Below, piece by piece: positions 1 to 64,000 of a stretch of DNA of 64,000 nt. A model generated the notes under the pieces. That model ran no database searches. It was given only the letters and a program-made list of their open reading frames with translations, and was not told where the DNA came from. Both the position numbers and the translations under genes were made by a program. Source of the stretch: Salvia splendens (Eukaryota > Streptophyta > Magnoliopsida > Lamiales > Lamiaceae); the NCBI RefSeq assembly GCF_004379255.2, contig NC_056037.1:33763012-33827011 (forward strand), read 5' to 3'. Within the stretch, counting starts at the first letter, position 1. The number at the start of each line of letters is the position of its first letter.

Positions 1-345
1 TCAGATCCACTAATTCAAGTAAAAAAACTATGAGCACAACACTAAAATTTGTAGGTAGTCCTTTTACTGCAAAGTGCATTTTGCCATGGAAGTAGCCTAA
101 TTAATGAAGCAGAGTTGAAATACTAGGAAAAGCAGAGTGGCATACATAGTTAACCAACTCTAATCCATACTCGATATATATAGTTGGCTCAAATGCATTG
201 AAGATCGAAAAAGAAACAACAGTCAATCCAAGTCACAGAAAATTCTCGACTGATGAAAAGCCAAAACAATCACCACGAACTAAGGCAAAATTTACCACAA
301 TGATACTGATACATGAAAAAAAGTTGGAAAAGGAAATATTCATAC
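1..345 (-). other. Part of CLC-c intron 1
   Basis: Non-coding AT-rich sequence downstream of the exon 1 donor on the minus strand. No second CLC exon is recognisable here, so intron 1 extends past the left edge of the window. The plus-strand reading frame that overlaps exon 1 resembles nothing and is treated as a shadow. Confidence 0.7.
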
Positions 346-539
346 TCGTAATCAAGGCTTTCGATGGGATAAACCTTGGCGCCAACAATAGCAATCTGAG
401 AGGTGGTATTGATTCTACTCCTGAGATTCAACAACGGCTCCCTCGCCTCCGAAAAAGAAGAAGCATCGCTGCCTCTTCCGTCGTTCTCTATGTCACCTCC
501 TCCATCAACGTAATCACTTTCAGGCTGACGATGATCCAT
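346..539 (-). CDS. CLC-c: CLC-c-type chloride channel, first coding exon (5' part of gene)
   Basis: First coding exon of a plant CLC anion channel/antiporter, a family that moves chloride or nitrate across vacuolar and other endomembranes. The minus-strand ATG is at 539. The exon encodes about 65 residues: an acidic N-terminus, the motif EPLLNLRSR, then NTTSQIAIVGAKVYPIESLDY, which is the conserved cytosolic segment just before the first membrane helix in CLC-a/b/c proteins. The frame runs into a clean donor (GA|GTATGA at 346/345), the position where plant CLC genes split the Glu codon after DY. Channel helices, selectivity filter and CBS domains would lie to the left of the window. The match to the CLC-c subgroup is from memory of the family, so a CLC-a/b paralogue is possible. 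Confidence 0.85.
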
Positions 540-909
540 CGATTAGACCGATAAATAACTGAATTAAGTTCAAAAAATCACGATTCGTCGAAAAGTCTCA
601 AAAATTACGATGATCTCGCAGATTCTAGATTAGCAGTGATGATATAGACACACGGGAAGTACATGTTATATTTCTGTAAAGGAAAGGGAGAGAAAGAGAG
701 GGACGCGTGAGCGTGAGCGTGAGCGAGATAGTGGTAATGGTAGAATGAGAAATGCAATGGCAAGAGCTTGAAGCTGCTAAAATGACGCCTGATTCAGATT
801 CTCCACTTCAATAATAGTACGAATTCAATGCGTTGTCTCTAATAGATGAGCAATAATTCATTGATTTGTTTGGACTTTTTGTAACTATATATGTGTGGGG
901 AAATATCAT
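540..909 (-). promoter_or_regulatory. CLC-c 5' UTR and proximal promoter
   Basis: Region upstream of the CLC-c start codon on the minus strand. It holds a purine-rich tract (about 680-700) and a short GAGCGT-type hexamer repeat (about 704-727). A TATATA-like string lies near 886-892. No transcription start can be fixed from sequence alone. The first transposon boundary lies about 570 bp upstream of the start codon. Confidence 0.4.
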
Positions 910-1107
910 ATGAAACTTGCACATTACTTTCCTTTATTTATCCATAAGATCTAGTACAATTCTTAATCATAGATATCGACAAGTTTTAATGTTTTGCAAT
1001 ATTTAAATATAATACTCCCTCCGTATGAAACTTGCACATAACAACTTTCCTTTATTTATCCATAAGATCTAGTACAATTCTTAATCATAGATATCGACAA
1101 GTTTTAA
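910..1107. repeat. 115-bp tandem duplication; second copy split by a transposon
   Basis: A 115-bp unit (910-1024) is repeated from 1025. The second copy stops at TAA (1105-1107) and resumes at 2656-2692, after the Harbinger element. The undisturbed first copy, reading across TTTTAATG near 987-992, is a local empty-site control that defines the insertion point exactly. The unit contains a Stowaway-like CTCCCTCCGT string. Confidence 0.85.
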
Positions 1108-1629
1108 GAGCATCTGCAACGGTGGACGGAGGGACAGTTTTAAGAGCATCTGCAACGGTGGACGGACGGCGTCCGTCCGTCCGTGCCGCTGGCAAGGACG
1201 AGCTCCACCGCCGCTGCGCTCGCGCCGCTGGCACGGCGCTGCTCGATGCATCAAGCACGTCCGTGCCAACGAGCAGCTGACGTGGCGGCACGCGATTGAG
1301 CAACGACATAGCCGTTGCCTTTGAATTATTATTTTAATTAAAAATCAATTTTAATTTAAAAAACTGATTAAAAATAATAATAATAATTCCACTTCCCAAA
1401 AAAATATATCCGTTTTTTACCGTTTTTCATCATTTTTAAAAAAAAATATTTTTTCCCCAAAAATACACATTTTCATCTATAAATGCCCCACTTTCACACC
1501 CAAAAATTCACCACACACTACACAATTCTCATCTACACTCTCTAATTTCCATTCTCATTCTCATTCTCATTCTCATCTTCATTCTCTCATATCCATTCTC
1601 AATCTTTCTTCCACTCCTACAACATAACA

Positions 1630-1844
1630 ATGTCCGACCAAGGTGATGACCCCCGTCCTCCCACGGTTGGAACCCCGAATGGTTCGGTTCACAATCGTTT
1701 TCTAGTCCGGAAACAGAATATTCGGCCTCTCCTCAAACCCAAAGTTCGGGCGTTCCGGGTGGCTACCGGCCATACCCAATCGACGACCAAGGTGCCCCCG
1801 AAGGGCGATACTGGTGGACACCGGAGAGTAGTGCCGCCGGATGA
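1630..1844 (+). pseudogene. ORF1 N-terminal relic of Harbinger element
   Basis: ATG at 1630 follows a TATA-box/5'UTR layout like that of the ORF1 genes in the other Harbinger elements here. The first 16 codons (MSDQGDDPRPPTVGTP) continue sensibly only after a one-base frame change near 1678. The second frame reads EWFGSQSFSSPETE..., then PGGYRPYPIDDQG, and ends WWTPESSAAG-stop at 1844. The Gly/Ser/Pro-rich N-terminus resembles those at 8496 and 17440. The Myb/SANT-like core is missing, so this is the 5' remnant in a deletion derivative. Confidence 0.6.
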
Positions 1845-2124
1845 GTAGTCATCCACGGGGTATTTTTAGCTTTTAATTATGTAATTTTTTATTTTTAGGA
1901 GTTTAATTATGTAATTTTTTATTTTTAGGTATTTTTAGTATTTTAATTATGTAATTTTTAATTTTTAGGATTTTAATTATGTCTTTTTTATTTTATTTGT
2001 AATTTGTAATATTTATTGTGGTTTTTTAATGAATTTTAATTTTACGAAAATGTTTTTGTTTAATTGAATTTTAAATTGAATTGTACTCGTCCTTGCGGAA
2101 GAGCACATCTGTGGGTGTTGTGCT

Positions 2125-2566
2125 TAGGGTTGGAATGATACGGTATACCGCGCCGAAATGGCTATACAGCTTACCGTACCGTGCGGTATGACCAAAAACC
2201 ATACCTTTACCGTACCGTTTTTGTCGGTATACCAAAATTTAGATATCGTTACCGTACCGCTTTTGTCGGTATACCGTACCGTGATTTCGGTATACCGCAA
2301 TATGCGGTATAACGTGATTTGGCGGTATATACCGCAATTGCGGTATATACCATATTTGCGGTATACCGTGTTATTTGCGGTATATACCGCAATTACGGTA
2401 TGATGTGGTATAACGCGGTATATACAAAATGCATACATTTACCGTACCTAAAACTGTCGGTACGACATGATACCGTACCGAAAAGTACGATATACCAAAA
2501 ATTCGATATTTTCGGTATTTTTTCGATACGGTAAGTGCGGTATTTCGGTATATTTTCCCAGTCCTA
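2125..2566. mobile_element. hAT-like MITE (442 bp) with TSD GTTGTGCT, nested
   Basis: The ends are TAGGGTTGGAATGATAC and, reverse-complemented, TAGGACTGGGAAAATA. A perfect 8-bp duplication GTTGTGCT flanks it at 2117-2124 and 2567-2574. The interior is made almost wholly of variants of CGGTATACCG / TACCGTACCG in both orientations and can form extensive foldback structure. The small reading frames on both strands are by-products of this repeat. It lies inside the 1108-2652 Harbinger element and is therefore younger than it. Confidence 0.88.
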
Positions 2567-2692
2567 GTTGTGCTATTGCCAGAGAGCAGGCAGAAAAAGT
2601 GGGATCGGGCCCACAACCGTGCTCGCTAGCAAGAGCACGGTCGTGGGTGCTCTAATGTTTTGCAATATTTAAATATAATACTCTCTCCATGA

Positions 2693-3816
2693 ATAAAAGG
2701 CATGTTAAAATAATACGAATATGTTATGAAAATTTTCAATTTTACTTAATTGTTTTTTAATAATTCTTATTGTTAAAATCAAAAAACACTTTGTGTTGAC
2801 GTAATAATTTTTATACGATGAGACAAATTGCAAAAAAAATTAAATTTCAAATACTATTACGAATCTAACTTGCGTGGTTTGAATGACGTTTAACTCTTTA
2901 TAATATTTCTAGTAAGAGGTAAGACCTTTTATTCACATGTAAAATAGGTAAACGCTTTTTTTGATACTAATTGAAAAGGAGGAAAAAACTTAATATCTAA
3001 TCATTCTTTTCTGTGAAATAAGTATAAACTTAGTATATTAATATTCACTTATTTAAGGGCTAATATATAAATAAAACTACATGAATTTTGAAGTGAATGT
3101 TGTTTCGTACATAAATTTTAATTTTCAGAATAAATCAAGTTCTTCATGTTTAAGTCGTGAAATTGAAAAACTTATAAAAAAAATATTACTCATATAGTAT
3201 TTATGACAAATCGAAAGTTTATATGCAAAACTGAATCACCCCAGATTTTTTATTTTTAATGGCTGTATCTCTATTTTTTTATAGTACCGTGACATGATGC
3301 TGAAAATTGGAAATGGGAGCAATATTATTTTGAAACCGAAAATAATATCGACAATAACATAATAAGATATTATTCTTTTATAACTTATTATATTTATAGT
3401 TGAAGATTCATGAGTTATTTGAAATTATTAATTTGCAGTTCAAGATCCGTGATCCATGATTCACGGTGAAGTTTAAACTTGGAAGTCCTAGGATTTAAAT
3501 TCAGTCGAGAGTTTCTTAATTGACTCTTATCCGTATAATATATAGTAATTAGGAAAGACCACGTTGATGAATTATGAATTACTATGATACAGTGACAGAA
3601 AAGGGAAATTGAATAAATCATTCATAATTGGTATGTGTCAAATTAAATAGTTTTTCCTTTCTTACTAGTACTATCTTTGTATCTTTTGTTTGTTGTGATA
3701 AGATTCTTATCTATTTCCTTTGTTGGTATTGAATTCTCATATGAATTAAATGGTTAGTAGGAACCAAGTACTCCTATTTTATATGCCGATCTCATATGGT
3801 TACCTAGCAAATAGGT
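2693..3816. other. AT-rich intergenic DNA, no gene seen
   Basis: No coding exon, RNA gene or element boundary could be supported. Long homopolymer runs and short frames without family resemblance fill the stretch. Confidence 0.6.
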
Positions 3817-4152
3817 TAGGGCTGGAAAAATATACCAAAATACCGCACTTACCGTACCAAAAAAATACCGAATTTTTGGTATATCATACTTTTCGGTACG
3901 GTATCATACCGTACCGACAATTTTAGGTACGGTAAAGGTATGCATTTTGTATATACCGCGGTATACCGCGTTATACCGCATCATACCGCAATTGCGGTAT
4001 ATACCGTAAATTTGCGGTTTATACCGCAAATAACACGGTATATACCGGAAATCACGGTAAACTGAAATCACGGTACGGTATACCGACAAAAACGGTACGG
4101 TAAAGGTATGATTTTTGGTCATACCGCATGGTATGATACGGTATGCGGTATC
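3817..4152. mobile_element. Second, end-truncated copy of the 2125-2566 MITE, inverted
   Basis: It begins TAGGGCTGGAAAAATATACC, the same terminus as the right end of 2125-2566. It carries the same CGGTATACCG-rich interior in opposite orientation, then fades at about 4152 in GGTATGCGGTATC followed by a T run, without the second terminal repeat. No 8-bp duplication was found, consistent with a lost end. Confidence 0.7.
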
Positions 4153-5247
4153 TTTTTTTAACTTTTTAAAAAACTTTACCTAATAAATACTATGCCGATA
4201 AGTACTCCAAACATGGAAAATGAGCAGTTTAATTTTTTCAATTGAGAACCGGCCAAATTTAATTTAATATGTAATTGATTAGTTGTTGATTAGCAAGTAC
4301 TAAATAAAATGGGTCGGTTGCCGCAATCAGCTCGAAAACTATATACTATAATCGGTTCAGATAATATACATAACTCATTGAGTTTAATTGTTGACGGAAT
4401 AAATCTAAACTAATAATTGTAATGCAACTATTGAAAAATTAGAAATAATATTCAATTTTTTTGGCTCAACTATTTCAACTTCCCAGGTGGTCGGCATTTT
4501 ATGGCGAACAAAAGTCTGAAGGATTCAATGTGAATAATAGTAATAAAAATAATAATAATAAAAATAAGTCATAATATTGGAAGTATCTAATTGGAGTATA
4601 ATTAGATATCAAGAGACCAATAGCTGTATATGAGAAATGTCATGGTGTACAAGTAATGTTTGATTTCTTGGCTCTCAAAATGAGGTCATCCACACACACA
4701 CACACACACGTATTATATATATGCGTGTCGTATTAAAATATTTTACGTAGTACTAGTATAACATTCTCTTTGAAAGAGATGGGTAGGTATAAGGGGTTTA
4801 TATAATACCTTCAATAAACGAATTGTTTTGGTTACTAACTGAAGAATTAATAGTTAAATGACTTGTTTTCTACAAAGATTAAAATCATATATTTACAAAA
4901 TATATAAATATATATAGAAAATTTATAGCAGATACTGCAAACAAGGGACAATAATCATAATATTATATAGCACTAGTAGAAACACAGCAGTAGATTTCAA
5001 GAAAAACAAGTGGTATTTTATGTACATAAAATTCCTAGAGACAACAGTACACAAACAGACCTAACTCAGATCCAAGCAACCAAATCACCATGAGATTCTC
5101 CTCAAAAAATACAAATTATACTATCACAGATCCTCGCAGTCGTGGCACCACTCTCCCTGATAAATTTATTATTACGCGAACAAAATTGCTGGTCAACTGT
5201 TGGTTTCATCTCCATCGACCATCGTCATTGACCATTTCCCGATCCCA
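4153..5247. other. Intergenic DNA with a (CA)n microsatellite
   Basis: AT-rich sequence without recognisable genes. A short CA dinucleotide run lies at about 4691-4709. From about 5100 the sequence approaches the 3' flank of the ARF pseudogene. Confidence 0.6.
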
Positions 5248-6930
5248 TCAGTAACCAGATTTAACGGTTGAAGAATGTTCTTCAGTGCCAACAGCTGCAT
5301 CAGACAGGAGGAGCTTCCCAGATTTGGCCTCTGCCAGGGAAAGTTTTATCTAAGGCAAGAGCCTCTTGGCTTCCTCGGTTGAGTAGATATATATCTTCTT
5401 CACCATGGTGCAAAATTCACTAAAAACGTGACAAAATATTAGCAGCTGTGGAAGCATAAGACAAATAATATGTGTCAAGAAAACTAGATAACCCTTCCAG
5501 AAGTTGCAGACTAACCAAAGTCACACAAATGAGAGACAACAGGCATGCACAAAATGAATGTCATGTTTTGCAAAATGGTGCAAATAACACAACTGCCTAG
5601 CTCAAAGAGGAACAGGGTGATTATGTGCTCCTTCACATGATCTCTTCCATAGAGAAGGATTAGGCCAGTTCAGACCATTGCAACATCGAAACGAACCCTA
5701 GCAGCATTAGAGTGCACCGTAATATGATAAACTATACTGACAAACAGAACATATTGAAAAGAGTCATAACACAGCTTAGAAGTAAATCTAGACATACGTA
5801 AATTAGACTCAACTGCCATGGATCATCTCCAACCATCATCATGTCATCCTCATCATCTGTGTAGACAACTTGCCATCATTGCTTTGTTGACCCAGAGTGT
5901 TCCCCTATAAGTTCAAACATCTCTTCAAATTTCTTGAGCAGATCCTCATAGCAATCAAACCTGGTCAAGTCCACTGCTCTTCCAACACCAATTCCTTGCA
6001 AGTGAACCTGGGCGACTTGTGAGCATATATCATTCAAAAGTGCAGTAGAGGGATTTCCGAAAGGAGAAAATCAATATTTCTAACCAAGGAAAAGAAACTC
6101 TACTCTTCAAAATATAATCATAAATTTTATTCAAGCAGGTCTACTATGCAAGTGTTTGTTAATCATATGTTCACATCAAATAGTAAGTTACAACAGCTGA
6201 AACATTCTAGACAGTAATTACAACAATACTTTATCCAAAACGATAAAATCTTACTCCGCAGAACCATAACTAAACAAGAAGCGGCAGAATAGCATAATCA
6301 GACAGAAATCCAAGACATGCTACTTTCAGTACAACGAATATTCAATAAGGATCCTGGATAAATTCAGAAATGATATGAAAAACTGTCCAGCCCCAAACCT
6401 CCACATAGCTGGTTAGAATTAATCAAGTATTGGTCATTTCAGTTAATCTCATTGTTTACTAACATCTAGTGACATTGAAATAAGGCAGTACATAGTAAGA
6501 TACCTTTGTGCAGCTGCGGATTTGCCTAGTGTGTGCATCATGAGGGGATCCAAGGCATGACTTATCAGGATCACAACTGACTGAGGGAGCATCAGAAGGT
6601 TTACAGTCTGATGGTCCAGAATGTTGTTGTTCATATTCGGCATCTAGAGGAACATGAGAATCCTCAATAGCTGATTCAGATTGAATGGCTGGTGACGTAT
6701 CATCAATATGAGACTGGTCAAGCAACTCGATTCCAAACAGCCTGCAGCCATTTGCCTGCCTTTTTTCACTTAGAGGAGCAAATGACTCTGCTGCAGTTGC
6801 TATTTGATTAGGCTGGTACACGGAGTTGCTCAAGATAGGTAGGAAGTTCTCATTAAAATTGATTCCGCTAATTCTGGTTCCATCACTGAGCTTAGGCGAT
6901 TGATATTTGCCACGACCTCGTGATGGATCA
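5248..6930 (-). pseudogene. Auxin response factor (ARF9/18-like) 3' end, decayed
   Basis: Three consecutive C-terminal exons of a class-B ARF transcription factor, minus strand. The first (~6930-6504) reads GCRLFGIELLDQSH ... SVSCDPDKSCLGSPHD ... RSCTK and ends in an intact donor. The second (6007-5813) starts VHLQGIGVGRAVDLTRFDCY and carries the PB1 dimerisation domain (YTDDEDDMMMVGDDPW). The third (~5419-5248) reads EFCTMVKKIYIYSTEEAKRL. Defects: an in-frame stop plus extra bases before WQVVYTDD, a donor changed from GT to TT at 5812/5811, and a stop for Lys in the PKIKL segment. The DNA-binding B3 domain and 5' exons are absent; homology ends where ORF1-type transposon sequence begins (~6930-6980). 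Retained introns show it is not a processed copy. Confidence 0.85.
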
Positions 6931-6982
6931 CAACCGGCAAATGACGGGGAGTCAGCCGGTGACTTCCACATACCTACTAAGA

Positions 6983-8044
6983 ATGCAGGGCATGCCTGCA
7001 GCTGCGGGGAGCAGGCAGGGGGTCCCCCAATCACCTGGGGACAATGTCTATCGCCCCTACATGGATTTATTGTCTAGTGATTCCACCCAGAGTACTCATC
7101 TGGAGACTCAATTCACTGGCATTGAGACTTTCTCTTTTGAGGAGTTGGGGCTATCTCCGGTCAGGGAGTCTCCCACTGAGATGCCACCGGCGGCAGGGAG
7201 GACGCGGAAGCAAGGGAGAGGGAAGGGCAAGGGCCCTACCTCGTCCTCGCGTGCGGGGAACGAGGGTGAGGCGGGGCAGAGGAGGAGGGGGAGGAAGCCA
7301 GCGGGAGAAAGAGGACCATCTGGAGCATAGGGGAGTGAGTCGCGCTGGCGAAGGCCTGGATCAATGTAGTCGAGGATCCCTACGTCAGGGCTAACCAGCA
7401 TATCGACAGAATGTGGTGGCGCATTAGCCAAAGTTACCTCCAATTCAAACCGCCAGGTGGGAAGCCTCACGATGGAGAGCAATGTCGGAAACAATGGGAG
7501 CGGCTGAGGAGGCAGCTCAGCCTTTTTTCCGGCATCTACCAAAACAACCTCCGCACGTCAACCAGCGGCATGTCCGCTGATGATGTGAAGCTTCTGTCTC
7601 ACCAGCAGTTCCCCGACAGTGAATTGGGTTTCGGGGAATTCAAATATTGGGAGGACTATTTTGTGGTGGAGACTTCCGCCAAGTTTAGTTCGGGTGTTGA
7701 AGCTGGCTGGCCGAAGCGGACGAAGATCAACGCCTCCGGAGAGTACAACAGCAGTGCCGATTCCCACGAATTCACTGACGCCGAGGCAGAGTTCCCGAAC
7801 CCTCAATCGTCTTCCCGCCGTCGTCGTCCGGTTGAGCAAAAGACCGCGATGCGGATGGCTAAGGGAAGCGCCAGCGGGTCCCCCGAGGTCCAATCAGCAG
7901 CTCCTTCCCTGATCGATCCCGAGCTCTCCTCACTCGCCCGCATACAGCAGCATGAGACCCTGATACACACCATGGAGAAGTGGTATGTATCCCTTATACA
8001 AGTTGATGCTGAATGATGTCATCGACAGTATGCGGCGTGATTTA
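6983..8044 (+). pseudogene. Harbinger ORF1 (Myb/SANT- and NAM-associated-like), N-terminal and central part
   Basis: Recognisable pieces in order: a Ser/Thr-rich N-terminus (YRPYMDLLSSDSTQSTH, frame of 6920); a basic Gly/Lys/Arg linker; then, after a frame change and stops near 7330-7350, the SANT-like block LAKAWINVVEDPYVRANQHI and MWWRISQSYLQ; the central GEQCRKQWERLRRQLSLFSG; and a C-terminal region ending HETLIHTMEKWY. A further small indel near 7985 moves the frame to LYKLMLNDVIDSMRRDL, which runs straight into the target TTA of the inserted element. This architecture is that of the accessory DNA-binding ORF1 of plant PIF/Harbinger elements, often mis-annotated as host genes. Several frame breaks make it non-functional. 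Confidence 0.75.
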
Positions 8045-9936
8045 GGGCACCCGCAACGTGTTCCGCCGGCGTTCCGCGTGCCGTTCCGCCGGAACGGTTT
8101 CACCGCGAAACGCGTTGCGGCGCACCATTCCGTTCCCATTCCGTTCTGGGTGCCGACGGCACGGAAAGCGGCACGGCTTGTGCCGCCACGCGCTGGGGCG
8201 ACGTGGCGCTCCCCGCTTCGTGCGTGCATCCCACTCGCCGGCCCGCGAGTGGGACACATCAGCGATGACGCAATAATTAATTTTTTTTTAAATTGATTTT
8301 TTAAAAAAAAAATTTTTTTTTGTTAACGGTAATATTACCGTTTTTTAACTTTTTTTTAATTTTTTAATTTTTATTTTTATTTTCTTATTCTATAAATACA
8401 CCTAATTTATTACATTTCACACACAACTACACATCTACTCTTCCTAAACCAACATCAATTCCTCTCCAATTTTCTATTTCAATCTCCTTCACAAAATGTC
8501 CGGAGACGGGAATTACGGCGGTGGCGGCTCCGGTGGGTGGGATCTCAACGCGTTCGGCGATTAGGAGACCATGTACAACACACTTGGTGGTTCCGGGTCG
8601 TCGACGCCGGGCACCCAGGGGTCGGCGACGCCCGGTGGGTACCAACCACCCACTTTCGATGTGGATGCCTACGCTCGACCACCCGGCTCGCGGCTTTCTC
8701 AGGGTTTGTCCCAGATTCGGGAGGATATCCCCGTTGAACCCACCCAGGGAGGAAGCCGAGGCGGTGGAAGCTCTAGGGCTGCGTCTGAGGCACCCGAGGA
8801 GGAGGAGGAGGAGGAACTGGAGGATCTGGGCCGGCATCCGTACAACAACGAAGAAACTAAGGCGGTGTACACCGCCTGGCTCACCGTCTCGTACGATCCC
8901 ATCGTCGGGAACCAACAAGCCGGCAAGTGCTTCTGGGAAAAGGTCCGTGATGTCTACCACCAGACTAAGCCGAAAGGGGCCCGGAAGCGCAAATATACAA
9001 TGCTCCGTGCTCACTTTGGCCGAGTCGACGCACAGGTCAAAAAATTTTGCGGCATCTACTCGGCCGAAGCGGCGAACTACCAAAGCGGAGCTTCGGGCGC
9101 CGACATTCTGAGGGCGGCTTTGCGCGTCTTCTACCAGGACACCGGTCTACAGTTCAAATATGTTAATATTTGGCAGCTCGTCAAGGACGAGGAAAGGTGG
9201 GCCGGCGGTGTCCGCTCGAGCTCGGGCTCAACCTCAAAGTGCACGAAGCACACGGCGAGCGAGAACTACTCGTCTGGTGACACCGGTGAGGCCAGCGAGG
9301 GTGAACCGCAGGTGTTTGGGGGTACGGGGGATCCAACGCCCGACGAATACGGGGGATCCAGCCGTGGGCGCCGTCGGCCGCAAGGGACGAAGGCGGCTAG
9401 AGCGAGGAAGGGCCGAGGCGAATCAAGCCAGTCGGCCTCGGGATCGGGCTCGCGGGAGGCTCGGACACACTTATGGTGGCGTACATAACCGCCACAATGG
9501 CGGACACTTCCCACTTCTCGTACGCCTAATTCACGGCCTGGTGGAACGGAATTGTGCATATGGCAGGAATTCTTGGTCTTCCTCCTCCCCCTAAACCTCG
9601 ACCACCTCCGGAGGATGATTCGCCAGCGGAGTAGTTTTTTTATATTCCCACGTTTAATTGTGTGTTTTTATTTTTTTTAAGTTTAAGTTGAATTTTTTTT
9701 TAATGTTGTGTGTTTTTTAATAAAGTGTGTTTATTTTTTATTAAATTGTGTTTATTTAAATTGAATTGGGTTGAAAATAAAAAAAAATGAAATTGAATGA
9801 ATAGTAATTTAAGGAACGGTTAAGGAACGGAGGGTTGCAGGTTCCGTTCCTTAGTTAAGGAATGGAGTAAAAAAGTACAGTGGGGCCCTCAAATAGTGGT
9901 TTAAGGAACGGTATAGGAATAGCGTTGTGGATGGCC
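8045..9936 (+). mobile_element. PIF/Harbinger-type element with ORF1 only, TSD TTA, nested
   Basis: Ends are GGGCACCCGCAACG and, reverse-complemented, GGCCATCCACAACG. TTA duplications lie at 8042-8044 and 9937-9939. The GC-rich left subterminal region is followed by CTATAAATACACC (about 8390), a 5' leader, ORF1 (8496-9634) and an AT-rich 3' region. There is no room for, and no trace of, the DDE transposase ORF2. Removing the 1892-bp element and one TTA rejoins the reading frame of the surrounding older ORF1, which proves the insertion. Confidence 0.92.
8496..9634 (+). pseudogene. Harbinger ORF1 protein, nearly intact
   Basis: ATG at 8496 lies about 105 bp downstream of a TATA box. Order: Gly-rich start (SGDGNYGGGGSGGWDLNAFG); an in-frame TAG at about codon 23 where the sister copy at 17440 has Trp; a Ser/Gly/Pro linker; an acidic run EEEEEEELEDLG; then the SANT/trihelix-like region (NNEETKAVYTAWLTVSYD, QQAGKCFWEKVRDVYHQTKP, KKFCGIYSAE) and a Lys/Arg/Ser-rich tail. 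One frameshift near 9470 separates GSGSREARTH from LMVAYITATMADTS...; an in-frame stop follows SHFSYA before FTAWWNGIV. The end is PPPEDDSPAE-stop (9634). So two stops and one frameshift disable it. The expected role is DNA binding and import of transposase, from knowledge of the family. Confidence 0.8.
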
Positions 9937-9939
9937 TTA

Positions 9940-10045
9940 GGAATGCCATCCCTGCCCGTGAGTGACGCCGGGACCGTCTACGGGCACGCTGGACTGGCGG
10001 CGGGGACGACGAGGAGTGAGACTAGGCAGCATTTGTCGAAGCTTG
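9940..10045 (+). pseudogene. C-terminal remainder of the older Harbinger ORF1
   Basis: Directly continues the frame broken at 8044: MRRDL | GMPSLPVSDAGTVYGHAG, then LAAGTTRSETRQHLSKLE. The segment runs into a T-rich 3' tract with no clear conserved stop. It is separated from its N-terminal part only by the 8045-9936 insertion. Confidence 0.75.
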
Positions 10046-10370
10046 AGGTTTTTTTTAACTATGTATTTTTTTTTAATAATTATGTATGTTTTTTGTTTTA
10101 AATAAAGTGGTTGCAATTTCTCCGTATTCGTGTCGAAATTTTAATTTTATAAATTATTTAATTTGGTGAATTTGTGAATTTTTATTATTGTAGATGTCCA
10201 TCGGGATGTCCGCCATTGTGCAGTGGGATGTCATTATGACGTGGCAGTGCAGTGGGATGTCCTTATGACGTGGCAGTGCAGTGGGATGTCCTTATGACAT
10301 GGCAGAAGGTATTTTTGGGATATCCGTCGGGATGTCCACGGGGACATCTGTTCCACTGTGGATGCTCTAA

Positions 10371-10891
10371 GAGCATCCACAATGGCGCCCGTCCCGGCGG
10401 ACGTCCGACATGCCGGAGTTCCGCGCGGGACGTCTGTCATTGTGCAGCGGTGACGCGGATACGGACGTCCACTGCGGACACCGGAGTTCCGCGGCGTTCC
10501 CGGGACGTCCGTCGCGACGTCCTTGCGGACGTCCGCCATTGCGTTGACTCTACGGACGTCAGCGCGGACGTCCCGATTACTTTTTTTTTTTGGAAAATTC
10601 TATAAATACAGCTCGTTGAACTTCATTTCATTCGCACCACTTGTATTAACGAGTATCTCTCTCTCTAAATACTCCGTATTTGTGACGAAATTTTAATTCC
10701 GTAAATTGCTTAATTTGGTGAATTTGTGAATTTTTATTATTGTGGGAAGTCCGTCGGGATGTCCTTGGGGATGTCCGTCACTGTGCAGTGGGACGTCCTT
10801 ATGACGTGGCAGTGCAGTGGGAAGTTCTTATGACGTGGCAGGAGGTATTTTTGGGATGTCCGCGGGGACATCCGCAGCCATGTGGATGCTC
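10371..10891 (+). mobile_element. 521-bp Harbinger MITE derived from the 6980-10367 family, TSD TAA
   Basis: It starts GAGCATCCACAATGG and ends CCATGTGGATGCTC. TAA flanks it on both sides (10368-10370, 10892-10894), and the left TAA is also the right flank of the older element. It keeps the GC-rich left end, a CTATAAATACAGC promoter string (about 10600) and leader, then jumps to the 3' region shared with 10110-10367. It is thus an internal-deletion derivative lacking ORF1. Confidence 0.85.
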
Positions 10892-10935
10892 TAAGAACCT
10901 TAAATGGTTACAGTACATGTTTCCCATTTTGTATC

Positions 10936-11071
10936 TAGTGTTGCCCACGGTTCGAAAATCGGCGGTTTCGGTTCGGAACCGCCGGTTCCGGTTTGGTGGA
11001 ATTCGGAACCGGAACCGAACCGTGAGGCTATTTCACAGTTCCGGTTCTCGAACCGGCGGTTTCACGGTTCG

Positions 11072-11142
<71 letters not shown>

Positions 11143-11855
11143 TTAATTTGAAATTTGGACTTATACAATAAATTGGAACCAAACAATGGATAATTTAAAT
11201 TGAAATAAGACGAATAATGTGAAAATGATATCAATTTTATTGAATTTGAGTTGTAACGGACAACGATACATTACAATTTACAATACATATACAAGTATAC
11301 AACATACAACAATATAATATAATTTACAAGTGTAGTCGGAACGTAAATAAAAAACATGAAATGAGGGGGAAAATGGATGAATTTGAATTCAAAATTCGGA
11401 AAAAAAATTGAATTTTTGGAAAACCGGCGGTTTTGGCGGAAAACCGCCGGAACCGCCCGTTCGGTCAACAAACCGGCTGCCAAAAGCTGCGATATGTCGC
11501 CTCGGGTTCCGCACCACCACCAAAAGCCATCGGTTTACCGGTTAACCACCGGTTTTCGGTCTAAAAACTGCCGAAACCGGCCGGTTTCAACTCATGAGAA
11601 AGCTGCCTCGACTGACGCATTGGTTTCCGCGCCCGAACCGTGAAACCACCGGTTAACCGGTGGTTCCGAACCGTCCCGAACCCGAGGTTCAGAGACGGTT
11701 CCGGTTCGAAAATTCTTGAACCTGAACCAGACCGTGGTTCAAATTGCGACGATTCCGGTTCGAGGAAAATGCCACGGTTCTGGTTCGGAATCGGAACCGG
11801 CGGCGGTTCCGCTTTGCCGGTTAACCGCCGGAACCGGAACCGGTGGGCATCTCTA
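10936..11855. mobile_element. hAT-like non-autonomous element (920 bp), TSD TWTGTATC
   Basis: Ends are TAGTGTTGCCCAC and, reverse-complemented, TAGAGATGCCCAC. The flanks are TTTGTATC (10928-10935) and TATGTATC (11856-11863), matching at 7 of 8 bases. Both subterminal regions are crowded with GGAACCGG / CCGGTTCC / ACCGGCGG motifs in both orientations, giving strong foldback potential. The middle holds an ATT microsatellite and AT-rich filler. No transposase coding was found. Confidence 0.8.
11077..11143 (+). repeat. (ATT)n microsatellite
   Basis: About 22 uninterrupted ATT/TTA units inside the 10936-11855 element. Tyr/Leu-rich or Ile-rich frames over this stretch are artefacts of the repeat. 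Confidence 0.95.
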
Positions 11856-11934
11856 TATGTATCCACGGTCTACGCGTGTTTTACATTTCGCGTGTTTTAC
11901 ATTTCAACGGTAGGTATGAATATTGGAATTTTCA

Positions 11935-13493
11935 GAGCATCTCCAGTAAGACTGGACGTCAAATAGCCCTCACATAGCATTCACACTGCCACATCATCAG
12001 CACTACAATTCTCCTGCCACATCAGCTTGCCACATCAACTGGACATCAAATAGCCCTCACATAGCCTTCACACTACCTATCCACATCACTAATAACAATT
12101 ATATAATTTAATTTACAATCGTATCAACATACGGAATTTAATTTACGAGACAAATACGGGAAATTCGAATAATACTATTAAAATTTAAAAAGTACATTAA
12201 TTTAAAAAAAAGTACAATAATTTAAAAAAAAGTACAAAAATTAAAAAGTACAATTAAAAAAGTACAATATTTCTATATGGAAACATAAAACATTCAAGGA
12301 TGTCTCTATAAAAGAGAGACAACCTAGAATGATTTTTGTCCCACATCGAATGTGAAACATAAAACATTCAAGGATGTGTCTATAAAAGAGAGACAACCTA
12401 GAATGATTTTTGTCCCACATCGAATGTGGAACATAAAACATTCAAGGATGTCTCTATAAAAGAGAGACAACCTAGAATGATTTTTGTCCCACATCGAATG
12501 TGAAACATAAAACATTCAATGATGTCTCTATAAAAGAGAGACTACCTAGAGTGGTTTTTGTCCCACATCGAATGTGGAACATAAAATATTCAAGGATGTC
12601 TCTATAAAAGAGAGACAACCTAGAATGATTTTTGTCCCACATCGAATGTGAAACATAAAACATTCAAGGATGTCTCTATAAAAGAGAGACTACCTAGAGT
12701 GGTTTTTGTCCCACATCGAATGTGGAACATAAAACATTCAAGGATGTCTCTATAAAAGAGAGACAACCTATAATGATTTTTGTCCCACATCGAATGTGAA
12801 ACATAAAACATTCAAGGATGTCTCTATAAAAGAGAGACTACCTAGAGTGGTTTTTGTCCCACATCGAATGTGGAACATAAAACATTCAAGGATGTCTCTA
12901 TAAAAGAGAGACAACCTAGAATGATTTTTGTCCCACATCGAATGTGAAACATAAAACATTCAAGGATGTCCCTATAAAAGAGAGACTACCTAGAGTGGTT
13001 TTTGTCCCACATCGAATGTGGAACATAAAACATTCAAGGATGTCTCTATAAAAGAGAGACAACCTAGAATGATTTTTGTCCCACATCGAATGTGAAACGT
13101 AAAACATTTAAGGATGTCTCTATAAAAGAGAGACTACCTAGAGTGGTTTTTGTCCCACATCGAATGTGGAACATAAAACATTCAAGGATGTCTCGATAAA
13201 AGAGAGACAACCTAGAATGGTTTCATAATTCGCAAGCCCATTAAATATATATGGGCTATTACGAATTTCTTGTATAAATTTATTTGTAAAAATTGTTTTT
13301 AAATATTAAAAACAATTTTCATAAATAAATAGTATTTTTAAATTTTTTTTAAATTCGAATTAAAAAAAATTAAAAATTTGACGCCGGTTTGACGCTGATC
13401 CGGGGCCTACAATGGCGCTGTGAGGATCGGCGTCAGAACCGGCGTCGGCGAAAAATCGGCGTCGCGGTTTTGACGCCGGCATTGGAGATGCTC
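11935..13493. mobile_element. Harbinger-like non-autonomous element containing a 74-bp satellite, TSD TCA
   Basis: Left end GAGCATCTCCAGTAAG; right end, reverse-complemented, GAGCATCTCCAATGCC. The flanks are TCA at 11932-11934 and 13494-13496, a variant of the usual TWA. Subterminal sequence near the right end is rich in GACGCCGG/GGCGTC. A short internal duplication (TCAAATAGCCCTCACATAG at about 11958 and 12046) lies at the left. Most of the element's length is the tandem array described separately. No transposase is present. Confidence 0.75.
12281..13223 (+). repeat. 74-bp tandem array (148-bp dimers) of snRNA-promoter-like modules
   Basis: Twelve copies of GTCCCACATCG start at 12338, 12412, 12486 and every 74 bp to 13152, with no indel in the series. 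From the third copy, two unit types alternate: AACCTAGAATGATTTTT followed by ATGTGAAAC, and TACCTAGAGTGGTTTTT followed by ATGTGGAAC. This gives a 148-bp higher-order period. Each GTCCCACATCG fits the plant snRNA upstream sequence element (RTCCCACATCG). It is followed 32 bp later by TATAAAAG; the last copy is mutated to GATAAAAG. A T5 run precedes each element, and CCACAT-CGA-ATGTGG can form a hairpin. No snRNA body follows. The short minus-strand frames across it are repeat artefacts. Confidence 0.9.
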
Positions 13494-14283
13494 TCATTAG
13501 TGTCAGAAATTTTGAAGACCCTCTAATTTCTCGTGCTACTTTTGCACTCGCACAACTGGCCCAATCATCTAATTTACCGGGACCCTATACTTTATTTCAT
13601 ATTTCAACTATTATAGCCTTATTAATGAGAGAAAACACGGCGCTTTCAATATTAGTTCAATGAATTACTACAATGCACCATCATATGCTACATGTAGAAC
13701 CGTGAATAACAATAAAGAAGATAATAAATCAAAGAGGGAACATTTTTCTTTTGTGCAAACTTTGTTAATGTATTAATTTTTTTTTATCATTTGAAAATAT
13801 CATATAAGTTTCATCAACTTCAACGTAATATTATTTGATCTACTTTTTCACTTTTTCAAACTTTTTTTTAGCCAAAGCCAGTGGCGGATCTAGAATTTTT
13901 ATTTTAGGGGCATGGTAATATTATATCGATTGATGGCGCTTCATAATTATCTTTTATATTTACTTTAATATGTCATTTTTTTAGGTAAGAAAGATCACTA
14001 TTCAAAAAATGATAATAATTGGAAAATGATAAAATAAATAAATTAAAAGAAGTAAACTAACACTTTAAAAACTTTTATGCAGGACGAATAGAAAATATAA
14101 AAAATTAAATACATAAAGGAATTAAGCTTTATAAGAAAATAATGATAAGATACGAAAATTTATTATATTAATAGAATATTTTTAAAAAATTATAATAAAA
14201 GTTAGAGGTATTATATATTTTTAATGCATAAGAAAATTTATTATTTTTATGGAATATTTAAAAGAATTATAATAAAAAATTAA

Positions 14284-15715
14284 GGGATAACTGCCTTAAA
14301 AGTCATCAACTTTGCCCAAATTCCGGGTTTTCCCACGACCTTTAAAATTAGCATATAAAGTCACCAACTTTGCATTTAGTCGCCGATTTCCCATGATGAT
14401 TTTTCCGGTGAACGAGTGAGCTGCCGTTTTTTTAATTGACGTGGCGGATCGTGGCGGCTGACATGGTCAACAATTATTGACTGTGCAATAAAATAAAAAA
14501 ATAAATTTAAAAACAAAATAGCCTGTGAAGAAAGCTAGCACATTTAGCCCGAGGAACGGGAATCAGAGCCACGACGGATATGAAGAGGGGGATCAAGGCG
14601 TTGAGAAGGAGGTACACAGCTGATGAGGAACGATCGATTGACTTTAATACGAGGTTGTATAGAGCAGCGCTTACACCATTGAAGCTGACGGTGAGGGAGA
14701 GCGCGAACGACATTGCTGAGGGGAAATTCTTGATGCAGAGAACAAAACAGACTGTGTTGAACCAGCAGATGGTTCAACCAGCTAACAAGCAAAGTATAAA
14801 TACCTCCAGTTGAAATTTAGGCTTCAACTCAATCAAAAAGATTAAAATTGGGGAGAAACGCACACACAAACACACATTGGCATTTCAATTCAGTGATAAA
14901 AAATTTCATTTACAATGGAGCAAATCATTCTTCATGGATTCAAATATTTCCAGATCAATCCACAACCTAATCAAATTACTATCGAATTTGCAATGTTACG
15001 AGATACTAGATTGCATTATTGCATTTTACTGTAACTGATAATATAGAATTGGAGCTGAATCAGCAAAACCTAATCAAATTGGGGGAAAAGAGAAAGCAAC
15101 TAACCACCGAAAACGGCAGCGTAATCACTTTAGCAACGACGAGCCATTGCGCGTCGTAGCCGACGAGCCCCATTGCCGCGGCAGCGAACATTACCGCCCA
15201 AAGCGGCATCCACATGACGGCAAGACCTGCCGACCAGCCCAAGGCCTTGCCGAGGTCGGAGGCGGTGGCGAGATAGTTGAGTTAGACCTGCGAAACCCCC
15301 AAAACCGACTTGAGCTCGGAAGAGTAGGCCGAAAAGTCGAGGTTAGTCCCCGTGAAGGCCTGTATCCAAATAGTGGTCGCGAGCACCATCCATTTCCCCG
15401 ATTGGGCCACCATTGGTGAGAAGAGAAGAGAAGAGAAGAGAAGAGTACCGTTTGATGTTGAGCAAAGTGATTGTGAGGGAAGAAACGACGTCGTTTTAGG
15501 TGTTAGGAACGACGTCGTTTTATGATTTTCCGATGCCATCCACATCAACATTCAGGCATGCCAAATAGGACACTTAGTTGCCGGAAAATACAGGGTCGGG
15601 TCAATTTGGGAGATACCAACGACCCGGCAAAGTTGGTGACTTTATACGCCAATTTTAAAGGTCGTGGGAAAACCGGAATTTGAGCAAAGTTGGTGACTTT
15701 TAAGGCAGTTATCCC
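14284..15715. mobile_element. Pack-MULE carrying NFD4-like gene pieces, TSD AAAAATTAA
   Basis: Terminal inverted repeats of about 90 bp begin GGGATAACTGCCTTAAAAGT on both ends and differ at only a few positions. A perfect 9-bp duplication AAAAATTAA flanks the element (14275-14283, 15716-15724), the signature of Mutator-like elements. There is no transposase; the interior is a captured fragment of a host MFS-type gene on the minus strand. Confidence 0.93.
14507..15413 (-). pseudogene. Captured NFD4/nodulin-like MFS transporter fragment
   Basis: Minus strand. The first piece starts at the ATG at 15413: MVAQSGKWMVLATTIWIQAF, then TGTNLDFSAYSSELKSVLGV SQV, one stop (CAA to TAA) and LNYLATASDLGKALGWSAGL ending near a donor (about 15107). 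A non-coding stretch follows (about 14800-15100). The second piece (about 14780-14507) reads WFNTVCFVLCIKNFPSAMSF, then ALSLTVSFNGVSAALYNLVL and VYLLLNALIPLFISVVALIP. This is the N-terminal nodulin-like membrane region of NUCLEAR FUSION DEFECTIVE 4-type proteins, with the intron retained, so capture was at DNA level. The C-terminal half is missing. Confidence 0.85.
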
Positions 15716-15901
15716 AAAAATTAAAGGCAATATATATTTTAAATGCATTAGTAACGGATAAGAAAGATAGATCAATCTCAAGACGAGTAGGATAAATGTT
15801 GTTGTAGTTCGAACCTGGGCCTAGAAGTAGAGAGGTGAGAACTCTAGCACTAGGCTGTTACTGTCAATTGATTGAAAATGGATCGTCTATGTTATTATTA
15901 A

Positions 15902-17910
15902 GGCCATCCACTACGCTGTCTCTATACCGTCCCTTAAATACTATTTGACCACTATTTGAGGGCCACACTGTCCTTTTTTTCTCCATCCCTTAACTAAGGG
16001 ACGGAACCTGCAACGCTCCGTCCCTTAACCGTCCCTTATTCCGTCCCTTAATTACTATTCATTCAATTTCATTTTGTATTTTTTTTCTCAACCCAAATTC
16101 AATAAAAAAAACACACTTTATTAAAAACACACTTTATTAAAAAACACACAACATAAAAAAAACACACAACATAATTTAAAATACAAATTTAAAGAAAAAT
16201 AAAAAAACTACTCCGCCGGGTAATCATCCTCCGGAGGCGGTCGAGGTTGAGGGGGAGTCGGAAGGCCAAGTTGTGCTGCCATATACACAATTCCGTTCCA
16301 CCAGGCCGTGAATTGGGCGTACGAGAAGCGGGAAGTGTCCGTCATTGTGGCGGTCATGTACGCCACCATAAGTGTGTCCGAGCCTCCCCGCGAGCCCGAT
16401 CCCGAGGCCGGCTGGCTTGATTCACCTCGGCCCTTCCTTGCTCTAGCCGCTATCGCCGCCTTCGTCCCTTGCGGCCGACGGCGCCCACTCGCGGATCCAG
16501 CCTCAGGTTGGCTGATGCCCTCAGCCAACCTTCGTCCCAGCATCGCCGACCGTACCCGCAAACTCCTGGGATTCAGGCTCAGGTTGGCTGATGCCCTCAG
16601 CGGTGTCACCACCAGACGAGTATTGGCCACTCGCCGTATGCTTCGTGCGCTTCGAGGTTGAGCCCGAGCTGGAGCGAAAACCACCGGCCCACCGTTCCTC
16701 GTCCTTGACGGCCTTCCAAACATCAACAAATCTGAATTGATGACGTTCGTCCTGGTAGCAGGCGCGCAAAGCGGACGTCAAAATGTCGGTTGCCGTTGCG
16801 CCGCTTTGGTAGCGCGCCTCTTCGGCCGAGTAGATGCCGCAGAATTTTTTGACCTGTCGGTTGACTCGGTCAAAGTGAGAGCGGAGCATTTTAAATTTGC
16901 GCTTGCGGGAGCCTTTCGGCTTTATCTGGTGGTAGACCTCGCAGACCTTTTCCCAGAAACACTTCCGAGATTGTTGATTCCCGACGATGGGGTCGTACGA
17001 GACGGTGATCCAGGCGTTGTACACCGCCAGCGTTTCGAGATTGTTGTACGGATGTCGGCCTAGATCCTCTTCCTCTTCCTCTTCTTCCTCTTCCTCCTCG
17101 TCCTCGCCCGCCTGGGGTTGTACACCGCCTCGGCCACCTCCACCGCCTCGGCCACCTCCACTGCCTCGGCCTACTCCCGGCGTGGGATCAACGGAAAAAT
17201 CCTCCCGGATCTGGGATAATCCCTGCGAATACCGCGGGGCGGAGGGACGAACATATGCATCAAGGTCAAAATTGGGTGGTTGGTACCCCCTGGCGTCGCC
17301 GAACCCTGGGTCCCCGGCGTTGACAAACCGGAACCGCCCAATGTGTTGATCATGGTCTCCCAATCGCCGAACGCGTTGAGATCCCACCCGCCGGAGCCGG
17401 CACCGCCGTAGTTGCCGTCGCTGTCGCCGTCGCCGGGCATCTTGAGTTGTTATATGAAAATTTGAGAGAAAATTTAGATGATAGGAAGAATAGATGTGTA
17501 GTTGTGTGTGAAATGAGGATGGGTTTAGGAGTATTTATAGAGTAAAAAAATTAATTAAAAATAAAAAAATTTAAAAAAACAAAAAAATGGTATTATTATT
17601 GTTACAAATTTTTTTTCTTTTATTTTTTCTTTTTTCTTTTATTTTTTATTTTATTTTTTTTTTAAATTCGAATTTTAAAAAAAAATATTTATTGCGTCAG
17701 CACGTGACGACGCCCACTCGCGGGCCGGCAAGTGGGCGTCACGCACGACGCCGGGTCGCGCCACGTCGCTTAGGCGCGTGGCGAGACAGCCCGTCTCGTG
17801 GCTCGACGGGACGCGACGCAGGACGGCGCGGGACGGGATGGCGAGCTGCAACGCGTCGCGCCGGGGTCCCGTCTCTCCGGGACGGGACGCGAGACACGTA
17901 GTGGATGGTC
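15902..17910 (-). mobile_element. PIF/Harbinger-type element with ORF1 only, TSD TAA, reverse orientation
   Basis: Ends GGCCATCCACTACG and, reverse-complemented, GACCATCCACTACG. TAA duplications lie at 15899-15901 and 17911-17913. It is in opposite orientation to the 8045-9936 element but shares its layout: GC-rich end (about 17700-17910), CTATAAATACTCC promoter string (about 17540), leader, ORF1 and AT-rich 3' part. No transposase ORF2 is present. It is nested in the 13879-17956 repeat. Confidence 0.92.
16208..17440 (-). pseudogene. Harbinger ORF1 protein, broken by two frameshifts
   Basis: ATG at 17440. The N-terminal frame reads GDGDSDGNYGGAGSGGWDLN, AFGDWETMINTLGGSG and then shifts near 17285. 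The central frame continues YQPPNFDLDAYVRP, a Gly/Arg linker, an acidic E-rich run (about 17065-17105), and the SANT/trihelix-like block (NNLETLAVYNAWITVSYD, QQSRKCFWEKVCEVYHQIKP, KKFCGIYSAEEARYQSG). It shifts again near 16530; the last frame reads RRRPQGTKAAIAARARKGRG, TAWWNGIVYMAAQLGL and stops after PPPEDDYPAE (16208). Colinear with 8496-9634 along its whole length; it keeps Trp where that copy has a stop. Confidence 0.82.
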
Positions 17911-18010
17911 TAAGAATGTTTGGGGGTACAATTGTTCTATTCTCCCTCCGCCACTAGCAAAAGTGCCCAAAAGCCCATGAAGAGCATTTCAGTCAATTAC
18001 TATCTAATCT

Positions 18011-18507
18011 TAGGGGTGGGTAAACGGTTTTCGGTTATTCGATTAACCGAGAACCGAACCGAAATCGGTCGGTTAACTGATAACCAAAAATTACGGTGTT
18101 CGGGTCGTCGGTTATTACCGATAACCGAGATTAAATTCAATTTTAATTTGAATTATATTTTTAATCAATACTAGAAAAATTGTAATTTACTTTCAGACTT
18201 TGTAACAATAGAAGAAATTGTAATTTACTTCCAAATCTTGTCAAAGTTCATATTGCAATGTCAAAAAAGTCTATTTTAATTTGTACTTATAATATCTCAA
18301 AGTCGATAAAGTGTCTAAAATCTAAACATTATTTTTGAAATAAGACCTCTCAAAGTCAATAAAGTTTTATTGCTTAAGCATTACTACTATTTTAAAAATA
18401 GGATAACTCTTCACTTATTATTGGAGAAAAGTTTTTAAATCTTAGATCATTTAAAGTTTAAGTCTTTTAAAGTGCCTAAACAATTTACGTATTACTTCTA
18501 AATAGAA

Positions 18508-18541
<34 letters not shown>

Positions 18542-18738
18542 GTAGATGAAAAGTTAAAAACCATAAATAATTTTAATTTCAATTCGGTTAGTTCGGTTAT
18601 AACCGATAACCGATCGGTTCTAACCAAGTCGGATAATTAAGTAACCAAACTTGAGATCGGGTCAATTTCGGTTAGTTTTTTTACGAGATTTTGGGGTCGG
18701 TTCAGTTATTAACCGAACCGACCGAATAACCACCCCTA
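18011..18738. mobile_element. hAT-like non-autonomous element (728 bp), TSD TCTAATCT
   Basis: Ends TAGGGGTGGGTAAACGG and, reverse-complemented, TAGGGGTGGTTATTCGG. A perfect 8-bp duplication TCTAATCT lies at 18003-18010 and 18739-18746. Subterminal regions are filled with AACCGA/TCGGTT motifs in both orientations; an (AAT)n run lies at about 18511-18540. No coding capacity. Confidence 0.9.
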
Positions 18739-18746
18739 TCTAATCT

Positions 18747-20224
18747 TCATTAAAATATTTGATTTAGTTTATACTTCTTTCCCCTATACTTCCTTTCTTT
18801 CTCTCTTTTTTCCATTTTTTCATTTGCTACTCTTCTCCATTTTATCCTTCTCTCTCAATCTAAAGTAACAATATAAATAGAAATGAATGAATGTGTAACT
18901 AATTTAAAACAACCGTTTAAGATTCTTAAAATGCCCTTCATGGATTGAAGAGTATTTTCATAAAAACAATTTAAAACGGTGCAAAAGTAGCTCAAACGAT
19001 ATTATATCAATGTTAACAGACTTCAAAAGATATTTTAAATATTACAGACCAAAATTGATATATTGACAAAGTTCATGACAAAAAAATTATTCTCTCTAAA
19101 TCAAATATACACTAAACAACAAAATAGAAAAAGGAAAATGATGGCATGGTACAACTTCGAACAATTTATCAGTTCTTTGAGATTGTATGGCATTTAACAT
19201 ATGTTAGGAATTAATGTATTCATTTAATGTGCACAACAAAATAGCGTAATTCATAATCATATGTAAGTTAAGTTGTGAAACAAATCGAATATAAATCTTA
19301 CTTGTTGTGATGTTTGATTTTTGCGACATGCGAGTTGACTGAATTGTTGAATTCACAACTATCGTGGCTCACGTGTATTCCAATATGTTGCATAAACTAT
19401 TACCAGTACAATTGCTACGTAGAAGAAAACTATAAATTTTTTTATAGAGCTTTATGTATTCTCTCTGGAGTGACTTTTTTAGTCTCACATTATCTGTAAC
19501 ACCCCTTACCCGATTAATTTAATAATCGAATAAGTGATGTCACATTTTGGTACAATTATTGAATTAACAGAAAATCGTGGATTTTTTTATTTGTTTATAG
19601 ATGAATTATTTTTCATTATGTGGCAAACGGAAAAACTGGAAATATAATAGCTATTAATAGCCACACAATGCCTGTTAGCTATTAATAGCTATTAAATGAG
19701 ATAATTAAATTAACTTTAAAATATAATAAGAGAATATAATGTTAAAGTATTTGGACAATAAATCATTAGTATAATAAAAGTATTACTATATTATTTATAA
19801 TATTTACTATTTTGGTGTTTTAAAAATAAAATATTTTGGTCCATCCCCTTAAAAATAGAACTTTTTATAAATTTTATATTTTAATTACATATCAATTTAT
19901 TTATAACTTACTATATCACTAATTTGGCAAACTTTATAGTTCTAACACTATTTCTAATATTTTTCATCTTTACGTCATTTATTATACTCATTTCTTCCTT
20001 TAAAAATAAATTACTTTTGTCATTTTAGAATGTACTACTACTATTATTTAAGGATTTTTTCTCTCTCTAAGTAGGTGATCCAATTTTCCATTATCAATAT
20101 TCTAATTACTTTTTTTCCATCTCCCTTGCTTTATCATTTATGCATTAAAATTAAAACTCTTCTCGTCTAATATTTTTTAAGGACTAGGGACGGAAGGAGC
20201 ATTTTTTTTCCTATCAATTATGCC
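18747..20224. other. AT-rich intergenic DNA, no gene seen
   Basis: A GTAACACCCCTTACCCG string at 19497-19513 resembles starts of some plant LTRs, but no partner repeat was found in the window. Degenerate Stowaway-like sequence is scattered around 19830-20200. Nothing coding is supported. Confidence 0.55.
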
Positions 20225-20233
20225 ACGTATTTT

Positions 20234-20705
20234 GGGTTTTTTCTTTTTTAGTTCTAAAATAGAACTTAGATTCCGTGTTTGTACTGAACTTTTTTTTATT
20301 CCGGGTTTGGGATGCGTCTTCTTTTAATGAGACGCATGACGATTATGCGTCTTTCATAAAGACGCATGAGGGTCATGCGTCTCTTTTTTTTCATTTTTTT
20401 AACGACGCATGAGGGTCATGCGTCTTAGGTAGAGACGCATCTCCTTCATGCGTCTTTTAGTTTTTTAAAATTTTAATAGACGACGCATGAGGCTCATGCG
20501 TCTTAGGGAGAGACGCATGAGGCTTATGCGTCTCTAATTCGAATTAAATCAGATGAGGTAGAGACAGTAGCCTCATTCAGGCGCGACAGAAAGAGAGAGA
20601 CGAATTAGGCGATTTTTCATTGGCCTTTCCGGCGAATCTGACGATTTCCCTCGTATTTCGGTAAGTTTCCTTCAATCTTTCAACATTCCTCCCTTATTTA
20701 TTGTT
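20234..20705 (+). repeat. Left TIR of the MULE with six GACGCATG palindromes
   Basis: Matches the reverse complement of 24750-25247. It contains six palindromic units of the form GACGCATGAGGGTCATGCGTC (20330-20536, some degenerate). A shared leader segment follows, ending in a donor-like ATTTCGGTAAGTTTCC near 20655. That donor, paired with an acceptor near 21103, would splice the leader onto the PMD gene. Confidence 0.85.
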
Positions 20706-21108
20706 AATGTGCATATTTTGTTTAGATTTCTACCAATTTTGTAAATTAGGGTTTACAACAAATTGCTTAATTTTTAGCCGATGTTTTGTTGTTTTGTTAA
20801 TGGTAACGGATATTATTGGTTAAATTCATGCTATTGTATAGTTTATGATATGTTTGAGATGCTTGGTGTTGTGATTTTGGTTGTAATTGGAGAATAGAGT
20901 ATGGGTTGAAATGTATCTTTTAATTTAACCTTCTAATTTAGTAGTTATATATAAATTAGGCATTATAAATCATGAATTGTGTTGAATTGGAGTGAATAAT
21001 TTGGTTTATGATGTTTTGTTATTTTACCGATGAATTTGAATGTATATGTTATTTGTATTGCAATTGTGAGTTTGTAATTGTTGTTTTTTGAATTTGTACT
21101 TAGATTAG

Positions 21109-21735
21109 ATGGAGACTTCAAGTTCTAGCGGACAATTATTACATGGACCCGAAGACCCGTCCGTGCTAAATATGCAGAAACATCATATATTTCGAATAAA
21201 CTCATGAAAGAGGGCACAACACAAGTATTTAAAGTCCGAAGGATAGAAAGTAAGACTTGGGACATCGATATTCATGAGAATGTTAGATATTGGCTTGACG
21301 CCTTTGGTTTCAAAGGTGTGATGGATTGTGGGAGGCCCATGAAGGTCGACAATGAGCTGATCACGACTTTGATTGAACGTTGGAGGCCGGAGACGCACAC
21401 TTTCCATCTACCGATCGGTGATGCGACGATCACCTTGGAAGATGTGCAAGCCATTTAGGGCTTGAGGGCGGAGGGTCGCGTTTTCACAGGGCGTGACTAT
21501 CATGTCAACTTTCAAGATTGGACCAACAAGTGCCGCGATATGTTGGGATGGATACCAGATACTTCCACAGAGACAAAGCAAGGCGGTTTGCTGATGACCG
21601 CGCTGATCAACCAGACAAGGATGCCTCTGGGTGATGACCTACCTACGTACGTATACATCCAAAGGGCACATATCCATGCCCTAATTTTATTAGGAGGTCT
21701 CATTCTACCAGACACCACGGGGTATAAGGTTCTAA
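21109..21735 (+). pseudogene. Plant mobile domain (PMD, MAIN/MAIL1-like) gene, truncated
   Basis: The ATG at 21109 follows an acceptor (TACTTAG, ending near 21103). It reads METSSSSGQLLHGPEDPSVL and, after a frameshift near 21190, NKLMKEGTTQVFKVRR. The PMD core follows: VRYWLDAFGFKGVMDCGRPM, ITTLIERWRPETHTFHLPIG, DATITLEDVQ. One stop (TAG after AI, 21456-21458) interrupts it before GLRAEGRVFTGRDYH, then ALILLGGLILPDTTGYK. Homology ends at about 21735; the C-terminal half of a normal PMD domain is missing. PMD proteins occur both as host genes (MAIN, MAIL1) and inside MULE and gypsy elements, so this is an element-borne copy. Confidence 0.85.
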
Positions 21736-22019
21736 TTTGTGGTTTGTGGTTTCTTTGTGAGGTTCAATTAAATTCAAAAACTCCAATAGAACTTAATAAA
21801 TCAATTGGCAAAGGACTTCATTTTCATAGGGAACAAAGTCTGTAATTCATTCATTCAAAGTCTTCAAGTCATTCAAAAGATAGTCCAACAGTGTCGTCAC
21901 CTACACAAGTCCTGTTACAACAGAAAGAGTATGTTTCCTCATAGAACGAACCAACAAATAAATGTAACTTAAATATACGAAAATCAATAATTGAGATGAA
22001 AAAATACCGGCACTACAAA

Positions 22020-24619
22020 TGCTACCAACTGCTACATAACACGACCGACTGTGCAATTTCTACGGTCATGCCCCTATACGCCGCAATTCCTGCACTTGCG
22101 GGGAGCTCTCGGTTCATCTTCCTCGCGGACATCCATTTGATTAGGAATCCTCCTTGTTCTGCCTCGTCCGCGCTTTCGAGGAAGCAACTGCTCAGGGGTG
22201 ATACGCAATTTCCATCCAGGTTTTGCCCAATAGTTTTCGTGCCTTGGTGCTTGAAATGAGCTACCATAGTACTGTGCTTCCCATGTAGCTTTGTGGTTGT
22301 GTTTATCAATGAGTTCACACATAGAGTTACCTCTATCTCTGGCAACGGTGCATGCATGTAAACAAGGAACTCTCCACATCTGCCACTTCCCACAACTGCA
22401 CTTTGACTCCATAAACTCGACGTTTTGTCTGTTATTGCCCTTTACCTGTCCCTTTTCGACATGTGGACGACTTCGAATTTGGTAATGACCTAGTTCTCGG
22501 GCAAGTACTAAACAGTAATGCAGTTGCCCCTTCGCATCATTAGCAGCAAGTTTATCCCTTGCCCACGGGGTCAACCGACCTTCGGTATGTTGTATTTCTG
22601 TCTTTCTATCTGCCCAGCATTCCACTGTTCTCCAAAATGTCAGATCAACCAAAGCTCTAATTGGCAACTCTCTTATACCTCTCAACATGTTGTTGTAGCT
22701 CTCTGACATGTTAGTTGAGGGCACCCCCCATCTCAGTTCATCATCGTAACAAAGAGATCAGTTTTCTTTTTTGGCTTTGTTGAGCTCGTGTATCGCAACA
22801 AGACTTTCCTCCCGTAGTGCACGTCGCCTTCGCATGTATTTGCGTACTTGAGTTGTGACACCCAATGCCCATATCATGCCTTTCGCTTTAGCTCCCTTAC
22901 CCTTAAGTTTTGTCAAGATATTTTTCCTCACATGGATCAAACAAAATTTGTGGTGACATATCGACGGCTTTTTCCATTCATCAGAACGCATAGCCTTAAG
23001 GATTCCTTTATGCCTATCCGAAATAATGCACACATCCCTTTGGTATTTCACCTCTTGAATTCTGACATGATCCAAAAACCACTCCCAACTGTCGCCAGTT
23101 TCTTCATCAACAACAACATATGCAATAGGCAGACATTTCTTGTTAGCATCAACACCACAAGCAACAAGCAGCTTACCTTTAAATCTTCCTCGAAGGTGAG
23201 TCCCGTCTATTGTTAAAACTGGTTGGCACTCCTGGAAAGCATATATAGCAGGCCCAAGTGCCCAGAACACGTAATAGAAGACTTTAGTACGACCCTGGCT
23301 CAACAACTCATTATGCCTCCACTCAACGATTGTGCCTGGATTCCTATACTGCAGTTCAAGCATGTAGCTTGGCAAATCCCTAAATGACTCCTCCAATCCA
23401 CCAAATACAATCTCTAAAGCCCTTCTCCGTGCATACCAGCCTTCTTATAACTGATTACCACATGAAATTTGTCATGAACAAAATTTCTTACGGCTGCGGC
23501 ACTGAGCTCGGCATTTTTTAGCAACTGATGGTGAATACATAAAGCAATCATTGGTGATGAAAAGTTAGCATGTCCTCTATCATTACGATGGCCTTCACAA
23601 CTATGGCGTCCCCACCACTTCCTAATCTCCCACATATCATCATGGGCCATGTGTGTAACAGAAACTTCCCACCGACATTCATTCACTTTTTCAGTGTTGG
23701 TCTCGCTGATAATAGCTGTCCCATCTTCTGTCCGCCCTGCTGGATATTTGCACACGGCATGCCACCTTCTTAATTTGCTCTCAACCACCCTAAATTGCCG
23801 GTGTTGCCTCAGACTCCACATAGTAATAGCAGTCTTCACATGCAGCTTGCTATCAAATTTTGTTCCTGCATTAATCTGATATGGGTGTTCTTCATCCTAG
23901 TACATGGTACTGCGTTCATTACCAACTTCAGGTACCTCAGAAGGACCACTCGGCAGTCTGCGAAAATATTTCAACCCAGTGTGAACGTATTCTGGAAGTG
24001 GTTGTTCACCTTGCACGACGAGTTTATACACTACCTCCTCATCACTAGAGTCAGCACCGGAATCATCACTTAAAATATCATCAGACGATGATGACGACAA
24101 TGGTGGATCAAGGTCTCCTCGTACAACATAAACATCAGCATGCTCTTGTACAGTCTCTTGAGTATTCAATCCAACATCAGCAGCATCTGCAACATCTGTT
24201 TGCTCATTCATACCGCAATCAATGCTCATAGGTTCAAACCTCGTAGATGATCCAACACCATGCTCAACAATTGGTGGGATGAAGGCATTTCCAGCAGGCA
24301 AATACTCAATAAATAATTCTATATGCTGAGTAGAATTTAGAGCCGCATTGAACATAAACAACACACTTTCATCACTGTCAACCCCAGTACATACATAACT
24401 CGTACCGGTACCCAAGAAACAATGTCTCCATGATATATCGATGGAATGTTGATTTGAATCTATCCTTATCTTAGCATATATCATTGCAACTAATTCAGAG
24501 AATGAAACGCACGAATTCAATACGATGGAGGCTCTCGCACGAGGTGGATCATACCCAATGCCCACTTGAGGAAGTTGAACTATTCTACCACCCCAATATA
24601 AACTCACGAATACTAACAT
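22020..24619 (-). pseudogene. MuDR-type transposase (mudrA-like), decayed
   Basis: Minus strand, ATG at 24619 right after an acceptor. N-terminal part: YWGGRIVQLPQVGIGYD, then an acidic Ser-rich linker (SSSSSDDILSDDSGADSSDE). The MuDR DNA-binding-type region (FDSKLHVKTAITMWSLRQHR) follows an in-frame TAG near 23898. A one-base loss near 23432 breaks the frame before RRRALEIVFGGLEESF. The MULE catalytic domain follows: TIDGTHLRGRFKG, DSWEWFLDHV, ISDRHKGILKA and CHHKFCLIHVRKN. A TGA replaces Trp near 22760, then GVPSTNMSESYNNMLRG. The SWIM zinc finger (CSCGKWQMWRVPCLHACTV) and a Cys-rich zinc knuckle (CRNCGV-stop-GHDRRNC) close the protein. Three stops plus one frameshift make it inactive; the catalytic core is otherwise well preserved. 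Confidence 0.9.
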
Positions 24620-24749
24620 GATTTCTGCAAAAATATATATACAAACCAACAACAATTAAAGACAATTTTTTTCAATAAACCCTAATTTAGTAAGTTTAAA
24701 ATAAATTTATCAAAAACCCTAATATTATGCAAATAAATAACAAATACGG

Positions 24750-25247
24750 GAGCAATGTTGAAAGATTGAAGGAAACTTACCGAAATATGAAGGGAATCGC
24801 CAAGAAATCGAGGAAATCGCTGAGTTTTGTCTGCCTCTCTTTCTCTCGCGTATTCTGCCTATTCTTCCTTCATGCTACTGATTTAAGCAAGTTAGAGACG
24901 CATGGGCAACATGCGTCTCTCCCTAAGACGCATGAGCCTCATGCGTCGTCTATTAAAATTTTAAAAAAATAAAAGACGTATGAGGGAGATGCATCTCTAC
25001 CTAAGACGCATGACCCTCATGCGTCGTTAAAAAAATGAAAAAAAGAGAGACGCATGACCCTCATGCGTCTTTATGAAAGACGCATAATCGTCATGCGTCT
25101 CATTAAAAGGAGACGCATGAGGGTCATGCGTCTCATTAAAAGAAGACGCATGAGGGTCATGCGTCTCTCCCAAATCCGGAATAAAAAAAAGTTCAGTACA
25201 CTGAAGGAACGATATCTCTATTCTAGAACAAAAAAAAGAAAAAACCC
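24750..25247 (-). repeat. Right TIR of the MULE with eight GACGCATG palindromes
   Basis: Inverted copy of the left TIR. It has eight palindromic units (about 24894-25167), two more than the left side, added in the region next to the CCGGAATAAAAAAAAG motif. It carries the same ATTTCGGTAAGTTTCC donor on the minus strand (about 24770-24790), which would splice to the acceptor TTTTTGCAG at 24625 just before the transposase ATG. Confidence 0.85.
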
Positions 25248-25257
25248 ACGTATTTTT

Positions 25258-25482
25258 CAAAGACAGAGTTAGTATAATTACTAAAATGCCATGTCGTAAA
25301 ATTACCTCTTGCAATTTATTTATCCCGAGGAGATTGGCGCCTTCACTTTTGAAACGTTACCTGTTATTGCCTTTTTCGATATTGAAGCCCTAATATTTGC
25401 TATCCTTCGGTTTCCCTTCCATCAGATCAAATACAGATAGATGTTTGGAAAATTGAGAAATTGAGCAAGATAACTGAAGAAG
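25258..25482 (+). promoter_or_regulatory. MAD1 upstream region and 5' UTR
   Basis: Only about 225 bp separate the MULE target duplication from the MAD1 start codon. No convincing TATA box is visible. Any native promoter further upstream has been displaced by 5 kb. Confidence 0.4.
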
Positions 25483-28400
25483 ATGATGCTCAGAACACCG
25501 CCGCCGAGGAAGAGAAGGGCAGAATCTCCGCTGCAGGAAGACAATAACAACAATAACAATACGACTCTCAGCCCCAGTTCCAGTCGGCAGCTGCTGGTTT
25601 ACGAGGACTTGCCGGTGCCGGAATATTCGCATGACCACTCCATTCCAACAAGCTCCGAGCAGATGCTATGCACCTATCAATGCCGACAGATGGTATACTA
25701 TTTGTGTCACCTCCTTTTTTCTTTTCCGAGTATTTGGATCATATTGGTTTCTTCCGATTATGCTTTAGTTCTGCTGTGGTTCTGGAAACGAATAATTTAT
25801 GTTTCTTGATCACATTTAGTGTGTTCTATTGCATAACAGTGGCCTATGTTGCACAATCCATCAACTCATCGTCATATTAATGTATCCGTAATCTGGAAAT
25901 TTGCTATCATTTTCTAAAGTTTCTCAATGTCGTGAATAACAGTGTTTAAAGTTGGCTAAATTACTTGAGTGCCGGTCTCTTTGTTTGTTCCTATCTGATT
26001 GATGTCTTTAGCAATCACATAGTTACACATTTTCATTCAATTTATTTGTTCGATTGAATATGATGCCACTGTTCTAAAGATTTGGTAGCAGTTATTTTGG
26101 CTGACTAGACTTGGTCTTGCAGGTGAAATCAGAATTTTTCGATGCTCTTAGCAGTGCAGAAAAACAAGAACATGATTATCAGTCTAAATTTGAAGCACTC
26201 AATGAGGGTTTTGAAAAATCTGGTAAGATTGTAGTATGTGCTTATGGTGAAAAGCATTTCTAAGATTTCCTGGATTTTAGATCAGTTTCTTCATGAGCCC
26301 CTTCTTGGTATGAGCTATGATTCCAATAAAAAAAATGCCTGAATAGTTATCTACCATCAAACAACTACCTTCACTCACAATAAATTTTGTACCTTACTTC
26401 GGTATTACTTCTCAAAAAGGACGCACTACTCTTTGTTTCTGATTAAGCAGAATTTCAAAAAGCCAAATAAACAGCATTTCCTCTTTATTGTTGAGGAATT
26501 GCTTAAGGATTGGAATAATAAATACCTTTCATTTTATTTTATCCTTATCTTGCAGATGACCATAGTTAACTCTATAATCAGTTTATGTATGATAGCTACG
26601 TGCCATGATCCCAACTTTAAAATAAAAACTACACTTTGAGAATGTCTACCATAAATCTTTCTATAAAACTCATCTTTCAACAGTTCCTTCAGCATTCCCA
26701 GAAGGGGTTTTCATCCCTAAAAATCCCAACAAATTGGGTTTTATAGCAAAATGGGTTTTATTACAATGGAGGTGTGTATCTGGCTATCTGGGTAGCCCAA
26801 TTTATTTATATACATCAATAAATCATACAGTATGTATATATGTTGAAAAAGTTTAGTTATGACCAGTGGGGTCAATAATGTTTTTGGGGTATTATTATAG
26901 TAGCGGAAAGTTAAGGGTAGTGAAAATTGGGCTAGTTGCGTATGTGGCACACAAGTGGAGGGGGTGTAGGATATGCTACATCTAAATGTTGTATCTGTAT
27001 CAAGTGCTGGTTGCTGTTTATTTTTATTTTCTTGGTTTAAATCTTGAATGATATGTAACACTCGATAGTGGTCCTTGAGATTCTTGTTAGGATTAGCAGC
27101 TGTTACTTGAAGAACTTTAAATTGTTCTCCTCTCAGTGAGCCTAGAGAAGCTCCAGTTGTTACCTGTCTAAAATGTTCCACGATGGAGTCGTTTGTCACC
27201 TCACTTTGCAAGCTTTTTGCCTTTCATAATCTTACATGCAGCATCTCTAACAATATTTCTGAATGACTACCTTATATAGTCTTTCAATCTTGTATTCTTC
27301 GATTTCGATGGCTGACATGCATTTTCAAGTAGATAAATCGTGACTGTTAATCACTAATTAGATATTCCATACATTTGTCTATTATTCGGTTATTCGTATG
27401 TCTCCTAAGATGTGTATGTTTTTCCTTGTACTTTCTCGCACAATGTCTGGAAGACCATATAATGATGTGAATAGTATCACCCAAAAAAAAACTTTGCTTC
27501 TTTCAGAATCAGAGAGAAAGAAATTACGAGATAAATTTTTCAACACCGAGCAGGAACTAGCTGCTACTAGAGGACGTGAACATATATTGCAGGAGCAACT
27601 AAGGAAGGAGGTCGATTTTTCTCAAGAACAACTCAGAAAGCAACTACAGGCCTTTAATGAGCTTGAGGTATATAAGTAGTGGAGCATGAACCGTTCAAGG
27701 TTCTGAATTTTCATCCTACACAATCAGTTTCTTATTGATGTGTTGTCATACTAGTTTTGCAAATGAAATTTAAGTCAGCCACATAGAAATATAAACTGTA
27801 TGCATTTCAGGGAAGAGAGTCTGATTATACGTGCATTATGTACTTTTAAGTGGAGTGATCTTTGTTGATGCGAGTTTTTAAGGAGCAGCAATTTTTGTTA
27901 ATTCTTTGTGAAGTGTCTAGGTGTTTTTAGCTTTACTAGTTCGTAGTTTTTACTTACTTTAGATGTCTTTTTACTATGATTTACTGCTCAAATCAAATGG
28001 GATTATCCTATGGTAACTTTTGTCCTGGTTTAAGAGGCCAAGAACTGAAAGCCGTAGAACTTAATCTTGTTAGTAGTCCCATTCGACCCATCTTGCTAAT
28101 CTAGAGACAATTTTGATGAATTTAATATGCACGATTACTGCCATTTTCTTGCTTAGGCACACTGTGTTAGTACTTGGTACACTGGCTAGTTTTAATATGT
28201 ATATGATCTGTTCCAAATTCTTGTTCATTTTCCATATTAGGTTGCTTTCAATTTGCTCTTTAGAACAAATTATGTACATGTCTGCCTGTTGACACATGGT
28301 GACTGCAGAGGGTTGATTTTTGTTACTATTCATTTAGTACTTTTAAACACCGACACTTTGTTTCTCTGGTCGTGTTTTTTTAATCATTATTTCATGTATG

Positions 28401-31400
28401 GTTTTGTAGATAAAGTTTCAGAATGAGACGCGCCTGCGCAAAAATGCTGAGTCATCAGCTGCTAAAGCGGAAGAAAGAGCACAAATATTAGAGGAGAAGC
28501 TAAATACTCTATCAGAAAGCATAGATAGGGAAAAGGGTCGTCTTCAAAATGAGCTTGCTCAAATGAGAAGTGACACAACGCTGTCTGTTTCTAGAATAAG
28601 TGCTGATGTCAGTAATCTAGTTTTGTTATTTGTTAAAAGGTAATCATGGTGATTTTTTTATATACTTCAGCATCTTTTTGCGCAGCTTGAAAGAATGGAA
28701 TGCAGAGCCAAAAATGCCGAGAAAGAGTCGGAATTACTGAAAGTACAGTTAGAAGGACTGAAAGAGCAACTTGATAAGGTAACTATTTTATTGTTTCACT
28801 TATATGTAGTTTATGCACTTCTTAGTAGGAGTATTATTTTAGTTTCATGAGGTTGTATAATCTTAAGTTTCTTACTTAAGATTACATTCTGTAGTTTGAG
28901 AAAGTAGGAATATATTATGTATTTCTTGAGAAAAGGGCTAAGTTTAAAAACACTGTGTGTTTCCTTATTTAGCAAATGGCAAAAATTTAGCAAAGGTTCT
29001 GATTTTTTTTCTCTCTGGGATGTTGATGTTCTGAAAGCATGTCAAAATGCAGACTGCATCAGGTTGCAACTTGCAAATACACATAACATGAAGGTCTAGT
29101 GGTCTACATTAGTCATATTTCTTAGTTCAATATTGCACCAGACCGATTGGTACAAACTTAAGGTAAAACTGTTCATGCAGCAACTTGCAATAAGACATTA
29201 CACGGAGGTCTAGTGGTAAAATTGCATTCTTTCTTTTGTTCAATATAACTTCTTTGCTTACTAGACCTATAGATGTTCATGCAGCATCTTTCTGTGATGT
29301 CATACCTCATGCTAAAAATTGGGATGCAAATATCCTCTTAAATAATTGCCATTATCATCATATAGCCTATTTTTAGTTCCATCGTTTCATAAATCCATAT
29401 CCGCTGTATATCTGACAATTTTAGAATGACTGCCAGTCAATGCAGGAGAAATTTGAGTTGCAGAAAAAATTGTCAACAGAATCTTTTGAAGCTCCTTCGA
29501 AAGACAATAGTTTGTTGGTGCAACATTTGCAAGAAGAACTGAGGAACTATGTAAGTATTCTATTCCTCACTATTAGGTATTAGTGCATTTAACTAGTCTA
29601 AATATAGAAACGACCATGCTATTTGGTTTAAAGAACTAAAATACGAGAGAAGAAAATTAGATCTGATCAGGGTGAGAAACACAACCTTTTGTGTACAAAC
29701 TATGATATTGGTGTTTGTTTAGCAGCCCTAAGAGACCCGCAGCAGTAGCTTATAATAAACCTGTGTCACTAATCCAGATTGATGAAGTGATAGGTTTTGT
29801 TAGATTGCTTCCTACAACATGTTTGGCTGTAGCCTCAAACTAGGAATTCATATTGATGACATGGTGGGTAGTATTGGGTGGCTTGTTTTCATTCTCTCAT
29901 GGTTATTCTCTAAGCATCTGTCAATATTTTTCAGTATTAGAAAATTAGCATAAAACTTGTGTGTTATAAGGAGCAACTTTACCCCAAGTGATTGTTCTCC
30001 TGCATGCAATGTGTAGTGAACTGAGATATCCAATTTAATGTTTCCTTTTTCAAGTGTATTATGTCCATAATCGACCGATCTCATTATATCAATAGGAGTC
30101 TGAAGTTTGTGAAGCTAGAAAGATAAAAGCTTCTCAGGAAGACATAGAATTATTGAAAGAAAAGTTGCATGAAGAAAAGAGCCGCAAGGAGAGGGCAGAG
30201 TTGGAACTACTAAAGTTATCCGACCTCAAGTCAAACATGAAGAATCTGGAGGATGAGGTGTCCACATGGAAATCAGTGATTAAGGAACTTCCTGGTGTGT
30301 CATCTGTAGATGATATACCTTCTGAATTTGCAGCTTTACAGAAGTATGTATCTTAGTCATGTTGTGCTTCTCTTTCTATTATCTAGAGTTGCAGTATTAT
30401 ACAATTGCTCGATTGATCTTGTCTTGCGAGGTACTCATGCTTATTAGATTTGCATAATGCTGCATATTGCTAAGATAGAAATCATGCATAAAACTGTTTC
30501 AGAGGAAAACCGTATTTGCTTCATATTGCACTTTTCTACAGGAAGTGATGTAACTTTCCTGTTTATGATGTTTACGAGCTCACAAATACTGAGTGTCAGA
30601 CTTAGGCTTCAGATCCTATTCCTCTCTTTATGAGGATCTCTGACCACTTTTATTAATCTCACATAGGAAGGTGGTCGATAGCATGAAGAATGAAAGTGAG
30701 ACCCGGGAAAAGGTCATAGAATTTCAGGTGGCCCTTGATAAGGCTATTCTTGACAAACAAAATGCAGAAACTGAGGCTGCCATGGTGAAAGAGAAGGCAG
30801 AGTCATATAAAGCAGAAATCAAAAGGCTGGAACTGATGGTATGCAAATAGAAGTCCATGTCCTTTTTCTCCAGTATAACTATAATGATTTAGAAGTTGAA
30901 AATGATTGTGGTGTGATTATCTTCAACTCTTTTAGTACTCCCTCCTTCCTGCCTATAGTGAGGCGCTCCTTTTGGTTACAGGATTTTAGAAAGTGTTCTT
31001 TAGTGGTTAAATAAAGAGAGAATAAAGTATGAGAGATAAAAAAAGTAGGAGAGAAAATAAAGTAAGAGAAATAAAAGAGTGTTGGTTTTTTGCCAAAAAA
31101 AAGGAAATGCATCAGTTTAGTTGGGACGACCCAAAAAGTAATACGAATCACTTGTGGTGGGTCGGAGGCAGTGTTGTTAAAATCGCGCCCCGAGAGCGCT
31201 TGGGTCGCGGGTCGCAAGGGTCGAGACCGACGTCGCCCCATTGTGGGTGGGTGGGTCGAGATTCAGGGGTCGCCGTCGGGGCGGCTGGGTCGAGCGGCTG
31301 GGGCGAGCGACTGGAAGAAGAAGATCCTCGGCCATGGCTGCTCAGAAGAAGATCCTCGGCCATGGGAATGAAGAGAGAAGAAGGGGGGTTACCGAGACAA

Positions 31401-31854
31401 GAAATTTTAAAAGTAAAGTAGGCAGAAGCTATAGCTAGGGCTTCTAGGACCTATAAAAGTTAATAATCATTTTCTTCCACCTTCATTTTTTAATATTAGT
31501 ATTAATATTGGTTGTCAAGATTCTCTATTCTTTAAATATGATTAGTTCCTATTTAAATAAAAAAATACCTTTAATTACCAATCAAAATTACATTCAAATC
31601 TAATTAAATATATTGTGATGTTCTAATTAAATTAAATATATGTTCATTTTTATTTAACTATATAACTAATTTCTTAGAGAATTGCAGCTGCGCTTTATCT
31701 ATTTGTTTAATTTAAAATTGCATTTTATAAATTACTATATTAATTTGAGAATTATAATTAAATTTATTAATTTTGCATCTAAATAGTTATAAATTTAGGT
31801 TTTAATTTGTAATTTATGATTTTTTGAATATGAGTGGAGATTTATTGATTTTCA

Positions 31855-31902
<48 letters not shown>

Positions 31903-34900
31903 GTTATCTAAAGTCTCTAAAAGATATTAATTTAAGACAATTGTTTCAATTATTTATTGTGTTATGACTTATGAATTGTTTTGATATTTTGATCATTTCT
32001 ATTTTCCATTTTATCTATATTCACATGAATTGCATCTACATTTATATTATTTGATATATTATAAACATTAGAGCAATATATTTATTTTATTTAATATTAA
32101 AAGGCAAAAAAATTAACCTAGCTTTGTGGGTCTCTCGACCCCATCGACTCGTCGACCCGCGACCCGAATTTTCACCTCATCGACCCGATGCGCCCCGCGA
32201 CCCTAACAACACTGGTCGGAGGGAGTACTTGATTCCTCTTGGAAAACTTATTACTTGTAGTAAGAAATCTCGATGAAAATTTGTCAGTTTATCAACTTAC
32301 AAGTTCATCCTATCACCATAAAGCGAACTTGTTTAGACAAACTATCACTGAAATCGACAGTTATCAAAAGTAACATGTTAACAAAGCGAACTAATTTGTA
32401 TATGCTTGATGGAGTTTGTTTGATCTTTCTTGCTCTGAATGCTCCTTCTTCTCTTGTAGTCATTTTAATGTTTTAACTTTATTATTTAGCTAGGTTTGAT
32501 TACAGAGGAAAGAGACCGCTTGAAAGATGTTATTAAGGAATTAAAAGAGCATAAGGATCTTGAAGGTGGATCTGGATTGGTCAGTGGAACTATATTCCAG
32601 GTAAGAGATACCGAGATTCGCATGCTTACAGTTCTTTTATGACCTTTCTGCATTCTTATTCAACTTTCATGTGGACAGGAGCTTGAAATATCTCTGGACA
32701 AGAAGGAAAACTATGTCAGGCAACTAGAAAATAGCTTATCAGAAATAAAGGAGAGTAATAGTCGACAGCATAATGAGATAATGTTGCTCAATGAAAGGTT
32801 AACTAATGAAGCAAGACGAGTAAAGATGTTAGAGCGTGAAGGTGATCGCCTACGTTCCGAGATATCTTTATTGGAGTCTAAGGTTTGTGTTCAAGGCAAA
32901 TATACTTTGCGTGATGGGTGACATTCTGGTTTGCCTTTGCGAGCTGTTAGCAAATTTGAGTGCTTATCAAATTCATTATTATTAAAATAGTTTCAAAAGA
33001 TTTTTACATGTGCCACGAAGGTATAAATTTACGAGGTGAAAAATCAATCTTTTTTTGGGTAATTGCAATATAAAATTTAAAGATGATGCCGCTCTGGACT
33101 CTAACTTGAGACCTTTGTTCCTTAGATATTAACCATTGTAATGCTAGGCCACATACTCACAAAATCACATCTGCTGAACCTAGAAATTCATAGATCATTA
33201 TACTAACATCGTGAAATATTAGCTGAATGTTCTCTTACAACACAATCGAATTGGAAACTCAAAATTTTTTGTTTGCATGGTGAAGCCCTCTTATTAACCT
33301 GAAATTTTACGTGTTCATTTTATACTGAGATCTCCTTGTCATTGTAATTGTATTAACTCAATAGTTACATAACTATAACATTTCATATGTTTTGCCAGTT
33401 ATTCATGCTTAGTGGATATTCAAGTGTCACATAATTGATGAATATAGAAAGCATGTTTCCTAATATTCTGTGTTGAAGTTATAGCTTTCGCCCCACTGGT
33501 TTGCTGATATTTATACTGATATATCTGGTAAAGTCTGTGTTCACTTTTGTAGGATCCTATTAAAAAAAAATAGAAATATAATATGGGCAAGTAGTATGAT
33601 TTGTTCTTCTGAGTAGATGCAAAGAAGCAATACGCCATCTATTTAATTACAGACAGCTTGCAAAGTGTGCAATTTCCCCCTGTAGTGAGTGTCATCTTGT
33701 ACTTTGTTTGCAGCTGGGACATGGAGATTTTTCTTCTGCCAATACAAAGGTCCTCCGGATGGTTAACACCCTGGCTGTTGAGACCGAGGCAAAACAAACA
33801 ATAGAGGCTCTGCAAAATGAGCTGCAAAAGACAAAAGAAAAGTTACTGGCTGTAGAAGAACTTAAAAAACAGTCATGTGAGCAACGACACTCATTAAATG
33901 TGAATATATGATATATTATTCCTTTCTGCATAACAATGACCTCATAAGGCCACAAACCCACAGACACACAGGCACATGCACACAATGAAAGCACAATACA
34001 CACACACACATCCACATGCCACACAATGAGACATACAAACACGCTACACACCCTTATATTGTATTTGTTGCATTTGATGGTAAAAGACATATTTGCTGAC
34101 TCTTAAATTAATCCTCATCACTTTACTTTAAGAGTGTATTGACTTTTATTATTATTATTAGTATTATAATTCTGAAGCTTGGCTTTATATATGCAACCAA
34201 AACCTGAAAACCAGCTTTAGTCGAGCTGACAATGGATATATTCGTGCAGCTCCACTTTATAAAAATAATTGGATCAATATATTACTAATCTTTAAAACTT
34301 GATATGAGCTCAAACTGAACCCCGTAGCCAGTAAAACAAAAGGATATAGTCTAGTTTGGTTCATTATTTTAACGAGTTGGGCTGATCTTTTGAGTATCAA
34401 TAGTTTGTCTTGTTTTTAGTCCTAATATATGAAGCAGGCATAAGATCTGTAGGTTCTTCTCATAAATGGCTCACATAATCTTCTGATCATGGCTCAACAG
34501 TGAAGGGTTATCATAAGCTCTATCTACTAATTTTTATCACTGTATGATCTGATTCAAAGCCTTATACTATGAAGAACTTGAACATGTTTGTGATAGTAAT
34601 ATACTCCCTCCCTCCACAACCTTTTTGCCACCTTTTGACTGGCATGGATTTTAATAATTTGGTTGACATAGTTGGTAGGATGTGTTATGAATGGAATAAA
34701 GGTCCTACTTTTTAGTGATTTTAAAAGGTTACTATATATGTATGTGGCAAATACATTGTGTACTGACTGGAGAGGAGATTGTGGCAAAAAAGGCTGTGAA
34801 CGGAAGGAGTGGCATTTTTTATTTTCTTTTTCACGTGACACTTATGGTACTTCAATTTTCTCATGTTAATAGCTGATGCTGGCACCCATGTTGACTCCTA

Positions 34901-37862
34901 TGTTGCTGGGAAGATTAAGCAGTTGAAAGAGCAGATTGCAACACTTGAAAAACGTGAGGAGAGGTGAGCGAGCAATTTCTAAGTTTTTATACTATTTTCC
35001 TTGTTATAGCTGGTAATAATCTAGGTGGTGAATAATAAACAGGTACAAGACAGTCTTTGCGGAAAGAATCTCTGTTTTCAGAAGGGCATGTTGTGAACTT
35101 TTTGGTTACAAGGTATTCCAATCCAAATCTATTTTGTAAGTTATGGTTGGTTATGCTTGAATTGAACAAACTTTCTTTCAAACAACAATTCAGATTCCTC
35201 ACTAGAGTATACAAATCAATTTTCATGCATTTTACTAAAACGGGAAGGATAAAATAGGAAGAATGGTCAAATATTTCACATTTCCAACTACATTTAATGT
35301 TTTCTAGTATGTTTGATAGATTTTGGTTGCACATCTTAACTACAATGGAGCTAATGCCATGGATGGAGTACAAACTAAATATAATAGTTAAACTAATAGT
35401 GTGTTTAATTGTTTAAAGATTTGACCGATTGTGTTAATTCCATTTATTGTAGCATTTCAAAGAACAGATTTCTATGATTGGTCTTCTCATCCCCCCTCTT
35501 TCCTCTTTGTTAAGAGATGACACCATATATAATTATAGGTGTTAACAAGTTATACTAGATTCAAACCAACCACAACTGGAAATTGGTACTAAAAGCAAAT
35601 GATAATAATTACTCTTGTGGAGAAAGGAATGAGCTGAGAGTAATAAATATAATGGATATAGCGTATTCCCATGTTTTTAAAGTTAGAATGTATTTGAAAT
35701 GTTGCATTTTAAAGAACAATATTGGTTGCATATAGCTGTATACTAATTTTGATTAGAGTTTTACATTTTTTGCTATTTAAAGAACTAGCTAGAAGGTGAA
35801 AATTTGAGAAAATCCTACCACAAGCATGAACACTACCTTAGTGTTTTCTTATTCTTACTTTTAGAAAATCAATCGTGGTTTTCCATTTCCCCTGTGTGGT
35901 GACTCAAACCCCCAACCTAATAGTTGAAGGGGAAGTGTCTTACCAATTGAGCGGTGCTTTGTCCTTGACTACCTTAGTTAATATTCATGGTTTAGTTTTA
36001 AGAAAGTTTAATGTTTGATTGAGTTTTTATGTTATTTGACTTTGGAATTGGACTTGACTCGGAGTTTCATGCCACTCACAAATTCCAGTGATGCCATAAG
36101 TTATTCTCTGATTTTAAGCTTGCTATCACTTTGTTTTCATCGGAAAGATTTTGGATTGACTAACAGGCATTGTGTGGCTTTAATTTCTTGCAGTAGTTCA
36201 TTTCTAGTATTAATATTCTGAAATTCCATAATCTTGTTATCTTTTCAATGCGATTCAGATTGTGATGGACGATCACCAACGGCCAGATGGAATTCCAGTC
36301 ACACGATTTACTCTGCATTCGATCTATGCACTGAGTGATGACGAGAAGCTTCAATTCGAATATGAATCAGGGAACACAAATATTGTGGTAAGCTGGCACT
36401 ATTATTTCTTTTTGTGTGGTTGAGGACTTGAGGTGAAGTGGTAGTAGTTTGCCTAAGGTCTGAATAAAATGGATGTACTATGAAAATCAAAGTTTTCATT
36501 TCTCTTTTGCTTAATACTTACATGTATGCATTTTTACTGAATACACTTGACCCTCTCTTAGAAGGCACTTGACCCTCTCTTAGAAGGATGCTTCCCAAGA
36601 AATCCCTACATGGTTGTTTATTAAAATGCATCCATAATTTAAGTTAATGAACCAGGACAGAATGTAGGTTCTTAAGTCAATGATTATATTGGAGCCTAGC
36701 AATTCTACCTTAGAAAGTTTTAAGTATATTCTCAGTATGGGCTAGACTTTTTAGACTATAGAAGAGTAAATGCGATACATGTTGAATATTGTGGAGGGAA
36801 TTAACAAATAGAAAAATTGTCATATATTTAAGGAAAAAGGTAGTGTTATTATAGCTTGCATGTGAGGATTTATTTTAAACACTTTTAGGAAGGATTTACT
36901 TATATTTGATAAGTTGTTCTTTTAACGGTGTGTCGAATAGTATAATAAACAAAAGTCCCTTAAATCACAGTAAAAAGCAGGGAAAGTAGTAGAATTTAAA
37001 AAAAATGCTTGCAGGAGTTCTTTTTTGGTTAGCAACTTTCCTGAAGAAGATATAATTTGACCTTTTGATTTTGGAATTATAAGAACACTTATTATGTCCA
37101 AATAACCGGACAGATAAGATTAAAGTAACTAGTACATACTACTATACCATTCAACTTGAATTAATTTGTGTTTATATCATTTTCTTTCCTTGGTGATTTG
37201 TTTATCTCAGGTGAATGCGTATACTTCACAACCTGAGATATCTCGACAGGTTTGATCTGAATATCCTTTGGACCTTTTTTTCTCTATATTTCGAAATCCT
37301 AAAGACACAGTCTCTGATTCATGCCGACTTTTTTTAGTCAGTTTAATTTATAATTTCATAAATAACCTGATGGAAGTTTTGAGCCACATTGATAACTATC
37401 CAATATAATTTTTCAGTCATTCCAAACTGAAGCATGGTTGAGTAATTAACAAATTTTATGCTTATTCTAAGCAAATGTAGTGTGGCCATTATTGTTTTGG
37501 TACATCTATTGTTATAGGATTTCATTCACCAGACATTTGACATTTTCTGCTTTTTTTCATCTTTCATAATTTTGTGACAACACTAGTCTTGGGACTGAAG
37601 TAGATAAGCACCAAACAATTTGAAGGCCTTATTCTCCTAAAATGACCTGCAATGTAGATAAATAAATCACTACGTGCTTAGGGATCTATTCAATTCATTT
37701 TTATTTTTGTAGTACTTTTTATTTTGTTTATGTCTTTAGTGAACATTTTTTCTTAAATGATGTGCTTTGTAGGTTGATATATTTATCCGGAAGATGAATT
37801 CAATTCCTGCCTTCACGGCTAATCTGACCGTGGAATCTTTCAATAAGCGTACTCTATCATGA
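25483..37862 (+). CDS. MAD1: MAD1 mitotic spindle checkpoint protein, complete 16-exon gene
   Basis: MAD1 is a nuclear-pore/kinetochore coiled-coil protein that recruits MAD2 for the spindle assembly checkpoint. Inferred exons: 25483-25692, 26123-26222, 27507-27667, 28410-28607, 28686-28778, 29425-29550, 30096-30343, 30667-30838, 32490-32600, 32679-32882, 33714-33876, 34873-34963, 35043-35112, 36259-36387, 37211-37249, 37773-37862. They total 2205 bp (734 aa) in one open frame with GT-AG borders, close to Arabidopsis MAD1. The N-terminus reads MMLRTPPPRKRR and SEQMLCTYQCRQMVKSEFFD. A long heptad-type coiled coil follows (EQELAATRGREHILQEQLRK, NSLLVQHLQEELRNY, ENYVRQLENSLSEIK). The conserved C-terminal RWD-like domain is intact (VFRRACCELFGYK, DDHQRPDGIPVTRFTLHSIY, KMNSIPAFTANLTVESFNKR). 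A second Met at codon 2 could also be the start. Introns host several transposons without damaging splice sites. Confidence 0.93.
26741..27211 (-). other. Unrecognised 156-codon antisense frame in MAD1 intron 2
   Basis: An open frame on the minus strand inside intron 2. The translation has no domain or motif I recognise and is rich in Leu, Thr and Asn. It may be a fragment of an inserted repeat. No promoter, splice or codon-bias evidence supports it as a gene. Confidence 0.2.
30938..32225. mobile_element. Stowaway-type MITE in MAD1 intron 8, split by a hAT element
   Basis: Left end CTCCCTCCTTCCTGCC and right end, reverse-complemented, CTCCCTCCGACC, flanked by TA (30936-30937, 32226-32227). 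Without the nested hAT insertion and its duplication it would be about 234 bp, a normal Stowaway size. Confidence 0.8.
31169..32214. mobile_element. hAT-like non-autonomous element in MAD1 intron 8, TSD GTCGGAGG
   Basis: The 11-bp terminal repeat CAGTGTTGTTA is perfect on both ends. A perfect 8-bp duplication GTCGGAGG lies at 31161-31168 and 32215-32222. Subterminal regions are rich in GGGTCG/CGACCC. The interior is AT-rich with an (ATT)n run (about 31867-31911). The short GC-rich frames at its left end are not supported as genes. Confidence 0.92.
33090..33152 (-). repeat. tRNA-like SINE head in MAD1 intron 10
   Basis: On the minus strand, a box A-like TGGCCTAGCATTACAATGG is followed about 20 bases later by a box B-like GGTCTCAAGTTAGAGTCC. 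This is the internal RNA polymerase III promoter layout of plant tRNA-derived SINEs. Body and tail limits could not be set. Confidence 0.55.
34604..34809. mobile_element. Stowaway-like MITE in MAD1 intron 11
   Basis: Left end CTCCCTCCCTCCACAACC; right end, reverse-complemented, CTCCTTCCGTTCACAGCC. Left flank TA, right flank TG, so one duplication base has changed. It ends 63 bp before exon 12 and leaves the acceptor intact. Confidence 0.65.
35885..35965 (-). repeat. tRNA-like SINE head in MAD1 intron 13
   Basis: On the minus strand, box A-like GCTCAATTGGTAAGA (about 35954-35938) is followed by box B-like GGGTTTGAGTCAC (35911-35899). The order and spacing are those of a tRNA or tRNA-derived SINE. 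No cloverleaf acceptor stem closes it, so it is called a SINE head rather than a tRNA gene. Confidence 0.6.
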
Positions 37863-38741
37863 AATGTGGCAGCACAGCAGTATTGATTTTCACTTTGTTT
37901 GTGATTACTCTCTTAATGTAAGATTTTGGTTTGTGTTGGGATGAATCAACTTGTACTCTCTCTTCTATGGAATGAGGAATTATTTGTCACATAATTTCAT
38001 CTCTTATGGCATTTATCATCATCTCTCCTGATTCTTTTCAATTAGTATGCCTTATAGTATTATCTAGAAAGGAAGAACTCAAACTGAAATCATGTCTTGT
38101 AGTTGAAAATGCATTGTATGTTTGAAAGTAGGATAAACTCCTTTATTTCAGTTCATATTAGGTTAGACTAGGTGCGAATAGGCCGATTCAAGCTTTCCAG
38201 TGAGGCAATTGTGATAGGGGTAGATTGAAGGTGGGTATGGTTAAAAAAGCAGGTCTTCCACCAACCTAAACCTTGCATCAAGTGGGATCTCTATATTTAC
38301 AGATTAAGTTTCAAAACTTGAGATAATTCTTGTGTCATGGAGTTTGGAAATGTTTAGATGAGTAACTAATGGTGTAGCTTTCGGTGGCCTAATTTTTAGA
38401 CCTAATGGCGTAGCTTTCAGCGACCTAATGGCGTAACTTTTGGGCATGGATGGCAAGCCACAAATTCTGGTAGAAGAATGAGGTATGAATTTTGGTAGAG
38501 TTTGAGGTCCAACAAAGCATGATGCAGTGGGAAACATAAAGCCATTGGAGAAGGTCCTTTGTTTGCTCTCACTGCATTTTGGAACAGCATTGGATTCCTC
38601 TAAACTCCTCCACTGTGACTATGGTAGTAATGTCTTTCATTTTCACCCCAGTGCACAATATCATCATATGCCATTCAATTAATTTGAAATTGAGGCTGTT
38701 ATTTGGTTTACAATTGTGGATTCGTCAGCTTATCTTAATTA

Positions 38742-38968
38742 CTCCCTCCGTTCTGCTGCAGTGGGGGCGTTAATTTTCGGTACGCGATTTAAGAAAAATT
38801 GTGTTAAGTGAGTTAAGCAAATGAAGAAAAAAGTAGGATAAGAAAAAATAGAGAGAATAAAGTAAGTGGGAAGAAATGTGTTGATTATTACCAAAACGAG
38901 AAATTACTCCACTATTATAGAACGTACTAAAATGACAAAATGACTCCACTGTTGTGGAACAAAGGTAG
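38742..38968. mobile_element. Stowaway-type MITE (227 bp)
   Basis: Left end CTCCCTCCGTTCTGCTGCAG; right end, reverse-complemented, CTACCTTTGTTCCACAACAG. TA flanks both ends. Typical Tc1/mariner MITE length. Confidence 0.75.
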
Positions 38969-40807
38969 TAGGTGACAAGAACTAAAAACATCGTACATGT
39001 GCGGTTTGGCATCTTGGAATGGATCTTACCTTGATGAGAGAGATGATATTTGGTGAAATCTCGAATACACATACTCTGAACCTTGACGGTAGTGGCATGG
39101 CCTAAACAACACACTGTGTTAGTGCACTAGAAAAAGGTGTCAAATTGTCCCCCATCTTAAGTAGTCCAATTCAACTTCGATTAAGCTCGATCTATAGGAT
39201 ATCTTAAAATCAATTGGTGATAAGAAGAGTAAATCACGTTAAATTGATAAAAAAGTCTACTGAATTCCATCTTAATATCTATTGGTGATATAAGTGTCTT
39301 ACGAGATTTATCTGGTGAGATATTTGTTTGTTCTTTTTCCGTTTTAATCAATTGGTCTTGATATATTGCTGAGTCGATTAATGTTTCAACTCACAATAAT
39401 CTGCCACTATATCACAATAGAAGCTCATGAAGTATCATTTTAAAAACCAATCAATGATAGATAGTAATTTATAAATTTTATGTACTGATTTTAGTTATAT
39501 CTTTACGTCAAGCAAGGGTTTTGTTTTGTTTGCCTAGCATACAAACCACGCTCTATGTTAATATACAGATGGTTTATGGGTTATAAATATTTTGAAACTC
39601 CACTTTTCTTATTTGGGTTGAGAAAATGAAAACTTAAATTATGGTATGTAACAAGTGTTCTTCCATGTTAAAATATTCGAAAATATGTGAGCATGGAGGA
39701 TATGACAGATTCCCAGTTCATAATAATTCTGGTATAAATGCAAAGTCTTGAAATGGGGAAAACAGTAGTACATTTTTGCCTATATATTATTATAATCTCC
39801 TAAAAAAGAAAGGAGGTTAAGGAGAACACGTCGTAGCCACTAGAGAAATATCAACAATACATGTGATCATCAATAGCCATATTTCGTACTTAGTGTGTTG
39901 GGTGATGCTCCATCCATTGAACCAATTAAACAAACACACACACACACACTAAAATCAGGAGATACATGCATAGCATACGTATACAAATAATTGTATGCTA
40001 GTTTTCATAGATTAACATTAGGAGTAGCAAATTGGAGAGCCCTCCTTTTTCCACGGGAGCCATGACATCATGATTTTTATTTATCACCCATCATATACTA
40101 GTATACAAATATAATAATAAAAACTTGGAGTAGTAATTAGTGAAATACTTGGCATTTTTACTCTATCATGAACATAATAGAGTATTATTGATTATTCGAA
40201 ATATTAGTCTAGAGAATATTTTTGATAGACACTTGTCATTTATTTGGAAATATCAAGGAAAAAATTATTAGGATTTTGAACATATATTAATTAATTAACT
40301 GATTACCATAATGACTGAATTAACAACGTAAAACTATTAAATCTAAATACTTAATTAATATATTAATAATAATGATATAATCTATAAATTTAAAATCATA
40401 TCAAGATTTGCATAATAAATTAGTACTACCTCCATCCCTAAAAAATAGAAACTATTTTCATTTCGAATTGTCCCTTAAAAATAGTAGAAGCTTTTGAAAT
40501 TTTTTATTTTAGGACATGGATCTCAAAATCCATTAACACTATTTCCATTACTTTTTCTCTTATACAAATTTTTCATTCTAAATCATTTATTGTTAGTATT
40601 GTAATAATAATAATATTTTATATGATGCAAGAGCACAAGGAGGATTAATTGAATATTCAATGACAGATTTAGAACATAAGTAGTAAGTTGGAGGATCTAT
40701 TGCCTGAAAATGATTTGTAAATTGAAGTGAAGAAAAGAAAGAGGTCATTTTTTCTTTAACCAAAAGTAAAATTCAAATTTTACAAAGATAGTTTTTTTTA
40801 AGTAATA

Positions 40808-40922
40808 CTACCTCCGTCCCATATTAATTGTCACATTTTGCCATTTCAATCCATCCCACAATAAGACTCACACTAAATCTGCGTTCACACTAAATGTGAC
40901 ACTTAATGTGGGATGAAGGTAG
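40808..40922. mobile_element. Stowaway-type MITE (115 bp)
   Basis: Left end CTACCTCCGTCCCATATTAA; right end, reverse-complemented, CTACCTTCATCCCACATTAA. TA on both sides. Nearly all of its length lies in the inverted repeats. Confidence 0.75.
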
Positions 40923-41648
40923 TAGTATAAAAGTTAAATAGTGGAGTACTTCTGTACTTTTATTTGGGTGTATAGGGGTGCCTATTTCGAACTGGGCTTC
41001 TAGGTCGATCTAGAGGTTGAATAAAAGGAATAATGATGGGCTTCCTATTAGTTTGATATTTTGTTCAATTCAAAATATGAAATAAATTATTCCACTACTG
41101 CACTACACATTACCTCTTTAAGATATCAACCATCAATTCATTATAAACCTTATGAGATTGTAAGGGATCGATCATATCTATATAATGATGGGTAATATTG
41201 TATTTCAACAAAATACTAAATTTTACAAGAGTCTTAAAAGTTAAAATGATGTCATGAATTGAATTCAAGACCTTCTACTTTACATACCAACATCATATAT
41301 ATATGTGGTGTTCGGTTTGCAAGATACGAGATACAATTTAAGATTGAGTTGTGAGATTATTTTAGTGATAGGGGGTTAGCTATAACTAATTATCCCATGA
41401 TTATCCATCTAGGATTGAGTTGTGGGGTTGAATCTTATGAACCAAACACACTACAAATTTAATCTCGGATATAATCTTGCAAACTGAACACCCCTAGTAG
41501 ACTACTTAATCATACTCCTATATGATATGTATTGTAACAAAACATATTTTTAGTTTGGCTTCATATTGTCTCGACTGTGAAGTAGGTTAATTTATATCCC
41601 AATATTAGCCAAAATACTGGATAATGTTAGCAATCTTCCTATAGTGAT

Positions 41649-42100
41649 TGTTAGAGGTTGAAGAATGAAGCATGCAAGTTGGAGTAGTTATAACAACCAT
41701 TCAAGATTCAAGAATCAATGGCAGTTATTCGGTTGGTGGAAGTTATTCTCATTGGATGAGTATAAGAGTCCAGCTCCAAAGCATTGATGAATAATTCACC
41801 TCAACACATCAAGTGAGAATTGAGTTTTTCTCGGAAATCAAGATACACTAAAGAGCGTTGCATGGTTCTTGCATTTGGCACGGTTGTGTGCAGCTAGAAG
41901 TAGAGTGTGTGTTGTAAGCCCGCTGCTGTGATTGTATGCGAGTGTAAGTGTGTTATAAGTGATCATTCAATAAAGCTTTTCTTTGCTCTCCCGTGGACGT
42001 AGGCCATCAAAGCCGAACCACGTAAATCCTCGAGTCTTCCACATTCATAGCTTGATCATTCTTTGTGTTGGAGTGATCTTGGTTGGTGATTACATTCACA
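41649..42100 (+). repeat. 5' LTR of copia element
   Basis: 452 bp, TG...CA termini. It contains AATAAAGC (about 41969) as a likely polyadenylation signal. Confidence 0.95.
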
Positions 42101-42103
42101 AAT

Positions 42104-42120
42104 TGGCGCCGTCTGTGGGA
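42104..42120 (+). promoter_or_regulatory. Primer-binding site of copia element
   Basis: TGGCGCCGTCTGTGGGA begins three bases after the 5' LTR. The first nine bases match the complement of the 3' end of plant tRNA-Asp as I recall it; later bases match only partly. It is not the initiator-Met site usual for Tnt1-like elements. Confidence 0.65.
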
Positions 42121-42214
42121 ACGTGGTTAAAGGGAGGAGATCCAGACGAATTGGGGCTCGAGAAATTGGTTTCTTGAAGGTGACTCGATCATAGCACATC
42201 ATCTGTTCGATAAT

Positions 42215-45200
42215 ATGTCTACTGCGAAGTTTGATCTTGAAAAGTTCAATGGGAATAATGATTTTGGGCTATGGAGGGTCAAAATGAAGGCTGTGCTCAT
42301 GCAACAAAGCCTATGGGAGATCTTGAAGAAGGAAACGATCACTGAGGCAGAAAAGGCTGACCCCAAGCATCAAGATCAGCAAGATAAGGCTTATTCAACT
42401 TTGATTTTAAGCCTCAGTGATCGCGTGTTGAGAGAAATCTCTAAGGAAGAAACTGCAACTGGTGTATGGAAGAAGCTTGAGTCATTATACATGACTAAGT
42501 CCCTCTCCAACCGGCTCCTATTAAAGCAAAGGCTATTCACATTCAAATTCACCGAGTCAAGAGGCATTGGGGAGCAGCTTGAAGAGTTTACAAAATGCGT
42601 GGACGACTTGGAGAATATAGAAGAAGACCTCAAGGATGAAGACAAGGCCCTTATGTTGCTCAATGCGCTGCCTAAAAGTTTTGAGCAATTCAAGGATGCC
42701 ATTCTTCTTGGTAGGGATTCAAAGGTTATATATGAGGAGGTTCATTCGGCTCTCAAGTTGAAGGAGTTTCAGAAATCTGCAATGAAACCTTTAGATCCTG
42801 CATCACAAAGTTTGAATGTACGAGAGGAGTTCAAGAAGTCAGGGAAAAAGAAATTCCAGAAAGGGAATAAGACTTGGAAAGAGAAGGTTGGGGAAAAGAA
42901 GGAATCAAGATCTTGTTTCTACTGCAAGAAACCTGGGCACATCAAAAGGGACTGTTTTGCCTTCAAGAAGAAGCAGCAGGAGCAATCTGCTGGTCAGAAT
43001 ACGGCAGATATAATAGAAGAATTGCAGGCTGCAGAGGCATTAAACATAGTGGATGAAGACATCAGAGATGTATGGATCATGGACAGTGGCTGCAGTTTTC
43101 ATATGAGCTCTCATGTTGAATGGTTTGAGGGCTTGAAGAAATCTGATGGTATTGTTCTACTGGGAAATGACCAAGAATGCAGAATTGTAGGGATTGGAAG
43201 TGTCAGGCTGAGAATGGCAGATGGCTCCATCAAAATTCTATCTGATGTAAGGTACATTCCTCATATCAAGAGGAATTTAATATCATTGGGAGTGCTTGAG
43301 AAAAATGGTTGCTCTTTTGAGTCTTCAAATGGCCAGATGAAAGTCATCAAGAATGGAAAGGTGGTAATCACGGCTATAAGGAAAAGAAGCCTCTACTATC
43401 TACAAGCTCAAGTTCTAAATGGTGAAATCAATACAGTAGATAAAATAGACCTTGAGTTATGGCATCTCAGGCTGGGGCATGTGTCAGAGGATGCATTGAG
43501 AAAACTTGCTAAGAGGGGAGTTATACAAACTCAAGGATCTGCTGCTTTGAAGACTTGTGAAGAATGTATGCTGAGTAAGAGCAAGAAACAGCCTTATGGG
43601 ACAGGAAAGCACACATCAGAGAGGCCCCTAGACTATGCACATAGTGACATTTGGGGTCCATCACCAATTCCAACAGTTGGAGGATGCATGTACTTCTTGA
43701 GTTTTATAGATGATTTTTCCAGACGAATATGGATTTATGTTATTAAAGAGAAGTCAGATGCGTTTGGAAGATTCAGAGAATGGTGCATTGAGGTTGAGGT
43801 GGAGAAGGAGACACCATTGAGGTGTCTCAGAACAGATAATGGATTAGAGTTTCTTTCACATGAATTTGATACATTCTGCAAAATGAAGGGTATAAAGAGG
43901 CATAGAACCGTGCCTAATAATCCTCAACAGAACGGGGTTGCTGAGAGAGCCAACCGCACCATACTAGAGAGGGTAAGATGCATGCTGGCAGGCTCTGGTA
44001 TGGAGAAGAAGTTTTGGGGAGAAGCTGCTGCAACTGCAGTGTTCTTGATCAATAAGTGTCCATCATCAGCAATCAACATGGATACTCCAGATTTCAGATG
44101 GTATGGATCCCATGGTGATTACTCAAAGTTGAAACCATTCGGGTGCAAAGCATTCTCTCATGTTAGAAGAGGAAAACTGGAATCAAGAGCCATAATGTGT
44201 GCTATGCTGGGATATCAGAAAGGAGTGAAGGGCTATCGGTTGTGGTCAATGGAGCCAAGGAACAACAAGGTCATTATCAGTCGAGATGTGACTTTTAAAG
44301 AAAATGAGATGCCATACATTGAAAGAAAAAGGCATCAGCAAACAGAAAATGATGCTGTCACCTCAGTGGAGGTGGAGTTGTTTGATAAAGATGATAAAAA
44401 CTCTGATGAAGATTCTGGATTAAATGATGAATCTCGAGAAGGGTTGGATGAAGATGAAGACTCATCTGTGAATGAATTGGCAGATTACCAATTGGCCAGA
44501 GACAGGCAGAGGAGGAAAGTAACTCCGCCAGTCAGGTATAGCAATTCAAGTTTGGTTTATTATGCTCTCTGTGTGGCAGAAGGGATTGAGTGTTCAGAAC
44601 CAATGAGTTATAAGGAAGCCTTGAAAAGCAGTGAGAGAGCAAGATGGATGAAGGCAATGAAAGAAGAGACGGATTCTCTCATCAGAAACAAAACATGGAT
44701 TCTGGTAACTAGATCAAATCTGCAGACACTGATTGGATGTAAATGGATCTTCAAGAGGAAAATTGAGGCTGCTCTTGGAAATAAAGTGAGATACAAAGCT
44801 CGGCTTGTGGCTAAGGGGTATACACAGAAAGAGGGGATTGACTACAATGAGGTTTTTTCACCTGTAGTCAAACATAGTTCCATCAGAATACTCATGGCTG
44901 TGGTGTGTCACAATGATTGGGAGCTGCAACAAATGGATGTAAAAACGGCCTTTCTCCATGGTGAGTTGGAAGAGAGTATCTACATGGAGCAGCCAGAGGG
45001 GTTCATTGAACCAGGGAATGAAGATAAGGTGTGCCTCTTGAAGAGGAGTCTCTATGGACTCAAACAAAGTTCGAGGCAGTGGAATAAGAGATTTGATGAG
45101 CATATGATGAGCATTGGCTTTGATAAATCAGAATATGATAGCTGTGTTTATATGAAAAGAAAGAATGGAAGAACAGTAGCTTATCTACTCCTCTATGTAG

Positions 45201-46171
45201 ATGACATGCTCATAGCAGGGTCAGAAATTTCAGAGATTGAAGAAATAAAGGCAGATCTGAATCAGAGTTTTGAGATGAAAGATTTGGGCAATGCCAAGAG
45301 GATATTGGGAATGGACATTGTTAGGGACAGAAGAAAAGGAACATTGTGGTTGACTCAGCAAGACTACATCAGCAAGGTTCTGAAAAAATTCCAAATGACT
45401 GAATCAAGGACAGTCATGACTCCACTTGGTCCACACTTCAAGCTCAGTTCAGATCAAAAGCCTAACACTGATGAGGATAGGAAGGAAATGAGTAATGTGC
45501 CGTTTGCTAACATAGTGGGAAGTGTAATGTACACTATGGTGTGCACGAGACCTGACATAGCCCATGCCATAAGCTGTGTAAGCAGGTACATGTCTGATCC
45601 GGGAAAGACTCACTGGCAGGCCTTAAAGTGGATATTAAGGTACCTTAAGGGATCAGAGAATGTTGGGATATTGTACAAACGAAGGCATGATGCAACAAAG
45701 GAAGCAGCTATGGGGTTCTGCGATTCAGACTTTGCAACCAATTATGATAACAGAAAGTCACAGACAGGGTTTATATTTACTCTATATGATTCAGCTATAT
45801 CATGGAAGTCTGGTTTACAATCAGTGGTTGCCTTATCTACCAAGGAGGCAGAGTATATTGCACTTACTGAGGCTGTGAAGGAAAGCTTCTGGATTAAAGG
45901 GATTCTCAAGGATTTTGGCATCTCACAAAAGGCTATCACTGTGTACTGTGACAGTAGTAGTGCTATCAACCTAACTAAACATCAGGTATTCCATGAGAGG
46001 AGTAAACACATAGATGTTAGATTGCATTTTGTGAGAGATGAGGTGAATAAAGGGGAAGTCAAAATCAAGAAAGTGGGGACTGAGGATAACCCGGCAGATA
46101 TGCTCACCAAAGTGTTGCCTGTGTCCAAGTATGAGCATTGCTTGGAGCTGGTGTCTGTAATTCAAAGATGA
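42215..46171 (+). CDS. Copia Gag-Pol polyprotein, 1318 aa, intact
   Basis: A single open frame from ATG 42215. Domains in order: a Gag/UBN2-type N-terminus (FDLEKFNGNNDFGLWRVKMK); a zinc knuckle CFYCKKPGHIKRDC (about 234-247); an aspartic protease with the DSG motif in WIMDSGCSFHMSS (about 288-300); pre-integrase HLRLGHVSED (about 417); an integrase D-D-35-E core (SDIWGP about 475, RTDNGLEF about 540, NGVAERANRT about 575); reverse transcriptase with YVDDMLIAG (about 994); and copia RNase H with FCDSDFATNYDNRKSQTGF (about 1168) and STKEAEYIAL (about 1208). The end is PADMLTKVLPVSKYEHCLEL. The integrase-before-RT order defines Ty1/copia. The length is normal and no stop or frameshift is present, so all products for retrotransposition could be made. 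Confidence 0.97.
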   Translation: MSTAKFDLEKFNGNNDFGLWRVKMKAVLMQQSLWEILKKETITEAEKADPKHQDQQDKAYSTLILSLSDRVLREISKEETATGVWKKLESLYMTKSLSNRLLLKQRLFTFKFTESRGIGEQLEEFTKCVDDLENIEEDLKDEDKALMLLNALPKSFEQFKDAILLGRDSKVIYEEVHSALKLKEFQKSAMKPLDPASQSLNVREEFKKSGKKKFQKGNKTWKEKVGEKKESRSCFYCKKPGHIKRDCFAFKKKQQEQSAGQNTADIIEELQAAEALNIVDEDIRDVWIMDSGCSFHMSSHVEWFEGLKKSDGIVLLGNDQECRIVGIGSVRLRMADGSIKILSDVRYIPHIKRNLISLGVLEKNGCSFESSNGQMKVIKNGKVVITAIRKRSLYYLQAQVLNGEINTVDKIDLELWHLRLGHVSEDALRKLAKRGVIQTQGSAALKTCEECMLSKSKKQPYGTGKHTSERPLDYAHSDIWGPSPIPTVGGCMYFLSFIDDFSRRIWIYVIKEKSDAFGRFREWCIEVEVEKETPLRCLRTDNGLEFLSHEFDTFCKMKGIKRHRTVPNNPQQNGVAERANRTILERVRCMLAGSGMEKKFWGEAAATAVFLINKCPSSAINMDTPDFRWYGSHGDYSKLKPFGCKAFSHVRRGKLESRAIMCAMLGYQKGVKGYRLWSMEPRNNKVIISRDVTFKENEMPYIERKRHQQTENDAVTSVEVELFDKDDKNSDEDSGLNDESREGLDEDEDSSVNELADYQLARDRQRRKVTPPVRYSNSSLVYYALCVAEGIECSEPMSYKEALKSSERARWMKAMKEETDSLIRNKTWILVTRSNLQTLIGCKWIFKRKIEAALGNKVRYKARLVAKGYTQKEGIDYNEVFSPVVKHSSIRILMAVVCHNDWELQQMDVKTAFLHGELEESIYMEQPEGFIEPGNEDKVCLLKRSLYGLKQSSRQWNKRFDEHMMSIGFDKSEYDSCVYMKRKNGRTVAYLLLYVDDMLIAGSEISEIEEIKADLNQSFEMKDLGNAKRILGMDIVRDRRKGTLWLTQQDYISKVLKKFQMTESRTVMTPLGPHFKLSSDQKPNTDEDRKEMSNVPFANIVGSVMYTMVCTRPDIAHAISCVSRYMSDPGKTHWQALKWILRYLKGSENVGILYKRRHDATKEAAMGFCDSDFATNYDNRKSQTGFIFTLYDSAISWKSGLQSVVALSTKEAEYIALTEAVKESFWIKGILKDFGISQKAITVYCDSSSAINLTKHQVFHERSKHIDVRLHFVRDEVNKGEVKIKKVGTEDNPADMLTKVLPVSKYEHCLELVSVIQR

Positions 46172-46225
46172 GACAGGGAAACTTGGAGAAAACAAAGAAA
46201 AGTGGTCTGATCATTATTTCAACCT

Positions 46226-46236
46226 AGGTGGAGATT
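46226..46236 (+). promoter_or_regulatory. Polypurine tract of copia element
   Basis: Purine-rich AGGTGGAGATT directly before the 3' LTR, the expected plus-strand priming site. Confidence 0.75.
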
Positions 46237-46688
46237 TGTTAGAGGTTGAAGAATGAAGCATGCAAGTTGGAGTAGTTATAACAACCATTCAAGATTCAAG
46301 AATCAATGGCAGTTATTCGGTTGGTGGAAGTTATTCTCATTGGATGAGTATAAGAGTCCAGCTCCAAAGCATTGATGAATAATTCACCTCAACACATCAA
46401 GTGAGAATTGAGTTTTTCTCGGAAATCAAGATACACTAAAGAGCGTTGCATGGTTCTTGCATTTGGCACGGTTGTGTGCAGCTAGAAGTAGAGTGTGTGT
46501 TGTAAGCCCGCTGCTGTGATTGTATGCGAGTGTAAGTGTGTTATAAGTGATCATTCAATAAAGCTTTTCTTTGCTCTCCCGTGGACGTAGGCCATCAAAG
46601 CCGAACCACGTAAATCCTCGAGTCTTCCACATTCATAGCTTGATCATTCTTTGTCTTGGAGTGATCTTGGTTGGTGATTACATTCACA
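46237..46688 (+). repeat. 3' LTR of copia element
   Basis: 452 bp; identical to the 5' LTR by eye except one base, followed by the GTGAT duplication. Confidence 0.95.
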
Positions 46689-46693
46689 GTGAT

Positions 46694-49600
46694 AGTCGAA
46701 ATTAATAGGAGTAATATTTACAAATAAGATAAAGAATGAAAGGATCAAAGGAAATATAACGTGGATGTAATGTAATGAAAATGCGACGCTTAGTGGGAAT
46801 TGTCGACAAATCAAATTGGATTTGGAAGCTACAAGGTTTCATTTTTTTCATATAATTTTTTCTTCATTTTTTGACTTGCCCACATTCTTATTTATTTATA
46901 TATCTAGTATTGGATAATCAAATAAGATTTGATTTAGAAAAAGAATGGCTATATGAGAGCCTGTTGACCACCGAAAGGCAATTCGAACGTGCAAACTCAA
47001 AGAAAAATGTGCACACACATAATTAATTTAATATTACTACAATATATTCTTTTATTCTACGCATGGCATTTTAGCGGTCATTTTTATTTATGTATTTCTC
47101 TCTACTAACATACTAGTCTTTTGGGATGAGTTCTCCCGTCCGTTTAGGATGTAACATAACATCACATAAATTTCTAGCTTTAACCATTTTTTTCAAAATT
47201 CTCTTCTACAGCAACTAATTAACAATATTATTTTTGTATGAGATAATATGAGAAGATTCATTTACCTTGTTTTTTTTTCTTGAGCAAGGTACTTCATCTC
47301 TTTGGAAAATGACTTGTGTACCCCAAATCATCAAATATTATAAATAATGAGACTATGAGAGTATATCCAAATAAACAACGAATAACCCATAGTACTATTT
47401 TTTTTATTATCTCGATCTGTAAATGAAAATGTTGTAGTAGATCCACGCTCAATTCAGATGACTTACATAAAATTTAAAACCTTAATTGTAGTCAAACTGA
47501 TCTTCCTATTAAGTACCCATTGCAGGATTAAAAATATTACTAATGTCTAAATCAGTAGTATAATACTTAGTGCCTTAATTTAAACACAAATAAACAAAGA
47601 AATAGGTATGCACCGAACTAAGAATTTGGTGGAGGGAACCAATTAATAAAGTAAAGGGAAAAGGCTAGAACCTTTTCTAGTGCTTACTTACCAACTTATT
47701 CCTTTTTTGACAATATTACATAACAATACATAATGCTGAGAGATTTGCCTCTCAAATCTTAATGGATCTAAAGCAACACAATTTCTAAACCAATTGAATT
47801 CCAATTTTCCAGAAAATATATGCCATTAACTTATAATGGTATACAAAAGTTTTTCAATATTGTACAAAAGTTTAAGCAACATTAGTCATTGCTCAAATGT
47901 TAATTTCGTATAATTCAATTAATCTTATATAGTACTCCATATTTTAAAATATTGATTATATAGATGATAAAGATTTGATCAAAGTTATGAGTTCATAACT
48001 TGGCAAGCATAAATATAGATGTTGGATCGATTTAAGATGCATGGTTGTCATAATTTGACTCATTTCGAATCTTATTAAATACTACTATATGATTATAATG
48101 GTTAAATACTTGTCCCTCTTAATGATAAATATTTTAAGTGCTTTAGGCTATGATGCACTTGAGCTCTCTACTTCTCATCGAGCCGACCATTCAATACTTT
48201 GCTGCCACTTCGCAGCTCAACATCTATAATGAAATCAAACCCCCCTTTTCACCTTCATGAGGGGCAAGATTTAAAAATTTAATTTTCTGTTAGTGTTAAT
48301 TACCACTCTTAGTTTAGGATTCAGGATAACCAACCGCAATGAAGAATACATATAAAGAATAGAAGTGAACATTAATCCTAAAAAATTCCTAATTACGACA
48401 TTGTGATGATCTATGGATGATACCTCTAAACCAGCATGTAGGTCCGACGGGTAGAACATCCGACTCTCCACTCCTATGACACGAGAATTTATCATTATTC
48501 GAGGAAGATTATACCATGGTTGGTTGGGATCGATGGTGTTCTTATTGTATATATAAGGAATATAGAAGAAATGAAATCCTAATTTTCAAAATATATTAAA
48601 ACTACATTATTTCACTATTTTATAAATCATTTATGGCAAACGTAAAAACAAAGTATTATTTTATAGTAATAAAATAAATATTGAAGAATTAGAATGATTT
48701 TCTTATAATATATAAAGTGTGAGTCATGAAATGTTAAGGAGTAATATAGGGATCTGATATGCAGTTGACCTTTGTACAATGTTTGCACCAATAAATGGGA
48801 GAACAATAATATTCACCATAAGTGCTGGCCAATGAAAGCTCGATACATTGATTAAGTTGAGTGACACATTAAATGATTTTTTTCCCCACTGCGTCCCTTG
48901 CCAAAGAATAAAGTAACCACAAAAGAGTATTTTTGTGAATTCTAATAATTTTTTAAAAAACAACTAATTAATAATTTAGTGTTCAAATCTGTTTACATAA
49001 TTATTTATTTTAGAGGAATGCTGATTTAACTATAATACTATTAAAAATAAACCAATTATTGTTCACATTATGAATATTGAATAGCAACTGGTTTTTATCA
49101 ACAACAGCAACAAACATTTATTTGTTATTTTGCATAGGATCCATAAAATGTGATGAATTAGTTTGGGCACATGCATCTTATATCTCACTATTATAATGAC
49201 AAAAACTTGAAAAGATGTCAAATGATCAGATTTAAAGTAATGATTTGGTATGGAATCAACGAAAAACAAGTAGGACATACATATCTAGAAAGATAAAATC
49301 AAAATATGTTGTTTCTCAATTTAGAACTTCACTTTAGAACAATGAATTATCAACGTAGAATTGTTATAATAATAGTACTTATTTAACTATATGCCTAGTA
49401 TTATAATTTGTAAATTATGGTTTAGTTAATAGAAATAGATTTTTTTATTGGAACGACCTTTTGTAAAAATGTAATTATGTACATATAAAAGAGAGAGGGG
49501 ACGAGGTGGGGCTTTGGCGGTGGTGGCGTTGAAACACATAGAGCATGGGGGGGAAGAATTAAAAGGATAAAGGGAAACCATGTTGTATTGTTTGCAAGTA

Positions 49601-50113
49601 TAAGATTAATTGTATATGTCAAAGAAATACACTCACCTATGACGATGAAACCAATTGCTTTTGCCTTATTTATTTATTTTTTATTTTTTGAGGTTGACCT
49701 TTGAAGTGTCATAGTATAATGCAATAAGATTCTAAGATTTGTCAATAAATTGTAATCATAAAGCAAAATGAAATTGGCCCATTTCATCCGTTTAAAAAAT
49801 TATACTACTCTTACTACTTTAAAAAAGAAAGTGGTCAAATGAGGCGGCCTGATCCATATATCCATAATCCATGTCAATTTCCAACCCTCCGTGTATATAC
49901 ATTTTCAAGTTTTAACATAGATATATTAAAATCAGTTATCAAACATAAAATTGGACTTGAAATTTTAGAAAACCACATATCTGTAGAATTGAGCATGGTA
50001 AATGGAAACATTAATTACAACTGATAGCAAGGTGGAAATGTGTCAGCTCTGATAAGAATAGTACCGTTCGTTATGATATGTAATGAAAAATAAAATGCTT
50101 GATAGTTTTTAAA
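46694..50113. other. AT-rich intergenic DNA, no gene seen
   Basis: No exon chain, RNA gene or bounded element could be supported. Small frames scattered through it lack family resemblance. Confidence 0.6.
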
Positions 50114-50118
50114 TATTC

Positions 50119-50495
50119 TGATACGAACCTCTATTAGTTTAGATATTATAGGGATTTAGCATATCTTTTTCTATATCTTTGTTTTCTTGTTCATTAAGTC
50201 AGTAGCATTATAAATAGGATAGACTGTTATCTTTTTTATTCATTCAATCAATTAATGAAATATTTTCTCTCCCAAATATAACGTGTGTTTTCCAATCCTA
50301 ATTTTGGATTCCCTCCGCCGATCCTAATTGGACGCCGGAGTATTCTATCAATCGCCGAGTTATCTGCCCGACGGGAGCGACTCCCGCGCACAGAAACTCT
50401 GCAATCGTCCGCCGAGCCTATTGGCCGCCGGAAATTTATCTCCACCGCCGAGCGAAACTCGCCGCCGGTGCTTGTTAAGGGAAACGTCCTTAACA
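50119..50495 (+). repeat. 5' LTR of gypsy-like element
   Basis: 377 bp with TG...CA ends and a CATTATAAATAGG TATA-type promoter string near 50207. The 3' half is GC-rich with GCCGCCGG/CCGCCGAG motifs. Confidence 0.92.
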
Positions 50496-50598
50496 ACTGG
50501 TGCTTTCATCCAGAGCTCAGCATCCTCCGTCTGCGTTCATCCATATCCCCAAATAAATCACCACCATTTCTACCACAACCACGATTCAGTCCGTCGAC

Positions 50599-51846
50599 AT
50601 GTCATACGACTACGCCAGCTATTGCCATCGTAAATACAATTTCCCCCAACTCGTGCAGCCGTTTCACCCTTGCCACACCCGACAGCCCACTTGCTGGGAC
50701 CCACCATGGACCCGTCGGACCACTGCATATCAACATTCTTCATCCTACGAGCTAGATATGTACTCGCCATCACCGCCCAAGCGCCGACCTACCTGTTGGG
50801 ACCCACCGGCGCAACAGCAGGATCGCGGCTACCCGACCGTTGACCGGCCCCGACGCTCGGAGACGTGCTGGGACCGACCTCGCCCTTGGGAGGAGGTGAG
50901 AGCGCGAGTCCAGCCCGCCTCCCACCAGCCCCGCTATTCCACCGAAAAGCCAATGCGAGACCTGTACAGTCAGACCGCACGTGTGACCAGTCAAACTCCG
51001 GAGCAGCCACGCCTGCCTCTAATACGGGTCTCCCAGGCGGAGAAGTCAGAACGGTCCAGGTTGGGTCTCTGCTGGCACTGTCCCGAGAAATGGGTGATGA
51101 GACATGTGTGTAAACAACGCATTCTCTGTTATGCGGATGATGGGGATGAGTTTGAGGAGAACATTCAAGATGAGAATTTAGCCGAAGAGAAAACTGATAA
51201 TACTCCCACGATAGTATTCGGTGATGATGTTCCCAATGACATTACCGACGCTCCTCTTGATGTTCCAAACAACGAGTCCCCTGGAGAGTTCCTCAAGAAC
51301 AAAGGGATTGTCAAGAACGACAATGAGCCACCGCAAGTGCTCGTTGGGGTATCTGATGAGAAGATTGGTGAAAATGAGGAGACATTGCTAGAAGATAAAG
51401 AGGAGGATGGTTCTATTGGTGAAGTGGAGAAGATAATCGCCTCACTCAATGTTGTTCAAGTGTCATCCCAAAATGTTGTTGGAAATTGTTTGGGCAAGAA
51501 AGGAGATGGTGCTTACACCGAATTGCCCGTAATTGCTTGTGTCAATGTGGATTTGAATGTCGGTGATGTTCCAAGTATGAATCATCGATCAACATCGCTC
51601 GACAAAGATGCAAGGTTGATCCCTCCGAGTAATGACATGCCATGCTTGGGCATTCTGGGAGGCGTGGACAAGCTTTTCGATTTGGCAAGGAATTTTTCCG
51701 CCAAAGTTGGGTCTCCTTTGTTGATTTTTTATGGAAGTGAAGAAGGGAGACGGTCAACTGTTCGGTGTGTGTTTGATCCAGGAGGAGTTGCCTCGCCGAA
51801 GCTTCTGCTTTCAACTCTCCTTTTTGCTTCGTGGTTCCCACCTTGA
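50599..51846 (+). CDS. Gag-like protein of non-autonomous LTR element, 415 aa
   Basis: One intact frame spans nearly the whole interior, from ATG 50599 to the stop at 51846, 30 bp before the 3' LTR. The N-terminal third is Pro/Arg/Tyr-rich with a thrice-repeated motif: PTCWDPPWTRR, PTCWDPPAQQQ, ETCWDRPRPWEE. A zinc knuckle CWHCPEKWVMRHVC (about 158-171) has the CX2CX7HXC spacing of gypsy Gag proteins. A long acidic region (about 175-295) follows. The last ~65 residues (KLFDLARNFSAKVG to LLLSTLLFASWFPP) have no domain I can name. No protease DTG/DSG site or RT motif is seen. The likely role is packaging or RNA binding in a parasite of an autonomous gypsy element; this is inference. Confidence 0.82.
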   Translation: MSYDYASYCHRKYNFPQLVQPFHPCHTRQPTCWDPPWTRRTTAYQHSSSYELDMYSPSPPKRRPTCWDPPAQQQDRGYPTVDRPRRSETCWDRPRPWEEVRARVQPASHQPRYSTEKPMRDLYSQTARVTSQTPEQPRLPLIRVSQAEKSERSRLGLCWHCPEKWVMRHVCKQRILCYADDGDEFEENIQDENLAEEKTDNTPTIVFGDDVPNDITDAPLDVPNNESPGEFLKNKGIVKNDNEPPQVLVGVSDEKIGENEETLLEDKEEDGSIGEVEKIIASLNVVQVSSQNVVGNCLGKKGDGAYTELPVIACVNVDLNVGDVPSMNHRSTSLDKDARLIPPSNDMPCLGILGGVDKLFDLARNFSAKVGSPLLIFYGSEEGRRSTVRCVFDPGGVASPKLLLSTLLFASWFPP

Positions 51847-51876
51847 GGACAAGGTGGATTTTAACCGTGGGGGAGT

Positions 51877-52253
51877 TGATACGAACCTCTATTAGTTTAG
51901 ATATTATAGGGATTTAGCATATCTTTTTCTATATCTTTGTTTTCTTGTTCATTAAGTCAGTAGCATTATAAATAGGATAGACTGTTATCTTTTTTATTCA
52001 TTCAATCAATTAATGAAATATTTTCTCTCCCAAATATAACGTGTGTTTTCCAATCCTAATTTTGGATTCCCTCCGCCGATCCTAATTGGACGCCGGAGTA
52101 TTCTATCAATCGCCGAGTTATCTGCCCGACGGGAGCGACTCCCGCGCACAGAAACTCTGCAATCGTCCGCCGAGCCTATTGGCCGCCGGAAATTTATCTC
52201 CACCGCCGAGCGAAACTCGCCGCCGGTGCTTGTTAAGGGAAACGTCCTTAACA
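51877..52253 (+). repeat. 3' LTR of gypsy-like element
   Basis: 377 bp, no difference from the 5' LTR noticed on reading, followed by TATTC. Confidence 0.92.
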
Positions 52254-53009
52254 TATTCCTTGGATAATTTTTATCTCAATAGTTGTTGAGTTATGGCAAT
52301 GTCTGCACATTCTCAAGCACTGACGTGGCTCCTATTACAGTTTACTTCAAAGTCTGCACATTACTTTATACTATAAAATCTTTCATTTGTTACACATTTT
52401 AGTTGCTGCTACTAATCACTAGTAGTAGAAAAGCTGAGACTTGCATTAAAAAGTTTTAGTTTGTCATTAATGATGTATCCTCCGTACATACTTGCTAGGG
52501 ACGATCAAAATTAGTGCATTCTTAACGAATTCTTAATTATTAATAGCCCAACTTTTCTTATCTACCACATTTCCCCCCGATTCTTACCCACTTGCATATT
52601 TTTTAACATATTTATGACTATTATTTTATTGTCTTGTCTAATTATTATTACTATTATTATTAATGCAATAATAGATATATTAATTTAATTTTACACTTGT
52701 AATTAAATTGTGTAGTATGTACCTCAATAACGTTGGTATATACTAGAAAAACCATCAGGGAATTTTTTTATGTATGCTACTTAGTACTATAATTTAATTA
52801 TTATATCCGTTGATTAAATATATTGAATTACACTGGGAAAAATTTATAATTATGTTTTTTAATATCTTCTCTTAAATTTAATAACTTTTGTTAAAGATTC
52901 AATTAAAGTGTACCAACACAACCAATTGTTTTGTAGGTAACTTCTTTTCAACTTCCAATTATGTTTTCAAATATTTTATCTACTTATTAGTACATCTAAC
53001 CTAAGAAAG

Positions 53010-53372
53010 GAGGAATGATATGCTACACATCTTATATGAGCACCACTCTCGTTTGAAGCAAGCGTTGTTCGTTTCGATTTATATATTTAGTTTGATTCTA
53101 ATATATTAAGTTTTTGAAAATTTTAATTTCACAAAATTCATAAAATTCAAAGCATGATTTGTTATTTTATTAATTTTTTTAAATTATAGAGAAAACAAAC
53201 AAATTAAGATTTGATTTTTATGAATATGTGAAATAAAAATTTTTAATAATATTTTTAATGTATTAGAGTCAAACTAAATATATAAATCGAAACGAACAAC
53301 ACTAAACGTGCTTCAAACGAGAGTGATGCTCAAATAAGGAGCTCACATAAGGTATGTAGCATATCATTCCTC
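53010..53372. mobile_element. Foldback/Mutator-like MITE (363 bp)
   Basis: Begins GAGGAATGATATGCTACA and ends with its inverted copy. Inverted repeats of more than 100 bp share CACTCTCGTTTGAAGCA and GTTGTTCGTTTCGATTTATA. The flanks CCTAAGAAAG and CCTAAGCAAG match at 9 of 10 bases, consistent with the 9-10-bp duplication of Mutator-like elements. Confidence 0.8.
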
Positions 53373-53640
53373 CCTAAGCAAGTGTGTAATTAGTACATTC
53401 ACTAATTCTCATGAATTGTTATTTTTTTTACGGATGTGGGTTTATAAATATTTTGATTTTGTTAAGAAAAGTAGAATAAAAAATTAGTTTAACGTGACTC
53501 CGATTTTATATATTTCCGCCGTTAGACAATAAATGTCTCGTTTTTGGTGTTTTAGGTTTTAAAAATTGCTATTTGACTTTGCAAAAGAAAGTGAATAGAA
53601 AAATTTAATAGAACAAGAGTCCTAATTTTATACTAAAATA

Positions 53641-53891
53641 CTTCCTCCGTCCCCGATTAATTGTCACTCTTTTCCATTTCGGTATGTCCCTCTATAATTG
53701 TCACACTTCATTTTTAGCATAAATGGTAAGTATGTCTCATATTCCACTAACTCACTTCACTCATATTTTATTATAAAACCAATATAAAAAAGTGGCTCTC
53801 ACGTTCCACTAACTTTTTCAACCAACTTTTCTTTACATTTCTTAAAACCCGTATCCGGTCAAAGAGTGACAATTAATCGGGGACGAGGGAG
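53641..53891. mobile_element. Stowaway-type MITE (251 bp)
   Basis: Left end CTTCCTCCGTCCCCGATTAA; right end, reverse-complemented, CTCCCTCGTCCCCGATTAAT. TA flanks both ends. It lies about 730 bp before the NPF4 start codon. Confidence 0.85.
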
Positions 53892-54208
53892 TATGAGTTA
53901 GTGTTATTTGTAATCCACTTTCTGAAATAGTAAAGTAAACTGAGATATTTAATGGTGAATGAAAAGAGAAATAGTTATTTTATATAACAACTGTGAGTTG
54001 AATGAGTTGGTGGAATATGAAGTTCAATTATCAAATACAATAAATGTAAAACGAGACAATTAATAACCAGAAAAAAATTGTAAAATAAGACAATTAATAG
54101 GGACCGGACCGAAGTATATTATTAAGAAAGTGTGGGTGCTGGCTGATGTTCATATCTCTCATATACAAAGCATGCCTTTTGACTTTTGAGCCTATGCTGG
54201 TGGTGAGT

Positions 54209-54216
54209 ATATATAT
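54209..54216 (+). promoter_or_regulatory. Probable TATA box of the NPF4 gene
   Basis: TATATATA about 155 bp before the start codon. Transcription would begin near 54240, giving a leader with a (TC)n tract at 54271-54288. Confidence 0.5.
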
Positions 54217-54371
54217 TGGAGCCCAACCATCCTTGAATTCACTACAAAATACTATATCAACCAAGCATCTTTCTCTCTCTCTCTCTCAAGCATATTAATT
54301 TGGTGTGAAGGAGTGAGCTTCTGTAAACACAGAGAAACACCTATTGGTGTGTGAAAAAGAAAAAGAGGAAA

Positions 54372-54804
54372 ATGGAGGGCTCAAGAAGGGAGCAGGATTT
54401 GAAGGCAGCAGTTAAGGTTTCCGAAGAGAGCAGTCTTGATTGGAGAGGAAAGCCTTCCAACCCCCAAAAGCATGGGGGCATGAGAGCTGCTGCCTTTCTT
54501 CTAGGTTCTTTCTCTCTCTCTCAATTAATATTTAATATTTGTGACTGATGATGATGGTGATAAATACTAATGTGCAGGGCTTCAAGGATTTGAGATAATG
54601 GCAATAGCAGCAGTTGGGAATAATCTGATAACATATGTTATAAATGAGATGCACTTTTCCCTGTCAAAAGCTGCAAATATAGTTACAAATTTTATTGGAA
54701 CTCTCTTCATCCTCTCACTCCTTGGTGGCTTCCTTTCTGATTCTTATCTCGGTTGCTTCTGGACCACTCTCATCTTTGGTTTCATTGAACTCTCGGTATG
54801 TTAT

Positions 54805-54840
<36 letters not shown>

Positions 54841-57800
54841 GAGTGAAAACTGAAAAGGTAAGGTTTTGGCTCGATTTGAGGTAGCCGTATATCTCCAAAC
54901 TATCCCTTTTGTAAAGATTATTTTGTTGAATTTAAGTAGGGTTCAAAATTTGTGTAGTTAGCTTTTTGTTCTATTTAAATTTTTGTATTTGTATGGCATA
55001 AAATTGGAAAGTTTATAGAAAAATATTTATTTTACATATTGTTATTACCTACAATTCAGTGACTTAAGTTGACTTAAGTCACCCGGCTCATATTTTTAAA
55101 ATATTGTTTGATTGTGCATTAATACGAGTGTGGTAGTGGAATACAAGGGTCTCATTTTGACTTTTGGAAGTTGAAATCTTTTCAAATACTTATTCACACA
55201 AGATTAGATTGACATGATTATTTAGTATTGACATTTATTAGCATTAAAAAAATAAAACAAATGCATTTATTTTTTCTTGCCATAACTCTGATTTTTGTCC
55301 TTGTTTATTGTTATTTATTTTATTTTATATATTTAATTTGATTAGAATAAATGACATGATAATTTTACGCGAGACAGGGTTTGATCTTGCTATCGGTGCA
55401 AGCCCATTTGCCCGAGCTGAAGCCACCACCGTGTGACATGATAAAGGATAGCGCGCAATGTGTGGAAGCCAAAGGGTTGCAAGCCCTAACATTTTTCGTG
55501 GCTCTTTATTTGGTGGCGTTAGGGAGTGGGTGCGTTAAGCCTAACATGGTAGCTCATGGGGCTGACCAATTCAACCAAGCTGATCCAAAACAATCCAAGA
55601 AACTATCCTCATACTTCAATGCTATCTACTTTGCCTTCTCATTGGGCGAGCTCGTCGCTTTGACCCTTCTCGTTTACGTCCAAACTCACTCCGGCATGGA
55701 TATCGGCTTTGGTGTCTCGGCCGCCGCCATGGCCATGGGCCTAATCATCATCATTTCCGGCACGCTTCTCTATCGAAACAAGCCTCCCCAGGGAAGCGTA
55801 TTGACACCTATTGCACAGGTTAGAGTTTTTTTTTCAATCACTTTTTTCCTATTATAAATGTGCCATTTCGAGATATACACTATTAATATTAAATAGTAGA
55901 CTATTAATTATTTTGTTCTAATTATAATTACAATTTTTAGTAAATGAACCATACATATCACTAATTCAGTGCACATGTTAATTAGAGTTGTTTCTCATTT
56001 ATTTCACACGGCACAATACTATATAGTCCCATAAGCCCATAACTTAGTCCCAAAGAGCGTGAGCGAATGAAATAAATATGGAGCGACTTTAAATTTTTGA
56101 GCCAATTATACTCAATCAAGCAAACGTAGTACTTACTACCTTTTGAATCTTAGTCAACTTCTTTAGCTGTCTCCTCTAGGATTATTATATGTTATTCATC
56201 AAATTGTCTGTAACATGCATGTGTTTGTCTCTGATGATTATGAATGTATTCTTGTTTTCATTAGCTGATCAAGATTAAATTATCCTCCAACTCTCCGTTA
56301 TAGAAAAAGAAAAATATTAAATAAATAATAATCGAATAGCATTAGTTCCACTTGATGCAGGTGCTCTGATTAGCCATTCATATGTGTCGAATTATAATAC
56401 TCCATTAATTCAGCTATGTCGGAATTTGGAATCTAGCTTCCACCTAATTAAAATACATCTACACACATAAGCATTTTTATTTATTGAGTAATTAAACATT
56501 ATAAATTGTAGGTACCTGATGCCTCTAAATTTTTAATCTTACCGGGTCAATTTTATTTAAATTACTTGCACATCGAAGTTTTGTTTAGATTAATGTTTTA
56601 CGAATTTCCCTTTTTTCTTAATTTTGTTTTAGGTGATTGTGGCTGCAACTCGAAATAGAAAGCAAGTGTGCACATCTGACAACACCATATCCGACAGTTT
56701 TCCCAATAGTCAACCCACCCTAAGATTCAGGTAATTTAACTATTTCCACTTTCCATTGTGCATAGTTTTTTTTTTAAAAAAATCAAAGTTGGCATGATTC
56801 ATGATAATAATAATACCTATTTCTTCAATTAGACAAAATACACCCTAAAACTAGTGTAAATTGTAAAAAATAAAAAATAAAAAAATTGGTCAATTCCCAC
56901 AAGTTCAAAAAATCAGTCGGAAAGTCATAAAGTTTGAATATGTTCGCAAGAGAAAAAATCTAGTCACTCATACGATATATTGTTAATGGTTTTCAACTAA
57001 ATAGCAATATTTTCTTTGTAAACGTAGATAATATGGTTTCGACTAAGCCGTTTACGTATGATTTCTCAGTTGTCATATAGCATCAGCTAAAATTTCATAA
57101 TAGATCCAAATTTATAGTTTTTCCTAGTGATTTTAAAGTCGTTTGATTAAACTTTATAATATTTCCAAAAATTTTCCCAATATAGTGATTCGCATGCAAC
57201 TAAACCCTAAAACAAAATAATAAAAAAAATGTCAGATTCTTGAACAAGGCATGCATCAAGAAAGAGGAAGAAAGTGAAGAAGAGAGCAGTAAATGGAGAG
57301 TATGCAGCGTGAAGCAAGTGGAGCAAGTGAAAACACTGATATCAGTGGTTCCAATCCTATGCTGCACAATCATGTTCAACACCATCCTCGCCCAGCTCCA
57401 GACCTTCTCCGTCCAGCAAGGAGCCGCCATGAACACCCGCCTCATTAAATCCTTCCACATCCCCCCGGCCTCCCTCCAGGCCATCCCCTACCTCATCCTC
57501 ATCTTCGCCGTCCCCCTCTACGACGCCGCCGCCCCCCGCTCCATCACCCCCCTCCGCCGCCTCGGTGCAGGCCTCCTCCTCTCCACCTTCTCCATGGTCG
57601 CCGCCGCCCTCGTCGAGCGCAGGAGAAGGGATAGTAGTAATGCCGCTGTGCTGTCGATATGGTGGATTGCGCCGCAGTTTGTGATATTTGGGGTGTCGGA
57701 GATGCTGACGGCGGTGGGGCTGGTGGAGTTCTTCTACAAGCAGCCGCTCGAGGGGATGCGGGCGTCGCTCACCGCGGTCACCTACTGCTCCTACTCGTTC

Positions 57801-58028
57801 GGGTTCTTTTTGAGCTCGGGGCTGGTGTCGGTCGTGGACGGGGTCACGGGGTGGCTCAGTGATAATGATCTTGATAAGGATCGGTTGGATCTGTTTTATT
57901 GGCTGTTGGCGGTGCTTAGCTTTCTTAATTTTCTTAACTATCTGTTTTGGGCTAACTGGTATTCCAGTGGCGTTATTAGAGTTGGTGGTGATGGTGATAT
58001 TGATATTGATAGTGATAGTGTTGTGTGA
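54372..58028 (+). CDS. NPF4: NRT1/PTR family (NPF4-type) transporter, complete five-exon gene
   Basis: A proton-coupled MFS transporter of the plasma membrane or tonoplast; NPF4 members carry nitrate, abscisic acid or other hormones. Inferred exons: 54372-54504, 54578-54795, 55378-55818, 56633-56730, 57236-58028, all with GT-AG borders. They total 1683 bp (560 aa), normal for NPF. Key segments: LDWRGKPSNPQKHGGMRAAA; LQGFEIMAIAAVGNNLITYV (helix 1); FIGTLFILSLLGGFLSDSYL; the PTR signature region LVALGSGCVKPNMVAHGADQ FNQ; SSYFNAIYFAFSLGELVAL; LLYRNKPPQGSVLTPIAQ; LAQLQTFSVQQGAAMN; and FFYKQPLEGMRASLTAVTYC. The ExxE(K/R) helix-1 motif of proton-coupled nitrate transporters is replaced by FEIMAI, as in other NPF4 members. 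The C-terminus ends in an Asp/Gly/Val tail. The ATG at 54372 is chosen; an upstream in-frame GTG is ignored. The substrate cannot be told from sequence. Confidence 0.93.
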
Positions 58029-58309
58029 TTTGGTTTTGAGATGTTAATATCCCTTAATTAGCATATAAAATGTACAGGATATGTTTGTCATAATTTGTAG
58101 ATCAGATCATTTGATCATTAAGGGTATAAAAATGGTGTTCCTTATCCACTAGTGGTGTATCAATTATGCTACTTATACTATGTGTAGTGTATGTATTAAG
58201 ATGCATACATACTCACATACACTACAATGTAGGCAGTGGTTGCAAAATCAATCCTATTTTGTGTTTCTCAGCTGGTTTTGAATGTGTAGGGTCCTCACTC
58301 TAGTGCACC

Positions 58310-59585
58310 CAATGTTGTCAAATAGCGGCTATAGCGGGGATATTGCGCTATAGCATATCAGTTTTTAATGAAAACGCTATCGCCACACCGATACGTAGCA
58401 TTTTTCTGTGGCGGTCGTGGCGCCATAGCGCTACCATATCCTGCAATAGCGGTATTTTAGCCCAATTTTGACTTTTTGGTGCTAATTTTGACTTTTATTT
58501 GGCTTTTTATTTTTAATTTAATTTTGCATAGGCCCAATCAACCCACCCCAATAATTCTAAACCCTAATTCCACAACCCCAATATGCCGCTTTTCATCTTT
58601 ACTCCTTCAGTCCTTCCACAATCTGCCACCCACCGTCGCGCCGCCGCCTGTTGCAGCCTAGCCAGCACCCTCCAGCCCCACTCAGTGACTCAGCCACCGC
58701 CCAGCCATACAGCCCCTCCTATTCACAATCTGCACCCTACAGCCCCTCCTATTCACAATCATCCCCACTCAGTGACTCAGCCACCGCCCAGCCACTTGAC
58801 GCCGCCACCCCCGCCACCAAAAATTGCATGATAGGAACAAGCTTAGTGCAACCGATGAATTTGATCCTATTATTCTCGATGATATTGATGAGTGCAATGA
58901 GTGGCTAGTTGGGGAGTTGGATGATGATGATGATATTGATGGTGGTAATTATTTGGTTCATGATGACGATGATACACTTGATTGGAACATGGTGTATAAG
59001 GCTTCGGGTGTTGGAGAGCCTAGGACATATACTAGGTCAAAGAAGAGGAAAGAATCTTCTACATCTAGTTCAAGTTGACTTAGAGTTTCTAAGAAAAAAG
59101 AACCTATCATACCTAGAAAAGGGAAAGGGAAAAGGAAAAGGCTTGCGCTTGTAGATGAAGAATCGGAAGAGGAAGAATTTGAGGATAGTGTAAGTGGAGA
59201 TCAAGAGGATGAAGCAATGGAGGATGAAGATGAAATGGATGCCGATGATAGTGATGATGATGAGCTAGAAGACTATGTTGAGCTTGATGATTGATGTCTA
59301 TTGAGCTTATCATGGTTTTATGTTTTGTTGAACACTTGAACTAAAGACTTTAATTGCTAGATTTTTATATAATTATTTTCTATTTTATGCTTTATTACAT
59401 GTTTTTAGAGTTTTTAATGTTATATTTTTATTATTTTCTAATTTTTTAAATTATATATGAATATATAAATATTATTTTATATATTTAATTAATGACCGCT
59501 ATATCCCGCCATACCGATACGCTATATCCCTGTGGCATTTTTCGGGCGAACCGCCATGAACCGCTATACTGCTTTGACAACATTG
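58310..59585 (+). mobile_element. hAT deletion derivative (1276 bp), TSD AGTGCACC
   Basis: The 13-bp terminal repeat CAATGTTGTCAAA is perfect on both ends. A perfect 8-bp duplication AGTGCACC lies at 58302-58309 and 59586-59593. Subterminal sequence carries repeated GCTATAGCG/ATAGCGG motifs. The interior keeps the extreme 3' end of a transposase gene joined to Pro/Ser-rich sequence, with the catalytic part deleted. Confidence 0.93.
58824..59294 (+). pseudogene. C-terminal tail of a hAT transposase
   Basis: The frame reads FDPIILDDIDECNEWLVGEL, an Asp run, HDDDDTLDWNMVYKASGVGE and PRTYTRSKKRKE. After one stop (TGA at 59076-59078) it continues in the same frame with KKKEPIIPRKGKGKRKR and a very acidic end (EESEEEEFEDSVSGD ... 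YVELDD-stop). The pattern 'DPI..L.DID..NEWL.G' with a downstream W..V..ASG is familiar from the tails of plant hAT (Ac-like) transposases after the dimerisation domain. The RNase-H-like catalytic core is absent. Confidence 0.6.
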
Positions 59586-59593
59586 AGTGCACC

Positions 59594-61009
59594 CACTCTT
59601 TTTTTTTCTTTGTTAATGCATACTCCATGACAATAGTGCTGCTACACAATAGAAAAAAGGAAACAGGAGAACCAATTCTCACTATGGTAATTGGTTAGAT
59701 AGTAACTCAGAGAAAGAGATTTGTAAAGAAGGCAACCATAAGATTATGCATGAATAATGATGAGACAAAATGAAAGATGAGACACAGCTCTCATTTTCTT
59801 ACTATGAATGATTCACCTTTTACACAAATAAAAAACATGTCTGAAACATGTTGGAGGCGAGGCCCCTCCTTTGTATATCCTCCAACCACCAATTCCTTGA
59901 TGTTACTGTGTTGCCTAAAAGATAAGCATTAATGGACCCCCCATTGCAAAACCAATATGACCTCTTTTTTTCTTGCTTTTAGATCTCTTTTCATCCTTGC
60001 ATTGTTGGGACATGATTATGATGATAACTTACCTACTCTACCAATATATGGAAGCCTCTCTAAGGGTAAAATGCTTGTTCATGTTACTAACTTACATATA
60101 TGTATATTGTGTACAATTTTACGTACCATCATTAACCCAGAAAATATACATTATTTGTGGATAATGTTTAACAAAAATTCCATATCGCAAAGTGTTCCAA
60201 TTAGTCCATATATAGGGTTTGATAAAATTGATTGATTAATTTAAGCATCTTTAATTAGTTAACTTTTGCCCAAGAGTAGTATAATTAGTTTACTTTTTCC
60301 CAATAGTAGTACCATTCGAACATCATTTTGATATCAACGATTAATCCACTTAATACGATTTGACATAATAATCCTTCTCGAGCAACTCAAATGAACATTA
60401 TCAACTTTAACTCTCCCAAAACACAAATTTATGCAATCAACATCATTACCCAAAATATCTACTAAGATGCATTTTTAACTCTTATATCCTAAAACTGATC
60501 ATTTCTATAATTTGAACTTGCTTCATCTAATCCAATAGAACAAATAGAGTATTATTAAACACCAGTAGATAAATAGTGGAAAGCAATAAATGATCGCAAA
60601 TAAAGGAGGGTATAAGAGTTCTTTGGAGACAAAATTCTTGGGTTTTGTACTCAACAAATATATCATTACTAATGGACAAGAAAATGAAAACATAACAAGC
60701 TCATGGTCTTTCAATATCCTCTTCTAATGCGTATGATTTTAAAAACTTATCACCTCCAATTTACATAGCACCAGACAACATAACAGAAAGAAGATCTCAC
60801 AGTGAAAAATCGAGGATAGGAGCTTGAATTCTTGGACAACGAACCTTATAGTAGATAAAACCCATACCTCGCGATGGGATCACTTCTTTACATAATAATG
60901 TAGCCTCACACATTGACATTTGCATGTTTGGTGCGTATTACAACCCATCTATGCGGCCATACCACCTCATACGGTATCACAAGTCTATTAATTATGGTAT
61001 ATAACCATG
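59594..61009. other. Intergenic DNA and CAND1 3' UTR
   Basis: No exon or bounded element was found. The right part downstream of the CAND1 stop (minus strand) should contain its 3' UTR, whose end could not be placed. Confidence 0.55.
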
Positions 61010-63937
61010 TCATTCATTCCGGATGGATGAGTATTTCTCAGATAGTGTCTGAGACTTGCCAATTTCATTCATGAGATTCTTAAACTTGTGACTACAATCT
61101 CCTCCGCTGCAAATAAATAAAAACAAAGCATAAAAGAAATGAAAACCAAACTTATATCAACAAAATTTTCTTGCAGATATTTTTGCTAACAAACGAAAAA
61201 GTGAATCTGAACCATTATTTACAGGCATAGCAAAATGAATCCTTAAATGTTTATTAAGATCAAATATCAGCAAAGACTAACTATTACGTTTAGGATATTA
61301 TGGAAAATGGTGGATGTATCTTGGTGGATTGAATGTTAGATTTTTTGAACTTAATAAAAACTTCACATCTGTAACAAGAATCATATGGATTCCATCTCTC
61401 AAATCAACTGGTCAGTAATCCAAATTTACAAATCATGGGGCTCCTGGAGCAGATATGACATTAAAAAATATCTAAAACGAAAAATTGCAGAGATGGAAAG
61501 GAGCCAAATATATAGCATATTAGGGAGATTTTAGAAAAAGCAAAAGCACTCCAGCACCTCATCCAGAAAGATAAAGGATTCATAAAATTTGCTGGATTTC
61601 TTACCATGTTCAATGAGTATTACTAGAGTTCAGGGAAACGTAAAAAGGATATTTCCTCCTGAAGAGTGAAGGCACAAATATACCTTATTCGGTTCAAAGA
61701 TGCAATCGCTCGAAGGGCACTCCGAATCATGTCTTCATTACGATCTACTTCTTGTTTGACCGCATCTTGCTTGGGCCTAAAATTGATGGTCTTGTGGAGA
61801 GGACTCACCAAAGAATCCAATACTGAAAGTCCGTGTAAATTAAATTAAAATTACCCGAACATAATTGGAAGTATATATTAGAATTTTATGTTCATATATA
61901 ACAAGAAATTGAGATATACCTGCCAACACAGCAGATGGGCACTTATCAGCCAACTTTGAAAGGATAAGATGGCAAGGCATTTTAACATCATAATGATCTG
62001 CAATAATGAAAAGGTATGAGGTTTAAAACTCCACTGTCACTTCTATAGCACATACAACCAACAAATGGAAGTACAGATATTGAAAGAGGAAAAGATGATC
62101 GGTACTTCAAATGTTCGCTTACCATCTAATCCAGATAAAAGGTATGGTACTATAAAAGAAGATGGGTTCACTTGATCAAGGCAACTGTCTAACAGAGTGT
62201 CAACACATTCAAAAGCAGCTTTCCTCAATTCAAGCCCATCATCTACCGTGTGCTTGAAAGGGCCAAGATCGACTGTCCTGATCAACTCTTTCTGCAATGA
62301 GAAAATTGGCCAGAATAACACATTAAAAAGTTCATGTTCTCAAATACTATGCAGCCACTATAGGTAAATAAAGTGATAATATAATGTGGGGCATTACATT
62401 TGAGCAGGGCAATAAAAGAGAGAAAATTATATACTTGAGAGGAAACAATTGACACGTGAATAGCTATGAAGCTGAGATCATATAATACATGAATTCAGGA
62501 GAAAAAGTCAGCATCGTAGAATACAAATTCAAATGCTTTGCAGGTCATGATGGAATTTGATTACTGGTTCCAATTCCAGATCCAATAATTCTATTAAGAA
62601 TTTTGGAATACACAGGAATGTTTGAATGTGAAGCAATTCAAGCAAAATGATCACATTAACAGAAAATTCTCAAATCGTCCTTTTATATGAGACGCTTACA
62701 ACAGAATATTTAAACATGACATAAAAGATCACATAAAGAGAAATTCCTAAAGGCCATCCCAGAATTTTTATGTTTCTTTAGTCAAGAATCTAACAGAACT
62801 AAATCCAACATCCATAAGCATACTGAATCTAATGATTTGGAGGGGTCTTGAATACCATTAATTATGCTTTATGGCCCAATTCTCAAAAATCTCAAAAGAA
62901 AAACCCAGCCTTCTGAAAAAGTTGCAAATATGGCTCAGGAGTCAGGCCTACATTTCTGGGGTCAAATTTCTGATGTAAAAGTCTTGAATCCAAAGTCATT
63001 TTGATGCTTGGATAGAAAATAAAATCTATGATAAATTCATGACCTATTCGGGTCTTCCACGAACTTCAAGCCCAAAAGTTCAGGCTTTATCTTCAACTTT
63101 TTAAAAAAGCCACGGTTTGTTTTTGAAGTTTTAAAGGTTATGCCATTTTTGCAACTACGCCTAAATGTGGGGCCATAATGTAACCCTCTGCCTTCAATTC
63201 AAGGAATGCATACATCAACTTGAAGAGTCTACTTGGAACAATTGAAAGAACTTTCTTCATAGTATTATAGATGTAAAAGGATGCCATTTCAAACTGCATC
63301 AATTATGAAGAATACTTTCCATTTTCATGCTCAACATGAAACCTAAAGATAACAGGTAACATATACAGCCATACAAAGTAGAACCTTTAGCTTATTCAGA
63401 ATAAAGTGCAGATTGGGTTAAGAAAAGTTAGAATATGAATACACTCATGATCAACAGAATGCATCTGATAGCATTTGGAAGGTATATTATCTGTGATATG
63501 TACATACGATATGAACTGAAGCACATACCTTTATTACTGTTTGATCATAGAGGAGTGGCAATAGCTCTGGTAACAGGGACTTTATCAGGTTTGGTTTATA
63601 ATGAGCTGCAGTACTCAGGGCCAAAACAGCAGCACGCCTCACATGCTGCACATAGACCAATAAACCATAAAAATTGCATACATGGTCAAGCATCTTCAAA
63701 TGAGGCATTTAAAATGCAATCTGTTTCTCCTAAACAAAACATTGGGAAAACTGTCTTGAGAACAATTCAAAGCAAGTGTCTGACAATTACCCGGTTTTCA
63801 TCCTTGATAAGCATCAAGAAAGTAGAAATCTCGGGGTACAGAATCTCGTCTATTTTCTCCTGCCGCTCAACTAGAGAATATTTCACTGCTATAACAACAG
63901 TTGCTCGGGTGAATGCAGCAGGACTGGATGTCCTCTC
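61010..63937 (-). CDS. CAND1: CAND1 (cullin-associated NEDD8-dissociated protein 1), 3' exons
   Basis: CAND1 is a large HEAT-repeat protein that wraps unneddylated cullin-RBX1 and exchanges substrate receptors of SCF-type ubiquitin ligases; in plants it is needed for auxin responses. Minus-strand exons in coding order: 63937-63791 (ERTSSPAAFTRATVVIAVKY, KIDEILYPEISTFLMLIKDE), 63645-63529 (HVRRAAVLALSTAAHYKPNL, LLPELLPLLYDQTVIK), 62291-62123 (KELIRTVDLGPFKHTVDDGL, VDTLLDSCLDQVNPSSFIVP), 61997-61920 (HYDVKMPCHLILSKLADKCP), 61822-61684 (LDSLVSPLHKTINFRPKQDA, NEDMIRSALRAIASLNRI) and 61106-61010 (SGGDCSHKFKNLMNEIGKSQ, then TLSEKYSSIRNE-stop). Phases join without a break, and the C-terminus is complete. 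The remaining ~1000 residues lie beyond 64000. No defect was seen in this part. Confidence 0.93.
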
Positions 63938-64000
63938 CTACAAGAATATTTCAAGTATATTACTCTTTGCAGGAAAAATCATGTACTATTATTTTTATAT

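Follow-up and report, generated by a model that had tools for sequence, protein, structure and literature searches.

A transposon-borne tandem array of modules with the layout of a U2-type snRNA promoter in Salvia splendens

The array of 74-bp units described here lies in a 64-kb stretch of Salvia splendens DNA, the whole of which was analysed and is referred to below as the window. In our opinion, the array is best explained as a multiplied U2-type (Pol II) snRNA promoter cassette that was spread by transposons, an explanation to which we assign a probability of roughly 0.55. It should be noted that its parts differ in strength. As a description of anatomy, a U2-type, transposon-borne and tandemly multiplied cassette is well supported; activity as a working promoter is plausible, judging from the sequence.

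Array architecture and the snRNA promoters of the same genome

A motif search of the whole window found 12 mismatch-free copies of GTCCCACATCG from 12338 to 13162 at a constant step of 74 bp (USE starts at 12338, 12412 and so on to 13152), with no further mismatch-free copy anywhere else in the window; all 12 array units match the USE consensus RTCCCACATCG exactly. TRF reports a single array at 12280–13223, with a period of 74, 12.8 copies and 0% indels. The principal features are as follows.

12280–13223, + strand: array of 74-bp units, 12 full and one partial (TRF and unit comparison)
12338–12348, + strand: first of 12 USE copies, GTCCCACATCG, recurring each 74 bp (motif search)
13152–13162, + strand: last of the 12 USE copies (motif search)
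12381–12388, + strand: TATAAAAG, 32 bp past the first USE, recurring each 74 bp (motif search)
13195–13202, + strand: last TATA position, here GATAAAAG (motif search)
13227–13229, + strand: expected +1 of the last module, 32–34 bp past the TATA start (inferred by applying the U2 TATA-to-+1 distance to 13195)

A first-pass annotation, made from the sequence alone, had described twelve USE copies exactly 74 bp apart without indels, each preceded by a T5 run and followed 32 bp later by a TATA box. The spacing of the copies is borne out, and TTTTT stands ahead of all 12. The 32-bp gap from the end of the USE to the TATA box likewise holds in 12/12 modules; the box sequence itself, TATAAAAG, is present in 11/12, the final USE being followed by GATAAAAG at 13195, with a first base, G, that occurs in this column in 1/372 units. 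An extra TATAAAAG lies at 12307, in the partial first unit, which has no USE. The same annotation saw two alternating unit types forming 148-bp dimers. Neighbouring units are identical at a mean of 69.5/74 positions and units at lag 2 at 72.5/74. The alternation is seen in the window from about the third unit on, and the dimers stand as a local feature. Strict two-type alternation was rejected as a family trait, many other unit orders being found across the 40 arrays introduced below.

According to the passages of PMC9845283 drawn on here, plant Pol II snRNA promoters combine the USE RTCCCACATCG with a TATA box about four helical turns away. As a yardstick from the same species, we took the upstream sequences of 14 of at least 46 U2 matches and of 12 of at least 48 U6 matches. 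A USE with no more than two mismatches is present in 13/14 U2 upstreams, at −75 to −79, and the exact 10-mer TCCCACATCG in 7/14. The gap between USE and TATA is 32–36 bp in 12/14; the exceptions are L093, which has no USE, and L091, whose TATAAG was missed by the pattern and by eye lies 34 bp on. The U2 +1 falls 32–34 bp past the TATA start. The array sequence TCCCACATCGAATGT recurs in 3/14 U2 promoters, two of these three being identical upstreams (those of L097 and L103 are identical to each other). The U6 upstreams carry the USE at −65 in 9/12, with gaps to the TATA box of 24, 24, 26 and 26 bp in the 4 of these 9 in which the TATA pattern caught the box. Thus, the 32-bp gap of the array lies inside the U2 range, as against 24–26 bp in U6, and this places the array in the U2 (Pol II) class. 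Comparison with the species' own snRNA promoters had been proposed as a check on a Pol II snRNA-type layout; U2 agrees and the U6 gaps are shorter. The reading would have suffered had the snRNA genes of the species lacked this USE, and they carry it in the proportions given. The U2 matches themselves are clustered: 33 of the 46 (a lower bound) sit on one contig, C11, including 20 at C11:11430758–11500079, all on the minus strand, and 10 at C11:10438842–10459528, all on the plus strand.

The first-pass annotation had also stated that no snRNA body accompanies the array. In support, the whole window gave 0 Rfam matches at gathering score, which applies equally to the array unit as a described microRNA family; 75 matches at a relaxed threshold, all under their gathering scores, were taken as chance. 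The statement nevertheless has to be qualified, since a conserved two-hairpin segment starts at the expected +1.

13227–13267, + strand: hairpin a, after the array (folding, z −6.9 for both hairpins together; by eye, 33/37 aligned elements span both)
13278–13330, + strand: hairpin b, A/T-rich (folding; same 33/37 aligned elements)
13335–13350, + strand: T5 and T8 runs past hairpin b (sequence)

Among the aligned elements, L041 and L055 are without most of this stretch, and L046 and L064 are without its end. For 12/13 TATA boxes, all but the last, the position +32 lies within the next USE; because the inner +1 positions are thus occupied, the last module alone is left with a free start site, and its expected +1 (13227–13229) coincides with the start of hairpin a (13227). 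If the array does work as a promoter, a SNAPc-like factor and TBP would bind the modules and Pol II could start there; transcription would begin at hairpin a from the last module, with the upstream modules mainly loading factors. It should be noted that in the window the only module with a free start site is the one with the mutated TATA (GATAAAAG), and for this reason the working-promoter reading is weaker for the window copy.

The enclosing MITE, its family and other carriers

The array was originally placed within a Harbinger-like MITE. Terminal inverted repeats (TIRs) and a 3-bp target-site duplication (TSD) uphold this, and delimit an element that is larger than had been described: a 1,559-bp non-autonomous Harbinger-like MITE at 11935–13493 with the TSD TCA.

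11932–11934, no strand: left target-site duplication TCA (TIR/TSD comparison)
11935–13493, + strand: non-autonomous Harbinger-like MITE, 1,559 bp (TIRs GAGCATCTCCA / TGGAGATGCTC, 3-bp TSD; its parts flank the arrays examined)
11935–11945, + strand: left terminal inverted repeat GAGCATCTCCA (TIR/TSD comparison)
11951–12005, + strand: subterminal 55-bp repeat, copy 1 (85% match to copy 2)
12038–12091, + strand: subterminal 55-bp repeat, copy 2 (85% match to copy 1)
13483–13493, − strand: right terminal inverted repeat (TIR/TSD comparison)
13494–13496, no strand: right target-site duplication TCA (TIR/TSD comparison)

A genome search for the unit, which had been suggested as a test, was carried out in the 806-Mb Salvia splendens assembly (1,162 contigs). 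The dimer query gave 369 first-look candidates, the best 40 of which, after scoring and manual grouping, are 40 arrays in the same MITE family, the window's included. These best 40 were chosen by top score and are therefore biased to close relatives, and all of them carry the array because the array served as query. The 5' part of the MITE was matched at 40/40 loci and the 3' part at 39/40 (not L063). TIRs of the GAGCATCTCCA type, with no more than two substitutions, are present at both ends in 37/40 (not L052, L057 and L063), and 34 of these 37 elements have identical 3-bp TSDs: 31 TTA/TAA, 2 TCA (the window among them) and 1 TGA. Common flanks suggest that the pairs L031/L038 and L036/L063 each arose by duplication of an insertion. 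Each array among the best 40 of the 369 candidates contains 4–19 exact USE cores, and block duplications of units are seen, for example in L060; unequal exchange or slippage would account for such shifts in unit number. Across the 37 elements, the median pairwise divergence (5' part, 2.9%; 3' part, 4.1%) indicates that the family is young.

The module is not tied to this MITE alone, as had been assumed. By eye, L065 is a second Harbinger-type MITE with the unit and a similar hairpin sequence (ends GACCATCCACTACGC / GAGCATCCACTACGC, TSD TTA), and L066/L070 represent a hAT-like element, again with the unit and a similar hairpin sequence; it has TAGGCATGCACA termini and an 8-bp repeat, CGTGTATT. 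L117 (C1:12218700–12221000), also judged by eye, is a hAT-like foldback with outward-facing USE–TATA modules and hairpins in both arms, and L061 is a sister array of 73-bp units without the two hairpins. When the hAT-like stretch served as query, 1,790 first-look candidates were obtained; of the best 40 scored, 39, the query being set aside, are 94–97% identical. The hAT-like copies (20 and L066) contain two tandem units, of which a is strongly diverged and b is near the MITE unit. The simplest history, in which the direction is inferred, is that cassette b together with the hairpins moved from hAT-like elements into MITEs and was multiplied there; it would then have spread by transposition and by recombination of one element with another, the probable direction being from hAT-like elements to MITEs. 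A CCGG-rich stretch of the window at 11400–11855, about 80 bp short of the MITE, resembles by eye the termini of cassette-bearing hAT-like elements.

Genome-wide, there are 4,430 exact USE–TATA modules with a gap of 20–40 bp (2,293 + 2,137), a count that covers intact modules alone. Gaps of 20–28 bp account for 56 of them, gaps of 33–40 bp for 640 and, by subtraction, gaps of 29–32 bp for 3,734. Among the 100 matches listed, all from the first 15 Mb of C1, the gap is 32 bp in 89, 33 in one, 34 in nine and 37 in one; the gap-34 form repeats in 75-bp units. The same 100 include six outward-facing pairs of clusters, about 1–2 kb apart, of which L117 was examined closely. Inspection by eye assigns 43 of the 56 modules with short gaps to one other sequence, mostly with a gap of 24. 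The gap-24 module family of L118/L119, four copies of which stand within 0.9 kb in L118, is probably LTR-like, since the module in L119 is followed by TGGTATCAGA, which we take to be a primer-site-like sequence.

Several other elements were observed in the window. A pair of related, oppositely oriented Harbinger-like elements with GGCCATCCACTACG-type ends lies at 15902–17910 and at about 8190–9936; their ORFs of 288 and 305 aa look SANT/Myb-like to us but match nothing in Pfam. The window ORFs at 7411–8016, 8571–9488 and 16521–17387 gave 0 Pfam matches. Pieces of a MULE transposase at 22074–23396 are flanked by tandem repeats at 20312–20535 and 24896–25167 (TRF; AGACGCATGA / ATGCGTCT palindromes), a 1,318-aa ORF at 42215–46171 looks Copia-like to us, and a PTR2-family transporter gene, several named relatives of which are called NPF4.3, has exons at 55381–58028.

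Conservation of the core and competing explanations

If the USE and TATA box were under constraint, they might be expected to vary less than the rest of the unit, and the absence of such a difference was named beforehand as an argument against the promoter reading. Within young copies the difference is indeed absent. In the MITE family (373 units from 40 loci, 7 of the units coming from neighbouring elements in L061, L065 and L066), USE and TATA columns show 2.0 events per column and the rest 1.98, and 40/73 phase shifts of the core do as well as the real one. Among 21 hAT-like copies, core divergence is 0.044 against 0.032 for the rest, about one third of the core value being due to a single C/T position (0.43) at the CG of unit b. 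Extra conservation of USE and TATA in young copies was thus rejected in both families. Between strongly diverged modules, on the other hand, the core is better kept. The fairer test is the pair a–b, since a is fixed by its tandem place beside b: 16/19 core positions are identical, as compared with 26/55 of the rest (p 0.0045). Comparisons with module c are biased because c was located by a USE scan; they give 18/19 against 27/56 for a–c (p 0.0002), 17/19 against 32/57 for b–c (p 0.0068) and 17/19 against 28/58 for c–W (p 0.0012). The pair a–W gives 16/19 against 25/56 (p 0.0025), and b–W, at 19/19 against 46/55 (p 0.058), is not significant. It should be noted that these comparisons are mutually non-independent.

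These results bear directly on the possibility that the array is an inert passenger, whose unit derives from a USE- and TATA-bearing transposon promoter and which is now a functionless minisatellite that grows and shrinks. We regard this as a real possibility, although not as the favoured one: the lack of extra core conservation within young families, the variable unit number with its block duplications and the mutated last TATA of the window all agree with it, but the a–b comparison does not, and the amplified gap classes, 32 and 34 among the intact modules counted, both lie within the native U2 range of 32–36. Another explanation makes the hairpin, as a small-RNA precursor or cruciform, the reason for which the unit was kept. 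The hairpin that the first-pass annotation had noticed in each unit does exist, with a folding energy of −26 kcal/mol (z −6.2) for one unit and a z of −7.65 for the dimer. Moreover, the unit is imperfectly palindromic about two dyads half a period apart, one within the USE and the other within the TATA loop, which are 76% and 74% complementary, as compared with at most 62% in 500 shuffles; and 4/7 changes that separate the MITE unit from hAT-like b create pairs, none breaking one (null p 5e-5), the direction of the changes resting on L061, L065 and hAT b as outgroups. Covariation, however, is nearly absent and lends the hairpin almost no support as a reason for motif conservation: among 109 distinct units of this young family (at most six pair types shown per pair), we found one two-sided pair-keeping change, T-A for C-G at columns 11/25, in which A is a common allele anyway. 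Common stem variants at columns 25, 42, 46 and 65 break pairs (A to G at column 73 keeps T-G), and the replacement of A by T at unit position 14 also makes the unit more like some U2 promoters (TCGAATGT). Retention as a hairpin is, in our opinion, unlikely.

Tandem sites within transposons are a familiar theme, and on these general grounds the units might be binding sites for a transposase or a SANT-like partner that favour mobility. We consider this very improbable. The array starts 345 bp from the left end and is not subterminal, and the module is carried as well by hAT-like elements with unrelated termini, all of which one transposase would hardly serve; the occurrence of the array in all 40 members is no evidence for a role in mobility, because the array was the query. 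A chance likeness to an snRNA promoter is extremely improbable. The motif and the family were picked after the sequence was seen, which favours chance to some extent and makes the simulation that follows a guide without strict probability: after reduction of the array to two USE copies and one intact module, none of 150 order-1 windows of the same dinucleotide make-up contained a USE–TATA module, and TCCCACATCG alone averaged 0.1 per window. A reversed-pattern control in the same genome found 0 modules, as against 4,430, and the agreement of the gap with that of this genome's own U2 genes speaks strongly against chance.

Significance and relation to known systems

The snRNA promoters are usually viewed as a property of the host snRNA genes. 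This genome holds thousands of exact U2-type modules, and those examined are located in transposons, often tandemly multiplied. A bolder version of the cassette explanation is that several transposon families took over host U2-type snRNA transcription, that the arrays, which in the hAT-like elements face outward, make a short two-hairpin RNA from the element, and that 4,430 exact modules, set against at least 46 U2 and at least 48 U6 matches, act as a SNAPc sink; we consider it doubtful. If even a fraction of the modules were active, they would form a hidden and large source of small-RNA transcription, and SNAPc would be under load from them. With their 4–19 units, the arrays examined provide a natural dose series in which to ask if tandem USE–TATA modules reinforce or block each other. 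In the portions consulted of the literature on USE and snRNA promoters with transposons, and on MITEs with internal tandem repeats, such arrays are undescribed, which is weak evidence, as most subscription journals lie outside the survey.

The nearest counterparts are the plant U2-type (Pol II) snRNA promoters, which, in the passages of PMC9845283 cited above, share the USE and a TATA box about four helical turns away; the array differs from them in being tandem, in lying in transposons, in having no snRNA body and in that its inner starts overlap the next USE. The MIRNA loci of Cuscuta campestris are USE-driven and reportedly show features of Pol III transcription (PMC10226582, a commentary). 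They resemble the present case in that an snRNA-type USE stands ahead of hairpin RNAs, and differ in those Pol III features and in that the commentary mentions no transposon arrays, whereas here the spacing is that of Pol II and the RNA is putative. Mobile elements with central or internal tandem repeats are likewise known, such as the DNA transposons Tnat1/Tnat2 of Arabidopsis (PMC10794571) and Tetris of Drosophila virilis (PMC4079207), although the sections of these two papers considered here do not present the repeats as promoter modules. Within the same genome, the LTR-like family of L118/L119 also carries GTCCCACATCG and TATAAAAG in a transposon; there, however, the spacer is unrelated to that of the array, and the gap is mostly 24 bp, as in U6, in contrast to 32 bp in the array.
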